Below are positions 1 to 64,000 of a stretch of DNA of 64,000 nt, piece after piece. This stretch comes from Cardiobacteriaceae bacterium TAE3-ERU3. GTDB taxonomy: Bacteria; Pseudomonadota; Gammaproteobacteria; Cardiobacteriales; Cardiobacteriaceae. A program made the translations under genes and the position numbers. The notes under the pieces were generated by a model. The model made no database searches. It saw only the letters and a list, made by a program, of their open reading frames with translations, and was not told where the DNA came from. Positions within the stretch are counted from its first letter, which is position 1, and the number at the start of each line of letters is the position of its first letter. Where the stretch lies: positions 62,001 through 126,000 of the forward strand of contig JAHUUI010000004.1 in assembly GCA_019218315.1 (NCBI GenBank), in the 5' to 3' direction.

Positions 1-282
1 CCAACGCCCACTGATTTGTACGGACTGCAGATCAAAGTCCCCTTGCTCAATCACCGCTGTTGCAAAAATTTTTGCATCAACAAATCGCTCACCTTGATAG
101 TGCAGCGCATCAGCGCTACCTTCGAGTTGCCAATGGCGATAATGTTCATCACCTTTTACTACTGCCGTAAATCCGTCAATACTGTTGCCGAGCATTTGCC
201 CATTATCGATCGATACGCGCAACGTCAGTGCACTCGCGCACGGCACCAGAATAAAAAGGAGTATAGCGATCACATTTTTCAT
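1..282 (-). CDS. Unrecognised secreted protein, 5' part only
   Basis: The minus-strand frame is open from an ATG at 282 to the window edge (94 residues, no stop), so the gene continues outside. The N-terminus MKNVIAILLFILVPCASA is a clear signal peptide, probably cut after ASA. Position 15 is a Cys but the context VPCA does not make a convincing lipobox. The mature start has alternating hydrophobic and polar residues, suggesting beta structure. GAGGA lies about 11 bases before the ATG. It is divergent from grpE. I do not recognise the family; an exported or envelope protein is all I can support. Confidence 0.6.
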   Translation of the reverse strand, partial: MKNVIAILLFILVPCASALTLRVSIDNGQMLGNSIDGFTAVVKGDEHYRHWQLEGSADALHYQGERFVDAKIFATAVIEQGDFDLQSVQISGRW

Positions 283-333
283 CCGCGCATTATCCTCAAT
301 ATAGCTGCAACGTGCGAGCAGTAAAGCGGCAGC

Positions 334-361
334 CTTGAAAAATAATTCACAGGCCTCATAT
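334..361 (+). promoter_or_regulatory. Sigma32 heat-shock promoter of grpE
   Basis: CTTGAAA at 334-340, a 13-base spacer, then CCTCATAT at 354-361. The sigma32 consensus is CTTGAAA-N13-14-CCCCATNT, so the -35 is perfect and the -10 differs by one base. It ends 35 bases before the grpE ATG. Confidence 0.85.
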
Positions 362-396
362 CAATACCAGTCAAATACAACATTGAAGAGGACATC

Positions 397-990
397 ATGC
401 AAGAAGAGCACAAAGCGAATCAGCCAGAGGCACAAAATGAAGCTGACGAAACGCTCGACCAAGGACAAACAGAAGATCAGCAGATAGAAGATCAAGCCGA
501 GCTTGAAGAAGCAGGCACTTTAGAAGCAGAAGTTGAGAAGCTCGGCAAACAAGTTTCTGCCCTAAAAGATCAAGTCATGCGTGAGCGCGCAGAAAACGAC
601 AACCTTCGTAAGCGGCAGGAACGTGAATTGCAAAGTGCGCATAAATTCGCCACTGAACGCCTAATCAAAGATCTTATTCCGGTACTCGATTCCCTTACGC
701 TAGGCATAGATGCTGCGCGTAACAATGAAAACAACTCCGCAGCACTAGAGCAATTTATTGAAGGATCAGAAATGACCCTCAAGCTACTACGCGAGACGCT
801 CGCCAAGCATGGCGTCGAGGAATTAAATCCGGAAGGAGAGAAATTCAACCCTGAATTACACGAAGCGGTAACTGCTCTACCAAATAATGATGTCGCACCC
901 AATACCGTGCTGCACGTTGCACAAAAAGGATATGCATTAAATGGTCGAGTTATCCGTGCAGCGCAAGTGATCATTTCCAAAGCAGATTAA
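397..990 (+). CDS. grpE: Nucleotide exchange factor GrpE
   Basis: 197 residues, the same length as the E. coli protein. GrpE is the cytoplasmic cochaperone that releases ADP from DnaK. Residues 1-45 are acidic and disordered (rich in E, Q, D), about 45-90 form the long dimer coiled coil (ends with RERAENDNLRKRQERE), and the C-terminal beta domain carries the family pattern FNPELHEAV and ends GYALNGRVIRAAQVIIS. The RBS GAAGAGGA precedes the ATG. It opens the grpE-dnaK-dnaJ cluster and has its own sigma32 promoter, so heat induction is expected. Confidence 0.97.
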   Translation: MQEEHKANQPEAQNEADETLDQGQTEDQQIEDQAELEEAGTLEAEVEKLGKQVSALKDQVMRERAENDNLRKRQERELQSAHKFATERLIKDLIPVLDSLTLGIDAARNNENNSAALEQFIEGSEMTLKLLRETLAKHGVEELNPEGEKFNPELHEAVTALPNNDVAPNTVLHVAQKGYALNGRVIRAAQVIISKAD

Positions 991-1004
991 TCATTGTTAA
1001 GGGG

Positions 1005-1032
1005 CTTGAAAAATTCATCACTTGCCCCATTT
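1005..1032 (+). promoter_or_regulatory. Sigma32 heat-shock promoter of dnaK
   Basis: CTTGAAA at 1005-1011, exactly 13 bases, then CCCCATTT at 1025-1032: a perfect match to the sigma32 consensus. It starts 15 bases after the grpE stop and ends 39 bases before the dnaK ATG, so dnaK is read both from grpE and from this stronger promoter. Confidence 0.93.
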
Positions 1033-1071
1033 AAACAACATCAGTTTTAAAATTATTGTAAAGAGGAAATT

Positions 1072-3000
1072 ATGGGAAAAATTATCGGAATTGACTTAGG
1101 TACTACTAACTCATGTGTTGCCGTAATGGATGGTGATAAGCCACGCGTTATTGAAAATGCTGAAGGTGCACGTACCACCCCATCAATCGTTGCATTCACT
1201 GAAGATGGTGAAGTACTTGTAGGTCAGCCAGCCAAGCGTCAGGCTGTCACCAACCCGAAAAACACACTGTATGCAATCAAGCGCCTGATCGGACGTCGCT
1301 TCGACGAGCAAGCTGTCCAGAAAGACATTGATCTCGTACCTTACAACATCGTCAAAGCAGACAACAATGACGCATGGGTCGAAGTCAACGGCAAGAAAAT
1401 GGCACCACCAGAAATCTCTGCACGCGTATTGCAGAAGATGAAGAAAACTGCTGAAGACTACCTCGGTGAAAAAGTCACTGAAGCAGTCATCACTGTACCT
1501 GCATACTTCAACGACAGCCAGCGTCAAGCAACTAAAGACGCCGGTAAGATTGCTGGTCTCGAAGTCAAGCGTATTATCAACGAACCAACTGCAGCAGCTC
1601 TTGCCTACGGTATGGATCGCAAAGCAGAAGACGCAAAAATTGCAGTTTATGACTTAGGTGGCGGTACATTCGATATTTCTATCATCGAAATTGCTGACCT
1701 CGATGGTGAGCACCAGTTCGAAGTACTTTCTACCAACGGCGACACGTTCCTTGGTGGTGAAGACTTCGACGGCCGCATCATCGACTACCTCGTAGCTGAA
1801 TTCAAGAAAGACAGCGGCATTGACCTTTCTAAAGACTCACTCGCGCTGCAACGCCTGAAAGAAGCTGCAGAAAAAGCGAAGATTGAGCTGTCATCAAGCC
1901 AGCAGACCGAAATCAACCTGCCATACATCACTGCAGATGCTTCTGGCCCTAAACACCTCAACATCAAGTTGAGCCGTGCTAAGCTTGAGTCTTTGGTAGA
2001 CGAGCTGATTCAGCGCACACTTGAGCCTTGCAAAATGGCACTTAAAGATGCAGGCCTATCCAGCAGCGACATCAAAGACGTCATCCTCGTCGGCGGTCAG
2101 ACCCGCATGCCTAAAGTACAAGAAGCAGTTAAAAACTTCTTCGGCAAAGAGCCTCGTAAGGACGTCAACCCTGATGAAGCAGTTGCTATGGGTGCCGCTA
2201 TCCAAGGTGGGGTTCTTGGTGGTGATGTTAAAGACGTACTGCTGCTCGACGTTACTCCACTGTCACTTGGTATTGAAACCATGGGCGGCGTAATGACCAA
2301 GCTGATTGAGAAGAACACTACCATCCCAACCAATGCGGAACAGGTATTCTCAACTGCTGAAGATAACCAAACTGCGGTAACCATCCATGTTCTGCAAGGT
2401 GAGCGTCAGCAAGCCAGCGCCAACAAATCACTTGGCCGCTTCGACCTGACTGACATCCGCCCTGCACCACGCGGCATGCCACAGATCAAGGTAACCTTCG
2501 ACATCGATGCCAACGGTATCTTAAACGTCTCTGCTAAAGACAATGAAACCGGCAAAGAGCAGTCTATCGTCATCAAGGCAAACTCTGGCCTATCGGATGA
2601 AGAAGTCGAGCAAATGGTCAAGGATGCTGAAGCACACGCTGAAGAAGACAAGCGCTTCCAGGAAACCGTCACTGCCAAGAACAGTGCTGAGTCCATGATT
2701 CATGGGGTAGAAAAGTCCCTTGAAGACCTCGGTGATGACGTCAGTGCCGAAGAACGTGAAGCTGCGGAAAACGCGATCAAGGAACTGCGTGAAGCCATTG
2801 CGGCAAACGATCTGGACGCGATCAACAGCAAGACTGAAGCATTGACTGAAGCATCTGGCCCTGTCATGCAAAAAGCCTACACCAAGATGGCTCAAGAGCA
2901 GCAAGGTAGCGAAAGTGAAGCCGGTGCACAAAGCCAGCAAAATGATGATGTAGTCGATGCAGACTTTGAAGAAGTTAAAGACAAAAAAGACAATCAGTAA
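1072..3000 (+). CDS. dnaK: Chaperone DnaK (Hsp70)
   Basis: 642 residues. ATP-driven chaperone that binds unfolded hydrophobic segments in the cytoplasm with DnaJ and GrpE. The nucleotide-binding domain (about 1-385) shows the phosphate 1 motif [14 protein letters not shown], the phosphate 2 motif [11 protein letters not shown] and the adenosine motif VGGQTRMP. The linker [15 protein letters not shown] follows, then the beta-sandwich and helical lid. The C-terminus carries the usual acidic tail ([11 protein letters not shown]). The RBS AAAGAGGAAATT is near-ideal. Codon use looks biased toward a highly expressed set, as expected. Confidence 0.99.
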
Positions 3001-3021
3001 TCACTGATTAACCACATAAAC

Positions 3022-3043
3022 TTGGGGCGGGTAACCGCCCCAA
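3022..3043 (+). other. Strong hairpin between dnaK and dnaJ
   Basis: TTGGGGCGG (3022-3030), loop GTAA, CCGCCCCAA (3035-3043): a perfect 9-bp stem with a stable 4-base loop. No T-run follows (CTTAATT), so it is not a standard terminator. It may attenuate read-through or protect the 3' end of dnaK mRNA, which would set DnaK above DnaJ. Confidence 0.6.
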
Positions 3044-3061
3044 CTTAATTATCGGGCGATT

Positions 3062-4192
3062 ATGGCAGACAAAGACTTATACAAAATACTCGGCATCAGC
3101 AAAGGTGCTTCCAAAGAGGAAATCAAAAAAGCCTACCGAAAAATGGCGGCCAAGCACCATCCGGATAGAAATCCCGGTGATGCAGAAGCAGAGCAACGCT
3201 TTAAAGACGTCAAAAAGGCCTATGAGATCCTCTCAGACGACCAGAAACGCGCCGTCTACGATCAGCATGGTTTTGACGCTGCTAGTGGCAACGGACCAGG
3301 AGGCTTTGGCGCAGGTGGCTTTGGTGGCGGCAACTTCAGCGATATCTTTGGTGACGTCTTTGGTGACATATTTGGCGGTGGCCGACAAGGTGGCCAACGA
3401 CAAAACCGCGGTCGTGACCTCGCTTATGAATTAGATTTATCACTTGAGGAAGCTGTCGCAGGCTGCGAAAAAACGCTGCGCATTCCAACTCAGGTAGCCT
3501 GTAAGCAGTGTGATGGCAGTGGCGCTACAGAGAAATCCAGTAAGCGCACTTGCCCAAGCTGCCAAGGTGCTGGCCAAGTACGCATGCAACAAGGATTCTT
3601 TTCTATTGCACAGACTTGCCCGAACTGTAAAGGCAAAGGTCAGCTGATCGAGAATCCATGTGACCGTTGCCACGGCGACGGGCGCGTACGCGAACAGAAA
3701 AACCTCACCGTCAGCATTCCAGCTGGTGTTGATACCGGAGACCGTATCCGCTTATCTGGTGAAGGTGAAGCTGGTGAAAATGGTGCGCCGTCCGGTGACT
3801 TGTTCGTCGAAGTGCGCGTACGCAAGCACGCCATCTTTACTCGTGAAGGCGACGATTTGCATTGTGAAATGCCGATCAGTTTCGTCACTGCGTGTCTTGG
3901 TGGTGAACTTGAAGTCCCTACCCTCTCAGGCCGCGTTAACCTGACCATCCCAGCCGAAACGCAAACCGGCAAAACGTTCCGCTTGCGCGGCAAAGGTGTC
4001 AAGTCGGTACGCAGCCGTAGCGAAGGTGACCTGTATTGCACAGTCAATATAGAAACACCTGTCAAACTTTCTTCCAAACAGAAAGAATTGCTTGAAGAAT
4101 TCGGCAAGACTATTGAAGAAGGCGGTAACCGCCATGCACCGAAGGAAAAAGGCTTTTTTGACAGCGTCAAGAGCTTTTTCGACAATCTCTAA
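3062..4192 (+). CDS. dnaJ: Cochaperone DnaJ (Hsp40)
   Basis: 376 residues, full length. Stimulates the DnaK ATPase and delivers clients. The J domain (1-70) has the HPD tripeptide (HHPDRNPGD), then a Gly/Phe-rich segment (about 75-115), then four zinc-binding CxxCxGxG repeats ([32 protein letters not shown]), then the client-binding C-terminal domains. The Shine-Dalgarno is weak (only CGGGCG before the ATG), which together with the upstream hairpin suggests lower translation than dnaK. It ends the heat-shock operon. Confidence 0.98.
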
Positions 4193-4212
4193 TTATTCTG
4201 ACTATCAAAACC

Positions 4213-4244
4213 GCCCGCAATGCTCTAGGCATTGCGGGCTTTTT
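4213..4244 (+). terminator. Rho-independent terminator after dnaJ
   Basis: GCCCGCAATG (4213-4222), 7-base loop, CATTGCGGGC (4230-4239), then TTTTT: a 10-bp perfect stem with a U-tract, 20 bases after the dnaJ stop. Confidence 0.93.
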
Positions 4245-4397
4245 AGTTTATAAAGACAAAAAAATTAGAGGTGATGAACAGGATGCCCACAAAATTCATA
4301 CATCACTTTGGTATTGTGTCTTCACTTGCCACGTATGGAGTGTGTGGGATATTGGCTATAGCAACACATCAAACTTCTGCATGAAAAAGGGATTACC

Positions 4398-5402
4398 ATG
4401 TATTTTGTCGATAACCAAAACCACTATGACGCCAGCACCAATATTGCGCTGGAAACCTATCTTGTTGAAAACCGCCTTGTCGATGAACCTATCCTGCTGT
4501 TTTACATAAATGATCCATCGATTATTATCGGGCGCAATCAAAACACCATCGAAGAAATCAACCGCGAATACGTCGGGGAGCACAACATCAATGTCGTGCG
4601 CCGGATGTCCGGTGGTGGCGCGGTATATCACGACCGCGGCAACCTCTCATTCTGCTTTATCAAGGATGATGATGGCTCATTTCGCGACTTTAACAGCTTC
4701 ACCCGACCAGTGATCGAAGCCCTACACCATATGGGCGTCAATGGCGCTGAATTGCGTGGGCGAAACGACTTGGTAATCGGTGATAAAAAGTTTTCCGGCA
4801 ATGCCATGTATGTGCAAAAAGGTCGCATGACCGCACACGGCACCATCCTCTACGACAGCGACCTCGATGTCGTCACCGAAGCACTCAAGCCCGCCCAAGA
4901 AAAGATCATTTCCAAAGGTATTAAATCCATTCGCAGCCGTGTCACCAATATCAAGCCACACATGAATAAAAAGTGGCAGCAGATCAGCACAGAAGAATTG
5001 CGAGATCAGCTGTTGCTGTATATTTTTGGGGTAGAAAAGCGTGAAGATGTCAAAGAATACATCTTGACTGAGGAAGATTGGGCAGCTGTTGAAAAAATCC
5101 GTGCTGAACGCTTTGCCAACTATGACTGGAACTACGGACGCTCGCCCAAATTTGAGCTTCAGCGGCGTAAAAAATTTGACGCTGGCTTGGTCGATATCCG
5201 CCTTAACGTTGAAAAAGGCCACATCACCGACCTGAAAATCTACGGTGATTTCTTCGGCCTCGGTAACATCGCCGACGTTGAGCAAGCCCTGATTGGCACA
5301 GCCTATGAGCGTAGCCACATCGAGCAAGCTTTACAAGGCATAGACGTACAAAAGTATTTTGGCAACATCAGCGAGGAAGAGCTGGTCACGCTAATTTATT
5401 AA
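4398..5402 (+). CDS. lplA: Lipoate-protein ligase, LplJ-like
   Basis: 334 residues. Activates free lipoate with ATP and attaches it to the lipoyl lysine of E2 and GcvH proteins in the cytoplasm; SucB in this window is a likely target. The ligase domain shows RRMSGGGAVYHDRGN (lipoate-binding loop), GRNDLVIGDKKFSGNA with the catalytic lysine, and HGTILYDSDLD; a C-terminal accessory domain follows (about 250-334). Segments such as PSIIIGRNQNTIEEIN and KGIKSIRSRVTNI resemble what I remember of Bacillus/Listeria LplJ more than E. coli LplA, so transfer from Firmicutes is possible. AAGGGATTACC serves as RBS. It stands alone, with no lipB or lipA beside it. Confidence 0.93.
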   Translation: MYFVDNQNHYDASTNIALETYLVENRLVDEPILLFYINDPSIIIGRNQNTIEEINREYVGEHNINVVRRMSGGGAVYHDRGNLSFCFIKDDDGSFRDFNSFTRPVIEALHHMGVNGAELRGRNDLVIGDKKFSGNAMYVQKGRMTAHGTILYDSDLDVVTEALKPAQEKIISKGIKSIRSRVTNIKPHMNKKWQQISTEELRDQLLLYIFGVEKREDVKEYILTEEDWAAVEKIRAERFANYDWNYGRSPKFELQRRKKFDAGLVDIRLNVEKGHITDLKIYGDFFGLGNIADVEQALIGTAYERSHIEQALQGIDVQKYFGNISEEELVTLIY

Positions 5403-5448
5403 GCCTTTCTACAGCCCTCTGCCAAATAGATACACCTTAATATTTACA

Positions 5449-5601
5449 TATAGCTGAACGATTTTAAATTTCATACAAGGCGCTGGGCACCCACGAAAAA
5501 TACTAATGTATTTTTCGTGGGTGCCCGCATTGGCGCGAGCAGTACAACCAGTACGGTAAGACAATAAACGCTGTATGCGATTTATAAGGTGTTTGGCTAT
5601 A
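5449..5601. repeat. Dispersed palindromic repeat, copy 1 (long form)
   Basis: This about 153-base element lies between the convergent lplA and yicC genes. Its left 34 bases (5449-5482) match the reverse complement of 11556-11589 at 32 of 34 positions. Its right-hand AACGCTGTATG (5567-5577) matches 11506-11516 exactly in the same relative orientation, and AGTACGG (5550-5556) is also shared. The two outer ends are imperfect inverted repeats (TATAGCTGA... and ...TTTGGCTATA). The core holds a perfect 19-bp hairpin absent from copy 2. It looks like a MITE or REP-like structured element. Confidence 0.75.
5485..5526. repeat. Perfect 19-bp inverted repeat inside repeat copy 1
   Basis: The arm 5485-5503 (starts GGGCACCCACG) and the arm 5508-5526 (ends CGTGGGTGCCC) are perfect reverse complements around the 4-base loop TAAT. 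The inner third is A/T-rich, so each strand reads GC-stem, A-run, loop, T-run, GC-stem. It could act as a bidirectional terminator for lplA and yicC, which have no other one. Confidence 0.85.
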
Positions 5602-5656
5602 ACGTATCTACTTTGCAAGGGCGCTCTATAAGATCAGATCAAGCGGCTAATCCGGC

Positions 5657-6514
5657 TTACTCAATGTTTTGCACCTGCTCGCGCATTTGCTCAATCAACA
5701 CTTTCAGGTCAACCGCTGCACGGCTGATCAACTGATCGCTGGACTTAGAACCCAGCGTATTCGCCTCGCGGTTAAACTCCTGCATCAAAAAATCGAGGCG
5801 ACGGCCAATCGATCCTTTCTGCGCCAAGGTTTTCCGCGTTTCTGCAACGTGGAAATCAAGGCGATCAATTTCTTCAGCAACGTCCGCATGCGACAGCAAA
5901 TAAACCAGCTCTTGCTCAAAGCGCTGTTGATCGATCTCGATCTGGAGCACCGCAATCTTATCGCGCAAATCCTGCTCAATTTTTGCCTGCACCTGCGGAT
6001 AATGTGCGCGCACCGCCGCGACTTGCTCTGCAACGCTATCAAGGCGCTCATTGATCGCGCTTGCCATCGCCTCACCTTCCGCCGCGCGTACACGCAGCAA
6101 CTCATCAACAGCCTCGGCAAAAACAGCCATAATCGCTTCATCATCTGGTAAGCCAGCCTCACTGCTGTCATTCAGCACCCCTGGTAATTTGAGTAATACC
6201 GACCAATCCGGCTTACCAAGGCTCTCGTAACGGTGCGCTTCAAGACGCTCGATCCACATTTGCAGCACGCTCTCATTCAGTGATGGCAACGCTGCCTGCC
6301 CTGCTGCTTCCACGGTTAACCAAAAATCAACCTTGCCACGCTTGAGCATACGCTGTAATCGCTCACGCATTGGCGCTTCCAAATGACGCCAATGTTCGCC
6401 GATACGTGGTGAAAGTTCCAGATAACGGTGATTGACCGAGCGGACCTCGACCTGTACACGGTAATCCCCGATCTGCTGATATACGCGGGCAAAAGCAGTC
6501 ATACCATGGCGCAT
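5657..6514 (-). CDS. yicC: YicC-family endoribonuclease
   Basis: 285 residues, normal for the family. YicC proteins are RNA-binding endoribonucleases; in E. coli YicC promotes decay of the small RNA RyhB with PNPase. The N-terminal domain (MTAFARV...VEVRSVNHRYLELSPR) and the C-terminal DUF1732 part (RRLDFLMQEFNREANTLGSKS, then LKVLIEQMREQVQNIE) are both present and intact. GAGGA lies 8 bases before the ATG. It is divergent from rph (RNase PH), an RNA-processing pairing also seen in E. coli (yicC-rph). Confidence 0.95.
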   Translation of the reverse strand: MRHGMTAFARVYQQIGDYRVQVEVRSVNHRYLELSPRIGEHWRHLEAPMRERLQRMLKRGKVDFWLTVEAAGQAALPSLNESVLQMWIERLEAHRYESLGKPDWSVLLKLPGVLNDSSEAGLPDDEAIMAVFAEAVDELLRVRAAEGEAMASAINERLDSVAEQVAAVRAHYPQVQAKIEQDLRDKIAVLQIEIDQQRFEQELVYLLSHADVAEEIDRLDFHVAETRKTLAQKGSIGRRLDFLMQEFNREANTLGSKSSDQLISRAAVDLKVLIEQMREQVQNIE

Positions 6515-6568
6515 GTTATTTCCTCAAAGCAAAAGCGACATCATAACATTGCCGCAACCTAACCCACG

Positions 6569-6595
6569 TTGAAACCAGCTTACATACTGTATAAT
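6569..6595 (+). promoter_or_regulatory. Probable sigma70 promoter of rph-rdgB
   Basis: TTGAAA (6569-6574) and a perfect TATAAT (6590-6595). The spacer is 15 bases, shorter than the ideal 17. The -10 ends 25 bases before the rph ATG, which fits a short leader. Confidence 0.6.
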
Positions 6596-6620
6596 GCAGC
6601 AATTTTTGGGAGAAAACAGT

Positions 6621-7343
6621 ATGCGCCCATCCAAACGCGCCAATGACCAAATGCGCCCGGTCACGATCGAAACTCAGGTCAATAAATACGCAGAAGGCTC
6701 GGCACTGGTTACTTTTGGCGACACCAAAGTCCTGTGCACGGCAAGCATCGACGAACGTGTACCACCGTTTTTGCGCGGCAAAGGTCAAGGCTGGGTCACC
6801 GCCGAATACAGCATGCTGCCACGTGCGACTCACGAACGTACCGTGCGCGAATCTGCCCGTGGCAAACAGCAAGGCCGTACCATCGAAATCCAGCGCTTGA
6901 TCGGTCGTTCACTGCGTGCCGTGGTTGATCTGCGTGCACTTGGCGAACGCGCCATCACCATCGACTGCGACGTCCTGCAAGCTGACGGCGGCACCCGTAC
7001 CGCAGCCATTTCCGGCTCATTTGTTGCGCTCGCTGAAGCCGTGCGCACCCTGATCAAGCAAGGCAAACTCAAGCAAAACCCACTGCATGGTCAGTTGGCT
7101 GCTGTATCCGTCGGTATTTATCGCGGTGAAGCCGTGCTTGATCTCGAATACGCTGAAGACAGCGAAGCCGAAACCGACATGAATGTAGTCATGAATGATG
7201 CTGGCGCATTCATCGAAATTCAGGGCACAGCTGAAGGCCATGCCTTCCGTCGTGAAGAAATGAACACCATGCTCGATCTTGCTGAAAAAGGCGTACAAGA
7301 AATCATGGCCGAGCAGCGTCGTGTATTAGGGCTAAATCAATGA
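6621..7343 (+). CDS. rph: Ribonuclease PH
   Basis: 240 residues. Phosphorolytic 3'-to-5' exoribonuclease that trims tRNA 3' ends. The sequence [17 protein letters not shown] opens the single RNase PH fold, and the RNA/phosphate site [20 protein letters not shown] and the motif [18 protein letters not shown] are intact. I start at 6621, not the ATG at 6594, because GGGAG sits 9 bases before 6621 and the family begins with MRP. It overlaps rdgB by 4 bases (ATGA), so the two are translationally coupled. Confidence 0.97.
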
Positions 7344-7945
7344 ACCAAAAAATGATTGAGTGCGTACTGGCCAGCGGCAATCAAAAGAAAATCAAAGAAC
7401 TCGGCGCGATACTCGCCGGGTTCGGCATGGAAGTTATTCCGCAAAGCCAATTCAACATCAGCGATGCCGATGAAACTGGCACAACGTTTGTTGAAAATGC
7501 GATCATCAAAGCACGCCACGCCGCACGGCTCAGTGGCAAGGCAGCGATTGCTGACGACTCAGGCATTTGTGTACCTGTGCTTGATGGCGCACCAGGCGTC
7601 TATTCTGCACGTTACGCCGGTGAACACGGTGGTGATGAAGCCAATAATGCCAAACTACTCGCTGAGCTTGATGGCAAATCTAATCGCGATGCGTATTACG
7701 TCTGCGTGATTGCCTATCTACGTCACGCTAATGACCCATTGCCTCTGATTGCGCAAGGGTTGTGGCATGGCGAAGTACTGACAGCAGCACGCGGTGATGG
7801 CGGCTTTGGCTACGACCCACTTTTTTTCCTCCCCGAGCACGGCTGCACTGCGGCTGAGCTTGATGCCGATGAGAAAAACCGGATCAGCCATCGCGCCATT
7901 GCCCTGAGCCAATTACAAAAAATGCTCAGCGGCGAAATGCACTAA
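7340..7945 (+). CDS. rdgB: Inosine/xanthosine triphosphate pyrophosphatase RdgB
   Basis: 201 residues, Ham1 family. Hydrolyses dITP, ITP and XTP to monophosphates and pyrophosphate, keeping deaminated purines out of nucleic acid. Key motifs: [12 protein letters not shown] at the N-terminus, [14 protein letters not shown], the catalytic [29 protein letters not shown] and the C-terminal SHRAIAL. The start codon overlaps the rph stop. No terminator is apparent in the next 60 bases. Confidence 0.97.
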
Positions 7946-7994
7946 CTATGCACTTTACTCATGTTGTTATGCAAAAAAGGCATAAGCAGCGCTG

Positions 7995-8023
7995 TTGACC
8001 GCATCGCTCAATCATCGTAAGCT
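7995..8023 (+). promoter_or_regulatory. Possible promoter of the met operon
   Basis: TTGACC (7995-8000), 17 bases, TAAGCT (8018-8023). The -35 is good, the -10 is weak. Transcription from here would make the inverted-repeat leader part of the 5' UTR. Confidence 0.35.
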
Positions 8024-8046
8024 ACCCCCTAGCGCTGATTTGTTCC

Positions 8047-8131
8047 CGGATTGCTGGCGCTATACTGAAGAAAGGCTAAAAGGGATATTCAAAAAAGCAA
8101 TATGCTTTCCTTCTTCAGTTCCAGCAATCCG
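8047..8131 (+). promoter_or_regulatory. Long inverted-repeat leader upstream of metN
   Basis: CGGATTGCTGG (8047-8057) pairs perfectly with CCAGCAATCCG (8121-8131), and ACTGAAGAA (8064-8072) pairs with TTCTTCAGT (8111-8119). The two stems are nested, separated by a 6-versus-1-base internal loop and closing a 38-base A-rich apical region. The structure ends 36 bases before the metN start. I see no MetJ box (AGACGTCT) or SAM-I core here, so this may be an unclassified regulatory leader. Confidence 0.6.
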
Positions 8132-8167
8132 TGCAATCAGTATCATTCATACAAGCATGACGGAACG

Positions 8168-9202
8168 ATGATTAAACTTTCCAACATCAGTAAAACATAC
8201 ACCCACAAGGGCAAGACCATCCATGCTCTGCGCGGCGTTGATCTTGACGTACAGGCTGGGCAAATTTATGGCGTGGTCGGGCAAAGTGGCGCCGGCAAAA
8301 GTACCTTAATTCGCTGCGTAAACTTGCTCGAGCGCCCAACCACTGGCTCAGTATTCGTTGACGGCAAAGATTTAACCGCAATGAACGATCGTCAGTTGCT
8401 CAAGGCACGCCACGACATCGGCATGATTTTCCAACACTTCAACCTGCTTTCTAGCCGTACGGTATTTGACAATATCGCACTGCCGCTTGAGCTGATCGGC
8501 ACACGCCGCAAAGTAATCAAGGAAAAGGTCAAATCGTTACTCGCTTTGACTGGCCTTGAAGACAAAGCGCGCCACTATCCGGCGCAACTGTCCGGCGGCC
8601 AAAAGCAGCGCGTCGCGATCGCCCGCGCACTCGCCAGTGATCCAAAAGTACTGCTTTCAGACGAAGCAACTTCTGCGCTCGACCCCAAAACGACCGAATC
8701 CATTCTCGAATTGCTGCGCGACATCAACGCCAAGCTCGGCTTGACCATCTTGATGATCACCCACGAGATGGAAGTAGTGAAAAAGATTTGCCACCGCGTC
8801 GCACTGATCGAAGGTGGTGAACTGGTCGAGAGTAACGACGTCGATGCGTTCTTCTCTAATCCGCAGTCCGAACTGGGCCAAAAATTCGTCGCGCAAATTC
8901 AGCAATTTGACCTGCCGCCGCTTTACGCCAATCGCGTCAAGCCACAAGGTAGCCATCCGCTAGTCAAGCTCGCCTTCCACGGCGACAACATTGAAAAGCC
9001 ATTGCTATCGCACCTGACCCGGGCATTTGATCTCGACGTCAGCATTATTCAGGCAAAAATCGAGCACATTCACACCAGCAACATCGGCTTGCTGATCGTC
9101 GAACTCGAAGGCACACCTGAACAAAATGACGCAGCTATTGCCTATCTGCGCGAACAACCGATTGAACTGGAGGTACTCGGTTATGTCGAGCCAACTCTTT
9201 AA
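8168..9202 (+). CDS. metN: Methionine ABC transporter, ATP-binding protein MetN
   Basis: 344 residues. Powers D/L-methionine import with MetI and MetQ. Shows Walker A (GQSGAGKST), signature LSGGQKQRVAIARAL, Walker B VLLSDEATSALDP and H-loop ITHEM. The C-terminal NIL domain (about 265-344) senses methionine and inhibits transport in the E. coli protein. An upstream in-frame ATG at 8102 would add 22 residues, but those codons lie in the inverted-repeat leader and the family starts MIKLSNISK, so I use 8168. Its 3' end overlaps metI by 20 bases. Confidence 0.96.
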   Translation: MIKLSNISKTYTHKGKTIHALRGVDLDVQAGQIYGVVGQSGAGKSTLIRCVNLLERPTTGSVFVDGKDLTAMNDRQLLKARHDIGMIFQHFNLLSSRTVFDNIALPLELIGTRRKVIKEKVKSLLALTGLEDKARHYPAQLSGGQKQRVAIARALASDPKVLLSDEATSALDPKTTESILELLRDINAKLGLTILMITHEMEVVKKICHRVALIEGGELVESNDVDAFFSNPQSELGQKFVAQIQQFDLPPLYANRVKPQGSHPLVKLAFHGDNIEKPLLSHLTRAFDLDVSIIQAKIEHIHTSNIGLLIVELEGTPEQNDAAIAYLREQPIELEVLGYVEPTL

Positions 9203-9839
9203 TATTTTACTCAGCGCGACCGGCGATACACTGTATATGGTCGGCGTCAGCGCCCTGCTCAGCGCCCTGTTTGGTATTCCACTCGGCGTGGTTCTCTACA
9301 TCACACGCAAAGGCAAATTCTTTGCCAACCCGTGGATCAACTATCCGCTCGGCACGATCGTCAACATCGGGCGCTCGATTCCGTTCATTATTTTGATCCT
9401 CTACATCATTCCGTTTACCAAGCTACTGGTTGGCACGTTTATCGGCAATACCGCCGCAATCGTACCCCTTACAATCAGCGCGATTCCGTTTGTTGCGCGT
9501 ATGGTTGAAGGCGTACTGATCGAAGTACCCGGTGGCCTGGTCGAAGCTGCGCAGTCAATGGGTGCAACGCCAATGCAGATCATCAATAAGGTGCTGCTTG
9601 CTGAGGCGCGTCCGGGCATCATTAACGCCATGACCATCACCATTATCGGCCTGATCGGTTACTCGGCAATGGCCGGTGCGGTCGGTGCAGGCGGTCTCGG
9701 TAAAGTCGCCATTTCTTACGGCTACCAGCGCTATAACGTTGAAATTATGAACTATACCGTCATCATCCTTGTTCTGATGGTGCAAGGCGTACAAAGTCTC
9801 GGCGATTTCCTCGCCAAACGTGCGGACCGCCGCAGCTGA
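9183..9839 (+). CDS. metI: Methionine ABC transporter permease MetI
   Basis: 218 residues, about five to six membrane helices, inner membrane. The EAA loop that contacts MetN is EAAQSMGATPMQIINKVLLAEARPGI in full (about residues 120-145). I start at 9183 (MSSQLFN) because GGAGG lies about 10 bases upstream inside metN; the in-frame ATG at 9126 is inside the NIL domain coding region. The gene overlaps metN and precedes metQ by 22 bases. Confidence 0.96.
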   Translation: MSSQLFNILLSATGDTLYMVGVSALLSALFGIPLGVVLYITRKGKFFANPWINYPLGTIVNIGRSIPFIILILYIIPFTKLLVGTFIGNTAAIVPLTISAIPFVARMVEGVLIEVPGGLVEAAQSMGATPMQIINKVLLAEARPGIINAMTITIIGLIGYSAMAGAVGAGGLGKVAISYGYQRYNVEIMNYTVIILVLMVQGVQSLGDFLAKRADRRS

Positions 9840-9861
9840 TTCATCAATTGAGGACATAACC

Positions 9862-10644
9862 ATGAAAGCACTCACCACTATCGTACTTGCTGCACTCACG
9901 CTATCAAGCCTATCGGCACAGGCTGATCCATTTCGCGTCGGCGGCATGAGCGGTAAAGAATCCGATCTGCTTTACGCCGCACAAAAAGTGGCCAAAGAGC
10001 GCTACGGACTCGACGTCGAAGTTGTCGAATTTTCCGATTACTTCACCCCAAATGCCGCACTCGATGAAGGCTCAATTGACGCCAATGCCTATCAGCATGA
10101 GCCTGGTTTGCGTGCGATCATGGAATCACGTAACTTCGACTTTGTGCCGGTTGGAAACACCTTTGTTTACCCGATTGGCGCGTACAGCCACACCATCAAG
10201 AGCATTGACGAACTCAAAGACGGCGCAACCATTGCCATCCCCAATGATCCATCAAACAGCGCTCGTACCCTTATTTTGATGCACGAACACGGTCTAATTA
10301 AAGTCAAGGACCCAAGCAACCTCACTTTATCTGTACTCGACATCACGGAAAACCCGCATAACTACGACATCAAAGAAGTCGATGCGGCTCAATTGCCACG
10401 TGTGCTAGACGAAGTTGATATGGCATTCATCAACTCTAACTACGCCGTCGATGCTGGCTTACAGCCTACCAAAGACGCTGTTTTGCGCGAATCCGAGCAA
10501 TCACCTTACGTCAATATCATCGTCGTGCGTACAGAAGACGCTGATAAAGATGAAGTTAAAAAATTCGTTCAGGCATATCAAAGTGACGAAGTAGAGCAAG
10601 CTGCTGATGCAGCATTTAAAGGAGCCGCCGTCAAAGGCTGGTAA
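9862..10644 (+). CDS. metQ: Methionine-binding protein MetQ, first copy
   Basis: 260 residues, NlpA/MetQ family periplasmic substrate-binding protein. The signal peptide MKALTTIVLAALTLSSLSAQA has no lipobox Cys, unlike E. coli MetQ, so the protein should be soluble in the periplasm. The mature domain has the family patterns GSIDANAYQH, FVYPIGAYS, IPNDPSNSARTL, ENPHNYDIKEVDAAQLPR and FINSNYAVDAGL. The RBS TTGAGGACATAACC precedes the ATG. A second copy follows 50 bases later; the two proteins look about 70% identical by eye. Confidence 0.93.
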   Translation: MKALTTIVLAALTLSSLSAQADPFRVGGMSGKESDLLYAAQKVAKERYGLDVEVVEFSDYFTPNAALDEGSIDANAYQHEPGLRAIMESRNFDFVPVGNTFVYPIGAYSHTIKSIDELKDGATIAIPNDPSNSARTLILMHEHGLIKVKDPSNLTLSVLDITENPHNYDIKEVDAAQLPRVLDEVDMAFINSNYAVDAGLQPTKDAVLRESEQSPYVNIIVVRTEDADKDEVKKFVQAYQSDEVEQAADAAFKGAAVKGW

Positions 10645-10694
10645 CCAAACACTTAACCAACACACTATTGTTCATTTACTATCAAGGAGCATTT

Positions 10695-11480
10695 ATGAAC
10701 GCTTTTAAAACACTATCACTGGCCATTGTTGCCGCACTGAGTACTTCAGCTTTCGCTGCTGACGCATTCAAAGTCGGCACCATGAGCGGCAAAGAAGCCA
10801 ACCTCGTCTATGCAGCCAAAGACGTTGCCAAAGAGAAGTTCGGCCTCGACGTTGAAGTCGTAGAATTCGACGATTACGTCACCCCAAACATCGCTTTGGC
10901 TGATGGCTCAATTGACGCCAACGCATTCCAGCACGGCCCATACCTTGACGCAATGGTCAAAGAGCGCGGTTTTGATCTGGTTGCAGTCGGTAACACCTTT
11001 GTCTACCCAATCGGCGCGTACAGCAACAAAATCGAAAACATCGAAGACCTGCAAGACGGCGCATCAATTGCCATTCCAAATGACCCTTCAAATGGTGCAC
11101 GTACGTTGATCCTGATGGACAAAAGTGGCCTGATCAAGCTCAATGACAACACCAACCTTGAAGCATCTGTGCTCGATATCGCTGAAAATGAGCACAACTA
11201 CGACATCAAGGAAGTTGACGCAGCCCAGCTGCCACGCGTCCTTGACGAAGTAGACGTTGCGTTCATCAACTCAAACTACGCCGTTGACGCAGGCTTGACT
11301 CCGACTGACGACGCAATCCTGCGTGAAGACGAAGATTCACCATATGTGAACCTGATCGTTGTTCGTGCTGGCGATGAAGACAAAGAAGCGGTCAAGCAGT
11401 TCGTTGAAGCATACCAAACTGAAGCAGTAGAAGAAGCTGCTGAAGAAGCATTCAAGGGTGCTGCGGTCAAAGGCTGGTAA
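10695..11480 (+). CDS. metQ: Methionine-binding protein MetQ, second copy
   Basis: 261 residues, tandem paralogue of the preceding gene, with signal peptide MNAFKTLSLAIVAALSTSAFA and again no lipobox. It keeps the same ligand-site blocks (FVYPIGAYS, IPNDPSNGARTL, FINSNYAVDAGL) and the same C-terminus AAVKGW, so it arose by duplication. Differences cluster in surface segments, and this copy is more acidic (LREDEDSPY, EEAAEEAF). AAGGAGC is a strong RBS. The two copies may differ in ligand (L- versus D-methionine or sulfoxide); that is inference. Confidence 0.93.
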   Translation: MNAFKTLSLAIVAALSTSAFAADAFKVGTMSGKEANLVYAAKDVAKEKFGLDVEVVEFDDYVTPNIALADGSIDANAFQHGPYLDAMVKERGFDLVAVGNTFVYPIGAYSNKIENIEDLQDGASIAIPNDPSNGARTLILMDKSGLIKLNDNTNLEASVLDIAENEHNYDIKEVDAAQLPRVLDEVDVAFINSNYAVDAGLTPTDDAILREDEDSPYVNLIVVRAGDEDKEAVKQFVEAYQTEAVEEAAEEAFKGAAVKGW

Positions 11481-11483
11481 TTC

Positions 11484-11589
11484 ATAGCTGAGTACCCTAA
11501 AACTTCATACAGCGTTGTGCTATCTAGCCGTACTAGAGTACTGTCTGCGATAGCACGCCTTGTATGAAATTTAAAATCACTCAGCTATA
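11484..11589. repeat. Dispersed palindromic repeat, copy 2 (short form)
   Basis: A 106-base element that starts 4 bases after the metQ stop and lies between convergent metQ and the DUF2147 gene. The ends ATAGCTGAGT and ACTCAGCTATA are inverted repeats, with a further pair CATACAGCG / CGCCTTGTATG inside. The core has an 8-bp stem GTGCTATC (11517-11524) / GATAGCAC (11549-11556) and the palindrome TACTAGAGTA. Its right 34 bases match 5449-5482 in reverse orientation at 32 of 34 positions. Confidence 0.75.
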
Positions 11590-11609
11590 TAAGTCGTATA
11601 AACGCAAAA

Positions 11610-11637
11610 AAGCTGCGGCAAATGCCGCAGCTTTTTT
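11610..11637. terminator. Bidirectional terminator between metQ and DUF2147 gene
   Basis: AAGCTGCGGCA (11610-11620), loop AA, TGCCGCAGCTT (11623-11633), flanked by an A-run on the left and a T-run on the right. Stem and U-tracts work on both strands, as fits convergent genes. Confidence 0.93.
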
Positions 11638-11657
11638 ATGTCATCAAGCAAATAAAA

Positions 11658-12095
11658 TTACTTGATGCGCTTCCACGTCTGAGTACGGCCAAGCAATGAA
11701 AAGCCGAGGTAACCGCGCAATTCCAGCGTCTGCCCATCGTCAGACAGCTCTGCTTTCAAGCTATAGGTTTTGCCACTTTGTGGATCGAAGATCTCACCGT
11801 CATCCCATTCATTATCACCATCAGGCAGCAGCCCCCATAAAATCGTCATCCCTTCGATGGGTTTACCTTTTCTGCTGCCATCGCATTTCTCACAAGTCGC
11901 ACCCGGCTTCTGAATCAATTTGACGACCTTGCCAATCAGTTCGCCACTCGGCAGCTGCGTAATTTGTACAATGGCTTTTTTCGCGCCAGAATCTTCATCA
12001 AACGTCTGCCACTGACCAGCCGGTGAACCTTGCGCCCATGATACAGCCGTAGCAAATACACCGACCATTGCAGCAACCATCCATTTTTTTAACAT
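11658..12095 (-). CDS. Exported DUF2147-family protein
   Basis: 145 residues with signal peptide MLKKWMVAAMVGVFATAVSWA. The mature part carries DUF2147 marks: GQWQTFDEDSGAKKAIVQI, the Cys pair CEKCDG followed by a lysine- and glycine-rich loop, ILWGLLPDGDNEWDDGEIFDP and LRGYLGFSLLGRTQTWKR. The family is a small beta-barrel-like periplasmic fold of unknown function. GGAGAG lies 6 bases before the ATG. It is a single gene ending at the bidirectional terminator. Confidence 0.85.
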   Translation of the reverse strand: MLKKWMVAAMVGVFATAVSWAQGSPAGQWQTFDEDSGAKKAIVQITQLPSGELIGKVVKLIQKPGATCEKCDGSRKGKPIEGMTILWGLLPDGDNEWDDGEIFDPQSGKTYSLKAELSDDGQTLELRGYLGFSLLGRTQTWKRIK

Positions 12096-12231
12096 GTTAT
12101 CTCTCCGTTATTAAAGGCGAGTTATTGTAAGGCACAGATAATAAAAATCCAACAAACAGACACTTCTCACAACCCTCTGATATTGGTTATTGCCCCGGCT
12201 AATAACATGGAGGATAAAAGCGCTACTCTCA

Positions 12232-12834
12232 CTACAAGGTTTTTACACCAAAGGTTACTCTCACGATCGTCGTCATCATACACATCGACGCATAACCATA
12301 AGCCAGCGCTGCAAACCATTGTGGAAAGATGCACATCAGCACGAAGCAGGCAATAGTTTCCGCCCCCTCCGTCAGCCCCCCAAGATAGTAAAAACCCTTA
12401 TTCGGATAATCGAGGCTGGCGAGCTTTTGCTTTTCAGCCATGATCGCAAAAGCGAGAAAGCTGCACCCAGTGCCAAAAAAGCTGAACAGCAGCACTGCGG
12501 CCGGCAAGGCATTGTGCAGCGGATCAGCAAGGGCAAAGCCAAGTACTACGCCGGCATAAAAAATAAAATCAAGCGTAATATCGAGAAACGCACCCTTATC
12601 CGTGACGCCATTCAGGCGCGCCAGCGCGCCATCCAGACTGTCGCCAATGCGGTTAAGCAATATAAACACAACCGCCAGCCAATAGTGCTGTGTAGCTATC
12701 AGCACCACTGCTACTGCGCCACAGGCGAAGCCAGCCCATGTCATCATATCTGCCGAAACATTGGCGCGCTGTAAGCGCCGTGCGGCGGCCTGACGATAGC
12801 GTTCACTGTGGGTAATAAGGAAGTGGTCAATCAT
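12232..12834 (-). CDS. ynjF: CDP-alcohol phosphatidyltransferase family protein YnjF
   Basis: 200 residues, inner membrane. The catalytic pattern is DSLDGALARLNG...GAFLDITLD, the D-x2-DG-x2-AR...G-x3-D-x3-D signature of enzymes that move a CMP-linked phosphatidyl group onto an alcohol. The segment FYYLGGLTEGAETI and the C-terminal MTTIVRV resemble E. coli YnjF as I recall it. The alcohol substrate is unknown. I start at 12834 because AGGA sits 8 bases upstream; an ATG at 12843 would add MAI. It overlaps the ynjD end by 8 bases and is the last gene of the six-gene operon. Confidence 0.88.
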   Translation of the reverse strand: MIDHFLITHSERYRQAAARRLQRANVSADMMTWAGFACGAVAVVLIATQHYWLAVVFILLNRIGDSLDGALARLNGVTDKGAFLDITLDFIFYAGVVLGFALADPLHNALPAAVLLFSFFGTGCSFLAFAIMAEKQKLASLDYPNKGFYYLGGLTEGAETIACFVLMCIFPQWFAALAYGYASMCMMTTIVRVTFGVKTL

Positions 12835-13471
12835 GATAGCCATCCTGATTCAGGTGAATAATGCGCCCATTTGCCGGTACATCCTGCGGATCATGACTGA
12901 CCATCAATACCGGTATATCAGCCTGCGCAATGTGCGCAAAGACAAATTCACGGAAACGGCCGCGCAAGTCGTGATCGAGGGACGAAAAAGGCTCATCGAG
13001 CAGCAGCGCTTGTGGTTCGCACAACAGCGCGCGCAAGACGCTAACCCGCGCTTGCTGCCCGCCAGACAGCGTTGCAGGATCTCGGTGATAAAAGTCGCTC
13101 AGTTCGGCCTGTGCCAATGCAGCTTTGGCACGTTCACGGCGCTGGCTTAAACTACCGTACCGCCCAGGGATCGCGAGCAATAAGTTCTGCCCGACGCTCA
13201 GATGCGCAAACAGCAGTGGCGCTTGCAGCAAAATCGCCATACGCCGCTGCTCGGTTGGTAAATGGTCGCGGCGCTCATCGTTGAGCCACAATTCACCATC
13301 GCCGCGCAAAGCCTCCGGTAATGCGCCAATCATCCAATTGAGCAAGCTCGATTTACCGCTGCCCGACGGCCCCATCAACGCCAAGACCTCACCCGCCGCA
13401 ACGCGGAACGACAGTGGCGCAAACATCGCTTTATCGTCGCGGTAAATTGCCGCATTTTTTACTTCCAACAT
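12827..13471 (-). CDS. ynjD: ABC transporter ATP-binding protein YnjD
   Basis: 214 residues. Walker A GPSGSGKSS, Q-loop ILLQAP, signature LSGGQQARVS, Walker B ALLLDEPFSSLD and switch histidine VSHDPQD are all intact, so it should be an active ATPase. Short ATPase without a C-terminal regulatory domain, as in the thiamine/iron-type import family. Its ATG at 13471 shares one base with the ynjC stop. Partner of YnjC and YnjB. Confidence 0.92.
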   Translation of the reverse strand: MLEVKNAAIYRDDKAMFAPLSFRVAAGEVLALMGPSGSGKSSLLNWMIGALPEALRGDGELWLNDERRDHLPTEQRRMAILLQAPLLFAHLSVGQNLLLAIPGRYGSLSQRRERAKAALAQAELSDFYHRDPATLSGGQQARVSVLRALLCEPQALLLDEPFSSLDHDLRGRFREFVFAHIAQADIPVLMVSHDPQDVPANGRIIHLNQDGYHD

Positions 13472-15129
13472 TAATCCAGCTCCCGCCTTTTACGCCCAAT
13501 CCACAAGCTGATCATCAATAATCCGAGAAAGACCAGTGCAGGCAATAGCCACTGTACAAAAGCCTGCACCGCTTGTGCGCGCAGATTCCCCCCGCTGGCA
13601 AGTGCCACAGCTTGTGTGGTCACAGTGTGAAAGCGCCCTGCACCGCTGTATAGCGTCGGTAAATATTGCGCAACGCTGACCGAAAATCCGATCGCACATG
13701 CAGCCAGTACCGGACGCACCAGTAGCGGCCAGCGCACCAGCAATGCCAAGCGCCAGCTATACAACCCCAAGCTGCGCGCAATAAGCTGCAAGCGCGGATC
13801 GAGATGCTGATAAGCCGGCGCTAGCACCAGCAGCATGTATGGCACGACCCACAGCAAATGCGTCCACACCACGCCGATAAATGTACCGTCCAAGCCTATG
13901 CGCAAAAGTAAATCATACTGCCCGATCACCAGCGGTAAAGCAGGCAACAGCAGCGGCAACCACACCAAGCGATTAAAGCGTGCCATACCTGCATCGAGCC
14001 ATAGCATCAGCAGTAGCAATGCGATCAATGTTGAGCACACAGCGAGGTTAAATGTGGTTGCCAGCAGCGACCAATCTGCGTGTTGCCAATTAGCCAACGT
14101 CCACGTTTTTGGCAATAAAGCCGGATAGAACCACGCTCCTGCCAACGACCACAGCAGCAAGATCAGCAGAACAGCAATGCCACTGCCATTTAATAGTATT
14201 GAAGTCAGCCGCCCTGCCCAACCCAATCGCCAACTGATGCGCCGCCCGGAAAATGGGAACAGCGTACGGCGTAATACTTGCCAAAGTAACCACGCGCTAC
14301 TGGCAAAAGCGATCATCAGTAACACCAATAAAAACATCGCGGTCATGCCCATCTCACGCATCACTGGTGAAGAATGATTGATCCACTGCCACGCCAGCAC
14401 CGCCAAAGTGGGCGGATTATTCGGCCCGACCAGCAAAGCAATATCGACCACCGCGATTGAATACGCGGTCGTCGCCAGCAATGCCCAACCCATACGCGGC
14501 AATAATTGTGGCACTAACACGAATACAAACGCCTGCAAGCGCCCGTAGCCCATGCTGCGCATCACCAAGAGTTGACTATGCAATCCTTGCTGCTGTAGCT
14601 GTGCAGCAGCAACCCAGAGCAAAAACCAGCTTTCGCGCAGTGCCAGCACGATACCCAAGCCGATACCATTCCCATCACGCATATCCGGCCACACACTGCG
14701 CCAATCAAGCCCAACTGCATACAGCACACGCACCAGCGTACCACTCGGCATCCATAGAAAGAACAAACCAACCGCAAAGGCGATATGCGGCAAAGCGAGA
14801 AAAAACGGCAAGCGCCGCTGGTGGCGCTGCCAACGCTGACCAGGATAAAACGCCAGTAACACCAACAAGCAAATCAGTAGCGCACCGCTATTGGATACCA
14901 GCGTAGAAATCAGTGTCGCGATCAGCGCTGGCGCGAATTGATTATCTGCAAACAATGCTGACCACGCCCCCGCATGCGACACTTGCCACAAGCCATAGAC
15001 CATTGGCAAGCACACCACTGCCATGGCTATACCCGCCACCGCAATCAGAGGCTTACGCTTCAAATCGTATTGAGTAAACACATTGCGCAGCAAAATGGCT
15101 TTCTCATCTTTTGTGCTTATGCTGCACAA
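13471..15129 (-). CDS. ynjC: ABC transporter permease YnjC (double-domain)
   Basis: About 552 residues, two fused permease halves like ThiP and FbpB, around 12 membrane helices. Each half has an EAA-type loop (MRSMGYGRLQAFVFVLVPQL near 190 and ARSLGLYSWRLALLVRWPLL near 455). No ATG is near the N-terminus: candidates are TTG 15129, TTG 15093 (upstream GAGAAAG) and GTG 15081. The first hydrophobic helix begins at PLIAVAGIAMAVV, so any of these gives a full protein; the start is uncertain by up to 16 residues. Six bases separate it from ynjB. Confidence 0.9.
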   Translation of the reverse strand: MCSISTKDEKAILLRNVFTQYDLKRKPLIAVAGIAMAVVCLPMVYGLWQVSHAGAWSALFADNQFAPALIATLISTLVSNSGALLICLLVLLAFYPGQRWQRHQRRLPFFLALPHIAFAVGLFFLWMPSGTLVRVLYAVGLDWRSVWPDMRDGNGIGLGIVLALRESWFLLWVAAAQLQQQGLHSQLLVMRSMGYGRLQAFVFVLVPQLLPRMGWALLATTAYSIAVVDIALLVGPNNPPTLAVLAWQWINHSSPVMREMGMTAMFLLVLLMIAFASSAWLLWQVLRRTLFPFSGRRISWRLGWAGRLTSILLNGSGIAVLLILLLWSLAGAWFYPALLPKTWTLANWQHADWSLLATTFNLAVCSTLIALLLLMLWLDAGMARFNRLVWLPLLLPALPLVIGQYDLLLRIGLDGTFIGVVWTHLLWVVPYMLLVLAPAYQHLDPRLQLIARSLGLYSWRLALLVRWPLLVRPVLAACAIGFSVSVAQYLPTLYSGAGRFHTVTTQAVALASGGNLRAQAVQAFVQWLLPALVFLGLLMISLWIGRKRRELD

Positions 15130-15135
15130 AAGAAC

Positions 15136-16329
15136 CTATGACGCGCCATAGCGCTGAGTCCACTGTTCGCGCAGCCAGTCCATCCACGCCGCATTTGGCT
15201 CACTGATGACCGGGACTTGTGACGCTTCAGAGGGTGACGCCGCTTTTAAGGCCGCCTGTTCCCCACCTTCAAGCTTATTCGCATCGAGAACCGTCGGATC
15301 GCCCCACACACTGACGTCCGCTTTATGCGCCTGAGCCTGCGGCGAAAGCAGGAAATTGGCCACGACCATTGCGCCATCAGCATTACTCGCATTGCGCGGG
15401 ATAGCGACGAAATGCACATTACCAATCATGCCGTCCGCAAAACCAAAGGTATAGACCGACTCCGGTAACTTACCACTCTGTACCTGATTTTGCGCATGCA
15501 GCGGATTAAAGGTAATCGACATGGCCAGCTCACCATCACCAAGCATGCGATCCATTTCGCTGGGTGACGTCGGGAATGCTTTGCCCTCTCGCCACAGTAA
15601 CGGATGCAATTGATCGAGATACGCCCAAAGTGGCGCTGTTAAAGCTTCCGCGTCAGTATCTTGTGGCGCTTGCTCAAAAGCTGCCGGATCTTCGGCCAAC
15701 GACAGCATCAGCTGCTTGAGGAAGGTTGTGCCGGTAAAATCTGGCGGGCGAGGATAGCTCAGCATGCCTTGATGGTCTTGTGCGTAAGCCAGCAAAGCTT
15801 GCGGGCTGGTCAGCGGTTCTGCGAGGGTATCGCGGTTGCCGATAAAGGTCAGCTGTGCGCCGCCCCACGGGGCTTCCGCACCATCGGTTGGCAAGGAAAA
15901 GTCCTTCTCAACCGGTTTGCTCAAGTCGACATACTGCCAGTTCGGCAACTGCTGCGCCCAGCCCTCAAGCAACAAGCCCTGCTTTTTCAGTGCCGCGAAG
16001 TTCTCACCGTTAATCCACACCAAATCGACCGAACCATTATCAGCCTTACCTGCGGCTACCTCGGTTTCGATACGGCGAATGGTGTCCTTAATATCCGAAA
16101 TCGGCACCACTTCGAGCGTCACGCCGTACTGATCTTGCACCTGCTCTGCCGCCCAAACGAGATACTGATTGGTCGCTTCGTTGCCGCCCCATGCGTTGAA
16201 GTAAACCGTCTCGCCTTTGGCGTGTTGTAGAACATCATCCCAGTTAATCGCTGTATTTTGCGCTGTTGCTGCCATACTTGTCACAAGGCAAGCCGTTGCC
16301 AACAAGCCCTTTTTCCATACTTTCGTCAT
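15136..16329 (-). CDS. ynjB: Periplasmic binding protein YnjB
   Basis: 397 residues, extracellular solute-binding protein family 1 type (COG4134). Signal peptide MTKVWKKGLLATACLVTSMAATA, then VYFNAWGGNEATNQYLVWA, a typical opening of this family. I start at 16329, not 16425, because GGGGGA stands 5 bases before this ATG and the signal peptide begins here; the longer frame adds 32 non-signal residues. The ligand of YnjBCD is not established; thiamine or a sulfur compound has been suggested from homology. It has 95 bases of non-coding DNA upstream. Confidence 0.92.
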   Translation of the reverse strand: MTKVWKKGLLATACLVTSMAATAQNTAINWDDVLQHAKGETVYFNAWGGNEATNQYLVWAAEQVQDQYGVTLEVVPISDIKDTIRRIETEVAAGKADNGSVDLVWINGENFAALKKQGLLLEGWAQQLPNWQYVDLSKPVEKDFSLPTDGAEAPWGGAQLTFIGNRDTLAEPLTSPQALLAYAQDHQGMLSYPRPPDFTGTTFLKQLMLSLAEDPAAFEQAPQDTDAEALTAPLWAYLDQLHPLLWREGKAFPTSPSEMDRMLGDGELAMSITFNPLHAQNQVQSGKLPESVYTFGFADGMIGNVHFVAIPRNASNADGAMVVANFLLSPQAQAHKADVSVWGDPTVLDANKLEGGEQAALKAASPSEASQVPVISEPNAAWMDWLREQWTQRYGAS

Positions 16330-16424
16330 AAATCCCCCATATGGTGTTATTTTTCCATGAAAACAATTAGACGTAATATTGCCGGAAAATCTTACAACAG
16401 CTTTTATAAAATCCCAGTCAATCA

Positions 16425-17495
16425 TTAAGCCTGCATACTACGCAAATACTGATTGTCGAGATAATTTTTCCACCACCCACACCAGCGGCCTTGTGCGCTG
16501 TAGCCACGCCACGACATAAATGCGCCGCCTTTGCCGTCAGCAAGCAGTGCCAAGGCGTTGGGTTGTGGGGAGTATTCAAGCAATGGCTTGCCGCTTAATG
16601 CGTGAGACAAGTTTTCAGCAAGGATACTCCCTTGGCGCACCGCATAAACGCCGCTTTTATCTGCACCACTCAAGCTGGCGCAGTCACCGGCGGCAAAGAC
16701 ATTTGCGTGTGAGATGCTTTGCAAGGTCGAGCGAATACGGACAAACCCTCTATCATCAAGCGCCAAGCCACTATTGCGATAAAAAGGCTGCGCAGCTGCA
16801 CCTGTGGTAAGGATAAAGCAGCTAGCATTACTTATCTTTTGCTGATTTACGTAAGCGCCATCTGCTGCCAAATGGTTGATTGGTGCATGCTCGATCAAGG
16901 TAATACCGTTATGAACCAATGCTTTGCACACTTTCTCGCGCAAGTTGGCAAGCTGCTCGGGCAATATTTTGCCGCTACTGATCAAAGTTATATCGGGCAT
17001 GGTTTGTGCCAACGCCAAAGCGAGTTCAACGCCTGCTGCACCGCCGCCAATCACGGCAATCGGCTCGGGCTGCTGTCGCCAATGCTCAATACCGGCAACA
17101 AACGCATCAAATGGTTTAACGCCAAGTACGTCCGTATCTGCTTCAATCTGTTCCGGCGTGCGCAATGCTGCACCAGTATCAAATGACACAACTCGCCCTT
17201 GCCAGGATCCGTTATCGCTGCTGATCAAACGTTGTGCGGCATCAAAGCCATGTACGCTACCTATCACCAATTCAATGTCGAGGCGCTGACACAGTGCGGC
17301 AATATCCACGCTGCAATCATCCAACTCGGCACGACCAGCCAGCCAAGCTGGCAAGCGCCCTGAATAGTAGCCGTGCGGTGAAGGCATGATCAGGGCAATT
17401 GTGCCAGTCGGCCGCTGCTGCTTGCGCAACCACTCACGCATTGCAACTAGATGCGCATGCCCACCGCCAATCAGTAGTAAATCAGCCTGCTTCAT
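16425..17495 (-). CDS. FAD/NAD(P)-dependent oxidoreductase of the SelD-associated type
   Basis: 356 residues. The N-terminal FAD site is LLIGGGHAHL, a GGGHAH form that I know from flavoproteins fused to selenide water dikinase (SelD) and from NDH-2-like proteins. The NAD site is VIGGGAAGVELALALA (about 148-163), and the second FAD motif is VFAAGDCAS (about 267). It lacks a redox-active CxxxxC pair. The C-terminus (SWRGYSAQGRWCGWWKNYLD) matches the end of that family. Its ATG overlaps the preceding fusion gene by 4 bases, so both are made together. Electron donor and acceptor are unknown. Confidence 0.8.
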   Translation of the reverse strand: MKQADLLLIGGGHAHLVAMREWLRKQQRPTGTIALIMPSPHGYYSGRLPAWLAGRAELDDCSVDIAALCQRLDIELVIGSVHGFDAAQRLISSDNGSWQGRVVSFDTGAALRTPEQIEADTDVLGVKPFDAFVAGIEHWRQQPEPIAVIGGGAAGVELALALAQTMPDITLISSGKILPEQLANLREKVCKALVHNGITLIEHAPINHLAADGAYVNQQKISNASCFILTTGAAAQPFYRNSGLALDDRGFVRIRSTLQSISHANVFAAGDCASLSGADKSGVYAVRQGSILAENLSHALSGKPLLEYSPQPNALALLADGKGGAFMSWRGYSAQGRWCGWWKNYLDNQYLRSMQA

Positions 17496-19627
17496 TTACC
17501 CAAGCGCCATTGCTGAAACTTTTCCAACCACTGCATGGTACGCGGTGATAAATGCGCTTTTTTCCACTCACCAGCGGCGTATTTATTGGCTTCACCATAG
17601 CTTGGGTATGGGCGAATAGTTTTGAGCAAGCTACCAAGGCCTTTACCGTTGTGTATCGCAGTGACGTAGTCATTGATCAGCTCACCAGCATGCGCGCCGA
17701 CAATGGTTGCACCAAGGATGCGGTCATTCCCTTTGGCGGTGAGCACCTTGATAAAGCCAATGGTTGCGCCATCGGTAATCGCGCGGTCGAGGTCGTCCAG
17801 ATCGTACTGCGTCACTTCATATTTAATGCCATCGACCTGCGCCTGCACTTCTGTCAGCCCGACTTGCGCAATTTCAGGGTCGGTATAAACCGTCCACGGC
17901 AAAGTGCGGTAACTGACGCGGAAAGATTTGAAGCTGCCAAACAGCGCATTGACCACCGCATGCCATGCCTGATGCGCAGCAGCATGAGTGAACTGATACG
18001 GGCCAGTGACGTCGCCAACGGCATAAATATGCGGCATACGCGTGGCAAGAAAATCATCAGTTTGCAGGGTAGCATTGTCACGCAATGCCAATCCCAAGGT
18101 TTCACGCCCCCAGCCGTCGACATTTGCCTGTCGTCCAGTGGCAAGCAGCACGCGATCATATGCCATTGTATGCTCATTGCCTTCTCTATCGCGGCAACGC
18201 AAGGTTTGTGCATCATCAAATGCCACAGTGTGATAGCCGAGGCGTACATCAACCCCTTCATCTGTTAATGCCTGCGCCAATAGTGCGCTGGTTCCATGAT
18301 CAGCTTGTGGTAATAAATGCTCATCGCGCTGCACCAGCGTGACTTGCGAACCGAGGCGCTGAAATGCTTGTGCCAATTCGCAGCCGACCGCCCCGCCGCC
18401 AATCACCAATAAGCGCTGTGGCTGCTCACGAATCGTCCACACCGTTTCGCTGGTGAGATAATCTACTTGCTCGATACCGTCTATCTTTGGGATACGTGGT
18501 TTAGCCCCGGTGGCAATGATGATGGATTTAGCAGTCAACTTGTCGCCATTGACGGCAACCGTCCACGGGTCGAGTAGCGCTGCTCTGCCTTTGATAACCT
18601 CGACACCGAGCCGTTCATAACGCTCAACTGAGTCATGCGGCTCAATACGCGTAATTGCTTGCTGAACCCGATCCATCACAGCCGCAAAATCCACTTCTGC
18701 TGTGGCATTGCGCCAGCCAAGTTTGTCTGCTTGGCGTAAGGTTTGGGCAACACTGGCACTTTTGAGCAAGGTTTTCGACGGCACACAACCGGTATTGAGG
18801 CAATCACCACCCATCTCCCCCACTTCGATCAGCGTCACTTTGGCTTTGAGTACCGCGCCAATATACGCACTGACCAATCCGCCTGCTCCGGCACCAATCA
18901 CAATCAGATGGCGATCAAACTGCTTGGGCTTTTGCCAACCTTTTAACACGCTACGACGCCGGTAAATATTAAGTATCTTTTTCGACAGTAGCGGCAATAA
19001 ACCAAGCAAGGAAAAGGCGAACAACATCCGCGGCGAGACGATACCCGACAGTGAATCAAGCGTGGCAAAGGTACGGCCTGCATTGACGTAGACCATCGTC
19101 GCCGGCAGCATGCCGACAAAGCTGATCCACATGAATGTCCATGTACGCAGTGTGGACAAGCCAATTAACAGATTGACGATAAAAAACGGAAAGATCGGAA
19201 TCATACGCAAGGTAAAGAGATAAAACGCACCATCACGCTCAATACCTTGGTTAACCGCTCGCCACTGCCGCGCAAAGCGGTGCTGCACTTTGTCGCGCAA
19301 TACATAGCGGCTAAATAACATCGCCACAGTTGCGCCCAAAGTCGCACCACAAATCACCAGCAAACTGCCCAGCCACAAGCCAAATAGTGCTCCGCCAAGC
19401 AAAGTAAGTACCGTCGCAACCGGGATCGACAAAGCAGTCACGATCACATACAGCAATACAAACCCACCAACGGTCACTACCGGGTGTTTATCGACCAAAG
19501 CGTGCAAATTGCCCAGTACGTCCTGTAACGAAGCCAAATTGAGATAGCGTTGCCCAGCCCATAGACCTAATCCGAGCACAATAATCAGCAGCAACCATAC
19601 GCCGTATTTCCTAACAAAATGCAACAT
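17492..19627 (-). CDS. TVP38/VTT membrane domain fused to MerA-like disulfide reductase
   Basis: 711 residues in two parts. Residues 1-215 form a TVP38/TMEM64 (VTT, DedA-like) membrane domain with about six helices, including LTLLGGALFGLWLGSLL and FTLRMIPIFPFFIVNLLIG. Residues 240-711 are a class I flavin disulfide reductase: FAD site VIGAGAGGLVSA, redox pair GGDCLNTGCVPSK (C276, C281), NAD site VIGGGAVGCELAQAF and AVGDVTG. The HPT..E motif of lipoamide dehydrogenases reads RPYPSYGE, so the catalytic His is Tyr, as in mercuric reductase-like members; no C-terminal Cys pair for Hg(II) is present. Such fusions exist in other proteobacteria. First gene of the operon. Confidence 0.9.
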   Translation of the reverse strand: MLHFVRKYGVWLLLIIVLGLGLWAGQRYLNLASLQDVLGNLHALVDKHPVVTVGGFVLLYVIVTALSIPVATVLTLLGGALFGLWLGSLLVICGATLGATVAMLFSRYVLRDKVQHRFARQWRAVNQGIERDGAFYLFTLRMIPIFPFFIVNLLIGLSTLRTWTFMWISFVGMLPATMVYVNAGRTFATLDSLSGIVSPRMLFAFSLLGLLPLLSKKILNIYRRRSVLKGWQKPKQFDRHLIVIGAGAGGLVSAYIGAVLKAKVTLIEVGEMGGDCLNTGCVPSKTLLKSASVAQTLRQADKLGWRNATAEVDFAAVMDRVQQAITRIEPHDSVERYERLGVEVIKGRAALLDPWTVAVNGDKLTAKSIIIATGAKPRIPKIDGIEQVDYLTSETVWTIREQPQRLLVIGGGAVGCELAQAFQRLGSQVTLVQRDEHLLPQADHGTSALLAQALTDEGVDVRLGYHTVAFDDAQTLRCRDREGNEHTMAYDRVLLATGRQANVDGWGRETLGLALRDNATLQTDDFLATRMPHIYAVGDVTGPYQFTHAAAHQAWHAVVNALFGSFKSFRVSYRTLPWTVYTDPEIAQVGLTEVQAQVDGIKYEVTQYDLDDLDRAITDGATIGFIKVLTAKGNDRILGATIVGAHAGELINDYVTAIHNGKGLGSLLKTIRPYPSYGEANKYAAGEWKKAHLSPRTMQWLEKFQQWRLGK

Positions 19628-19876
19628 CCCATGTACCTTTTTTGTCGTAGGAATAAAGAGCTGCGGATTCTACCACGCTACTTAAAGATCAAAACTATAT
19701 ATTTTTCAATGATAACGGCCTATAAAAATGATCAACTCATCTCGCATCATATAGCCTAAAGCGCCATTGCCCTGATGCAGATATATTGAACGAATATGAA
19801 CAGGCGGTCACACCCGCCAAGTTTTTAATCAACATGCTAAAATCAAGTAATCAAAATTCCACATTGGTTTATAAAA

Positions 19877-19960
19877 ATGAATCCAATTCTTCGCTCACTG
19901 GGTTGGCTACTGCTGGCCGGTGTTATTTTCATTCCTTCTTGTATCACCATTTTTAACTGA
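19877..19960 (+). CDS. 27-codon hydrophobic ORF coupled to xpaC
   Basis: Below the usual size cut-off. ATG at 19877, stop TGA at 19958-19960 overlapping the xpaC ATG as TGATG. The product, MNPILRSLGWLLLAGVIFIP then SCITIFN, has one predicted membrane helix and a Cys near its end. No Shine-Dalgarno precedes it (only TTTATAAAA), nor does xpaC have one, so xpaC may depend on translation of this ORF. The 249 bases before it hold no other gene. It could be a true small membrane protein or a coupling leader. Confidence 0.45.
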   Translation: MNPILRSLGWLLLAGVIFIPSCITIFN

Positions 19961-20856
19961 TGCTGAAAAAATTCCTAGACGGCTTAAAAATTCAACACCT
20001 CAGCTTGCGTGGCAGTAGCCTATATTTGATGCAGGCGCCACTGTGGTTGGCTGTGCCTATTTCCCTGTTTCGTGGGCAGCTGCTTAAATCAGCCGCATTG
20101 GCAATGGTGATCGCTTGTATTACTTATGGCGCAAACCTGACCCGCCGCTACTATCTGCAAAAGCGTGACCAAATTCTGCTCGGTAAAGCAGATATGCCCA
20201 TCCGTGACGAACGAAAAATAGCGATGGGCTTTATTTGCCTCGGTGTTTTTATATTGTCTGTATTTGCCACACGCCGCGTCATGCCGGTTGGTCTGATTGC
20301 CACAGCACTCGCAGCACTCGGCTATTACCTGAATTACCTTGCCGAACCTTATCACGCTCCAGATGTCGATGAACATGGCGACATCGTTGTCGAGGTCAAA
20401 GAGGAAGATGAAGAGATTGAAGAAGCAAATCTCTCTCCGACGCTGCGCAGCATGCTCACCAACGCCCGTGAATATCTTGGCCGTATCACTCAAGCAAGCA
20501 CACTGCTCGCAGACAGCGAACGAGACCAATATATCTACACAAGATTGAAGCAGATTTTACGCCGGGGCAATGCCTTGATCGGCGAACTCGGTAAGGATGG
20601 CAACCGTGTTCGTGAGGCGCGCACCCTACTGGTGGTGCACTTACCCGAGCTTGCAGACATCAGCACGACATACAGCACTGCCAATAATGCTGAAAAAGAC
20701 CAATCCCGACAGCAATTCAGCGCATTATTGGATACAATACACGATCAATTGACCGCTCACTACCGCAACATCAGCGACATGGATCAGCAGCGGCTCAGTA
20801 TCCAAATGGACGTCCTGCAAGAACAATTGGAGCAGCTTCGACAAGATGAGCGATAA
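19960..20856 (+). CDS. XpaC-family membrane protein
   Basis: 298 residues, 5-bromo-4-chloroindolyl phosphate hydrolysis (XpaC) family. It has two membrane regions, about residues 27-58 and 67-115 by hydropathy, then an acidic stretch (VVEVKEEDEEIEEAN) and a soluble alpha-helical C-terminal part with LRSMLTNAREYLGRIT and LRRGNALIGELGKDG. XpaC and TelA are regularly encoded side by side; their exact biochemical role is unknown despite the names. It overlaps telA by 11 bases. The N-terminus follows the TGATG junction with the tiny ORF. Confidence 0.8.
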   Translation: MLKKFLDGLKIQHLSLRGSSLYLMQAPLWLAVPISLFRGQLLKSAALAMVIACITYGANLTRRYYLQKRDQILLGKADMPIRDERKIAMGFICLGVFILSVFATRRVMPVGLIATALAALGYYLNYLAEPYHAPDVDEHGDIVVEVKEEDEEIEEANLSPTLRSMLTNAREYLGRITQASTLLADSERDQYIYTRLKQILRRGNALIGELGKDGNRVREARTLLVVHLPELADISTTYSTANNAEKDQSRQQFSALLDTIHDQLTAHYRNISDMDQQRLSIQMDVLQEQLEQLRQDER

Positions 20857-21913
20857 ACATACAGATCTCGACAACACTACGCTGGACTCACAAAAAGTCG
20901 CACAGATAGCAAAAGAAATCGACCTCAACAGCAGCCAGAATATTCTGGATTTTGGCTGCGATGCCCAGCGCAATTTAACGCACATCGCAGATGACATGCT
21001 CAGCGACGTCAAAAGCAAAGACAGCGGCGAAGCCGGGCAACTACTTAACCAAATGGTATCGCTGATGCGCGGTTTTCAAGGCAGTGAAAAAACGCTTGCC
21101 AAAAAGCCCGGATTCCTCGCACGCCTGACGGGCAAAAAGCAATCAATTGAGCATTTTTTTCAGCGCTTTGATAGCGTTAGCGATCAGATCGATCAAATCA
21201 GCAACCACCTCGAAGTGCAAAAGCAGCAATTACTGATCGATATTAAATCACTTGATCGCCTATATGATGCAAACCTCGAATACTACCGTGAGCTTTGCCA
21301 CTACATTGCAGCAGCCGAAGCAGTACTCAAACGCAGCGATGAAGAAACCCTGCCTGAGATGAAGCAGAAAGCACTCGACAGTGACGACATTGCAGCAGCC
21401 CAGCGTTTGCGCGATTATCAAGGCCACCACGATGAGCTCGCCCGTCGCCTGCACGACTTACAGCTCACCCGCCAAGTTGCAATGCAAAACTTGCCAAGCA
21501 TTCGCCTGCTGCAAGAAAACGACAAAGGATTGGTTAATAAAATCAATACTACCTTGATCAATACAGTACCGCTATGGCGTCAGCAGCTTGCCCAAGCTAT
21601 TGCTATTCATCATGCACAAGACGCCAGCGATGCACTCAAAGCCAGTGCCGATCTGACCAATGAATTACTCAAACAAAATGCCGCTAATCTGAAAATGGCC
21701 AACAAAACCAGCCAAACGCAAATTGAGCGTGGTGTTTTTGACATCGAGAGTATCGAACGCGCCAACCGTAGCCTGATTGAAACCATTGAAGAAAGCATTA
21801 CCCTGCACGAGCAAGCACGTTCGCAACGCCACGAGGCCATCACCAAGCTCAATGAAGCAGAAGCCGCATTAAAAACCGCCCTTACCAACGCCAGTAACAG
21901 CCAAAAAGTCTAA
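20846..21913 (+). CDS. telA: TelA/KlaA-family toxic anion resistance protein
   Basis: 355 residues, TelA family (tellurite and antimicrobial tolerance in plasmid RP4 and Listeria). Largely helical, with the family core LDRLYDANLEYYRELCHYIAA, MQNLPSIRLLQENDKGLVNKI and TVPLWRQQLAQAIAI, and a lysine-rich GFLARLTGKK segment near 90. No signal peptide or membrane helix, so it is cytoplasmic. TelA proteins are linked to envelope-stress and ter-type gene sets. It lies 4 bases before the Band7/GYF gene. Confidence 0.92.
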   Translation: MSDKHTDLDNTTLDSQKVAQIAKEIDLNSSQNILDFGCDAQRNLTHIADDMLSDVKSKDSGEAGQLLNQMVSLMRGFQGSEKTLAKKPGFLARLTGKKQSIEHFFQRFDSVSDQIDQISNHLEVQKQQLLIDIKSLDRLYDANLEYYRELCHYIAAAEAVLKRSDEETLPEMKQKALDSDDIAAAQRLRDYQGHHDELARRLHDLQLTRQVAMQNLPSIRLLQENDKGLVNKINTTLINTVPLWRQQLAQAIAIHHAQDASDALKASADLTNELLKQNAANLKMANKTSQTQIERGVFDIESIERANRSLIETIEESITLHEQARSQRHEAITKLNEAEAALKTALTNASNSQKV

Positions 21914-21917
21914 AACC

Positions 21918-22814
21918 ATGTTTGAACGTTTATTTAAAAAATTCACTACCAGCCAGCCTAAATCTAGCGTATTGACCTCTAACCTCGATGCGCAGCATCA
22001 GATTCAATACAGCACGGTGCAGTCTCCCACAGCGATCACAACTGTCGACGTCCCCGAATCACAGTCTTGTGTTTTGGCTCAAGCAGACAAGGACTGTACG
22101 CAGCTACCCAGCGGCACCCACGAGCTCCATCCGGATACTTTTGAGCAAACCAGACCGCTGCACTATTTTTATGTGCGCGATAACAGCAAGAGTGAAGGAG
22201 ATTGGTCACTCGACTATACCGACCACCATCATGTAAAGCTCTCTCTTACCGGCACCTACAGCATCAAGATAGACAGCCCTCAGCGCCTGATGCAGTTTTG
22301 CCTCAAAGGTGCTCAATTTCATAATGACCATGATTTTTCGCAGTGGATTTCACAATGTATCGCGACTATTCTTAAAGCTCAGCGCGTTCCGGTAGAAGAT
22401 ATTCACGCTGAAAATGTGCGCTTCACCAATTACCTTCGTGATGCTTTGGCATTGGCTTTACGCCCACGTGGGCTTGCCCTCCATGCTCTATCGCTAAATA
22501 TCCTTAAGCCTGAACATGAAAAAGCAACTTCTAATCAAGCAAAAACCACCGATTCAGATAGCCAATCGGAAAAAGTAGAAACTGCGGAGCATCAAGAAAA
22601 TGCGCCTTCTGTAGAGCAGGTTATCATTCATCAAGAGCAAAAGCCGGAAAAGCTATTCTACTATGTGCGTAACGGCCAGCAGCACGGCCCATTCTCTCAC
22701 GCAGACATCGAACAAAAATTGGCTGACGGTGTTTTAAGTAAACGCGATCTGCTGTGGCAGAAAGGCCTCACCACTTGGAAACCTATTGCTGAGTTTCCAG
22801 AATTTCAATCTTAA
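21918..22814 (+). CDS. Band7/SPFH-like protein with C-terminal GYF_2 domain
   Basis: 298 residues, no signal peptide. Residues about 60-200 (SGTHELHPDTFEQTRPLHYF, then LSLTGTYSIKIDSPQRLMQF, FTNYLRDALALALRPRGLAL) resemble the core of SPFH/virion-core (Band_7_1) proteins, though shortened; that part is a moderate call. Residues about 200-235 are a charged linker. Residues 238-298 are a clear GYF_2 domain (FYYVRNGQQHGPFSHADIEQ, LLWQKGLTTWKPI), a fold that often binds proline-rich or partner peptides. The order XpaC-TelA-SPFH/GYF suggests one complex. Confidence 0.72.
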   Translation: MFERLFKKFTTSQPKSSVLTSNLDAQHQIQYSTVQSPTAITTVDVPESQSCVLAQADKDCTQLPSGTHELHPDTFEQTRPLHYFYVRDNSKSEGDWSLDYTDHHHVKLSLTGTYSIKIDSPQRLMQFCLKGAQFHNDHDFSQWISQCIATILKAQRVPVEDIHAENVRFTNYLRDALALALRPRGLALHALSLNILKPEHEKATSNQAKTTDSDSQSEKVETAEHQENAPSVEQVIIHQEQKPEKLFYYVRNGQQHGPFSHADIEQKLADGVLSKRDLLWQKGLTTWKPIAEFPEFQS

Positions 22815-22817
22815 TTA

Positions 22818-24578
22818 ATGGTGCAGCTCCGACCTTGGCTGTACGCTTTTTTTGCCCTGATTAGCTTCAGGGCATATAGCGCAGCAACAGATAATTTATG
22901 GCTATGCCCCGACCCCAGTGGCGTTGACAATGTGGTCAGTGCCACATCAGCACCTGCGCCAGCATGTGAGCCATACAGTATTCATAAGATCAAACCAAAG
23001 CAATCTGATTCTGCTCCGGAGCAGACGGCAAAACCCAGGCCACAAACACCAGCCAAAGGTAAGCTAACCGTTTCGAATACGCCTCCAGAAGGAGTGCTCC
23101 CTTCTGTACCGCCACCACTGGATTTCAGCAACGTCCCCTACGCACCGTTGACGCCCGTTCCTATTTTTCAATACGCCTTACCCACAACACGAATTTATCG
23201 AGAAGACGCCACTAAAATTTATCTCTGCCCGGCAAGCGGTAACGGTACGGCAAAAAGTCAGGTTATAGAAGCCAAAACCAAGCCCAAGGCATCTTGTATC
23301 GTTATGGGCGCAAAAGGTGGCGCAAAAGCATTGGTGCGCCCTTCCGTCGCTTCAGCATCAAATGACCACAATCTGGCTTCGGAAATCAAAGTGAACGTAC
23401 TGGAAACAGACGAGCAACGCCCTCCAATAGCGGATAACTTAGCCGCAAAAAATCTTAATACCGAAGGGGAAAAGATTTATCTCTGCCAAGATGCGCAGGG
23501 AGATCAATCCATTATTCAAAGCATCAACCCACCAGCGGAAAACTGCCAAGTCATGGGGGTAACGAGCGAAGGAGGTGATGAGGCAACCAAGCTCACAACC
23601 GAGGAACACACCACGATAGACACTGGCGATGACTCTGCTGCTACACAAGCAGCAATAGCGACGACTTCATCACAGCCGGGTGATATTTATAAATGCTATG
23701 ACGATGAAGGCTTACCAAGTTTCGTCAATGAAAATGCCCGTAAAAATTTTCAGCGTTGTACATTTTTTTCCCGCTCTTTTGCGGCTGTAAGCAAAAGCAT
23801 CGGCCAGCCGCAAAATCTGGGTAATGGCAATGAAAATAGTCTGTCGTGCAGTGGCGCCGGGAGAGTAGAAATCAATGGTGAAGTACATGCCTACGAATGT
23901 GCAACCCGTTCATACGACCATACGCCCGGCTCTAGCGGAGGAGAAATCCGCTTGGGTGATCGCCATGCAACCATCGCAGCATACGATCAGGATTACCTCA
24001 ATACCAGCGGCAGCTGTGGTGGCACAATCACCAGCGCTAATGGGCGCGTACTTCATTTGGAGCCAACCAAGAACTGCCCTGCTGCATTCCAAATCGTTGC
24101 CCAAGAAATTGCCCAAGCCGTACGTACCGGGTTAAATGTGGCTGTAAGTGGCGCATTTCTCGAGCGCCAACGTGGCCTCAGTGCCCAAATCAACCGCATA
24201 GCCAAGGAAATTGGCGTTGATCCTTACCTTGTCCATGCCGTGATCTCAGCAGAGTCAGCGTATAAATCCCGTGCCGTATCACATGCTGGTGCTCAGGGGT
24301 TAATGCAGCTGATGCCGCCAACAGCAAAGCGATTTAACGTCAGTGACCCTTTCCATACCGGACAAAATATCCGCGGTGGCGCAACTTACCTTAAATGGCT
24401 ACTCAAAAAGTTCAATGGCAATATGCAGCTGGCCATCGCTGGTTATAATGCCGGTGAGGGAAATGTCATCAAGTACGGCTATAAAATTCCACCGTTTATT
24501 GAAACTAAAGCGTATGTACCCAAAGTAATGCAATATTATCGCCGCTATCGCAGCAATCCCGCACTGATCGGATTATGA
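22818..24578 (+). CDS. Lytic transglycosylase (SLT domain) with cysteine-pair repeats
   Basis: 586 residues. Signal peptide MVQLRPWLYAFFALISFRAYS. Residues about 25-320 contain four units that start LWLC, IYLC, IYLC, IYKC and hold a second Cys 22-30 residues on (PACEPYSI, SCIVMG, NCQVMG, RCTFFSRSF); they recall DUF4124-type modules and are joined by Pro/Thr-rich linkers. The C-terminal SLT domain (about 465-586) has the catalytic Glu in ISAESAYKSRAVS (E479), then AQGLMQLMPPTAKRF and IAGYNAGEGNVIKYG. It should cleave peptidoglycan glycan strands. It starts 4 bases after the Band7/GYF gene without an own RBS. Confidence 0.88.
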   Translation: MVQLRPWLYAFFALISFRAYSAATDNLWLCPDPSGVDNVVSATSAPAPACEPYSIHKIKPKQSDSAPEQTAKPRPQTPAKGKLTVSNTPPEGVLPSVPPPLDFSNVPYAPLTPVPIFQYALPTTRIYREDATKIYLCPASGNGTAKSQVIEAKTKPKASCIVMGAKGGAKALVRPSVASASNDHNLASEIKVNVLETDEQRPPIADNLAAKNLNTEGEKIYLCQDAQGDQSIIQSINPPAENCQVMGVTSEGGDEATKLTTEEHTTIDTGDDSAATQAAIATTSSQPGDIYKCYDDEGLPSFVNENARKNFQRCTFFSRSFAAVSKSIGQPQNLGNGNENSLSCSGAGRVEINGEVHAYECATRSYDHTPGSSGGEIRLGDRHATIAAYDQDYLNTSGSCGGTITSANGRVLHLEPTKNCPAAFQIVAQEIAQAVRTGLNVAVSGAFLERQRGLSAQINRIAKEIGVDPYLVHAVISAESAYKSRAVSHAGAQGLMQLMPPTAKRFNVSDPFHTGQNIRGGATYLKWLLKKFNGNMQLAIAGYNAGEGNVIKYGYKIPPFIETKAYVPKVMQYYRRYRSNPALIGL

Positions 24579-24713
24579 TAATGTATACAAACAGATGTGG
24601 AATATCACGCTTCCACCATGATAAGCTTTACTGCTACCGCACGTATACGCTTGCTAGCGTATGAACATGCAACCCCATAAATACCTGCAACCCATCAATT
24701 GCCAAGAGGAATC

Positions 24714-26585
24714 ATGAGAAAAGCATTCATCCTGCTGGTTTCAATTTCCGCGTGTATCAGTCATGCGCAACAACGTCTACTCGATAATGAAGAACTGGTT
24801 AAGGCTGGTGCACCACTCAGTGCTGTCGCAAGTATGCAAGGTCATCCTTTATATCCCTACCTTCAATACAGAGCTTATCGGGATAATCTTGCCACGACGC
24901 CAAGCAGCGTTATCTCAACTTTCCTTCGCGCTCACCCTACCGCCCCATTTTCTGGCTGGTTGGCTGAGAGAGCTTTCCCACATTGGCTGTCAAGCAGACA
25001 ATATCAAACAATCATCGAAACATACGACCCCCGTTTTGCGGATGAATCCATTGAGTGTGAATACCGCCTGGCACAATTAGCCAGCGGTAACCAACAAGCA
25101 GCATTTAATGGCATTAACGATCTTTGGCAGAAAGCCAGCAGTATTGAAGCTGCATGTGATCCTCTGTTTGCCGCAGCCGTACGTAGTGGCAAACTGACCT
25201 CGGCCGACATACGCAACCGCTTTATCCTCACCATGAGAGAAGGCAACTATGGTGTAGCACGCCATATTTCAACCATGCTACCGAGTGATGGGATTCTCGC
25301 AGCCAATATCTGGCTCAGCATCGTCAGTGGCAATGCGCCTTACCAACAGGCGATGACCATCACCGATCCATTTTGGCAGCAAAGTGCATTGGTCAACGCA
25401 CTCAGCCGTCAGGCTTTTAAAGATACTAACCGCGTTGCCTCAATGGCATTTGAGCTAAACAAACCGGGAATTGCCGACCCTGATTTGGAAGCGCAGCTAT
25501 ATAACCGCCTGACTCGTGCATTGGCCAGTAATAACGACCCTCGCGCAACCCAAACATGGGCACGCATCCCGGCCGACATGCAAGAAGACAATACCGCTTA
25601 TGATATGGTCGCCTACTTTTTGCGCAGAGGTGACTGGCAAAGTATCGTTGCCACCTTTGCCCAAGGGCTTGCGAGTAAAGATAACAACCCTGAAATCAAT
25701 TATTGGGTAGGCAAAGCGTATGAAAAATTGGGCAATCAACGCAATAGCCAGACGTATTACCAGAAAGCCGCTAACAAGCGCGACTTTTTTGGCTTTCTCG
25801 CTGCCGAAAAACTGGGGCAATCCTATGCCTTCAATGATCACTCAATCACTCGTGATATTGGTATCGAACAAGCACTGCTCAGCGAACCTGAAGCATACCG
25901 CATGCGCATCTTCCAAAACATGGGTATGGAAAGCCGTGCGATTAACGAGTGGAAAAGCTTGATTAAAAATAAAACCAACGCTCAAATACGCCAAGCTGCA
26001 CTGCTTGCAGATAAATATGGCTGGCATATTCACGCCATCAGTACGCTGGCAAAAGAAAAGGACTGGGATGCACTTAACGTTCGATTCCCAACCGATTATG
26101 AGGCGCGCGTACGGGCCTTGGCGACCAAACATGCGCTGAGCCCGGCAACCATATACGCTATTATCCGCAAAGAAAGTATTTTCCAACCAACAATCAAATC
26201 TCCAGCTGGTGCTTTGGGGCTAATGCAAGTGATGCCCGCCACTGCTCGCGACACCGCACGGCGCTATAACATTCCATATGGTGGAACGAGCCAGCTGACC
26301 AACGTTGACACAAACCTCACTATCGGCAGCCAGTATCTTGCAGACCGACTGCGCGAATTTGGCCACCTAGGTTACGCTGCAGCAGCGTACAATGCTGGGC
26401 CACATCGTGCGCGAAAATGGCTTGCTGAATACCCTAACCTACCGCTTGATGAATGGATTGCACAAATCCCATTTAACGAAACTCGTGACTACGTCAAGCG
26501 TGTTTTAGAATACGAAAAAGTGTATCAGTACCGCTTAGGATTAAACTACACGCCATATAGCAGCGCTACTGTTCGTGCTTGGTAA
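24714..26585 (+). CDS. slt: Soluble lytic murein transglycosylase Slt70-like
   Basis: 623 residues, close to E. coli Slt. Signal peptide MRKAFILLVSISACISHA, then a long helical (superhelical ring) domain to about 460, then the SLT domain with catalytic Glu in IIRKESIFQPTIKSPAGALG (E487), LMQVMPATARDTARRY and AAAYNAGPHRARKWL. Cleaves the MurNAc-GlcNAc bond to give 1,6-anhydro muropeptides in the periplasm. I start at 24714 (RBS AAGAGGA, signal peptide) rather than 24699. It follows the TelA cluster by 135 bases and may have its own promoter. Confidence 0.95.
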   Translation: MRKAFILLVSISACISHAQQRLLDNEELVKAGAPLSAVASMQGHPLYPYLQYRAYRDNLATTPSSVISTFLRAHPTAPFSGWLAERAFPHWLSSRQYQTIIETYDPRFADESIECEYRLAQLASGNQQAAFNGINDLWQKASSIEAACDPLFAAAVRSGKLTSADIRNRFILTMREGNYGVARHISTMLPSDGILAANIWLSIVSGNAPYQQAMTITDPFWQQSALVNALSRQAFKDTNRVASMAFELNKPGIADPDLEAQLYNRLTRALASNNDPRATQTWARIPADMQEDNTAYDMVAYFLRRGDWQSIVATFAQGLASKDNNPEINYWVGKAYEKLGNQRNSQTYYQKAANKRDFFGFLAAEKLGQSYAFNDHSITRDIGIEQALLSEPEAYRMRIFQNMGMESRAINEWKSLIKNKTNAQIRQAALLADKYGWHIHAISTLAKEKDWDALNVRFPTDYEARVRALATKHALSPATIYAIIRKESIFQPTIKSPAGALGLMQVMPATARDTARRYNIPYGGTSQLTNVDTNLTIGSQYLADRLREFGHLGYAAAAYNAGPHRARKWLAEYPNLPLDEWIAQIPFNETRDYVKRVLEYEKVYQYRLGLNYTPYSSATVRAW

Positions 26586-26603
26586 AACAAATAAGGAAAT
26601 AAC

Positions 26604-26978
26604 ATGAAGCAAAAGCACCTGATTTTAGCCTCTACACTTTTATTACTCGCAGCCTGTGCAGGAAATAACTCAGACACACGCCTATCAAGCAAACAATTAG
26701 CGCTACCAAAGGCAAACTTACCCATCACGGCCGATAAATGGACGATATGGCATTGTGCAGACGGCAACACACTGCGCACGCGCTACAGTACGGCTAACGG
26801 TAGTGAGCTGATACTTGAGACAAGCACTATGGGCAGCCATCACCTCCTGAGAGAGCCTGGATCAAACCCAGCCATCTACAGCAATGCGGCCATTGGCTTT
26901 TATAGCGATGGAAAATTTGCAGCAATTGGCCGTCCCCTTAGTGATGAGATTTACTCTGGTGGCTGCATAGTCCGATAA
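26604..26978 (+). CDS. Small lipoprotein, possibly MliC-like lysozyme inhibitor
   Basis: 124 residues with lipoprotein signal peptide and lipobox LLAAC (Cys 18). The mature part has WHCADGNTLRTRY near the start, FYSDGKFAAIGRP in the middle and ends GGCIVR, so two Cys could form a disulfide. This layout recalls the MliC/PliC C-type lysozyme inhibitors (YxCxxG at the start, Cys near the end), but the match is partial. It sits 18 bases after slt with RBS AAGGAAAT, so it is probably co-transcribed with that peptidoglycan lytic enzyme. Confidence 0.6.
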   Translation: MKQKHLILASTLLLLAACAGNNSDTRLSSKQLALPKANLPITADKWTIWHCADGNTLRTRYSTANGSELILETSTMGSHHLLREPGSNPAIYSNAAIGFYSDGKFAAIGRPLSDEIYSGGCIVR

Positions 26979-27009
26979 TAACGGGATTTATCTTCGATTC
27001 TTCAAGTAG

Positions 27010-27032
27010 CCCCTCTTTTATGGGGGAGTTTT
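27010..27032 (+). terminator. Weak terminator after the small lipoprotein
   Basis: CCCTC (27011-27015), loop TTTTAT, GGGGG (27022-27026), then AGTTTT. The stem is only five pairs with one G-T, so the call is tentative. It lies between convergent genes. Confidence 0.4.
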
Positions 27033-27046
27033 GCTATTGACTCTTA

Positions 27047-28149
27047 TCAGCTTTTCTCCATCGACGGATAATCTGTATAGCCTTTCGCGCCTCCTCCATA
27101 AGTCGTCTCTTCATCGCGCTGATTAAGCGGCTCACCACAGCGGATGCGCTCTGCCAAATCAGGGTTAGCGATATAGTCACGACCAAAAGCGACTGCGTCA
27201 GCATAACCCGCACCAATCACCTTTTCAGCACTGTCTGCATCATAACCACCAGCGACAATAATCGGGTTTGTAAAAGTATTTCGGATGGTTTGGCGGAAAT
27301 CATCACTATACGCTTTTCCGCCAGCCCATTCACACTCAGACAAGTGTAGATACATCAAATTACGCTGGTTAAGCTGCTCAATCAACCAAATACTGTCTTT
27401 TTCATTGTAGCCAGCATCTACTTGATTAAACTTACCCAACGGAGACAGGCGCAGCCCGACATGCTCCACATCCCAAGCCTCAACACAAGCATCTACAACT
27501 GCCAACATCAAGCGTGCGCGGTTTTCCTTACTTCCTCCGTATTCATCTGTGCGCTTATTGGTGTGTTCGTTCCAAAACTGTTGCAGCAGATAGCCATGCG
27601 CAGCGTGGATTTCAATACCATCAAAACCTGCTTGTTGGGCACAACGCGTGGCATGCGCATAATCAGCAATAACTTGTTCAATTTCATCACGAGTTGCAGC
27701 ACGAGATGGTGTTGCTTCTGTGCGAATGGTATAGCCGTCACGATCACGCAAAGATGTGCGTGATCCAATATTTACTGCAGATGCGGAGATCGGCGCTTGG
27801 CGTTCGGTTGTAAACTTTTATGCGATACCAGCCCCGTATGCCACAACTGAACAACAATATGCCCTCCTTCAGCATGGACGGCATCGACTATTGCTTTCCA
27901 TGCAACAACCTGATCTTCGCTATATAAACCCGGTGCACCTTCACAACCACGCGCTTGTGGTGAGATATCTGTCGCCTCGGCAACAATCAAACCTGAACCA
28001 GCACGTTGGCGATAGTATTCAACTGCAAGTGCGGAAGGCACATCCCCAGGCGTAACTGCGCGCAACCTTGTGAGTGGCGCCATGAAAATACGATTTTTCA
28101 CAGTGAGGTTACCTATGTTCAGGGGAGTAAACAATGCATTGTGTGGCAT
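27047..28149 (-). pseudogene. Old Yellow Enzyme (NemA-like), single-base frameshift
   Basis: Reads as one NADH:flavin oxidoreductase in two frames. Codons from 28149 give residues 1 to about 117 (MPHNALFTPLNIGNLTVKNR, IVVQLWHTGLVSHKSLQPN), then the frame runs into RRSPHLQ and stops at 27772. The other frame continues the same protein (GQAPISASAVNIGSRTSLRD) through LQQFWNEHTNKRTDEYGG and VAFGRDYIANPDLAERI to 27047. One extra base at about 27800-27801 would restore a full-length OYE of about 367 residues. FMN and substrate residues (IEIHAAHGYLL) are intact. RBS AAGAGGA. Either a recent pseudogene or a sequencing error. Confidence 0.85.
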
Positions 28150-28169
28150 AGCATCCTCTTAATCGTTAA

Positions 28170-28198
28170 ATTATCTAACTAAACATAATATAGATAAT
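28170..28198. promoter_or_regulatory. Operator-like inverted repeat upstream of the OYE gene
   Basis: ATTATCTA (28170-28177), 13 bases, TAGATAAT (28191-28198): a perfect 8-bp inverted repeat 21 bases upstream of the OYE ATG, enclosing a TATATT that could serve as the minus-strand -10. This is the usual place for a TetR- or MarR-type repressor of an electrophile-induced reductase. No regulator gene is nearby. Confidence 0.5.
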
Positions 28199-28256
28199 GA
28201 GTATTGAAGAGTAGACAACCTCTTAATCTTTAACACAACGTCACTTATACAAGGCC

Positions 28257-28291
28257 AAAAAGATTCAGCCCTGCTTGTAGCAGGGCTGAAT
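28257..28291 (-). terminator. Rho-independent terminator after the SDR gene
   Basis: Perfect 12-bp stem, ATTCAGCCCTGC (28263-28274) and GCAGGGCTGAAT (28280-28291), loop TTGTA; on the minus strand it is followed by TTTTT (28261-28257). It separates the SDR from the OYE gene. Confidence 0.93.
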
Positions 28292-28314
28292 AGCACAGGT
28301 CACAGTTAGGATCA

Positions 28315-29088
28315 TTAACCCAGCGTTTGCACGCCACCGCCATTCACAAACAAGACCTGACCATTAACCCATCCAGAAATTGGCGCAGCAAAATACAACA
28401 CTGCACCTGCAATATCATCTGGTTCACCAAGGCGTTTGATCGGCGTATTCTTGAGCATTTCATGCTCAATTTCTGGCGTTAATACCGTTTCGAGCGCATG
28501 GGTACGAGTGGCGCCAGGGCCGACAGCATTAATACGAATATTTGGGCCGTAATCAAAAGCAAGGTTTGCCCCCATATGCACAACGGCCGCTTTTGAGGAA
28601 GCATAGCCACTCATTTTTGGGCTAGTGGTGATCGCACCCATTGACGCAATATTTACCACCGAACCAGAACCTGCTTTTTCCATATGCGGTGCACAGAGCT
28701 GAATCATGCGCCATGCTGAAAAAACATTAAGACGGAAATCACGTTCGAAATCTTCAACCGTTATCTTGCCTGGATCTTCACGCCCTCCGGCACCACCACC
28801 AGCTACATTAACCAAAATATCAATACGGCCAAGCTCTGAAGCCGTTTTTTCAACCGCCGCAACCATTTCCTCATCCTTGAGAATATTACATGGCACAGCA
28901 ATCGCCTTACGTCCCATTGCTCGAATCTCATCGGCAACTTTTCCGGCTGCGTCCATATCCAAATCACCGATTGCAATATCAGCACCTGCACCAGCGAGCA
29001 TCAATGCACTCGCACGCCCTATACCATTTGCAGCACCAGTGATGATCGCAACCTTACCTGACAAATCCCAAAGTTTTTCAACACTCAT
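28315..29088 (-). CDS. hdhA: Short-chain dehydrogenase, 7-alpha-hydroxysteroid dehydrogenase-like
   Basis: 257 residues, classical SDR. NAD(H) site TGAANGIGRAS, NVAGG, and catalytic S-Y-K as NIASMG and YASSK. The C-terminal third (TPEIEHEMLKNTPIKRLGEP, VNGQVLFVNGGGVQTLG) resembles E. coli HdhA as I recall it, so the enzyme may oxidise the 7-alpha hydroxyl of bile acids or act on another secondary alcohol. I start at 29088 (GGAGG AGATGGAAC ATG), not at 29112. It lies 195 bases after thrC on the same strand and has its own terminator. The substrate is uncertain. Confidence 0.82.
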   Translation of the reverse strand: MSVEKLWDLSGKVAIITGAANGIGRASALMLAGAGADIAIGDLDMDAAGKVADEIRAMGRKAIAVPCNILKDEEMVAAVEKTASELGRIDILVNVAGGGAGGREDPGKITVEDFERDFRLNVFSAWRMIQLCAPHMEKAGSGSVVNIASMGAITTSPKMSGYASSKAAVVHMGANLAFDYGPNIRINAVGPGATRTHALETVLTPEIEHEMLKNTPIKRLGEPDDIAGAVLYFAAPISGWVNGQVLFVNGGGVQTLG

Positions 29089-29283
29089 GTTCCATCTCCT
29101 CCATCTGTCCATAGGCTAAAGCAGAAAAAACAATTAACTACTTTATTAAAAAGAAATATACCATTGAACCAACCCTTTATGCACTAAAAAATATGCATAA
29201 ACCAATCAAACCCATAATATTTCTCTTTACCAATACACTAAGTCATGAATTGGGTGCTGATTCAAACGCCTAACAGATTTCTA

Positions 29284-30714
29284 CTAACTTTCGATGTTTG
29301 CTATGCGCTGGGTAATAAAGTCTTTAAGTACGGACACATCATTTTGTAGGACGTCGACATGACGTGGCTGCTCTTCTATGCCATCAAAGCGAGAGGGACG
29401 ATCTGGCTCAATCCCCGTAGCCTCCACAACAGTATCTGTAAATTTAACTGGTAATGCAGTCTCCAAGCACACCATTGGCCGCCCACTATCATATGCACGG
29501 CAATACAACTCCGCAACGTACACACCATCAGCTGTATGCGGATCAATAAGCACCCCATCATGGGCATATAATGCAGCAATCACGCTGAGGCGGTTTTCGT
29601 GTGTAGAGCGTCCTGCGCTAAAGCCAGACTGCTGTACAGCATGCCAAAATGGCGTATCGCGCAAATCAATCTCGCCCTGCTGAGCAATCTCTTCATACCA
29701 CTTTGCAACTTGCTCGCCATTACATCCGGCAATCAAATACAAAAAACGCTCAAAATTTGATGCCTTACCAATATCCATCGACGGGCTGGACGTCTTCGCC
29801 ACTTCAGCTGATGGGCGCACTCGGTAAATACCCTCAGCAAAAAACTGATTAAGTACATCGTTCTCATTGGTTGCAACCAATAAAGTACCGATTGGCAAGC
29901 CCATTTGCTTGGCAAGATACCCAGCAAATACATTGCCGAAATTACCTGAGGGGACACAGAAATCTACCTGTTCACCATTTTCGAGATCCAATGCCAGATA
30001 AGCCTTGAAATAATAGACCGTTTGCGCCAAAACACGCGCCCAGTTAATCGAATTAACTGCGCCGATATGATATTTTTCTTTAAACGCTGCATCGCTATTG
30101 ACGGCTTTGACCAAGTCCTGACAGTCATCAAAGACCCCTTCCACAGCAATATTGAAGATATTTGGCTCATCGAGGCTAAACATCTGTGCCTGTTGGAATG
30201 CACTCATACGCCCGTGTGGTGACAACATAAAGACATTCACATTATGCTTGCCAATCATTGCGTATTCTGCGGCCGAGCCAGTATCGCCAGAAGTTGCGCC
30301 AAGAATATTAATTGATTGCCCACGCTTCGCCAGCACATACTCAAACACATTGCCAAGGAACTGCATCGCCATATCCTTAAATGCCAGCGATGGGCCATTA
30401 GATAATCCAAGAAGATACAGCCCATTATCCAATTGCTGTAATGGAGTAATATCAGTACTGTGAAAAACATCAGGACGGTATGTTTTTTGCAAAATCTCTT
30501 GCAGATCCTCAACCGGGATATCACTGATGAAAGGCGACATAACCTGATAAGCCAAATCGGCATATGACAATTTTCGCCACGCTGTGAGATCATCAGCAGA
30601 AATTTGTGGAATGGACTGTGGCATCGCCAATCCACCATTTGCTGCCAGACCCGACAGCAATACATCACAAAACTGCCCTAAAGACTCTCCACCGCGCGTT
30701 GATACATATTGCAT
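29284..30714 (-). CDS. thrC: Threonine synthase
   Basis: 476 residues, the long fungal/enterobacterial-type threonine synthase. Converts O-phosphohomoserine to threonine with PLP. The PLP lysine is in SNGPSLAFKDMAMQFLG (K113), the phosphate-binding loop is ATSGDTGSAAEYAM, and CVPSGNFGNVFAGYLAKQMG is typical. I start at 30714 (MQYVSTRGG; GGAGA upstream) because this is the family N-terminus; the in-frame codon at 30777 adds 21 unlike residues. No thrA or thrB is adjacent. Confidence 0.97.
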   Translation of the reverse strand: MQYVSTRGGESLGQFCDVLLSGLAANGGLAMPQSIPQISADDLTAWRKLSYADLAYQVMSPFISDIPVEDLQEILQKTYRPDVFHSTDITPLQQLDNGLYLLGLSNGPSLAFKDMAMQFLGNVFEYVLAKRGQSINILGATSGDTGSAAEYAMIGKHNVNVFMLSPHGRMSAFQQAQMFSLDEPNIFNIAVEGVFDDCQDLVKAVNSDAAFKEKYHIGAVNSINWARVLAQTVYYFKAYLALDLENGEQVDFCVPSGNFGNVFAGYLAKQMGLPIGTLLVATNENDVLNQFFAEGIYRVRPSAEVAKTSSPSMDIGKASNFERFLYLIAGCNGEQVAKWYEEIAQQGEIDLRDTPFWHAVQQSGFSAGRSTHENRLSVIAALYAHDGVLIDPHTADGVYVAELYCRAYDSGRPMVCLETALPVKFTDTVVEATGIEPDRPSRFDGIEEQPRHVDVLQNDVSVLKDFITQRIANIES

Positions 30715-30887
30715 CCGATTCTCCAAAATAAACAGGTAATAACTTCGCTTTTTACCATTTGAACCGGATCCCAGCAAGTAAAATTATAAGATTCGACCAC
30801 CAGTTATCATTCTCTGTTCAGCAAAGGCAAAAATACTGGCGCCAAACATAGCAGCAAGATAAAATGGTTCCCTTTGAGGCTATACTC

Positions 30888-31229
30888 ATGTCTATCTCCA
30901 AACGCCTAATCAGCCTCTGTATGTTGGTTAGTTTATTTGCTACATCTACAGCAATGGCCGAAGCTTATCTCATTGACGTACGCAGCGCTGATGAATACGC
31001 TGAAGAACACGCTAACAATGCTGAGCATATTCCCTACGATGAAATTGGTGAAAAAATCACTGAGCTGACTAGCGATAAAAATGATGAGATTTTTGTCTAT
31101 TGTAGAAGTGGTCGCCGTGCTGAAATAGCAGCGCAGACATTAAAAGACCTTGGCTACAATAATGTGACCAATCTCGGTACGCTAGCTGATGCGCAAGAAG
31201 CAAATATTACTGAAATGCCCGACAAATAA
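30888..31229 (+). CDS. Periplasmic single-domain rhodanese (PspE-like)
   Basis: 113 residues. Signal peptide up to about STAMA-EA, then one rhodanese domain with LIDVRSADEYAEEHANNAEHI and the active-site loop VYCRSGRRA (catalytic C72). Predicted to move sulfane sulfur in the periplasm, like E. coli PspE. GAGG lies 8 bases before the ATG at 30888; the in-frame ATG at 30864 has no RBS. Divergent from thrC, monocistronic, with a strong terminator. Confidence 0.9.
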   Translation: MSISKRLISLCMLVSLFATSTAMAEAYLIDVRSADEYAEEHANNAEHIPYDEIGEKITELTSDKNDEIFVYCRSGRRAEIAAQTLKDLGYNNVTNLGTLADAQEANITEMPDK

Positions 31230-31250
31230 CAGAACAATCTCACCAGTAGA

Positions 31251-31298
31251 AAAGCTGCCCAAAGCATGCGATATCCAATAGCATCTGGGCAGCTTTTT
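31251..31298 (+). terminator. Rho-independent terminator after the rhodanese gene
   Basis: AAAGCTGCCCA (31251-31261) pairs with TGGGCAGCTTT (31286-31296), a perfect 11-bp outer stem; an inner ATGC/GCAT pair caps it. A T-run follows the right arm. Confidence 0.88.
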
Positions 31299-31408
31299 GA
31301 TTAACAATACGGCTATAACCAGCAGTTAAATAATCATTTAATGCCGTCATCAGGACGCATGCAAACACAAAATTTGCAATAGTTGCATCATCACTCTAGC
31401 AGAGCATA

Positions 31409-32263
31409 TTACTCATTTAAGAACGCACCAATACCGTATAAACCAGGTCCAGTGTGGCAGGCAATAACGGGTGAGGTAAGTACGCTTAATATCCGAGTCT
31501 CTGGAAAATGACGTTCCACCTTCCTTTGAAACTCTATACCTTTTTTATCGCCAGCATGACTAACAAAAATTGTCGCAGACCGACCTAACACAAACTCTTC
31601 ACATTTATCAATACAAATTTGCATTGCCTGATTCAATCCTAATGCTTGTTCGATAGGAATAATACTACCTTCCTCATTAAAGCTTAGAATAGGCTTCACA
31701 CGAAACAAATTGGCCACAGTTGCTTTCTTTTTATCAAAACGACCATTACGGACAAGGTAGCTCAATGTCTGTAAGGTAAAAAACAATTGCCCACGGCGAC
31801 GCATAAACTCAAGCTTGGTTACCGTCGCAGAAAGACTATTGCCACTTTCTAAAAGGCGTTTACCCTCGAGTAACAACATCGCTTGTGCCACAGATTGGCT
31901 ACGCGAATCAAAGACAGCTATTTTTATTTTATCTTTGTACTTTAACGCATTTTTTTTAACCAACTCATTGGTCTTACTAATTGCTCCAGAAAGCGTCACA
32001 AACAAAGCTTCTTCATAACCTTGCTCTATCCAGCGACAAATCATGCGATCAATATCATATTCCAATGGAGGTCGAGAGTATGGCAACTCATCGGGATGGT
32101 CATTCATCCATTGTAAAAACTCATCGATAGTTATATCTATAGAGTCTCTTCTTGGCTGATTACGCATAAAAAGATACAAAGGTAAAATTTCCACATCAGT
32201 TACGTGCGGTGCTATATAGTGTAAACAACTCGTCGAATCTGTTGCCAGAATATACTTACCCAT
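31409..32263 (-). CDS. DegV family fatty-acid-binding-like protein
   Basis: 284 residues. DegV proteins bind long-chain fatty acids; in Firmicutes FakB paralogues present them to a fatty acid kinase. Family marks: ILATDSTSCL at the N-terminus, the LPYSRPPLEYD segment, LFVTLSGAISKTNEL, VFDSRSQSVAQAML, SYLVRNGRFDKKKATVANLF with LRVKPILSFNEEG-like block, and C-terminal CHTGPGLYGIGAF. The RBS is poor. It has no FakA kinase neighbour and sits in A/T-rich DNA, which fits an accessory gene. Confidence 0.88.
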   Translation of the reverse strand: MGKYILATDSTSCLHYIAPHVTDVEILPLYLFMRNQPRRDSIDITIDEFLQWMNDHPDELPYSRPPLEYDIDRMICRWIEQGYEEALFVTLSGAISKTNELVKKNALKYKDKIKIAVFDSRSQSVAQAMLLLEGKRLLESGNSLSATVTKLEFMRRRGQLFFTLQTLSYLVRNGRFDKKKATVANLFRVKPILSFNEEGSIIPIEQALGLNQAMQICIDKCEEFVLGRSATIFVSHAGDKKGIEFQRKVERHFPETRILSVLTSPVIACHTGPGLYGIGAFLNE

Positions 32264-32600
32264 TTTTAATTATCCACTTTAATCTCATCACCTATTCAAT
32301 TAAGCTTAAAAAGTAGTATTGTACTTACAATACCTATCATCATAGCCAAAGTAGTAGTAATTCTACGCAATAACATTTTCAATACTAATATTTAATTTAA
32401 TATACTATCATTACTTGGATATTTTGACACCTATTGATAATGATTAATTTATATTTCGAAGTCAAAATATAAATCGATAACTTACTCTGTAAAATGAGAG
32501 TAAATCAAAAATATTTAAAATGGAGAGATTACTTAACAAAATAAAGTATTAAGTATAACCTCTGACTCCTGAACCCCAGAACTTACTTAAATATTTATAC
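32264..32600. other. A/T-rich gene-free stretch with competing inverted repeats
   Basis: No ORF of more than a few tens of codons is found in about 340 bases. The A/T content is clearly above the surroundings. I see GTATTG-N6-CAATAC (32316-32333), 53 bases upstream of degV, an operator-like palindrome. Further on, ATATTTTGAC (32419-32428) pairs with GTCAAAATAT (32461-32470), and ATTTATATTT (32447-32456) pairs with AAATATAAAT (32465-32474); the two stems share bases and cannot form together. Nothing else is recognisable. Confidence 0.5.
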
Positions 32601-32631
32601 AAAAAGGCTCCTAAATAAATTTAGGAGCCTT
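32601..32631 (-). terminator. Rho-independent terminator of sucA-sucB-lpdA
   Basis: Perfect 13-bp stem AAGGCTCCTAAAT (32604-32616) and ATTTAGGAGCCTT (32619-32631), loop AA. Read on the minus strand it ends in TTTTT, 40 bases after the lpdA stop. Confidence 0.93.
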
Positions 32632-32671
32632 CGTTTTATCGCTTATGCAATAAGGCGACGCCAATTACTGA

Positions 32672-34114
32672 CTACTTTTTCTTCTTAGGATTCACTTTAT
32701 GTAACGCAGAACCACTAACGGCCAAAGCAGCTTCGTGAATTGACTCAGAAAGCGTCGGGTGGGCATGAACGATACGGGCAATATCTTCACTTGCAGCGTA
32801 AAACTCCATAGCCACGATCAACTCGTGAATCATTTCTGACGCATTAGGGCCAATAATATGCGCGCCAAGAATTTCATCACTTTCTGCATCAGCAAGGATT
32901 TTCACAAATCCTCCAGCCGCATCCATTGCCTTTGCCCGGCCATTAGCCGCAAACGGGAAATCACCTTTAACGTAATCCACACCTGCTTCTTTCAGCTGCT
33001 CTTCTGTTTGCCCTACCCACGCCATTTCAGGGTGTGTATAGATAACAGAAGGGATAACGTCATAACGTACATGACCAGCTTGGCCTGCAAGTATTTCAGC
33101 GACCATCACGCCTTCTTCACTGGCTTTATGTGCGAGCATTGGACCACGTACACAGTCACCAATTGCAAACACACCAGACTCGGCAGTACGGCAGTGCTCA
33201 TCGACTTCAATAAATCCACGCTCACCAATTTTGACTTTACAGCCTTCACCAAGCACATCTTGCGTATTTGGCTTACGGCCAACAGCGACCAGCAACTTAT
33301 CGAAAGTCGCACTCTGTTCACCATTTTTGTCTTCATAAGTGACGACCACTTCGCCGTCTTTAACTTCAGCACCAGTGACTTTTGCACCAAGCTTGATCTC
33401 AATACCCTGCTTTTTAAATGTTCGCTGAGCTTCTTTGGCGAGCTGCTGATCAGCCATAGGTAAGAAAGCATCAGTAGCTTCAAGCACGGTAACTTCTGAG
33501 CCAACCGCACGCCATACACTACCCATTTCCAAACCTATAACACCAGCGCCAATAACGCCAAGTCGTGCTGGTACTTGATCAAAATTTAGTGCACCGGTAG
33601 AACTGACGATGTTCTCACCATCCATTTTGGCAACAGGAATATCAACTGGCACAGAACCAAATGCAAGAATAACCCCTTTGGACGCCTTATATTCACTGAC
33701 ATCACCATCATGAGCAGTCACTTCAACTTTTTTGTCACCAAGGTATTTACCACGACCTTTCAACCATTCAACACCATTAGCTTGGAATAGCTGTGCAATA
33801 CCACCAGTCAGTTGCTCAACAATTTGATTCTTACGTGCCAACATCTTACTGATATCAATTTTTACATCAGACACGTCGATACCGTGGATTTCCAAATCAT
33901 GCTGAGCCTTGTGGAATAATTCAGAGGACTCCAGTAGTGCTTTTGAAGGAATACAACCTACGTTAAGGCAAGTACCACCCAAGCGATCTTTACCTTCATC
34001 GTCTTGCCACATTTCCACACAAGCGACCTTAAAACCAAGTTGAGCCGCGCGGATAGCAGCGACATAACCACCAGGACCGCCACCAACTACGATGACGTCA
34101 AATTGTTGACTCAT
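32672..34114 (-). CDS. lpdA: Dihydrolipoyl dehydrogenase (E3)
   Basis: 480 residues. Reoxidises dihydrolipoyl groups of 2-oxo acid dehydrogenases with NAD. FAD site VVGGGPGGYVAAIRA, redox pair GGTCLNVGCIPSK (C49, C54), NAD site VIGAGVIGLEMGSVW, second FAD motif FAIGDCVRGPMLAHKA and catalytic HAHPTLSE. RBS AAGG. Third gene of the 2-oxoglutarate dehydrogenase operon, 62 bases after sucB with a hairpin in the gap, so its level may differ from sucAB. Confidence 0.97.
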   Translation of the reverse strand: MSQQFDVIVVGGGPGGYVAAIRAAQLGFKVACVEMWQDDEGKDRLGGTCLNVGCIPSKALLESSELFHKAQHDLEIHGIDVSDVKIDISKMLARKNQIVEQLTGGIAQLFQANGVEWLKGRGKYLGDKKVEVTAHDGDVSEYKASKGVILAFGSVPVDIPVAKMDGENIVSSTGALNFDQVPARLGVIGAGVIGLEMGSVWRAVGSEVTVLEATDAFLPMADQQLAKEAQRTFKKQGIEIKLGAKVTGAEVKDGEVVVTYEDKNGEQSATFDKLLVAVGRKPNTQDVLGEGCKVKIGERGFIEVDEHCRTAESGVFAIGDCVRGPMLAHKASEEGVMVAEILAGQAGHVRYDVIPSVIYTHPEMAWVGQTEEQLKEAGVDYVKGDFPFAANGRAKAMDAAGGFVKILADAESDEILGAHIIGPNASEMIHELIVAMEFYAASEDIARIVHAHPTLSESIHEAALAVSGSALHKVNPKKKK

Positions 34115-34145
34115 AGCGAAACCTTTTTAATTACCGTAACAATAA

Positions 34146-34166
34146 AGGGCGCGACTGACGCGCCCT
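34146..34166 (-). terminator. Hairpin between sucB and lpdA (partial terminator)
   Basis: AGGGCGCG (34146-34153), loop ACTGA, CGCGCCCT (34159-34166): 8-bp G/C-rich perfect stem. On the minus strand TTATTGTT follows, an imperfect U-tract, so some transcripts could end here and lpdA would be read through at reduced rate. Confidence 0.6.
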
Positions 34167-34176
34167 GTTGAGAATT

Positions 34177-35367
34177 TTAGACGTTAAGCAGCATACGGGC
34201 TGGGTCTTCAATAGCATTTTTAATCGCCACCAAGAAGCTTACAGCCTCGCGACCATCGATAATGCGGTGATCGTAAGATAGCGCCAAATACATCATTGGA
34301 CGGATCACAATCTCACCATTTTCCACTACTGGGCGCTCAACAATATTGTGCATGCCTAAAATAGCGCTCTGAGGTGGGTTTAAAATTGGTGTCGACATCA
34401 TCGAACCAAATGTACCACCATTAGTGATAGAGAATGTACCACCGGTCATTTCTTCAAGACTTAACGTACCGTTTTTGGTCTTGTCTGCGAAATCTTTAAT
34501 GCCTTGCTCAATATCTGCAAAGCCCATCAATTCACTGTTGCGCAGGATTGGCACAACCAAGCCACGAGGACCAGATACAGCAATACCGATGTCACAGTAG
34601 TTGTGATAAATAATATCATCGCCATCAATTGAAGCATTCACAGCCGGGAACTGCTTAAGCGCATCCACTGCAGCTTTGACGAAGAACGACATAAAGCCAA
34701 GCTTGATGTCATTCTTTTTAACGAACTGATCCTGATACTTCTTACGCAGATCCATGATTGGCTTCATGTTAACTTCGTTGAAGGTAGTCAGCATCGCAGT
34801 GCTTGCTTGAGCATCCATCAAGCGCTCAGCAATACGCTTACGCATACGTGTCATCGGTACGCGCTCTTCATGGCGTGAGCCGCCACCAGCCATATGCTGC
34901 TTCACATCAGCCTTGGTTACGCGCCCGCCACGACCTGAGCCAGCAACATCTTTAGTGTTAATGTCGTTCTCAACGCCCAATTTACGAGCCGCCGGACTCG
35001 CATTTTTATCAGTTGTATCACTGCTCTTATTACCAGACTTCTCAGCCTTATTTTCTGCTGCTGAAGACTTTTCTTCATCAGTTTGCTCAGCCTTGGCTTC
35101 GCTCTCACCACCCTCTGCAGCTGGCTTCTCACCTGCTTCAAGAATAGCAACAACATCACCTGAAGTAACAGTGGCACCGTCTTCCTGTATGATTTCCTTT
35201 AAGGTACCTGAGGTTGGCGCAGGCATTTCCAAGACGACTTTATCTGTCTCCAAATCAACCAGATTTTCGCCTTCTTCGACAAAGTCACCAACTTGCTTAT
35301 GCCAGTTAACCAACGTCGCATCTGCAACCGACTCTGGCAACTCAGGAACTTTTACTTCTGTACTCAT
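34177..35367 (-). CDS. sucB: 2-oxoglutarate dehydrogenase E2, succinyltransferase
   Basis: 396 residues with one lipoyl domain (1-80; [14 protein letters not shown], lipoyl lysine K43), an Ala/Glu/Lys-rich linker (85-125), an E3-binding domain ([20 protein letters not shown] and [15 protein letters not shown]), and the catalytic domain with [15 protein letters not shown]. It transfers the succinyl group to CoA in the TCA cycle. The lipoyl lysine would be modified by lipoate ligase such as that at 4398. Starts 24 bases after sucA. Confidence 0.97.
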
Positions 35368-35391
35368 ATTTTTACCTCTGAAAGCAATTTA

Positions 35392-38223
35392 TTAATTAGT
35401 GATATCTAGTGCCTGATCGACCAAAGCAGCCTGCTCTGCGGCATGTACTTTTGCGTAACCGGCAGCTGTGGATGCGGATTCTTCTCGGCCAACATAATAG
35501 ACGCGGCGACCTTCTGGTGCAGCATCAAGCAATGATTCATAAATTTGATGCCAAGCACCCTGATTTCGCGGCTCTTCCTGACACCATAGCAATTGTGCAT
35601 CTTGTGGATAAGATGACAGCAAATCGCGCAATTGCTGTACCGGGAAAGGATACAACTGCTCAACGCGAATGATCGCAATATCATCAATATTTTCATCACG
35701 ACGGCGTTGCAGTAAGTCGTAATAGACTTTACCAGCACACAACACCACGCGCTTCACTTTATCTGCTGCAATATCATCAATTTCTGGAATGACTTCATGG
35801 AAATGCCCTTCAGCAAGATCCTCTAATGAACTCACAGCCAGTTTGTGGCGCAGCAATGATTTTGGCGTCATGACGACTAATGGCTTGCGGAATTCACGCA
35901 AAACCTGACGGCGCAACATATGATAAACCTGAGCAGGTGTAGATGGCACACAAACCTGCATATTGTCTTTTGCACATAATTGGAGATAGCGCTCCAGTCG
36001 TGCTGATGAGTGTTCTGGCCCTTGCCCTTCGTAGCCATGTGGCAATAGCATGACCAAGCCACAGAAGCGACCCCACTTGGTCTCACCGGAGGCGATAAAC
36101 TGATCAATAATGACCTGCGCACCATTGGCGAAGTCACCAAACTGAGCTTCCCAGATAATCAAGCCCTTGGGCTCAGCTGTAGCATAGCCATATTCAAAGC
36201 CAAGCACACCAACTTCTGAAAGTAGCGAGTCGATAATACGGCAAGAAGGCTGATCTTCTTTAATATGAGCAAGAGGCATATAGCTATCACCTGTTTGCTG
36301 ATCATGCAAGACAGCGTGACGATGAGAAAACGTTCCACGGCCACAATCTTCACCGGATACACGCACTTGATAGCCTTGATTCAACAAAGTTGCATATGCA
36401 AGGTTTTCTGCAGTTCCCCAGTCAAATGCCTGATCTTCCGCGATCATTTTCAAGCGAGTATCAAGCATTCGCTTAACAATCGGATGAACATTAAATCCTT
36501 CCGGTGCGGTAAAAATTTTCTTGCCCAAATCTTTGATTTCTTGTGCAGGATAGGTGGTATCAACCGGTTTACCCCAATCTTGCTCACGCAATGCAGACCA
36601 CTCAAGATAAAGTTCGTCGCGGGCATTGCTGTCAATTTCTTTCGCAGGTGCAACACGCTCACCGCTTTCTAGGCGCTGGCGGTAATCATCCTGCATAGCT
36701 TTATAGGTCTCTTTATCGATAACGCCTTCTTTGACCAAGCGCTCAGCATAAACTTCTGCTGGCACAGGATGCTTGCGAATTTTTTCATACATTCTGGGCT
36801 GAGTCGCTGATGGTTCGTCAGCTTCGTTATGCCCGAGGCGACGGTAGCAAACCAAGTCAATAAAGATATCTTTCTGGAATTTGAGCAAATAATCTGCTGC
36901 CAGCTTACCTGCAAATACGACTGCTTCAGGATCATCCCCATTGACGTGCAACACAGGTGCCTGAATAGATTTAGCTATATCTGTGCAGTACATGGAAGAA
37001 CGCGAATCTTTCAGGTTCGACGTAGTAAAGCCGATTTGGTTATTAACGGCAATATGAATAGAACCACCTACTTGATAACCACGCAATTGAGATAGCTGCA
37101 ACGTCTCTTGGTTGATCCCTTGACCAGCCAAAGCTGCGTCACCGTGGATCAAAATTGGTACTGCCTTATTGGCAATATCAAGCATGTTACTATCCGGATC
37201 GCTATCGTGCCGACGGCGCTCAAGACGCGCACGAGTAGATCCCATCTGTACCGCATTAACAAACTCCAAATGCGATGGGTTATAGGCGAGCGACAAGTCG
37301 ACTTCTTTGCCATCAATCTCAATACGAGACGAAAAACCCATGTGGTACTTCACATCACCACTACGGTTTTCAGCGGCTTGGAACTTACCATCAAACTCAT
37401 CAAACAGCATTTGGGGGTTTTTACCAAAAATATTGATCAGCATGTTTAGGCGACCACGGTGTGCCATAGCGATACCGATTTCTTCTGTACCGTGACGACC
37501 AAGGTGGTCGACAAGATTCTGCATCAATGGAATCAGCGCATCGCCACCTTCGAGAGAAAAGCGCTTTTGACCGACATAACGCTTGTGCAGATATTTTTCC
37601 ATACCGTCTGCGGCTACTAAGCGCTCAAGGAATACCTTCTTTTCTTCCGCACTAAAGCCATAGTCTTCTGCATGCTTTTCCAAGCGTTCAAAAAACCAGC
37701 GACGCTCTTCCAATTCCCAAACATGCGCAAGCTCAACACCCAAATGCCCTGCATAGGCTGATTCCAGTTTTGCGACCAAATCTTTGAGCTTCAGTTCAGA
37801 CTTACCAAAGGCATTATCCGTAGCAAATGTTGTCTCAAGGTCTGATTTATCCAGTCCGTTATAAGCCAGCTCACATTCTTGAACTTCATATTCTCCACGG
37901 AGATTGATTGGATCAATTTTGGCTTTACGGTGTCCACGTAAACGGTAAGCGTGGATCAGCTTACGTACACCCATTTGCTTTTGACTTTCGCCTTCACCTG
38001 AAGATGCGACAGCAGGCATCTGCCCCAATATTTCAAAGCGCTCTTGTACGTCAAGGCGTGAAACCTCAGTACTGTCTTGCTTTAGCTCACTAAAATATTG
38101 GCGCCACGTATCACTGACGCTTTCCGGATCATGGAGAAACTGCTCATAAAGCGCTTCAACGTATTCTGCGTTGCCGCCGTAAAGCCCCGATGATGATTTA
38201 TTTTGTTGATAACTTTCGGACAT
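35392..38223 (-). CDS. sucA: 2-oxoglutarate dehydrogenase E1
   Basis: 943 residues. Thiamine-diphosphate enzyme that decarboxylates 2-oxoglutarate and succinylates the E2 lipoyl arm. N-terminal E2-docking region (SGLYGGNAEYVEALYEQFL), IGIAMAHRGRLNMLINIF, the ThDP site HGDAALAGQGINQETLQLS, and C-terminal LPHGYEGQGPEHSSARLERYL and WCQEEPRNQGAW are intact. RBS CAGGA. A good sigma70 promoter lies upstream, so sucA-sucB-lpdA form one operon. No sdh or sucCD in the window. Confidence 0.98.
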   Translation of the reverse strand: MSESYQQNKSSSGLYGGNAEYVEALYEQFLHDPESVSDTWRQYFSELKQDSTEVSRLDVQERFEILGQMPAVASSGEGESQKQMGVRKLIHAYRLRGHRKAKIDPINLRGEYEVQECELAYNGLDKSDLETTFATDNAFGKSELKLKDLVAKLESAYAGHLGVELAHVWELEERRWFFERLEKHAEDYGFSAEEKKVFLERLVAADGMEKYLHKRYVGQKRFSLEGGDALIPLMQNLVDHLGRHGTEEIGIAMAHRGRLNMLINIFGKNPQMLFDEFDGKFQAAENRSGDVKYHMGFSSRIEIDGKEVDLSLAYNPSHLEFVNAVQMGSTRARLERRRHDSDPDSNMLDIANKAVPILIHGDAALAGQGINQETLQLSQLRGYQVGGSIHIAVNNQIGFTTSNLKDSRSSMYCTDIAKSIQAPVLHVNGDDPEAVVFAGKLAADYLLKFQKDIFIDLVCYRRLGHNEADEPSATQPRMYEKIRKHPVPAEVYAERLVKEGVIDKETYKAMQDDYRQRLESGERVAPAKEIDSNARDELYLEWSALREQDWGKPVDTTYPAQEIKDLGKKIFTAPEGFNVHPIVKRMLDTRLKMIAEDQAFDWGTAENLAYATLLNQGYQVRVSGEDCGRGTFSHRHAVLHDQQTGDSYMPLAHIKEDQPSCRIIDSLLSEVGVLGFEYGYATAEPKGLIIWEAQFGDFANGAQVIIDQFIASGETKWGRFCGLVMLLPHGYEGQGPEHSSARLERYLQLCAKDNMQVCVPSTPAQVYHMLRRQVLREFRKPLVVMTPKSLLRHKLAVSSLEDLAEGHFHEVIPEIDDIAADKVKRVVLCAGKVYYDLLQRRRDENIDDIAIIRVEQLYPFPVQQLRDLLSSYPQDAQLLWCQEEPRNQGAWHQIYESLLDAAPEGRRVYYVGREESASTAAGYAKVHAAEQAALVDQALDITN

Positions 38224-38281
38224 ATTCAGTTCCTGAATCTTAATAATACCTTGCTAGACTAGCCAGCTTACAATTAGCGCT

Positions 38282-38310
38282 ATAATACGCGCCAAGCGGC
38301 GATTTCTCAA
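38282..38310 (-). promoter_or_regulatory. Sigma70 promoter of sucA
   Basis: On the minus strand TTGAGA (38310-38305), exactly 17 bases, TATTAT (38287-38282). The -10 ends about 58 bases before the sucA ATG. Confidence 0.7.
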
Positions 38311-38335
38311 ATAACCACAAGCTGAGCTTTGCGTT

Positions 38336-39376
38336 TCAAAAGCGTTTTCCTATTTCGTTGTAATAGCGTTTCGCACCTGGATGTAACGGTATTCCGATAC
38401 CGTCCAACGAGTGGGCAATACTCAATGCGGAATCAGGTAAGACGCGATGCAGCCAATAAGCGTGATCATCGCGCCATAAAGCTTTAGTCAACTGATAGGC
38501 AAGCTCATTATCGAGATCTTCTCTAACGACCCATAGCGCTTGCACAGCAACAGTTGGCGTATCTTCATCTATCCCTTGATACATACCTTTTGGTATGACG
38601 GTGCTGGTGTAATAGTGATTGTGCGAAAGCAACGCATCTCTTTGTACTGACGAGATTGGGATCAAACGAATATCTGTTTGTGTGCTCAAATATTGCACTT
38701 GTGGCGTAGGCGCTCCAGCCACAAAAAACACCGCATCTACGTCATTATCGAGAAATTTCTCAACGGCTTGAGGTGCATCATCATAAACCGCATCAAATTG
38801 TGAAGCATTCATACCATAAGCTGCAAGCAGCTCATCTACATTAATAAATGTACCGGAATTTTGCGCCCCCACCGCGACCCGCTTACCGGCGAGATCTTCG
38901 ATATTTTTGATGTCGCTATCAGCATGTACAACCAAGTGCAGCATTTCCGGATATAAGCTGGCTAAAGCACGTAACTCATCAAACGGCTTGTCTTGCACGT
39001 AAAGGCCGCTTGCGGTGTAACGCCAATAAGCAATGTTTGATTGTACAAATGCCGAATCAACCTCATTGCGTTCCAGCTTTTTGATATTCGCTGCAGAACC
39101 GGGCGTTGAAACGTTAACCAAAAGCAGATTATCGACCCCGCAATTACCCCCGTGATCACAGGGCAAATCACCTTCAGGGTGAGAGATTATCCCACCCAGT
39201 ACCGTAGCAAGCATGAAATAAATACCATTATTGTAGCCACTGCCAACACGAAAGAGCATTGGTTGAGACTGCAATTCATCCTCTGCCGTTTCACCTCCAG
39301 CCTCCAGCTCCTGAGCAAAAGAGCCACTCCATAATACGGTGAGACAAAGAGCCAAACTGCGTATTATCCCCTTCAT
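38336..39376 (-). CDS. TAXI-family TRAP solute-binding protein, orphan
   Basis: 346 residues, signal peptide MKGIIRSLALCLTVLWSGSFA. The TAXI mark is VNVSTPGSAANIKKLERNEVD with FVQSNIAYWRY, then LVVHADSDIKNIEDLAGKRVAVG and SGTFINVDELLAAYGM. TAXI proteins deliver 2-oxoglutarate/glutamate-like acids to a fused DctQM permease, but none is here. An extra loop with two Cys (LPCDHGGNCG) could form a disulfide. RBS AAGG. It lies just upstream of sucA on the same strand, so a 2-oxoglutarate link is tempting but only inferred. Confidence 0.88.
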   Translation of the reverse strand: MKGIIRSLALCLTVLWSGSFAQELEAGGETAEDELQSQPMLFRVGSGYNNGIYFMLATVLGGIISHPEGDLPCDHGGNCGVDNLLLVNVSTPGSAANIKKLERNEVDSAFVQSNIAYWRYTASGLYVQDKPFDELRALASLYPEMLHLVVHADSDIKNIEDLAGKRVAVGAQNSGTFINVDELLAAYGMNASQFDAVYDDAPQAVEKFLDNDVDAVFFVAGAPTPQVQYLSTQTDIRLIPISSVQRDALLSHNHYYTSTVIPKGMYQGIDEDTPTVAVQALWVVREDLDNELAYQLTKALWRDDHAYWLHRVLPDSALSIAHSLDGIGIPLHPGAKRYYNEIGKRF

Positions 39377-39405
39377 TTAAGCCTTACCCTGTTTTGTAGA
39401 ATATA

Positions 39406-39422
39406 ATTTTGGACGCCAAAAT
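39406..39422. promoter_or_regulatory. Operator-like palindrome upstream of the TAXI gene
   Basis: ATTTTGG (39406-39412), ACG, CCAAAAT (39416-39422): a perfect 7-3-7 inverted repeat 30-46 bases before the ATG, directly beside a TATATT (minus strand, 39405-39400). Position and shape fit a repressor site. Confidence 0.35.
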
Positions 39423-39501
39423 ACTAACACAGGCTGAAAGCAAACACATTCTATATATATGGATTATTTTATATGGACATACTTTTCATTACTTCAGCAC
39501 T

Positions 39502-40215
39502 CTAGCGAAGCTGGTATAGACCATCAACGACCTCTATTACCGGTGGCTTATGATTGCGCTCAAATGCGTCATATCCGGGCTTAAGCATGCGCCAAAAATT
39601 GATATGAGGGGAAAACTGATGTCGCGCCAAATTTTCTTCACTCATGCGAAACGGAAAGGCATGCACTCGCACAAACGGCTGTCCATGCTGTAAAGCAGAG
39701 CCTACCAATGTGTAAATTTCTTCAATTTGACGATTACCCATGGCATAACAACCCACCGAAACACAATCGCCATGCACCATCAAATAGCTCCCCGTATATC
39801 CATGAGCTTTATCATAAGCATTTGGATAGTTGAGGTTAAATGATAGGTGATAACGACTATTAGGATTTAAATGCCGCATACCAAAAGCATAAAATCCTTC
39901 CGGAGACTGCTTATCTCCCTCACGCTTTTTGGGGCCAAGATCCCCTGAGTAAGTGCAAATTGGATATTGCTGAAATAAGGCATATTCTCCCTGCTCACGC
40001 TCAAGCCATACTTCAAGAATATTTTCTTCTTTGAAAATACGGATAAATGCAGGTGCACCCCACTCAAAACCACGCTGAGTAAGCTTTTGTTGCACATTTG
40101 CCTTGGAAACCAGCTCATTAAGTGATGACCCAGCTTGTGAAGCGGGCAGTTCAACATCAGAGCACGCCGCAAGCAGCATCATGCATCCGGCAATAAACAA
40201 TTTTTTTATCTTCAT
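39502..40215 (-). CDS. YafK/DpaA-like L,D-transpeptidase-fold lipoprotein
   Basis: 237 residues. Lipobox LLAAC (Cys 18) anchors it in a membrane. The YkuD catalytic motif is VHGDCVSVGC (H148, C156), and the flanking GDKQSPEGFYAFG, SRYHLSFNLNYPN and KAHGYTGSYLMVHG are characteristic of YafK. E. coli YafK (DpaA/LdtF) cuts the bond between Lpp and peptidoglycan instead of forming cross-links. It overlaps the dacB stop by 4 bases (ATGA), so the two peptidoglycan enzymes are coupled. Confidence 0.88.
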   Translation of the reverse strand: MKIKKLFIAGCMMLLAACSDVELPASQAGSSLNELVSKANVQQKLTQRGFEWGAPAFIRIFKEENILEVWLEREQGEYALFQQYPICTYSGDLGPKKREGDKQSPEGFYAFGMRHLNPNSRYHLSFNLNYPNAYDKAHGYTGSYLMVHGDCVSVGCYAMGNRQIEEIYTLVGSALQHGQPFVRVHAFPFRMSEENLARHQFSPHINFWRMLKPGYDAFERNHKPPVIEVVDGLYQLR

Positions 40216-41621
40216 TTACCTTCAACCCAGCGAAAGAAGTCATCCTGCATATAGCGGCTCGGCAAAGCCGCCTTACCATTACCAATAATCACGACAACAT
40301 AATCCCGACCACTTTTACTGCGCAAAAAGCCAGCAAAAGCGCGAACCCCATCAATCGTACCGGTTTTTCCACGTAAATTGCCGCCCAGACGCTCACCGCG
40401 ATAGCGCTTGCGCAATGTCCCACTTTCACCTGCTACAGCCAGCGAATCGAGGAATACTTGCTTTTTATCGGAATAATACAAGCTCCGCATTAACATAACT
40501 AACTGTGCAACAGTTACGCGGCTAATCCGCGACAATCCGGCGCCATTATCAATAATCATGCCATGAGTATCGACGCCAAATGCGCTAAGGGTATTAATGA
40601 CTGCATCACGCCCCTTTTGCAGACTACCCGGCCGGCCATAGGTTTCCACACCAAGCGAGAGCATCAGCTGGCGCGTCATCACATTGTTACTCTGCTGGTT
40701 CATCATCGCAATTAACTCAGACAACGGCAGCGACTCCCCTGTATAAAACAGCTTGGCCTGAGCAGGGTGCGGACCAACCGCCCCCGCACCATCAAGCGTT
40801 CCACCTTTCTGATACCAGAGGTCGCGAAATAAATAATAAAACTGCTCAACAGCCTCACCCATAACAACCGTCACTTCGCGCTTTCCGCACTGCAAGCTGT
40901 AACGCCCTTTTAAGATGACCGTCGCATAGCCCATATCATCGCGCTCAATACTGACAATCGGAGCATAGTTCTTACTGCAAGAACCATTGTTCACATTCAT
41001 CTGATTATCGATTTTCCAATTGACGATATTTGGCCACAAATCGAATGCAACACTTCCCCCTTGTGGGCGCATCGTCAATTTAATGGTGCGAAAATTAACC
41101 ATCAACGGATTAGGTACCGCGTTATAGGCCGCCCAAGGATTACCATCGAATGACTCGCGGTCGCGCGCCTCTGCAGGAAGCCTGTATAGCGACTCATCGA
41201 GAACGATATTACCGGTAATATGGCGAATGCCACGTTCACGCAAAGTATCGATCATAGCTGAAAGGCGCTCTTCAACCAAAAATGGGTCAGCACCACCTTC
41301 AATATAGAGATTGCCATGCACAACACCATTATTATCTGGCAGTGCATCGACGTAAAAACGCGTCTGCCAACGGTAGTCACGCCCCAGTCGGATTAACCCT
41401 GCGGATGTTGTCAGCAACTTGGCAACAGATGCAGGGTTACGCTGCCGCTGCCCATTAAGCTCCACAAGAGGCTGATCAGCATCAACAGCTTGAACCCAGA
41501 TACTGACATCATCACGATTAACGCCATGCTTATCAAGCATCGCCGCAACCTCAGCTGGCAATATCGTCGCCCATGTCCACCCTGTGTACAGAATCAGTGC
41601 TACAGCCAGCAAAAATCGCAC
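40212..41621 (-). CDS. dacB: D-Ala-D-Ala carboxypeptidase/endopeptidase PBP4
   Basis: 469 residues in the chosen form. Class C low-molecular-weight PBP of the periplasm. Active-site motifs: SVAK (in RNPASVAKLL, about S65), SNN (NQQSNNVMTRQ) and KTG (RGKTGTIDGVRAFAGF). Signal peptide RFLLAVALILYTGWTWA. I choose GTG 41621 because GGGAGG stands 5 bases upstream; ATG 41636 (MREVRVRF) would use that very GGGAGG as coding sequence and has a poorer RBS. It cleaves D-Ala and 4-3 cross-links. Confidence 0.92.
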   Translation of the reverse strand: MRFLLAVALILYTGWTWATILPAEVAAMLDKHGVNRDDVSIWVQAVDADQPLVELNGQRQRNPASVAKLLTTSAGLIRLGRDYRWQTRFYVDALPDNNGVVHGNLYIEGGADPFLVEERLSAMIDTLRERGIRHITGNIVLDESLYRLPAEARDRESFDGNPWAAYNAVPNPLMVNFRTIKLTMRPQGGSVAFDLWPNIVNWKIDNQMNVNNGSCSKNYAPIVSIERDDMGYATVILKGRYSLQCGKREVTVVMGEAVEQFYYLFRDLWYQKGGTLDGAGAVGPHPAQAKLFYTGESLPLSELIAMMNQQSNNVMTRQLMLSLGVETYGRPGSLQKGRDAVINTLSAFGVDTHGMIIDNGAGLSRISRVTVAQLVMLMRSLYYSDKKQVFLDSLAVAGESGTLRKRYRGERLGGNLRGKTGTIDGVRAFAGFLRSKSGRDYVVVIIGNGKAALPSRYMQDDFFRWVEGK

Positions 41622-41712
41622 TCGAACCTCCCTCATAAATAAAGCGCCCCGCAAGCGACCAAAAAGGCTGCTATTATAGCCGCACATTTACATTTGCCAT
41701 ACCCAAATCATC

Positions 41713-42273
41713 ATGTCCGAACAGGAAAAACAATACGACGAAGAAGGCCGTGTCATCCGCGCCAACCGCAGTGAAGAAAAGCGCCAACGTGAAGAAATCA
41801 AAACATTTGTCCAAGAACTGCTCACCCTGCCTTCAGGGCAATATGGACTTTTACCCATCACTGAGACCCTACAAGCAGCACTAATCGAAGGCAAGCGCCT
41901 ACAAGGCAACGCATTCAAGCGCCATCTCAACTACCTCACCCGCCTACTTGACGAGCATGATGTCGAAGCCGTTCGCCACGCTCATGAACACATCAACCAC
42001 CCATTTTTAAACGACGGTGCAAAAATGCAGCGTATCCAGCGTGAAATTGAGCGTCTGGCAGAAAATGACCCTGAAATCGTTGGCGAACTCTTTGCCCGCT
42101 ACGCTGATCCTGACCTTCAGCACATCCGCCAACTCACGCGAGAAATGCAAAAACACCGCGAAGAGCAAGCTAAGCTTGAACCGGAACAACGCGACAGAAA
42201 GCCAGGCAAGCACCAACGCCAACTACAAAAGTACCTGCAAACCTTACCGTTGAACGAGTACTACCAAGATTGA
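41713..42273 (+). CDS. darP: Ribosome biogenesis protein DarP (YjgA, DUF615)
   Basis: 186 residues, helical, highly charged. Acts on late 50S subunit assembly. Shows the YjgA pattern SRSEEKR-like start (ANRSEEKRQREEIKTFVQEL), LPSGQYGLLPITETL, LQGNAFKRHLNYLTRLL and C-terminal RQLQKYLQTLP. Its stop codon overlaps the hemW start (TTGA), so hemW is translated by coupling. Confidence 0.95.
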   Translation: MSEQEKQYDEEGRVIRANRSEEKRQREEIKTFVQELLTLPSGQYGLLPITETLQAALIEGKRLQGNAFKRHLNYLTRLLDEHDVEAVRHAHEHINHPFLNDGAKMQRIQREIERLAENDPEIVGELFARYADPDLQHIRQLTREMQKHREEQAKLEPEQRDRKPGKHQRQLQKYLQTLPLNEYYQD

Positions 42274-43406
42274 ACGATATTCCCCTGAGCCTCTATGTGC
42301 ACATTCCGTGGTGTGTACAGAAATGCCCGTACTGTGATTTCAACTCACATGCCTTACGCCGCCAACCGGATGAATCTGCCTATATCACGCACCTGCTTGC
42401 AGACCTTGATCACGACCGCGATCCTCGCCCCCTAACCAGTATTTTCATCGGCGGCGGCACTCCCAGCATTTTCAGCGCAGCATCCATCGCTGCGCTGCTT
42501 GATGGCATCAATGAGCGCATGACACTCGCGCCCGACTGCGAAATCACGCTGGAAGCCAACCCCGGCACTTTCGAACAAGCAAAGTTCCGTGACTACCGCG
42601 CCGCAGGCATCAACCGCCTTTCCATAGGCATTCAAAGCTTCGATCCACAACACCTGAAAACGCTCGGCCGCATTCACGACAGTGAAGAAGCACGTCGTGC
42701 AATCACCATCGCCCAGCAAGCAGGGTTTGAACGTATCAACACGGATATTATGTTCGCCCTACCACAACAAAGTACCGCACAAGCCCTCAGTGACCTTGAG
42801 CAAGCCATCGCTTTTGGCGCTGAGCATTTAAGCTGGTATCAGCTCACCATCGAGCCAAACACCGCTTTTTATGCCAACCCACCAAGCCTACCCGACGACG
42901 AGCGACAGATAGAGATTTACGAACGCGGCAGCGAATTGCTACGCAGCGCTGGCTTCACCCAATATGAAACCAGCGCATGGACGCGCAACCGACCCAGTAC
43001 CCACAACCTCAATTATTGGCAGTTTGGCGACTATTTAGGCATTGGCGCAGGCGCACACGGCAAACGCACCAGTGGCAATAAAACGATTATCCGCAACAGC
43101 AAATACCGCGCACCAACCCGCTATCAAAAAGCCAACAGTGACTACGCAAACCCTTATCAAGATCAGCAGCACACCATTTCTCATGATGAACAGCCCTTTG
43201 AATTTATGATGAATGCCTTACGCCTGCAAAGCGGCGTACCCACCACCTACCTCGAGCAGCGCACAGCTCTCACTCTAGGCGACCTACGCCCAACCCTACA
43301 GCCACTGATCAATCAAGGGCTCATAGAGCCGAATATTGAGCACCATCTGAGGACAACGCCTCGCGGCTTTGCTCTGCTCAACAACGTACTTGAAGCATTT
43401 TTGTAA
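42270..43406 (+). CDS. hemW: Heme chaperone HemW
   Basis: 378 residues, radical SAM family, formerly called oxygen-independent coproporphyrinogen oxidase-like. The 4Fe-4S/SAM motif is HIPWCVQKCPYCDFNSH (CxxxCxxC), followed by FIGGGTPSIFS and SIGIQSFDPQHLKTLGRIH. HemW binds heme and delivers it to membrane respiratory proteins. It begins with TTG at 42270, overlapping darP, since no ATG lies before the Cys motif. A C-terminal HemN_C domain is present. Confidence 0.93.
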   Translation: MNDIPLSLYVHIPWCVQKCPYCDFNSHALRRQPDESAYITHLLADLDHDRDPRPLTSIFIGGGTPSIFSAASIAALLDGINERMTLAPDCEITLEANPGTFEQAKFRDYRAAGINRLSIGIQSFDPQHLKTLGRIHDSEEARRAITIAQQAGFERINTDIMFALPQQSTAQALSDLEQAIAFGAEHLSWYQLTIEPNTAFYANPPSLPDDERQIEIYERGSELLRSAGFTQYETSAWTRNRPSTHNLNYWQFGDYLGIGAGAHGKRTSGNKTIIRNSKYRAPTRYQKANSDYANPYQDQQHTISHDEQPFEFMMNALRLQSGVPTTYLEQRTALTLGDLRPTLQPLINQGLIEPNIEHHLRTTPRGFALLNNVLEAFL

Positions 43407-43452
43407 ATTCGATATACGCCATGTAAATAAGCAAATATAACCATACTGATAA

Positions 43453-43493
43453 TTGATTTATATCAATGTAAAAACCGATAAAAAGGTTACAAT
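43453..43493 (+). promoter_or_regulatory. Class II FNR/ANR-dependent promoter of the molybdopterin operon
   Basis: TTGAT-TTAT-ATCAA (43453-43466) is a perfect FNR box. A -10 TACAAT lies at 43488-43493. With a start near 43500-43501 the box centre falls at -41.5, the classic class II activator position, and no -35 is needed. moeA begins about 20 bases later. Anaerobic activation of the whole moe/moa run is expected. Confidence 0.85.
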
Positions 43494-43519
43494 AGAGCAC
43501 GAAATAAAGGAGGTAGGGT

Positions 43520-44755
43520 GTGATCTCATTAAAAGAACTAAATACCCTCATTGGTAGCGAGGCTGAAAATGCCATTCAACACAAACAACTAACTGTACAG
43601 CTCGACGAAGCACGAGGCCAGATACTCGCCGAAGACGTACAATCCAACGTCGCAATTCCCGCTGCGGATGTTTCGGCAATGGACGGCTATGCATTCTTTG
43701 GCGGAGAAGACGGCCTTGCCGAAGGCACAACCCTGACCCTGATCGGCGAATCCATTGCCGGCAAGCCATTTATCGGCAAAATCAGCCAAGGCGAATGCGT
43801 CCGTATTATGACCGGTGCAGTCGTTCCTGAAGGTGCAGACAGCGTCGAAATGCAAGAGTACATTCAGGCAGATGACAAACACATCACCTTCACTCGCCAT
43901 GGCAAACCACACAACAACATCCGCTACCGAGGCGAAGAACTCAGCCAAGGCGAAACCGTTATTCAAGCCGGGCAAATCATCCACCCAGCCGACATTCTAC
44001 TGCTCGCCAGTGTCGGATATGGTGAAGTAGCTGTTTATGCGCCACTCAAAGTGGCAGTATTCTCTACCGGCGACGAACTGGTCGCACCTGGCACGCCACT
44101 CAGCGAAGCCGGGCAAATCTACGACAGCAATCGTGCAATGATCAAATCACTACTCGCTGATTTACCTGTAGAAGTTGTCGATTACGGCCTGATTAATGAC
44201 GACCTCGAGCGCATCAAAGCCACATTAGCCAAAGCTGCTCAGGAATGTGACGTCATCATCACCTCTGGCGGTGTCTCAGTCGGCGACTACGACTTCCTCA
44301 AAGCGGCCGTCAGTGAACTCGGCGAAATCCGCCAATACAAAGTCAAAATGAAACCCGGCAAACCGTTTGTTTATGGGCGAATTGGTGAAGCATGGTACTT
44401 TGGCTTACCCGGCAACCCTGTTTCCGGCTTTGTCGGCTTTCAGCAAATCATCGCACCAGCTCTATGGCAACTCTCTGGCGCAAAAGCACCACCGACGCTG
44501 ACCGCAAATGTTGCCCTCGCAGACGCCCTGCACAAAAGCCCCGGCCGACAAGACTTCCAGCGCGGCTTACTCACCCAGCACAACGGCACATGGCAAGTCG
44601 CCCCACAAGGCAGGCAGGACTCACACCGCATTTATGGCCTTGCACGCGCCAACTGTTTTATCGTGCTCGAAGCGGATGATGGCGACAAAGCTGCTGGTGA
44701 ATACGTCACCGTCGTACCCTTTACCAACCGCTTTGCCATGGGCGGCCAACTATGA
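43520..44755 (+). CDS. moeA: Molybdopterin molybdenumtransferase MoeA
   Basis: 411 residues. Inserts molybdenum into adenylated molybdopterin. Family marks: PAADVSAMDGYAF, GECVRIMTGAVVPEGADSVE, RYRGEELSQGETV, VFSTGDELVAPGTPL, ITSGGVSVGDYDF, KMKPGKPFVYG and GLPGNPVSGFV. It starts with GTG at 43520, preceded at ideal spacing by AAAGGAGG. It overlaps moaA by 4 bases. First gene of the operon controlled by the FNR box. Confidence 0.97.
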   Translation: MISLKELNTLIGSEAENAIQHKQLTVQLDEARGQILAEDVQSNVAIPAADVSAMDGYAFFGGEDGLAEGTTLTLIGESIAGKPFIGKISQGECVRIMTGAVVPEGADSVEMQEYIQADDKHITFTRHGKPHNNIRYRGEELSQGETVIQAGQIIHPADILLLASVGYGEVAVYAPLKVAVFSTGDELVAPGTPLSEAGQIYDSNRAMIKSLLADLPVEVVDYGLINDDLERIKATLAKAAQECDVIITSGGVSVGDYDFLKAAVSELGEIRQYKVKMKPGKPFVYGRIGEAWYFGLPGNPVSGFVGFQQIIAPALWQLSGAKAPPTLTANVALADALHKSPGRQDFQRGLLTQHNGTWQVAPQGRQDSHRIYGLARANCFIVLEADDGDKAAGEYVTVVPFTNRFAMGGQL

Positions 44756-45726
44756 GCAACCTGATAGACCCTTTCAAGCGCCGCATTGCTTACTTGCGCC
44801 TATCGGTTACTGACTTTTGCAATTACCGCTGCGTCTATTGCCTACCCGATGGTTATCAGGCTTGCGGCAACCCTAACGACCTCACCATACCCGAAATCGC
44901 TACTTTAGTACGTGGCTTTGCCGAAAGCGGCACGCAAAAGATCCGCCTATCCGGCGGCGAACCGACCCTGCGCCGCGATATCACCGATATCGTGCGCATC
45001 TGCGCCGAACAGCCCGGCATCAAAAAAGTCGCACTGACGACTAACGGTCACCGCCTCGAAAAGCTCTACCAGCCATTACACGATGCAGGTGTTGCACAAT
45101 TCAACGTCTCAATAGACAGCTTCAACGCCGACACCTTCGCCAAAATGACCGGTAAAAATGCCCTGCACAGCATCTTACGCGGTGTCGAACAAATGCTCGA
45201 CTACGGCTGCCACGTCAAGCTTAACGCGCTGTTGATGAAAGAAACCGCAGACGAAGTCATCGACGACACCCTCGCCTTCGTCAAGCAGCGCCCAATCACC
45301 ATGCGCTTTATCGAGCTGATGCGTACCGGCGATAACGAAGCCCTATTCAAAAAATCACACGTCAGCGCCGCAACCATCACTGAGCGCCTAATACGCGAAG
45401 GCTGGACGCTACGCGAACGCAGCCCAATGGCTGGACCTGCCAAAGAGTTTACCCACCCTGATTATCTCGGCGGCATCGGCATTATCGCCCCGTACAGCAA
45501 GGACTTCTGCGCCAGCTGCAACCGCCTGCGCGTCACCTCCAGCGGCAAAATGCACCTTTGCCTATTTGATAGCCTCGCTTACGACCTGCGCCGCTGGCTT
45601 ATAGAAGAAGACGTCGCCGGGCTCAAAGCACAATTGCAACGCCTGCTCATACACAAACCCGCCACCCACCACCTGCACGAAGACAACCCCGGCATCATGC
45701 GCCACCTCTCGCAGATCGGCGGTTAA
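44752..45726 (+). CDS. moaA: GTP 3',8-cyclase MoaA
   Basis: 324 residues. Radical SAM enzyme for the first step of molybdopterin synthesis with MoaC. N-terminal cluster CNYRCVYC in DFCNYRCVYCLPDG, SAM motif LSGGEPTLRRD, NVSIDS, and the C-terminal second cluster CASCNRLRVTSSGKMHLC that binds GTP. The conserved C-terminal GG (QIGG) is present. Start codon overlaps the moeA stop. Confidence 0.97.
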   Translation: MSNLIDPFKRRIAYLRLSVTDFCNYRCVYCLPDGYQACGNPNDLTIPEIATLVRGFAESGTQKIRLSGGEPTLRRDITDIVRICAEQPGIKKVALTTNGHRLEKLYQPLHDAGVAQFNVSIDSFNADTFAKMTGKNALHSILRGVEQMLDYGCHVKLNALLMKETADEVIDDTLAFVKQRPITMRFIELMRTGDNEALFKKSHVSAATITERLIREGWTLRERSPMAGPAKEFTHPDYLGGIGIIAPYSKDFCASCNRLRVTSSGKMHLCLFDSLAYDLRRWLIEEDVAGLKAQLQRLLIHKPATHHLHEDNPGIMRHLSQIGG

Positions 45727-45767
45727 TCCACGCAACAGCACGTAAGAATATTTCCACAATTTTAAAA

Positions 45768-47261
45768 ATGTCTTATAGAAATAAAAACATACTGAATTTA
45801 ATAATTATTGTGTTACTAACAATCGCAACAACTGCTGCGGTTGATCCAACGCTAACCAAAATTAAATACGCATGGCCACTACTTCCAGCATTGCTACTCG
45901 CACGCTATAGCAAATGGATGCTGCGAATAGCGCTAGTTATGCTGCTGATTTTTGCGCTATACAGCCCAATCGCAACTATCTATGGCCGCCCTACACTGGC
46001 CATGCTTGCTTCCGCACTGGAAACCACCCCAAATGAAAGTGGGGAATTTCTAAGCAACATCCGCTGGGTCAGTTACCTTATTGGCATTGGCTTCATTATT
46101 CTTTCGATCCTTTACTACCGTACGGCGACCCTATTTAAAGCACGTAAAATTGCATACGTACTGATTATTCCTACTTTTCTATACACTTTAATGTCATCAT
46201 GGCCAGGCACGCTAATACGCGATACTATCCGCCACAGCATTCGCTATACAGAAAACCATCAGCAACTCGTCGCCAGCTTAGCCAAGCAAGATAGCTGGCA
46301 AATAAGCACAAATGCAGACCACAACCGCTACCAAAACTATGTTCTGATCATCGGCGAAAGTGCGCGCAAAGATTACTTTTCCCTCTATGGTTACCCACAC
46401 AAAACCACACCATGGCTTGATCAAAGTAACGGTATCTTTATCGACGGTATGTTAGCCAGTGGCGCCAACACCATCGCTGCGCTTTCCCATACCCTGCAAC
46501 AGCTTGATGAGCACGGCAATGCCATCCCCGAGAACAACATCATCACCCTTGCCAATAAAGCCGGCTATCAAACCTATTGGCTATCCAATCAAGGACGGCT
46601 CGGCAAATACGATACTTCAACCTCATTTGTCGCGATGCGTACCAAAAAAGCCACATTCCTCAATAACGGTACATGGGCTGATACCAATTACGACGACAAT
46701 TTACTGCTGGATAAATTGGCCAGCACGCTTGACCAGCCAGAGCCAAACAACACCCCACGCCTAATCGTGATGCACACACTTGGCTCGCACCCTATTGCCT
46801 GCGAACGCCTACACGGCTTCCCCAACCACTTTGACCTCAACCATGGTCAAGATCTCAACTGCTACCTTGCCAGTATTGAAAAGACTGACGACTTCATTCA
46901 CCAAACAGCCGACATTCTCGCGCAGCACGGTAGCTATTCTTTAATCTATTTTTCCGACCACGGCCTCTCGATCACACCACAAGCCATCACTCAATCTGAT
47001 GACATCATTAACAGTTATGAAGTCCCATTAATTCTGATTGATAGTGATGCCCAAGCGCACCGTGTGGTCCAAAAAGCGCTCAGTGGCGCTCACTTTATCG
47101 ATATCTTTGCAAGTTGGCTTGGCATTGACATAAAAGGTTACACTGAGGAATACGATTTACGTCAGCCGGATAAACTTCCTGAAGATAAAAACATCCAGAT
47201 CTATCAGCGCGATCATCTTACCGACCCGGCAACATTGCCGCGCGAACCGTTAATGCAATAA
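45768..47261 (+). CDS. Phosphoethanolamine transferase / sulfatase-fold membrane protein
   Basis: 497 residues. Five or so N-terminal helices (about 8-155), then a periplasmic alkaline-phosphatase-superfamily domain: metal site IGESARKDYFSLYGYPHKTT, nucleophile region ASGANTIAALSHTL, LIVMHTLGSHPIACERL and FSDHGLS. Proteins of this type (EptA/OpgE-like) transfer phosphoethanolamine from phosphatidylethanolamine to lipid A, core sugar or glycan. It sits between moaA and moaB on the same strand with 41- and 11-base gaps and no promoter in sight, so it is probably co-expressed with molybdopterin genes. Acceptor unknown. Confidence 0.82.
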   Translation: MSYRNKNILNLIIIVLLTIATTAAVDPTLTKIKYAWPLLPALLLARYSKWMLRIALVMLLIFALYSPIATIYGRPTLAMLASALETTPNESGEFLSNIRWVSYLIGIGFIILSILYYRTATLFKARKIAYVLIIPTFLYTLMSSWPGTLIRDTIRHSIRYTENHQQLVASLAKQDSWQISTNADHNRYQNYVLIIGESARKDYFSLYGYPHKTTPWLDQSNGIFIDGMLASGANTIAALSHTLQQLDEHGNAIPENNIITLANKAGYQTYWLSNQGRLGKYDTSTSFVAMRTKKATFLNNGTWADTNYDDNLLLDKLASTLDQPEPNNTPRLIVMHTLGSHPIACERLHGFPNHFDLNHGQDLNCYLASIEKTDDFIHQTADILAQHGSYSLIYFSDHGLSITPQAITQSDDIINSYEVPLILIDSDAQAHRVVQKALSGAHFIDIFASWLGIDIKGYTEEYDLRQPDKLPEDKNIQIYQRDHLTDPATLPREPLMQ

Positions 47262-47272
47262 GGACACCTAAC

Positions 47273-47791
47273 ATGAGCCATGCAGAAAAAACTTTCCATC
47301 CACTCAATATTGCCATCCTCACCGTATCCGATACGCGCACGCTTACTGAAGATACATCAGGGCAATATCTTGAAGACAGCATCATCGCAGCAGGCCATCA
47401 TCTTGCCGAGCGCGCCCTGCTCACCGACTGTAAATACGGCATCCGCGCCAAAGTCAGCGCCTGGATTGCCGCCCCAGAAGTCAACGCCGTCATCATCACC
47501 GGCGGCACAGGCTTTTACGGCCGCGATAATACGCCTGAAGCAATCAGCGTATTATTCGACAAAGAAATACAAGGCTTTGGCGAAATTTTCCGTGCAGTCT
47601 CACTCGAAGAAATCGGCATGAGCACTCTGCAGTCGCGCGCTGTCGCCGGCATTGCTAACCGTACAGCCATTTTCGCCCTACCCGGCTCAACCGGCGCATG
47701 TAAAACAGGCTGGAACAAAGTCCTTAAAGACCAGCTTGACAGCCGCACCCGCCCGTGTAATTTTTACCCACACTTGCAACCACAATCATAA
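47273..47791 (+). CDS. moaB: Molybdopterin biosynthesis protein MoaB
   Basis: 172 residues. MPT adenylyltransferase-type fold (MoaB/Mog). ITGGTGFYGRDNTPEA is the molybdopterin-binding loop; EIGMSTLQSRAVAGIANRT and FALPGSTGACKTGW, with C-terminal RTRPCNFYPHL, are as in E. coli MoaB rather than MogA. No mogA is in the window, so MoaB could provide the adenylyltransferase step. RBS AAGGACACC; 11 bases after the phosphoethanolamine transferase gene. Confidence 0.94.
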   Translation: MSHAEKTFHPLNIAILTVSDTRTLTEDTSGQYLEDSIIAAGHHLAERALLTDCKYGIRAKVSAWIAAPEVNAVIITGGTGFYGRDNTPEAISVLFDKEIQGFGEIFRAVSLEEIGMSTLQSRAVAGIANRTAIFALPGSTGACKTGWNKVLKDQLDSRTRPCNFYPHLQPQS

Positions 47792-47794
47792 AAT

Positions 47795-48379
47795 ATGTCT
47801 GAAACCCTCACCATTCTTTGTGGTGGTCAATCTCGCCGTATGGGGCAAGACAAAGCCCTGCTCGAATACAACGGCGAAACTTTGCTTGCGCGCCACATCC
47901 GCCTCGCCAAAGCAGAAGGCCTACAAGTACAAGTCGCCAGCGCTGGTACAGATTACGACCTACCCGCCAATGTCATACGCGTACACGATAAATTACCTGA
48001 CCAAGCTGGCCCACTATCAGCATTGGCTGGTGCATTGACCGCAGCCACACTGACTGGCGCACAAGGCACATGGCTGATGCCAATTGACACACTCGTCACC
48101 CCGGCTGAGCTTATCGCTACCCTACGCGACAAACTTCCGGCAAGCAGCGTCATCGCCGTACGCGACGGCAAACCTCAACTGCTATTTGCATGGTATAGCT
48201 GCGCGCTGCTTCCGCGCATTGAATCATGGCTCAGCAGTGGCATACGGCAAATGATGCCGCTTGCCGCAGTCAGCGATATCCGCCACGTCGTCATGCCTGA
48301 CGATTGGGTAGGGCGTGATAACTTCAATACCCCGGAAGACTGGCAAACCGCACAACACATTCAGGAAACCTCATCATGA
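47795..48379 (+). CDS. mobA: Molybdenum cofactor guanylyltransferase MobA
   Basis: 194 residues. Attaches GMP from GTP to Mo-molybdopterin to form MGD for DMSO-reductase-type enzymes. Nucleotide loop CGGQSRRMGQDKALLEYNG (LxGGxSxRMGxDK) and the metal Asp in MPIDTLVTP (usual form PCDTP). The presence of MobA means the cell makes bis-MGD enzymes such as nitrate, formate or S/N-oxide enzymes; none is in this window. Overlaps moaC by 4 bases. Confidence 0.94.
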   Translation: MSETLTILCGGQSRRMGQDKALLEYNGETLLARHIRLAKAEGLQVQVASAGTDYDLPANVIRVHDKLPDQAGPLSALAGALTAATLTGAQGTWLMPIDTLVTPAELIATLRDKLPASSVIAVRDGKPQLLFAWYSCALLPRIESWLSSGIRQMMPLAAVSDIRHVVMPDDWVGRDNFNTPEDWQTAQHIQETSS

Positions 48380-48849
48380 GCCAATTTTCACACCTCGATG
48401 CCGATGGCAACATCAACATGGTCGACGTCGGCGACAAAAGCGTCACTCGTCGTAGCGCTACCGCCAGCGCACAAGTCACCTTCCCACCAGAAGTCTATCA
48501 AGCACTGCGCGACGTCAATGGGCAAACAAAAAAAGGCTCCATCACAGATACTGCGCATCTTGCCGGCATCATGGCGGCCAAAAAAACCAGCGAACTGATC
48601 CCGCTTTGCCACCAATTACCACTCGATAGCGTCAAACTCGAATTTGACTATCAGGATGCTGATTTTGCCATTGTCATTCGTGCAACTGCGCGCGTCACGC
48701 ACAAAACTGGCGTCGAAATGGAAGCACTCACTGCTGTTTCTGTTGCTGCACTGACCATCTACGACATGACCAAAGCGATGAGCCACGACATCAGCATCGA
48801 CCACATCCACCTGCTCAACAAAACCGGAGGCAAAAGTGACTACCACTAA
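48376..48849 (+). CDS. moaC: Cyclic pyranopterin monophosphate synthase MoaC
   Basis: 157 residues. Converts the MoaA product to cPMP. Marks: HLDADGNINMVDVGDKSVTRR at the N-terminus, AGIMAAKKTSELIPLCHQLP (substrate site), GVEMEALTAVSVAALTIYDM and C-terminal LLNKTGGKSDYH with catalytic lysines. It overlaps mobA upstream and moaD downstream (14 bases). Confidence 0.97.
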   Translation: MSQFSHLDADGNINMVDVGDKSVTRRSATASAQVTFPPEVYQALRDVNGQTKKGSITDTAHLAGIMAAKKTSELIPLCHQLPLDSVKLEFDYQDADFAIVIRATARVTHKTGVEMEALTAVSVAALTIYDMTKAMSHDISIDHIHLLNKTGGKSDYH

Positions 48850-49090
48850 TACCGGCTATACCGTCCTCTATTTCGCAGCACTTGCCGAAGCCACTGGAAA
48901 ATCAGCTGAAACCATCAGCGAAAGCTATCCTGATCTTGCCGCCCTCTATGCTGCCCTACAAAGCAAATACGGCTTTACGCTGGCGCAAAATCAGCTCCGA
49001 GTCGCGCGCAACCAAAGCTTTTGCCAGTGGACGGACGCGCCACAAGCAGGCGATGAAATTGCCTTTATCCCGCCTGTCGCCGGCGGTTAG
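48836..49090 (+). CDS. moaD: Molybdopterin synthase small subunit MoaD
   Basis: 84 residues, ubiquitin-like sulfur carrier. Ends in the required diglycine (IPPVAGG), which MoeB adenylates and which then carries the thiocarboxylate. GTG start at 48836 with CGGAGG at proper distance inside moaC. The internal DEIAFIPPVAGG block is typical. Confidence 0.94.
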   Translation: MTTTNTGYTVLYFAALAEATGKSAETISESYPDLAALYAALQSKYGFTLAQNQLRVARNQSFCQWTDAPQAGDEIAFIPPVAGG

Positions 49091-49156
49091 CAATACCCTC
49101 AATTTGTGCTACCACCAAAAGCAAGCTATCCGCACACAACGCAACGGAAAATAAAA

Positions 49157-49579
49157 ATGCTCTTTCACATCACCGATCAACCAATCGACACTGCCGCTGC
49201 CCGCGCACCACTACGCCTAAACCAAAGCGGCGGTTACGTCAGCTTTGAAGGCTGGGTACGCGATCACCACAACGGCAAAGCCGTCGACAAGCTCATCTAT
49301 AGCGCCTACCAAGCAATGGCTGAAAAAGAAGGCCAAAAAATCGTGCAAGCCACGCTGGATAAATTCGACATCGACGCTGCCTGTTGCATCCACCGCATTG
49401 GCGAGCTGGCAATAGGTGACATGGCGGTATGGGTCGGCGTCAGTGCCGGGCACCGTGGCGTCGCGTTTGACGCCTGCCGCTACATCATCGACACCATCAA
49501 GCATGACGTCCCCATCTGGAAGCACGAATACTACCGCGACGGCACAAATGAATGGACGCTTAACCACCATTGCTGCTAA
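49157..49579 (+). CDS. moaE: Molybdopterin synthase large subunit MoaE
   Basis: 140 residues. Catalytic subunit that inserts two sulfurs from MoaD into cPMP. Shows FEGWVRDHHNGKAVDKL, AVWVGVSAGHRGVAFDACRYIID and VPIWKHEYYRDGTNEW with the active-site lysine. I start at 49157 because GGAAAA precedes this ATG and the family starts here; the frame from 49106 adds 17 residues translated from the moaD-moaE gap. TAATG overlap couples it to moeB. Confidence 0.95.
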   Translation: MLFHITDQPIDTAAARAPLRLNQSGGYVSFEGWVRDHHNGKAVDKLIYSAYQAMAEKEGQKIVQATLDKFDIDAACCIHRIGELAIGDMAVWVGVSAGHRGVAFDACRYIIDTIKHDVPIWKHEYYRDGTNEWTLNHHCC

Positions 49580-50607
49580 TGGCTGAATACGACTTCTCGC
49601 GTCAGCTCAAAGTCAGCGGCATGAGCGACGCGGTGCAGAACAAACTCAAAGCCGCGCGCATTCTACTGGTTGGCGCAGGTGGGCTGGGTGCAACCGCACT
49701 GCCCTACCTCGCCGCAGCTGGCATTGGCCACATAACTATCGTCGATGACGACCGTATCGAAGCCAGCAATCTGCACCGGCAAATTCCGTTTACTTACGCC
49801 GATATTGGCCGCTACAAAGCTGAAGTTGCCGCGGCATTTTGTCGAGCACGCAGCCCATATGGCACGTTTGACACCATCTGCAAGCGCCTTGATGCCATGG
49901 AATGGCTTGCAGCCATGCACACACACGATATAGTGCTCGACTGCAGCGATGATCGCCAGCTTGCCTACTTACTCAGCGACGCCGCATTACTCACCGGAAA
50001 ACCGGTCATTTTTGCCAATGCTGCAGCACTATCTGGTCAGCTGTTCACTATGAACCCCGGCGACAATACGCCATGCTGGCGCTGCCTGTGGCCGGAAGAC
50101 GTCCAACCCGGTGGCAACTGCAATGCGATTGGTGTACTCGGTCCAGTACCGGCCACGCTTGGCTGCTGGCAGGCACTGACTGCAATCAAGTTACTCGCTG
50201 ACATGCCGATCGCGCATGATGAAATGCTTTACTATGACTTTGCGACTATGCGCCAACAGGTGCTACGCATTGGCAAACAACCCAACTGTAATCACCACCC
50301 AGATGAGTCATCTTTCAGGAAAAAACACATGCACGAATTTATCTATCCACACAGTATCGACCAAGGCAAAGCCGACGGCATGACCATTATCGACATTCGC
50401 CGCCCCGAAGAATGGGCTGCACGCACCCTGCCGCAAGCAGACATGCAGGTAGAAATGACCGACCTGCTCAACAACCCCGATGCGCATATCGAAGCGGGCA
50501 AGCAATACCTGCTCGTCTGTGCAGCTGGTGCGCGTACCCAACACACTGCGGCAATCCTCACTCAGCAGGGCTACGACAACGTCTTTGCCTTTCCTTCCGC
50601 GTGGTAA
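49579..50607 (+). CDS. moeB: MoaD-adenylating enzyme MoeB with rhodanese domain
   Basis: 342 residues, E1-like. ATP site LLVGAGGLGATALPYLAAAGIG, Asp in VDDDRIEASNLHRQ, catalytic Cys in GGNCNAIGVLGPV, first zinc pair CWRC. The usual second CxxC is missing: the matching segment reads PNCNHHPDE, so the zinc site may be C/H-type or absent. Residues about 240-342 form a rhodanese domain (IIDIRRPEEWA, active loop LVCAAGART), as in human MOCS3 and MoeBR, joining sulfur supply to MoaD activation. Last gene of the molybdopterin run. Confidence 0.93.
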   Translation: MAEYDFSRQLKVSGMSDAVQNKLKAARILLVGAGGLGATALPYLAAAGIGHITIVDDDRIEASNLHRQIPFTYADIGRYKAEVAAAFCRARSPYGTFDTICKRLDAMEWLAAMHTHDIVLDCSDDRQLAYLLSDAALLTGKPVIFANAAALSGQLFTMNPGDNTPCWRCLWPEDVQPGGNCNAIGVLGPVPATLGCWQALTAIKLLADMPIAHDEMLYYDFATMRQQVLRIGKQPNCNHHPDESSFRKKHMHEFIYPHSIDQGKADGMTIIDIRRPEEWAARTLPQADMQVEMTDLLNNPDAHIEAGKQYLLVCAAGARTQHTAAILTQQGYDNVFAFPSAW

Positions 50608-50719
50608 ACGGCTTTTTTCTCCACGCAAAGCCAAAGCACCATAAATACAGTGACGCATTTTTAGCCCAACAGTTTCCCTTCTGTTAAAATGCCGCGCTAA
50701 CTAAACCCAAGGAATTGAC

Positions 50720-51523
50720 ATGCATCCGATGCTCACCATTGCCAAGCGCGCCGCCGAAGAAGCAGGCCGCGTCATCCAACAAGGCTACCGCCAACTCGAT
50801 CAAATTCAGGCGCAGGAAAAATCCCCCGGCGACTTCGTCAGCATCGTCGACCAACGCGCTGAGCAAGTCATCAAATCCGTCCTGCTCGACAAATTCCCAA
50901 GCCACAGTATTCTTGGCGAAGAAAGCGGCGAAACCAATGCCGAGCGCAACGACGGGCAATACCAATGGGTCATTGATCCTCTTGATGGCACCAATAACTT
51001 CTTACACGGCATCGCACAATTTGCCGTATCTATCGCATTGCTCAAAAATGGCAAACTCGAAGCCGGTATCGTTTATAACCCCGTCACAGATGAAACCTTT
51101 ACCGCAGCCAAAGGCCAAGGCGCTCAGCTCAACGGGCGTAAAATCCGCGCAGGCGGGCAAAAAGAGCCATCACGTGCCATTATCGGCACCGGTTTCCCAT
51201 TCAAAAGCCCTGAATTAATGCCAACACAGAAAGCCTGTGTCTCAAGCGTCCTCGATACCTTCCCGGATATCCGCCGCCTCGGCTCAGCCGCACTCGATAT
51301 CTGCTTTGTTGCCTGTGGCCGCCTCGATGGCTTCTACGAAATGGATCTGCAGCCGTGGGATATGGCCGCCGGCATCCTGATTGCCCAAGAAGCAGGCGTC
51401 ATTGTGACCGACTTTAACGACAAGCAAAACATGCTCGAAAACGGTCAAGTTGCCTGTGGCAACCCACACATGCACAAAGCATTGCTCACCGCCCTACGCC
51501 CTGCATTACAGCAATCAATCTAA
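50720..51523 (+). CDS. suhB: Inositol-1-monophosphatase family protein SuhB
   Basis: 267 residues. Lithium-sensitive, Mg-dependent phosphatase; in E. coli it also joins the rRNA antitermination complex. Metal and catalytic motifs: GEESGE, WVIDPLDGTNNFLHG and WDMAAGILIAQEAG. RBS AAGGAATTGAC. It begins 112 bases after moeB and probably has its own promoter; 14 bases separate it from mutS. Confidence 0.95.
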   Translation: MHPMLTIAKRAAEEAGRVIQQGYRQLDQIQAQEKSPGDFVSIVDQRAEQVIKSVLLDKFPSHSILGEESGETNAERNDGQYQWVIDPLDGTNNFLHGIAQFAVSIALLKNGKLEAGIVYNPVTDETFTAAKGQGAQLNGRKIRAGGQKEPSRAIIGTGFPFKSPELMPTQKACVSSVLDTFPDIRRLGSAALDICFVACGRLDGFYEMDLQPWDMAAGILIAQEAGVIVTDFNDKQNMLENGQVACGNPHMHKALLTALRPALQQSI

Positions 51524-51537
51524 CAACCTAATCGCCT

Positions 51538-54177
51538 ATGAGTAACAGCACCAAACTGAACGTCGCGGACCATACCCCGATGATGCAGCAATATCTGCAC
51601 ATCAAAAAGGACTACCCCGACATCCTGGTGCTCTACCGCATGGGCGATTTCTACGAATTATTTTTTGACGACGCCCACTGCGCCGGCAAACTGCTCGGCA
51701 TCAGTGTCACCACCCGCGGCAAATCAGCCGGTGAACCCATACCGATGGCGGGCGTCCCCGTCCATGCTCTGGAAAACTACGTCGCCAAGCTGATCAAGCA
51801 AGGCCAATCAGCAGTCATCTGCGAACAAATCGGCGACCCAGCGACCAGTAAAGGGCCGGTCGAGCGCGCGGTAACGCGCATCATCACGCCCGGCACCGTC
51901 ACCGACGACGGCCTGCTCGATGAACACTCAGACAACATCCTGCTCTGCCTCGCACCGCTGAAAAACGACCACTACGTCGCCGCCTACGCCGACATCAGCA
52001 GTGCACGCTTTATCCTCAGCGAAGCACTCACTCTAGACGACTTACGCGCACTCATCGAACGCCTGCGCCCAGCCGAAATTCTCATGCCGGAATCGTGTCG
52101 CCTGCCCAATTTCCCGCAGCAAAAGCGCCCTCGCCGCCAGCCCGACTGGTACTTTGACCGCGACAGCGCCACGCAACTCCTGCAAGAGCACTTTCAGGTC
52201 AATCATCTCGACGGCTTTGGCATTGATGCTGATGACCCAGCTATCAGCGTCGCTGGCTGCCTGCTGCAATACCTGCACGACACCCATCGCCAAACCTTAC
52301 CGCCTCTGAGCGCACCGAAAAAAGAAACCCGCAACAACAATCTCATTCTCGATGCTGCCACACGGCGCAACCTTGAACTCGAATACACCCTGAGTGGCGA
52401 CCACAAGCACAGCCTCACCGGCATCATCAACCTCTGCCAAAGCCCAGCAGGCAGCCGCAACCTGCGCCGCTGGATTAACCTGCCGCTCACTGACCACGAC
52501 CACATCAATACCCGCCTCGATGCCGTTGCCGCACTGATTGATGCTGATGAACGCACTACGCTGCGCGACCAACTGCGCCACATCGCCGACATCGAACGCA
52601 TCACCACGCGTATTGCCATGGGTAGCGCCCGCCCGCGCGAACTTGCACAACTGCGCGACACACTGGCCCTTCTGCCCGCACTCGCTGAAACGCTCGCGCC
52701 TGCGGCCAAACACAGTGCCCAACTTGAAGCGTACCTGCCCGCATTTGGCGCATTTACCGAACTCGCCGCCCACCTCGACAAAGCCCTTGTTGAAACCCCA
52801 CCACTGCTACTCAAGGATGGGGGTATTTTCGCTGACGGCTATCACGCCAAACTCGACGAACTCAACCACCTTGAGCGCGACAGCAATGCCATCCTCACTG
52901 AGATGGAAGCCAAAGAACGCGAAACCAGCGGTGTCAGTAACCTTAAAATGGGCTACAACCGCGTGCACGGCTTTTACATCGAAATCTCACGCCGCGACAG
53001 CGAACAAGCACCCACACATTGGATACGCCGCCAAACCCTGAAAAGCAGCGAACGCTACATCACCGATGAACTCAAGCAACTCGAAGACCGCATCTTGAGC
53101 GCACGCGACGACGCACTAGCGCTCGAAAAAACACTCTACGACGAACTGCTCGGCCGCATCGACAGCCAGCGCGACGACCTCTACCACTGCGCTACTGCTC
53201 TCGCTGAAACCGACACCCTCGCCGGTTTTGCCGAACTCGCGGTCACGCGCCATTACTGCCGCCCACAATTCAGCAACAGTGCCCGCTTCGATATCAAGGC
53301 CGGACGCCACCCTGTCGTCGAAGCCAGCCTCGACGCCCCCTTTATCGCCAACGACCTTAATCTTTCCAAAAAGCGCCGCTTACTGATCATCACCGGCCCG
53401 AACATGGGCGGTAAATCCACTTATATGCGGCAAAATGCCTTGATTGCCATTCTCGCTCATGCCGGTAGTTACGTCCCTGCTGACAGCGCCCACATTGGTA
53501 AACTCACACGCATATTCACCCGCATCGGCGCCAGCGACGATCTCGCAGGCGGGCGCTCAACCTTCATGGTTGAAATGACCGAAACCGCAAACATACTCAA
53601 CAATGCCGACCAACACAGCCTTGTCATCATGGATGAAGTCGGCCGTGGCACCAGTACCTACGACGGCCTATCACTGGCATGGGCAACCGCCGAACGCCTT
53701 AACCGCGACAACCAAGCCCTAACCCTGTTTGCTACCCACTACTTCGAGTTAACCGCGCTTACTGATAACCATAAGACCGTACACAACATCCACCTCGATG
53801 CGGTTGAGCACAAGGACAACATCGTCTTTATGCATCAAGTGCAAGACGGTGCGGCAAGCCGCAGCTACGGCCTGCAAGTTGCCAAACTTGCCGGCGTCCC
53901 CACCGACGTCATCCATGCTGCTACTCAAAAAATGCGTCAACTTGAAGCAGTGCGCGATCATGGTCCGGCAAAAATGGCACAAACCGCCCTCATCCCTGAC
54001 TTACAACCAGAACCAACGTCCAATAAGCCAGCAGCCAAGCCTTCAGCACCCGAGGTTGACCCTGCGACCATTGAACTGATCAATACCATCCGCAACACCG
54101 ATCCAGACGAACTCACGCCCAAAGCCGCCCACGAGCTAATCTATCAGTGGCGTAAACAGCTACGGCATTCAAACTAG
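51538..54177 (+). CDS. mutS: DNA mismatch repair protein MutS
   Basis: 879 residues, slightly longer than E. coli (853). Mismatch-binding motif [11 protein letters not shown] (Phe-Xaa-Glu), connector and lever domains, Walker [10 protein letters not shown], Walker [20 protein letters not shown] and the signature-type ATHYFELT. A proline/alanine-rich stretch near 825-840 precedes the C-terminal tetramer tail ([19 protein letters not shown]). No clear Shine-Dalgarno; it may rely on coupling to suhB. Confidence 0.98.
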
Positions 54178-54189
54178 GAAGTTATTTAT

Positions 54190-54222
54190 AAACACCTACT
54201 AACAAACAGTTAATAGGTGTTT
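54190..54222. terminator. Hairpin between convergent mutS and cdd
   Basis: AAACACCTA (54190-54198) and TAGGTGTTT (54214-54222) form a 9-bp stem around a 15-base loop. A/T-rich flanks but no strong U-tract on either strand; a weak shared terminator. Confidence 0.5.
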
Positions 54223-54236
54223 AATCAAATAGCCCT

Positions 54237-55070
54237 CTAACCCGGCAGGACAGGTATCACCCTCAATTTAGGTACATTCAGACTTTGCCACAAGGCATTG
54301 GCATGCACCGCTTGGCCATGGCCGGGAACACGAGCCATTGCTGCATCAACGATGCTATCAGTATCCAATCCGCGTAGATGCAATAAATTCAGTGCCGCTT
54401 GTAGTGGCGGTAGGCTCGGGTTATAAGCGGCATTTTCAGCGTAACGGCCAGTGATGATGCTTTTGTCTTTGAGTAATAACGCAACCCCGGCATATGCGCC
54501 ACTATAAGGTGCGTGACTGTACTGTGCGGCATCAATGGCCGCTTGCATCAAATCATCTTCGACCGCTATGGTGGCCTTGAGCTCAACTCGCGATTGATCA
54601 AGCAGGCGTTCACTCATACCCAAGTGCGCAGGGCCAAAGTCATGTGGCAAGATGCCATGCAATGGTAAATTCTGTTCCTCAGGCAAATGAATGCGTATTT
54701 GATCACTGTCACGCAATTCGTTCATGAACTGTCGACAATGCCCACACGGTGGATAATTGACGATCACATGGCGGATTTCCCTTGCCCCGCGCGACCATGC
54801 ATGCGCTATCGCACTCTGCTCGGCATGCACAGTTTGCCCCATCGCGGCGCCAGCATATTCCTGATTGACGCCAGCATAGGCATTGCCTTCATCATCAATC
54901 ACGATAGCACCAACCTGAAATTGCGACACAGGTACAACGGCAAGCTGCTTGATTTCATCAAGCAGGCTTAATGCATATTTGATCTGCGCAGTTAGGTCTT
55001 CTCCCCACGTTTTCACGATGGCTGACGACCAAAAAACACCACCATTTGCGAGCTGTTTTTCCATGCTCAT
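54237..55070 (-). CDS. cdd: Cytidine deaminase
   Basis: 277 residues, two-domain dimeric type as in E. coli. Zinc site [13 protein letters not shown] (catalytic Glu) with PPCGHC supplying two Cys; the C-terminal half is the degenerate second deaminase domain ([17 protein letters not shown], then [17 protein letters not shown]). I start at 55070: GAGG is 8 bases upstream, while the GTG at 55076 is only 2 bases from it. Converts cytidine and deoxycytidine to uridine forms. Divergent from nupC. Confidence 0.95.
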
Positions 55071-55181
55071 ATCCACTACCTCATTGCTAAATATATGGGT
55101 AATTATAAGCCTTTACTACCAATACAAAAGGTGCATATCGCATCTGCAAAAATGAGCAAGCTAATGCAGCATTATAAGTTG

Positions 55182-55210
55182 TTTACTATATTGCCTATAT
55201 GTCATACACT
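55182..55210 (+). promoter_or_regulatory. Probable sigma70 promoter of nupC
   Basis: TTTACT (55182-55187), 17 bases, TACACT (55205-55210), 37 bases before the nupC ATG. Both hexamers are near consensus. No convincing CRP or CytR site is seen. Confidence 0.5.
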
Positions 55211-55247
55211 GCGTGCTTTCTGCACTTCAACAAGGTACTTCTCCAAC

Positions 55248-56543
55248 ATGAGCATCGCTATTAGCTTTCTCGGTATGGCAACACTGATCCTTCTTGCCAT
55301 CATCGTCTCCAATAACCGCCGTGCAATCAATATCCGTACGGTTTCACTGGCTTTTTTACTGCAATTCGCCATCGGCGCATTGGTGCTGTTTGTCCCAATC
55401 GGTCAACAGGCGCTGAATAAGGCATCAGAAGGTGTCGCATGGGTCATCGGCTTTGGTAATCAGGGTATTGAATTCCTGTTTGGCGGCTTGATTAGCGACA
55501 AAATGTTTGAAGTATTTGGCGGTGGTGGATTCATCTTTGCTCTGCGCGTACTGCCAATGATCATCTTTTTCTCGTCATTGATCGCTGTACTTTACTACCT
55601 CGGCATCATGCAGTGGATCATTCGTATTCTTGGTGGTGGCCTGCATAAACTACTCGGCACATCACGTGCTGAATCCATGTCTGCTGCAGCTAATATCTTT
55701 GTCGGCCAGACTGAAGCACCACTGGTGGTTAAGCCGTTTATCGCGCGCATGACTCAGTCCGAGCTGTTCGCCGTCATGAGCTGTGGTCTTGCTTCGGTTG
55801 CCGGTTCAGTACTCGCAGGTTATGCCGCGATGGGCGTTCCCCTGCCTTACCTGCTTGCAGCATCATTTATGTCTGCACCGGGCGGCTTGTTATTCGCCAA
55901 GCTGATCGTACCGGAAACAGAAAAGCCGGAAAGTAACGAACACATGGTCGATACGTTCACCGCTGAAGATGAAGATGCGCCTACAAACGTCATCGACGCT
56001 GCAGCAACTGGTGCAACTACCGGTATGCACATCGCCATGAACGTCGGCGCAATGTTGCTCGCCTTCATCGCGATCATTGCCCTGTTCAACGGTATCATTG
56101 GCGGAATCGGCGGCTTGTTTGGCGCTGACAACCTGACCCTTGAGCAAATCCTCGGCTGGATCTTCGCACCTTTGGCGTGGCTGATCGGCGCAACCGGTAA
56201 TGAAGCACAGCTGGCTGGCTCGTTCATCGGCCAGAAGTTGGTCGTCAATGAATTTGTTGCCTACAGCTCATTCATGGAATACCTCAAAGATCCTGCGACT
56301 GCTGCGGCATTGAGTCCAAAAACACAAGCGATTATCTCTTTTGCGCTGTGTGGTTTCGCAAACTTCAGTTCAATCGCAATTCTGGTCGGCGGCCTGACCA
56401 TTATGGCGCCAAATCGCCGTAAGGATGTCGCACGCTTTGGTATCCGCGCACTGATTGCCGGTACATTATCTAACCTGATGAGTGCGACCATTGCTGGTTT
56501 ATTCATCGGTCTCGCTGGTACAGCAGCATTAAACCTCGTTTAA
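55248..56543 (+). CDS. nupC: Concentrative nucleoside transporter NupC
   Basis: 431 residues, inner membrane, CNT family, H+ or Na+ coupled. Marks: [38 protein letters not shown] (nucleoside site), [27 protein letters not shown] and [12 protein letters not shown] start at 55248 since the first helix begins at [12 protein letters not shown]; the longer frame from 55095 adds 51 residues with no homology or RBS. AAGG stands 12 bases upstream. Feeds cdd, deoA and deoC. Confidence 0.95.
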
Positions 56544-56561
56544 TATCCAGCTACTGACAGC

Positions 56562-56595
56562 AAGCGCCGTGCCCATTGGGTATGGCGCTTTTTTT
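56562..56595 (+). terminator. Rho-independent terminator after nupC
   Basis: AAGCGCCGTGCCC (56562-56574), loop ATT, GGGTATGGCGCTT (56578-56590), then TTTTT: 13 pairs with two G-T wobbles. Confidence 0.92.
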
Positions 56596-56683
56596 ATACC
56601 CATCGACACTCGCCAAACCAAGGCAGCCATGGTGTAGAATAGTCGTTTGAGATATTGTTTAAAGCAAAGGAACAAGAGCTATC

Positions 56684-57433
56684 ATGAGCACATTTAACGC
56701 CCAACAAATCGTAGCGTTGATTGATCTTACGTCACTCAACGAAACAGACACCCCGGCTGACATCCACAAGCTGTGCAGCAAAGCTAGCAATAGCGCGGGA
56801 ACCGTCGCCGCAGTGTGCGTCTACCCACACCTGATTAAAGCTGCTCGCGAAGGCCTCGAAAAAGCAAATATCAGTGGCGTTGCCATCGCCACTGTGGTCA
56901 ATTTTCCTCACGGCCGTGATTCGGTTGAAAAAACCGTCCACGAGACGCGCAAAGCCATTGAACACGGTGCAGATGAAATCGACGTCGTTCTGCCTTATGA
57001 GGCAATGATGAAGGGTGATGAACAGCATGCCAGCGAGTTGCTCACCGCCGTCTGCCAAGAAGCGCACGCGCATAAGCGACTGGTCAAAGTCATTCTCGAA
57101 ACAGGCGCATTGGAAACAGAAGAAAATATTATCCGCGCCTGTGAACTCTCTATTGAAGCAGGTACTGACTTCCTCAAAACGTCAACTGGCAAAATCAAGG
57201 TTGGTGCAACACCCGAAGCCGTTGACTTGATGATTGAATCCATTAATGCCGAACACGTCACCCGTGAAGTTGGCATCAAAATTTCCGGCGGCGTACGCAC
57301 TCAGGCAGATGCACAAAACTATCTCGAACTGATTGAGTCGCGCATGAGCGATAGCTGGATTAACCCGCAGCATGTGCGTATCGGTGCATCATCGCTACTT
57401 GATGAGCTGCTGCAAAATAACCAAATCGGTTAA
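56684..57433 (+). CDS. deoC: Deoxyribose-phosphate aldolase
   Basis: 249 residues. Splits deoxyribose 5-phosphate to glyceraldehyde 3-phosphate and acetaldehyde. The Schiff-base lysine is in DFLKTSTGKIKVGAT, with ISGGVRTQADAQNYL and ADEIDVVLPYEAMM also typical of the E. coli-type enzyme. RBS AAAGGAACAAG. Nine bases before deoA, so both are one operon for deoxynucleoside catabolism. Confidence 0.96.
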   Translation: MSTFNAQQIVALIDLTSLNETDTPADIHKLCSKASNSAGTVAAVCVYPHLIKAAREGLEKANISGVAIATVVNFPHGRDSVEKTVHETRKAIEHGADEIDVVLPYEAMMKGDEQHASELLTAVCQEAHAHKRLVKVILETGALETEENIIRACELSIEAGTDFLKTSTGKIKVGATPEAVDLMIESINAEHVTREVGIKISGGVRTQADAQNYLELIESRMSDSWINPQHVRIGASSLLDELLQNNQIG

Positions 57434-57442
57434 GGAGAGAAC

Positions 57443-58777
57443 ATGGCACGTTTACTACCACAGGAAATTATCCGTAAAAAACGCGACCACGGCGTCCTCA
57501 CTGACGAAGAAATTGCCTTTTTCGTACGCGGCGTCACCGATGAAAGTATCAGTGAAGGGCAAATTGCTGCACTGTGCATGGCGATCTTTTTCAATGACCT
57601 CAATATTGACGAACGCACTGCTCTGACGCTTGCCATGCGCGACAGTGGCGATTCATTGGACTGGCAAAATGCCGGCCTCAATGGTCCGGTCGTCGATAAG
57701 CACTCAACCGGCGGCGTCGGTGACGTTGTCTCGCTGATGCTTGCGCCAATGATCGCAGCATGTGGCGGCTACGTACCGATGATTTCCGGCCGTGGTCTTG
57801 GCCACACCGGCGGTACGCTGGATAAGCTCGAATCTATCCCCGGCTTCGGTATGTACCCAAGCTCGGATGAACTGCGTCACATCGTCAAAAACGTCGGCTG
57901 TGCGATTATCGGACAAACCGGTAACCTTGCCCCAGCCGACCGCAAAATCTATGCGACCCGCGACGTCACAGCCACAGTCGAATCCATCTCACTGATTACC
58001 GCGTCAATTTTGTCGAAGAAGCTCGCTGAAGGGCTCGATAGCTTGGTTATGGACGTCAAGGTCGGCAACGGTGCATTCATGCCTACCTACGAGAAATCAC
58101 AGGCGCTCGCACAATCAATTGTCGATGTTGCTAACCACGCTGGTTGTAATACCACCGCCCTACTTACCGACATGAATCAGGTACTCGCTTCAAGCGCTGG
58201 TAATGCCGTCGAAGTTGCCGAAGCAGTACGCTTCCTGCGCAATGAGAACGTCAATCCACGTCTGAAAGAAATCACCATGGCGCTGTGTGCAGAAATTCTT
58301 GTCAATGCTGATTTGGCTGGCACTCGTGATGAAGCGCGCAATTCACTGCAAACCGTTCTCGACAATGGTAAAGCAGCTGAGCGCTTTGATCATATGGTCA
58401 TCGCTCAAGGCGGGCCGGATAACTTCTGTAGCAGCTACAAGCGTCACCTCGGTCAGGCCAAAATCATCAAGCCATTGATGGCTCCACAAGCTGGCTTCAT
58501 CAGCAGCGTTGATACGCGTGGCGTTGGTGTTGCGGTGATCAACCTTGGTGGTGGTCGCCGCCTCGCAGCGGACAAAATCAACCACAAAGTTGGTTTTGAC
58601 GATATCCTCGGCCTTGGTAGCGCCGTTGACAGTCAGACTCCAATTGTCACTATCCATGCAGACAGTGAGGACGACTGGGAGCAGGCTGCACAAGATTATC
58701 TCGCAGCAATCACCATCAGCGACAGTAAACCAGAAGATAATCCGATGGTTTACGAGACGATCACAGCCAGTAATTAA
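57443..58777 (+). CDS. deoA: Thymidine phosphorylase
   Basis: 444 residues. Cleaves thymidine and deoxyuridine with phosphate. Signature [20 protein letters not shown] (about 87-105), [20 protein letters not shown], and [17 protein letters not shown] are complete. RBS AAGGAGAGA. The product deoxyribose 1-phosphate goes to the deo pathway (deoB not in the window). Confidence 0.97.
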
Positions 58778-58796
58778 CATCCTGGCTTTCACTCAA

Positions 58797-58822
58797 CACG
58801 GCGGCATCTCGATGCCGCCGTG
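58797..58822. terminator. Hairpin between convergent deoA and rlmD
   Basis: CACGGCGGCAT (58797-58807), loop CTCG, ATGCCGCCGTG (58812-58822): perfect 11-bp G/C-rich stem. The T-run is short on both sides, but the location fits a shared transcription stop. Confidence 0.65.
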
Positions 58823-58828
58823 CTGCGT

Positions 58829-60106
58829 TTAATCGCGCAGAAACATCACCATACTTTCCACATGTGCTGTTTGCGGAAACATATTGATGATACCACCCTG
58901 CGCTGCACGATAGCCTTTCCCAACCAGCACTTTGGCATCGCGTGCCAAGGTTGATGGATTGCACGACACATAAACGATTTTCTGAGGCATGCTTTTCTTC
59001 GCTAATGCCTCAACCACTGCCTGCGCACCTGCACGCGGCGGATCGAGCAGCCACGCATCTGCTTTGCCCCAGCGCTGAATATCTTTTGCCGTCACAGCAA
59101 ACAAATCTGCACGTTCAGCAGTCAGTTGATCTGCTAAATTTTGCGTCTTAGCCGTTTCCCGCAGACGATTGACCATTGCTTGCACACCTTCGATCGCTAA
59201 CACATTTGCACCGACTTTTGCCATTGGCACGGCAAAATTGCCCAGACCGCAGAATAGATCCAAAATCCGCTGTCCATGCTCAATAGACAAAAGCGACAAT
59301 GCTTGCGCAACCATCGCCTGATTCATTGCGGCATTGACTTGGGTAAAGTCATCAGGGGTAAAAGGCAGCTGTGTATGTACTGTAGGGCTAAAGGTCAATG
59401 CTGGCTCTTGTACTGGCTCTACATAGCCATGCCCATGCCGCCAGACTTGCCATTCTTGCGCTTGTTGCTCTTGCCAGCCGAGGACGGCTTGTGTCGCTTT
59501 TTTGTGCCATTGCTGTGATTTCAGCCCAACCACCACTGCACTATCACCGACGTTTAGTGACACCTCCTCTACTTTCAGCGGAAGCAGCGCGGCAAGAAGA
59601 GTACGCAATGCAGGAAAAGCCTCACTGATACGTGCATCAAGTACCAGACAACTATCCACATCAACCACACGGTGTGACTGTCGCCCTTTGAAGCCAAGCA
59701 AAACTGCCCCACCAACATAAGCGACTGACAAGCGCGCACGGCTGCGGTAATGCCAGGGGTCACCGGAAAGTGCTGGCAAAATTACTTCCGGCCGCACACC
59801 ACCCAAGCGCTCAAGCTGCTCCAGCCATAATTGCTGCTTGGCTTCAATTTGCCAATCTGCATCACTGTGCTGCAAATCACAGCCTCCGCAGCTATTGTAA
59901 TACACACAGCTCGGCTCAACGCGCATTGGCGCAGCGGAGAGTACTGCTTTGGTTTGTGCTTCTGCAAAACGCTTTTTATCACGTGTGATGTGGATACGTA
60001 CCCGTTCACCGGGCAAAGCACCACTGACGAATACTGCTTTACCATCGAGTCGAGCAACGCCACGCCCTTGATAATCCAGTGATTCGATCACTGCTTCACT
60101 GTTCAT
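58829..60106 (-). CDS. rlmD: 23S rRNA (uracil-1939-C5)-methyltransferase RlmD
   Basis: 425 residues. TRAM domain at the N-terminus (about 1-55), then the 4Fe-4S cysteines (CVYYNSCGGCDLQH, the fourth Cys earlier or later as CLVLDA), SAM site LDLFCGLGNFAVPMAKVG, catalytic VSCNPSTLARD and LDPPRAGAQ. Family hallmarks make it RlmD rather than TrmA or RlmC. Ends the minus-strand run; 29 bases after menA. Confidence 0.93.
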   Translation of the reverse strand: MNSEAVIESLDYQGRGVARLDGKAVFVSGALPGERVRIHITRDKKRFAEAQTKAVLSAAPMRVEPSCVYYNSCGGCDLQHSDADWQIEAKQQLWLEQLERLGGVRPEVILPALSGDPWHYRSRARLSVAYVGGAVLLGFKGRQSHRVVDVDSCLVLDARISEAFPALRTLLAALLPLKVEEVSLNVGDSAVVVGLKSQQWHKKATQAVLGWQEQQAQEWQVWRHGHGYVEPVQEPALTFSPTVHTQLPFTPDDFTQVNAAMNQAMVAQALSLLSIEHGQRILDLFCGLGNFAVPMAKVGANVLAIEGVQAMVNRLRETAKTQNLADQLTAERADLFAVTAKDIQRWGKADAWLLDPPRAGAQAVVEALAKKSMPQKIVYVSCNPSTLARDAKVLVGKGYRAAQGGIINMFPQTAHVESMVMFLRD

Positions 60107-60135
60107 CCTGCCTCACCCGATAATATCTTTGATTT

Positions 60136-61044
60136 TTATTGAAATAATAGTGCCGACAATACAGTCCCAACCACGAACAAGCCATTGACCAACAGATTAA
60201 TAACCACGATGGCCGGCAATTCTGCACCAACTTTATGTGCGCTGGTGGCGAGTCGCAGGCGATGAATATGTTTGATCAGCATTGGCATCAAAATAATGCA
60301 GAGCAGCACACCCCATTGCCGAGCCATCAATGCAAACATCAAATAGCACAGTAACCCAGCAAATAATACACAGCCATAAAGTAACAGTGCATACTTACGA
60401 CCCAGAAAAACCGCAACAGTATGCTTGCCGGCATCGCGATCATTATCCAGATCACGCAAATTGTTAATCATGAGTACAGCCGCCGCAAACAAACCACAAC
60501 CACACGCCACAATCCACAGACTTGAATTAATCTGATGCGTCTGCAGGTAATAACTTCCCATCACGGCAAGCAAGCCGAAAAAAACAAATACCGCAATTTC
60601 TCCAAGCCCGTAATAGCCGTAAGCATAGCGCCCAACCGTATAACCAACTGCGGCAAGCATCGACAAAATACCCAAAACAGCAAAATCGGCGACCTGCACC
60701 CACTGATCAAATGCAAGAAATAGCAGAGACGCCCCGAGCAGCAACACCAATAGCGCACATACCCACATACAGCGCCGCACAGCGCGCAAAGACAATGCAC
60801 CACTGGCAACCATTCGAACTGGCCCGATACGCTGATCATCTGTACCGCGCTTGCCATCGCCATAATCGTTAGCGATGTTGGATAAAGATTGCAAAGCAAT
60901 GGTCGTCGCCAGCATCAGGGCAAATAACACTACACTAAACTGACCATCACGCCACGCCACCGCATTACCGGGCAACATAACGGCAATACCGAGCAACAAC
61001 GTGCGAGGGCGAATAAGCGCGAGTAAAACGGATAATCGCAGCAT
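60136..61044 (-). CDS. menA: 1,4-dihydroxy-2-naphthoate octaprenyltransferase MenA
   Basis: 302 residues, about nine helices, UbiA family. Two Asp-rich motifs: NDYGDGKRGTDD (about 59-70) and NNLRDLDNDRDAGK (about 193-206). Makes demethylmenaquinone, so the organism uses menaquinone, consistent with anaerobic respiration. The ATG shares one base with the trmL stop (TGATG). Confidence 0.94.
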   Translation of the reverse strand: MLRLSVLLALIRPRTLLLGIAVMLPGNAVAWRDGQFSVVLFALMLATTIALQSLSNIANDYGDGKRGTDDQRIGPVRMVASGALSLRAVRRCMWVCALLVLLLGASLLFLAFDQWVQVADFAVLGILSMLAAVGYTVGRYAYGYYGLGEIAVFVFFGLLAVMGSYYLQTHQINSSLWIVACGCGLFAAAVLMINNLRDLDNDRDAGKHTVAVFLGRKYALLLYGCVLFAGLLCYLMFALMARQWGVLLCIILMPMLIKHIHRLRLATSAHKVGAELPAIVVINLLVNGLFVVGTVLSALLFQ

Positions 61045-61508
61045 CAGCGCAAACCATCAAAGCCGGTTTGGCGCAGTGCTTCATAAAGCACGACCGCCGC
61101 GGCATTGGATAAATTCATACTGCGTGATTCTGCATGCATTGGTAAGCGCAATTTTTGTACATCCGGTAGAAAAGCATGAACTTCTGCACTCAATCCCGCT
61201 GTTTCACTGCCAAACAGCAGGACATCACCTGCGCTAAAAGTAGCATCATAGACACTACGCTGGCCGCGTGTGGTCAATGCCCAAATGGTTTTACCGTGCA
61301 TGGCTGTAGCGAATTGTGCCCAATTATCGTGATGCTGCACGGCAGCAAATTCTGCATAGTCCATACCCGCACGGCGCAGGCGCTTATCGTCCCACACAAA
61401 ACCAAGCGGATGGATCAAGTGCAACGTTGTCGCAGTATTGGCACACAGGCGGATGATATTGCCGGTATTGGGCGGGATTTGCGGTTGAAATAAAGCAACA
61501 TGCATCAT
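61044..61508 (-). CDS. trmL: tRNA (cytidine/uridine-2'-O-)-methyltransferase TrmL
   Basis: 154 residues, SPOUT fold. Methylates the wobble base of tRNA-Leu. Marks: FQPQIPPNTGNIIRLCANT, LLFGSETAGLS and the knot LRLPMHAESRSMNLSNAAAVVLYEAL. I start at 61508 (ATG overlapping the MATE stop); the longer frame from 61535 is inside the MATE gene. Small operon member. Confidence 0.95.
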   Translation of the reverse strand: MMHVALFQPQIPPNTGNIIRLCANTATTLHLIHPLGFVWDDKRLRRAGMDYAEFAAVQHHDNWAQFATAMHGKTIWALTTRGQRSVYDATFSAGDVLLFGSETAGLSAEVHAFLPDVQKLRLPMHAESRSMNLSNAAAVVLYEALRQTGFDGLR

Positions 61509-62920
61509 GATGGCCACCGCTTGGTAAACGGCCACAGCGCGACAACACGACGCTGATCACGGCGACGCTGACGCCCAAGCACCAATTCACCGCGCTGATA
61601 GCGCCCAATCAAACGTGTAGCGACAAACCAGCTGATAAAGCTGACCACAACACATTCCGCCATAAAACCGAGCAATACACCATTAGCCCCCCAGAAATGC
61701 TGCCCGATATAGACCATCGGCACCACGCCGAGAAACACACGACCAACATTAACCAGCGTCGAATACAGCGGACGACCGAGGTTGTTAAAAGTTGCATTGA
61801 GGAAAAATACCATACCATCAAAGCCAAATAGCAGCGTCATACCGCTGCAAAAGAACACCATCAGCGCAGCTGCATCACCACTGAGTGAAAACAGCTCCGG
61901 CAAAATATGACGCAGGCAAAACAGCAATGCAGTGACAATCGCAACCACCAGCCAATTAAACTTGAACGCGACATTCAGGGTTTGTCGTACACGGTCGAAT
62001 TGCCCGGCACCGGCATTTTGCCCAACGATTGGCGCGACCGCACTCGAGAGAGCAAAAACCACCGCAAGGCTGACCGGCACCAAGCGCATAACCACGGCAA
62101 AGGCCGCAATCGCACTGTCGCCAAACTGCGCCATCATGCGCGATACAAATGCGGTACTGACGGGTGCTGCGAGGCTAGTCAGCATCGACGGTACGGCAAT
62201 TTCGAGCGTCGGGCGCACGCCATCAATCCATTCACGTACACTACTGCGCGTAACCATGCGATGGCGGAAAATGATGATCCACCACGTCAGCAACATCATC
62301 GTCGCCTGCGACAGTACCGTCGCCCACGCTGCACCTTGCAATCCCCAACCAAAGACGAAGATAAACAACGGATCAAGTGCAACGTTAACCAAGCCGGCCG
62401 CTATCGGAATCCACATCGCCTGCTTGGCTTCACCCATCGCGCGAATAATTTGCCCGCCACACATGCCAAGCGTCATCATCAGCGTACCAGGAATCACGAT
62501 CGCAAGATAATTCGCCGCATATTCAAGTGTCGTACCCGTCGCACCGACCCAGCCAAGCAACGTGCTGCGCCAAATAAATACCACAGTCGCCACACAGGCA
62601 ATAATCAATAGCGCGAGCAATGGCGTATTGGTCGCCATCCGCGCTGCACCATCGCGATCATTCATCCCGAGGTAACGCGACACCAGCACACTGGTGGCAA
62701 TACCCATCGCCACCGCTAATGAACGTACAAAAAATAGCACTGTTCCGGCAAAGCCGACCCCCGCCGCGAGTTCAGCAACACCAAGTTGGGCAATAAAGAA
62801 AATATCGACAAAGTCAGCTAGAAACACCATGACCATACCGGTGGCATTGGTCAGAGACATCACCGTGATATGGCGCCATAAGCTGCCTTTGGTGAAACGT
62901 GCGATGTGCTGCCCTTCCAT
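61505..62920 (-). CDS. MATE-family multidrug/toxin exporter
   Basis: 471 residues, 12 membrane helices, inner membrane. Two homologous halves: ADFVDIFFIAQLGVAELAAGVG opens the first, and PSMLTSLAAPVSTAFVSRMM the second; GGQIIRAMGEAKQAMWIPI and VGQNAGAGQFDRVRQTL are family-typical loops. A conserved Asp in the first helix is compatible with H+ or Na+ coupling. RBS GAGG. 3 bases after the DUF815 gene. The exported compounds cannot be told from sequence. Confidence 0.9.
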   Translation of the reverse strand: MEGQHIARFTKGSLWRHITVMSLTNATGMVMVFLADFVDIFFIAQLGVAELAAGVGFAGTVLFFVRSLAVAMGIATSVLVSRYLGMNDRDGAARMATNTPLLALLIIACVATVVFIWRSTLLGWVGATGTTLEYAANYLAIVIPGTLMMTLGMCGGQIIRAMGEAKQAMWIPIAAGLVNVALDPLFIFVFGWGLQGAAWATVLSQATMMLLTWWIIIFRHRMVTRSSVREWIDGVRPTLEIAVPSMLTSLAAPVSTAFVSRMMAQFGDSAIAAFAVVMRLVPVSLAVVFALSSAVAPIVGQNAGAGQFDRVRQTLNVAFKFNWLVVAIVTALLFCLRHILPELFSLSGDAAALMVFFCSGMTLLFGFDGMVFFLNATFNNLGRPLYSTLVNVGRVFLGVVPMVYIGQHFWGANGVLLGFMAECVVVSFISWFVATRLIGRYQRGELVLGRQRRRDQRRVVALWPFTKRWPS

Positions 62921-62923
62921 GAA

Positions 62924-63691
62924 TCAGCCTCGGTACTGACGCACAAACTGCTCTGCGACGCGCGCACTGCGCGAGCCACGCGCCAATGCAAACTGCAATG
63001 CCGCACGGCGGCTGTGTTCATCAGCATCTCGATGATCTTGAGCCAGCCAATGTGCCACCGCATCGAGGTAGGCCTGCTGGGAGAGAGGATGAAATGAAAC
63101 GCGCAGGCCAAAGCGCTCTGAGAGGGAAATGTGTTCCTCAACGTCTTCCTCAGGATGCACCGCATCGTCACCGCGATGATATTCAGCGAGCAAATGGCGA
63201 CGATTTGACGTCACACAGAGCATGACGTTATCGGGAATGCCCTGCAATGAGCCATCAAGCACTGCTTTTAGCGCACGATAGCTGCCATCATCAGCAGCAA
63301 AAGATAAATCATCAATATAGACCAAATAATGCTGGCCACGGCGTTCACCGAGCACCCACAGCAAAAAAGCCAGATCTTCGAGATCATCACAGGCCAGCTG
63401 AATCATCGCCAGCCTTTCATTGGCGTGAAACAATGCACGAACCAGCGAGGATTTCCCCGTGCCGCGAGCCCCCCACAGCAGCATATGGTTATAGCTTTTT
63501 CCATTGAGGAAGCGCGCAATATTATCGCTCACAGCCTGCTTGTGTTGCTCAATGCCGAGCAAGTCATCAAGCTGTACGTCATCACGCACCGTCACTGGCA
63601 GCAAATATGCACTGTTCTGCCAACGCAGGCGAGCAAAAGCACGCCCGGTTTCAAGAACCTGATTCAGCTGAGTCACTTCCTCATTCATCAT
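62924..63691 (-). CDS. DUF815-family AAA+ ATPase
   Basis: 255 residues. Walker A LLWGARGTGKSSLVRA (about 72-87), Walker B LVYIDDLSF, sensor 1 CVTSNRRHLL and arginine SLSERFGLRVSF. The N-terminus (LLGIEQHKQAVSDNIARFL) is typical of DUF815, whose cellular role is unknown. No transmembrane segments. AGGAG precedes the ATG at ideal distance. Cotranscription with the MATE gene is likely from spacing. Confidence 0.9.
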   Translation of the reverse strand: MMNEEVTQLNQVLETGRAFARLRWQNSAYLLPVTVRDDVQLDDLLGIEQHKQAVSDNIARFLNGKSYNHMLLWGARGTGKSSLVRALFHANERLAMIQLACDDLEDLAFLLWVLGERRGQHYLVYIDDLSFAADDGSYRALKAVLDGSLQGIPDNVMLCVTSNRRHLLAEYHRGDDAVHPEEDVEEHISLSERFGLRVSFHPLSQQAYLDAVAHWLAQDHRDADEHSRRAALQFALARGSRSARVAEQFVRQYRG

Positions 63692-63773
63692 ATTTGCTCC
63701 TGTCTATAACCAAACACCATATCTTTGCAAAAAGCCCACCCGCAAGATCAGACAATATTGCCGTGACGGATGT

Positions 63774-64000
63774 TTATTGTGCCAAATGGTCGCGCGTCGC
63801 CGAGAACGTAATATCCGGGAAACGCTCTTGGGTCAGCTGTAAATTGACCCGCGACGGCGCAACGTATACCAGCTGCCCGTAGTGATCTTCGGCGAGATTC
63901 TGCTGATTTTTATCAACGAACTGCTTGAGTGCCTTGTCGTTTGGCGCTTCAATCCAGCGTGCTGTCGCGACGTTGACGCCCTCAAAAATACAATCAACCT
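63774..64000 (-). CDS. prfC: Peptide chain release factor 3, C-terminal part
   Basis: The last 75 codons of a minus-strand gene that continues past the window. The residues NVATARWIEAPNDKALKQF, then YVAPSRVNLQLTQERFPD and ITFSATRDHLAQ match the C-terminal domain of RF3, the GTPase that removes RF1/RF2 from the ribosome. The GTPase domain is outside. 82 bases separate it from the DUF815 gene, so the run may start with prfC. Confidence 0.93.
   Translation of the reverse strand, partial: VDCIFEGVNVATARWIEAPNDKALKQFVDKNQQNLAEDHYGQLVYVAPSRVNLQLTQERFPDITFSATRDHLAQ

Follow-up and report, generated by a model that had tools for sequence, protein, structure and literature searches.

In Escherichia coli, the genes ydjX-ydjY-ydjZ-ynjA-ynjB-ynjC-ynjD-ynjE lie side by side with a convergent ynjF, an order that agrees with the statement of an earlier sequence-only reading of the present locus that TVP38 genes adjoin the ynj cluster in that species. 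The ynjBCDE region is matched in 5232 of 5426 E. coli genomes, and one review tabulates E. coli YnjB among polyamine-type transporters; our full-text literature search returned neither a paper on the linkage of these gene families nor an experimentally tested function for the ynjBCDE region. The fusion of a TVP38/COG0398 DedA protein to a pyridine nucleotide reductase is already known as a common domain fusion, and the passages of PMC10127716 that mention it give neither its gene neighborhood nor its function.

The window analyzed here is a stretch of 64,000 nucleotides from Cardiobacteriaceae bacterium TAE3-ERU3. Its minus strand carries, between positions 12232 and 19627, six ORFs in the order fusion-flavoprotein-YnjB-YnjC-YnjD-YnjF, as established by ORF reading and an HMM profile search:

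17492-19627, minus strand: TVP38/VTT-reductase fusion, 711 aa, with the VTT part at 18953-19627 and the MerA/LPD-fold flavin reductase part at 17492-18952
16425-17495, minus strand: flavoprotein of the type found N-terminal to SelD, 356 aa, with a GGGHAH FAD motif and without a SelD domain
16330-16424, minus strand: intergenic gap between the flavoprotein gene and ynjB, 95 bases
15136-16329, minus strand: YnjB, exported substrate-binding protein (NF008633), 397 aa, ATG start at 16329
13471-15129, minus strand: YnjC, double-length ABC permease, 552 aa, TTG start at 15129
12827-13471, minus strand: YnjD, ABC ATPase, 214 aa
12232-12843, minus strand: YnjF, CDP-alcohol phosphatidyltransferase, 203 aa

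The six genes and the domains first assigned to them were all recovered, and their junctions are tight: the fusion and flavoprotein genes share 4 bases (17492-17495), YnjC follows YnjB after 6 bases, YnjC and YnjD overlap by 1 base (13471) and YnjD and YnjF by 17 bases (12827-12843), the 95-base gap being the fifth junction. In a consensus scan, promoter- and terminator-like sites were no commoner in the operon region than in shuffled sequence and none fell in the 95-base gap, which makes it plausible that the six genes would be read as one transcript. The YnjBCD importer, YnjF and TVP38 proteins are common to this operon and the E. coli locus, whereas the latter lacks the fused reductase and the SelD-type flavoprotein and has ynjA, ydjY and ynjE, which are absent from the operon in the window. 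Another counterpart is an island of conjugative and other enterobacterial plasmids (e.g., IncC pYDC637; IncR NZ_CP092394), where the six-gene order is identical, the proteins are 44 to 60% identical to those of the window, and the operon has a bufferin cluster ahead of it and genes for a sigma factor, an AhpD-like protein, a HAD protein and a SulP protein after it.

The VTT domain (PF09335) of the fusion scores 88 bits, above the gathering score of 33.9, and its reductase part scores 211 bits for Pyr_redox_2 and 95 bits for Pyr_redox_dim. The reductase carries a CxxxxC motif at GGDCLNTGCVPSK and a Tyr-Glu pair (PYPSYGE) close to the C-terminus, and its closest solved structures in a sequence search are mercuric and lipoamide enzymes. 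Where lipoamide dehydrogenase (LPD) and glutathione reductase have a His-Glu pair near the C-terminus, a solved LPD chain reading HPHPT at this acid-base site, the alignment places Tyr in the window protein, as in mercuric reductase. The same Tyr occupies the position in all other rows of the fusion cluster except one (55 rows, including one MerA-like row and the window protein twice). The label of disulfide reductase given earlier is thus not sustained, since the window protein and almost its entire family have Tyr instead of the catalytic His. With MerA the fusion has in common the fold, the CxxxxC motif and the Tyr in place of His, but it scores 367 bits against the MerA profile TIGR02053 (curated cut-off 454), lacks the C-terminal vicinal Cys pair, its sequence ending in ...RTMQWLEKFQQWRLGK, and has the added TVP38 domain. 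Because Tyr sits at the acid-base position, the fusion probably works like a MerA-type reductase on an electrophile or metal-like substrate while standing outside MerA proper.

To determine how widely these genes keep company, an even draw of 398 Pseudomonadota genomes was searched, counting YnjB above its cut-off and the full-length fusion from matches above 600 bits; several fusion homologues with in-frame stops were treated as adjacent separate genes. YnjB occurs in 51 of these genomes and the fusion in 58, and both occur together in 21 against 7.4 expected (hypergeometric P of 4e-7, uncorrected for kinship), with the two genes at most 10 kb apart in 16 of the 21. Among 80 loci whose organisms are named, ynjBCD(F) stands with the fusion, and often the flavoprotein, in Craterilacuibacter, Allopusillimonas, Hydrogenophaga, Limnohabitans, Polaromonas, Rhizobacter and Acidovorax. 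The link is weaker in a second sample, of 80 gammaproteobacterial genomes with the fusion: 7 have YnjB, and in just one of these is it adjacent to the fusion, although several are fragmented assemblies. Furthermore, many YnjBCD loci have neither the fusion nor any arsenosugar gene. The earlier proposal that this linkage is kept over long distances with changing partners is borne out by its recurrence across many families as well as on mobile plasmids; flavoproteins, too, stand beside ynjB in other genomes and not only in TAE3-ERU3. Chance clustering of the six genes is ruled out by this recurrence, and we are highly confident that they make up a genuine functional unit.

The other main partner set of the fusion consists of ArsS, ArsM-like proteins, TIGR04282, TIGR04283 and MtnP. 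The arsenosugar naming of TIGR04282 and TIGR04283 presumably comes from their neighborhood rather than from an assay. The set shares with the operon in the window the fusion and often the flavoprotein. On an Acinetobacter plasmid, a single run reads arsS-fusion-DUF547-TIGR04283-TIGR04282-ArsM-like-phosphate transporter, followed by mtnP and a sterol-desaturase gene on the opposite strand; in Burkholderia glumae, a bufferin cluster leads into the fusion, beside which flavoprotein-TIGR04282-TIGR04283-mtnP lies on the opposite strand. In Pseudoalteromonas and Catenovulum, the run is TonB receptor-fusion-DUF547-ynjBCD-ynjF-sterol desaturase, so the outer genes are as in the arsenosugar runs and YnjBCD and YnjF replace ArsS and the transferases. 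In loci that we read as Halomonas-like and comamonad, ynjBCD is directly joined to TIGR04282/TIGR04283 and an APH-type kinase. Finally, sphingomonads have flavoprotein-fusion-CNT nucleoside transporter-ynjF without YnjBCD, and here the CNT transporter takes the place of YnjBCD. This partner set and the MerA-type Tyr of the reductase are what the present analysis adds to the sequence-only reading.

ArsS lies within 11 of 72 fusion loci, and at the genome level it alternates with YnjB. In the first sample, 25 of the 58 fusion genomes have ArsS, 21 have YnjB and none has both (Fisher, 1.3e-7); in the second, 60 of 80 have ArsS over its cut-off, 7 have YnjB and again none has both, which brings the combined count to 85 and 28 of 138 genomes with no overlap. 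In one family (f227), a single genome has ArsS and two have YnjB. When descent is corrected for, 3 to 4 informative independent pairs remain, all in the expected direction; because they are so few, the exclusion falls short of significance, and mutual exclusion of ArsS and YnjB in fusion genomes is strong but not proven. In the TAE3-ERU3 genome, a profile search gave no match over cut-off for ArsS (TIGR04167, best match E 7.7e-5), the TIGR04283 glycosyltransferase or ArsM. Therefore, should the substrate of the operon be an organoarsenical, it must arrive ready-made by import.

Regarding the importer, YnjB belongs clearly to its subfamily (NF008633, 515 bits against a curated cut-off of 203), and its AlphaFold model (pLDDT 90.6) matches solute-binding proteins in a fold search. 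Since matches that bind aminoethylphosphonate-type, polyamine, sugar, sugar-phosphate and iron ligands are tied at Z 26 to 29, the ligand cannot be named from the fold. Solute-binding proteins near the model include many sugar and glycoside binders, which may lend weak support to a riboside-like substrate. For YnjB and YnjF, a sequence search of solved structures yielded no more than weak matches. YnjC, for which the HMM search found no family above cut-off, is 52% identical to its plasmid homologue, and YnjD scores 99 bits for ABC_tran. YnjF (PF01066, 43 bits, gathering score 22) has an intact D-x2-DG-x2-AR-x7-G-x3-D-x3-D motif, invariant across 89 aligned sequences save one residue in one of them; it scores 46 and 57 bits against the phosphatidyl- and archaetidyl-inositol phosphate synthases, under the equivalog cut-offs of 170 and 180.

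This gene set reads most naturally, as first proposed, as a unit for uptake and reduction that includes a lipid enzyme. We tentatively suggest, as a serious possibility more than an expectation, that the unit takes up a riboside-like organic compound, perhaps an organoarsenical, and reduces and lipid-links it. A riboside is favored because both MtnP and the CNT transporter that replaces YnjBCD work on ribosides. To judge from what is known of these families, YnjB would capture a small, polar organic compound in the periplasm for import by YnjCD; the genomic context suggests that the substrate is probably riboside-like and related to the arsenosugar pathway, e.g., a dimethylarsinoyl-riboside. 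Reduction of the substrate, or of a metalloid group linked to it, with NAD(P)H would then fall to the membrane-anchored MerA-like reductase together with the second flavoprotein. YnjF would couple the substrate, or an alcohol derived from it, to CDP-diacylglycerol, while the lipid product or an intermediate would be shifted across the inner membrane by the TVP38 domain. The operon could thus be an "import" counterpart of the ArsS "make" version that shares the same fusion gene. The defined partner set and the alternation with ArsS and the nucleoside transporter reduce the candidate ligands to a short list, which makes an old question experimentally tractable.

The fully specified arsenic version holds that YnjBCD, or CNT in sphingomonads, imports foreign arsenosugars or arsenonucleosides, from which the MerA-like TVP38 reductase and YnjF produce arsenolipids of the membrane, and that this pathway stands in for ArsS biosynthesis and is spread by mobile elements; we regard it as decidedly doubtful. 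Counted against the arsenosugar-linked import reading in general are the lack of ArsS, TIGR04283 and ArsM in TAE3-ERU3, the YnjBCD loci without the fusion, and the rhodanese that E. coli has instead of the reductase. The single adjacency in the second sample, the tied fold matches of YnjB and the few ArsS/YnjB pairs were counted likewise. Were the arsenic reading true, bacteria would have a way to recycle organoarsenicals into lipids, and its genes would travel with conjugative plasmids found in isolates from cattle and humans.

Among the alternatives, an envelope module against metal or oxidant stress survives best. Here the reductase and flavoprotein would detoxify Cu(II) or another metal or oxidant at the membrane, YnjBCD and YnjF would restore a membrane component, and the arsenosugar link would be part of a general metal-resistance neighborhood. 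Bufferins give protection against copper (PMC12452194), and in comamonads as well as on plasmids, bufferin clusters (BufA, BufB, DUF2063-like, DoxX) lead into either the fusion or ynjB. An ECF-type sigma factor, an AhpD-like protein, thioredoxin and CcdA recur nearby; the fusion reductase also scores against both the RclA and MerA profiles. However, no bufferin genes lie beside the operon in the window, and the ABC importer, the CNT replacement and the exclusion of ArsS are left unaccounted for, so that we consider this explanation somewhat unlikely. A pathway for a phospholipid head group without any metalloid is unlikely in our view. It would have YnjBCD or CNT import an alcohol, YnjF transfer it from CDP-DAG, TVP38 flip the lipid, and the FA-hydroxylase, DUF547 protein and glycosyltransferases tailor it. 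In its favor, ynjF is the steadiest companion of ynjBCD whether the fusion is present or absent, an OlsE-like FA-hydroxylase and the APH-type kinase recur, and eukaryotic relatives of DedA are scramblases and some bacterial ones flippases, according to passages of PMC10127716. It leaves the MerA-like reductase, the alternation with ArsS and the ArsM-like neighbors unexplained.

The flavoprotein scores 261 bits against TIGR03169 (Nterm_to_SelD), under the curated cut-off of 310; since flavoproteins in comparable neighborhoods score 287 to 369 bits, it appears related to this family yet outside its cut-off. In about twelve other genomes, stand-alone relatives adjoin the fusion. A role as a thiol enzyme was rejected, as there is no conserved Cys in the linked set. 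A sulfur or selenium substrate, as the sequence-only reading had it, with YnjBCD importing a seleno- or thio-compound that the flavoproteins reduce to feed SelD, could draw on the flavoprotein type, on the FAD-SelD fusions that adjoin ynjBCD in Hydrogenophaga flava and one other comamonad, and on the SelD of TAE3-ERU3, but that SelD is unfused and on a different contig from the operon, only 2 of 25 linked flavoproteins carry a SelD domain, and the recurring partners are arsenosugar biosynthesis genes, the dominant set, and bufferin (copper) clusters, which makes it very improbable.

The six genes are one functional unit that has spread horizontally. As ynjB is present in 0 of 11 other genomes of Cardiobacteriaceae and in 1 of 20 from the rest of the order Cardiobacteriales, the operon looks acquired by the TAE3-ERU3 lineage; its base composition is unremarkable. 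In the fusion tree, the window protein groups (support 99) with the plasmid fusion and with ArsS-linked fusions from the pseudomonad side, in a set of six. To account for the ynjB label on this tree takes 11 changes, of which at least 7 fall on branches with good support, and the association of ynjB with the fusion has therefore been gained or lost repeatedly. The plasmid form is carried by 24 plasmids of Klebsiella, Salmonella, Providencia, Escherichia and Citrobacter at 99% or higher mutual identity; 21 of them hold at least 80% of the operon and 20 are predicted to be conjugative. It was found in 3 of 5426 complete E. coli genomes, plasmid-borne each time. On pYDC637, a Tn3 transposase and a recombinase adjoin the SulP gene, and copies of IS4321 lie on either side.

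Among the relatives, the operon, or part of it, also lies on plasmids. On the conjugative IncC plasmid pYDC637, all six genes and a bufferin cluster share an island that contains a Tn3-family transposase and a recombinase, with copies of IS4321 on both sides. In the Paracoccus aestuarii plasmid, ynjC appears to be interrupted, as the only permease gene annotated at this position is 909 bases long and the stretch ahead of it holds a hypothetical ORF on the reverse strand.

pYDC637 140670-175969 (L222), six-gene operon and bufferin cluster
L131:13853-15536, seemingly interrupted ynjC

Partner genes also vary among the relatives. In Hydrogenophaga flava and another comamonad, a SelD domain with the motif GGCGAKVG is joined to the flavoprotein, adjoining ynjBCD.

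L137 near 14561-15685 and L148 near 18362-19489, flavoprotein-SelD fusions with GGCGAKVG

At the sphingomonad loci L109, L110, and L135, a full-length CNT nucleoside transporter lies between the fusion and ynjF, occupying the expected place of YnjBCD. At locus L107, TIGR04282, TIGR04283, and an ArsM-like gene are followed by a radical SAM gene (7912-8874; nearest family Rv1681, not ArsS) and then, directly adjoining, the fusion; weak radical SAM matches also adjoin it in genomes G070, G138, and G174.

Two gene groups flank the operon in the window.

19960-21913, plus strand, XpaC-type protein (PF10112, 'Halogen_Hydrol'), then TelA toxic-anion-resistance protein (PF05816)
8102-11480, plus strand, MetN-like and MetI-like ABC genes, then two tandem binding-protein genes

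The first pair diverges from the operon, and its TelA protein matched PF05816 at 331 bits in the profile search. The tandem genes (9820-10644 and 10668-11480, plus strand) are alike and look like MetQ paralogues.
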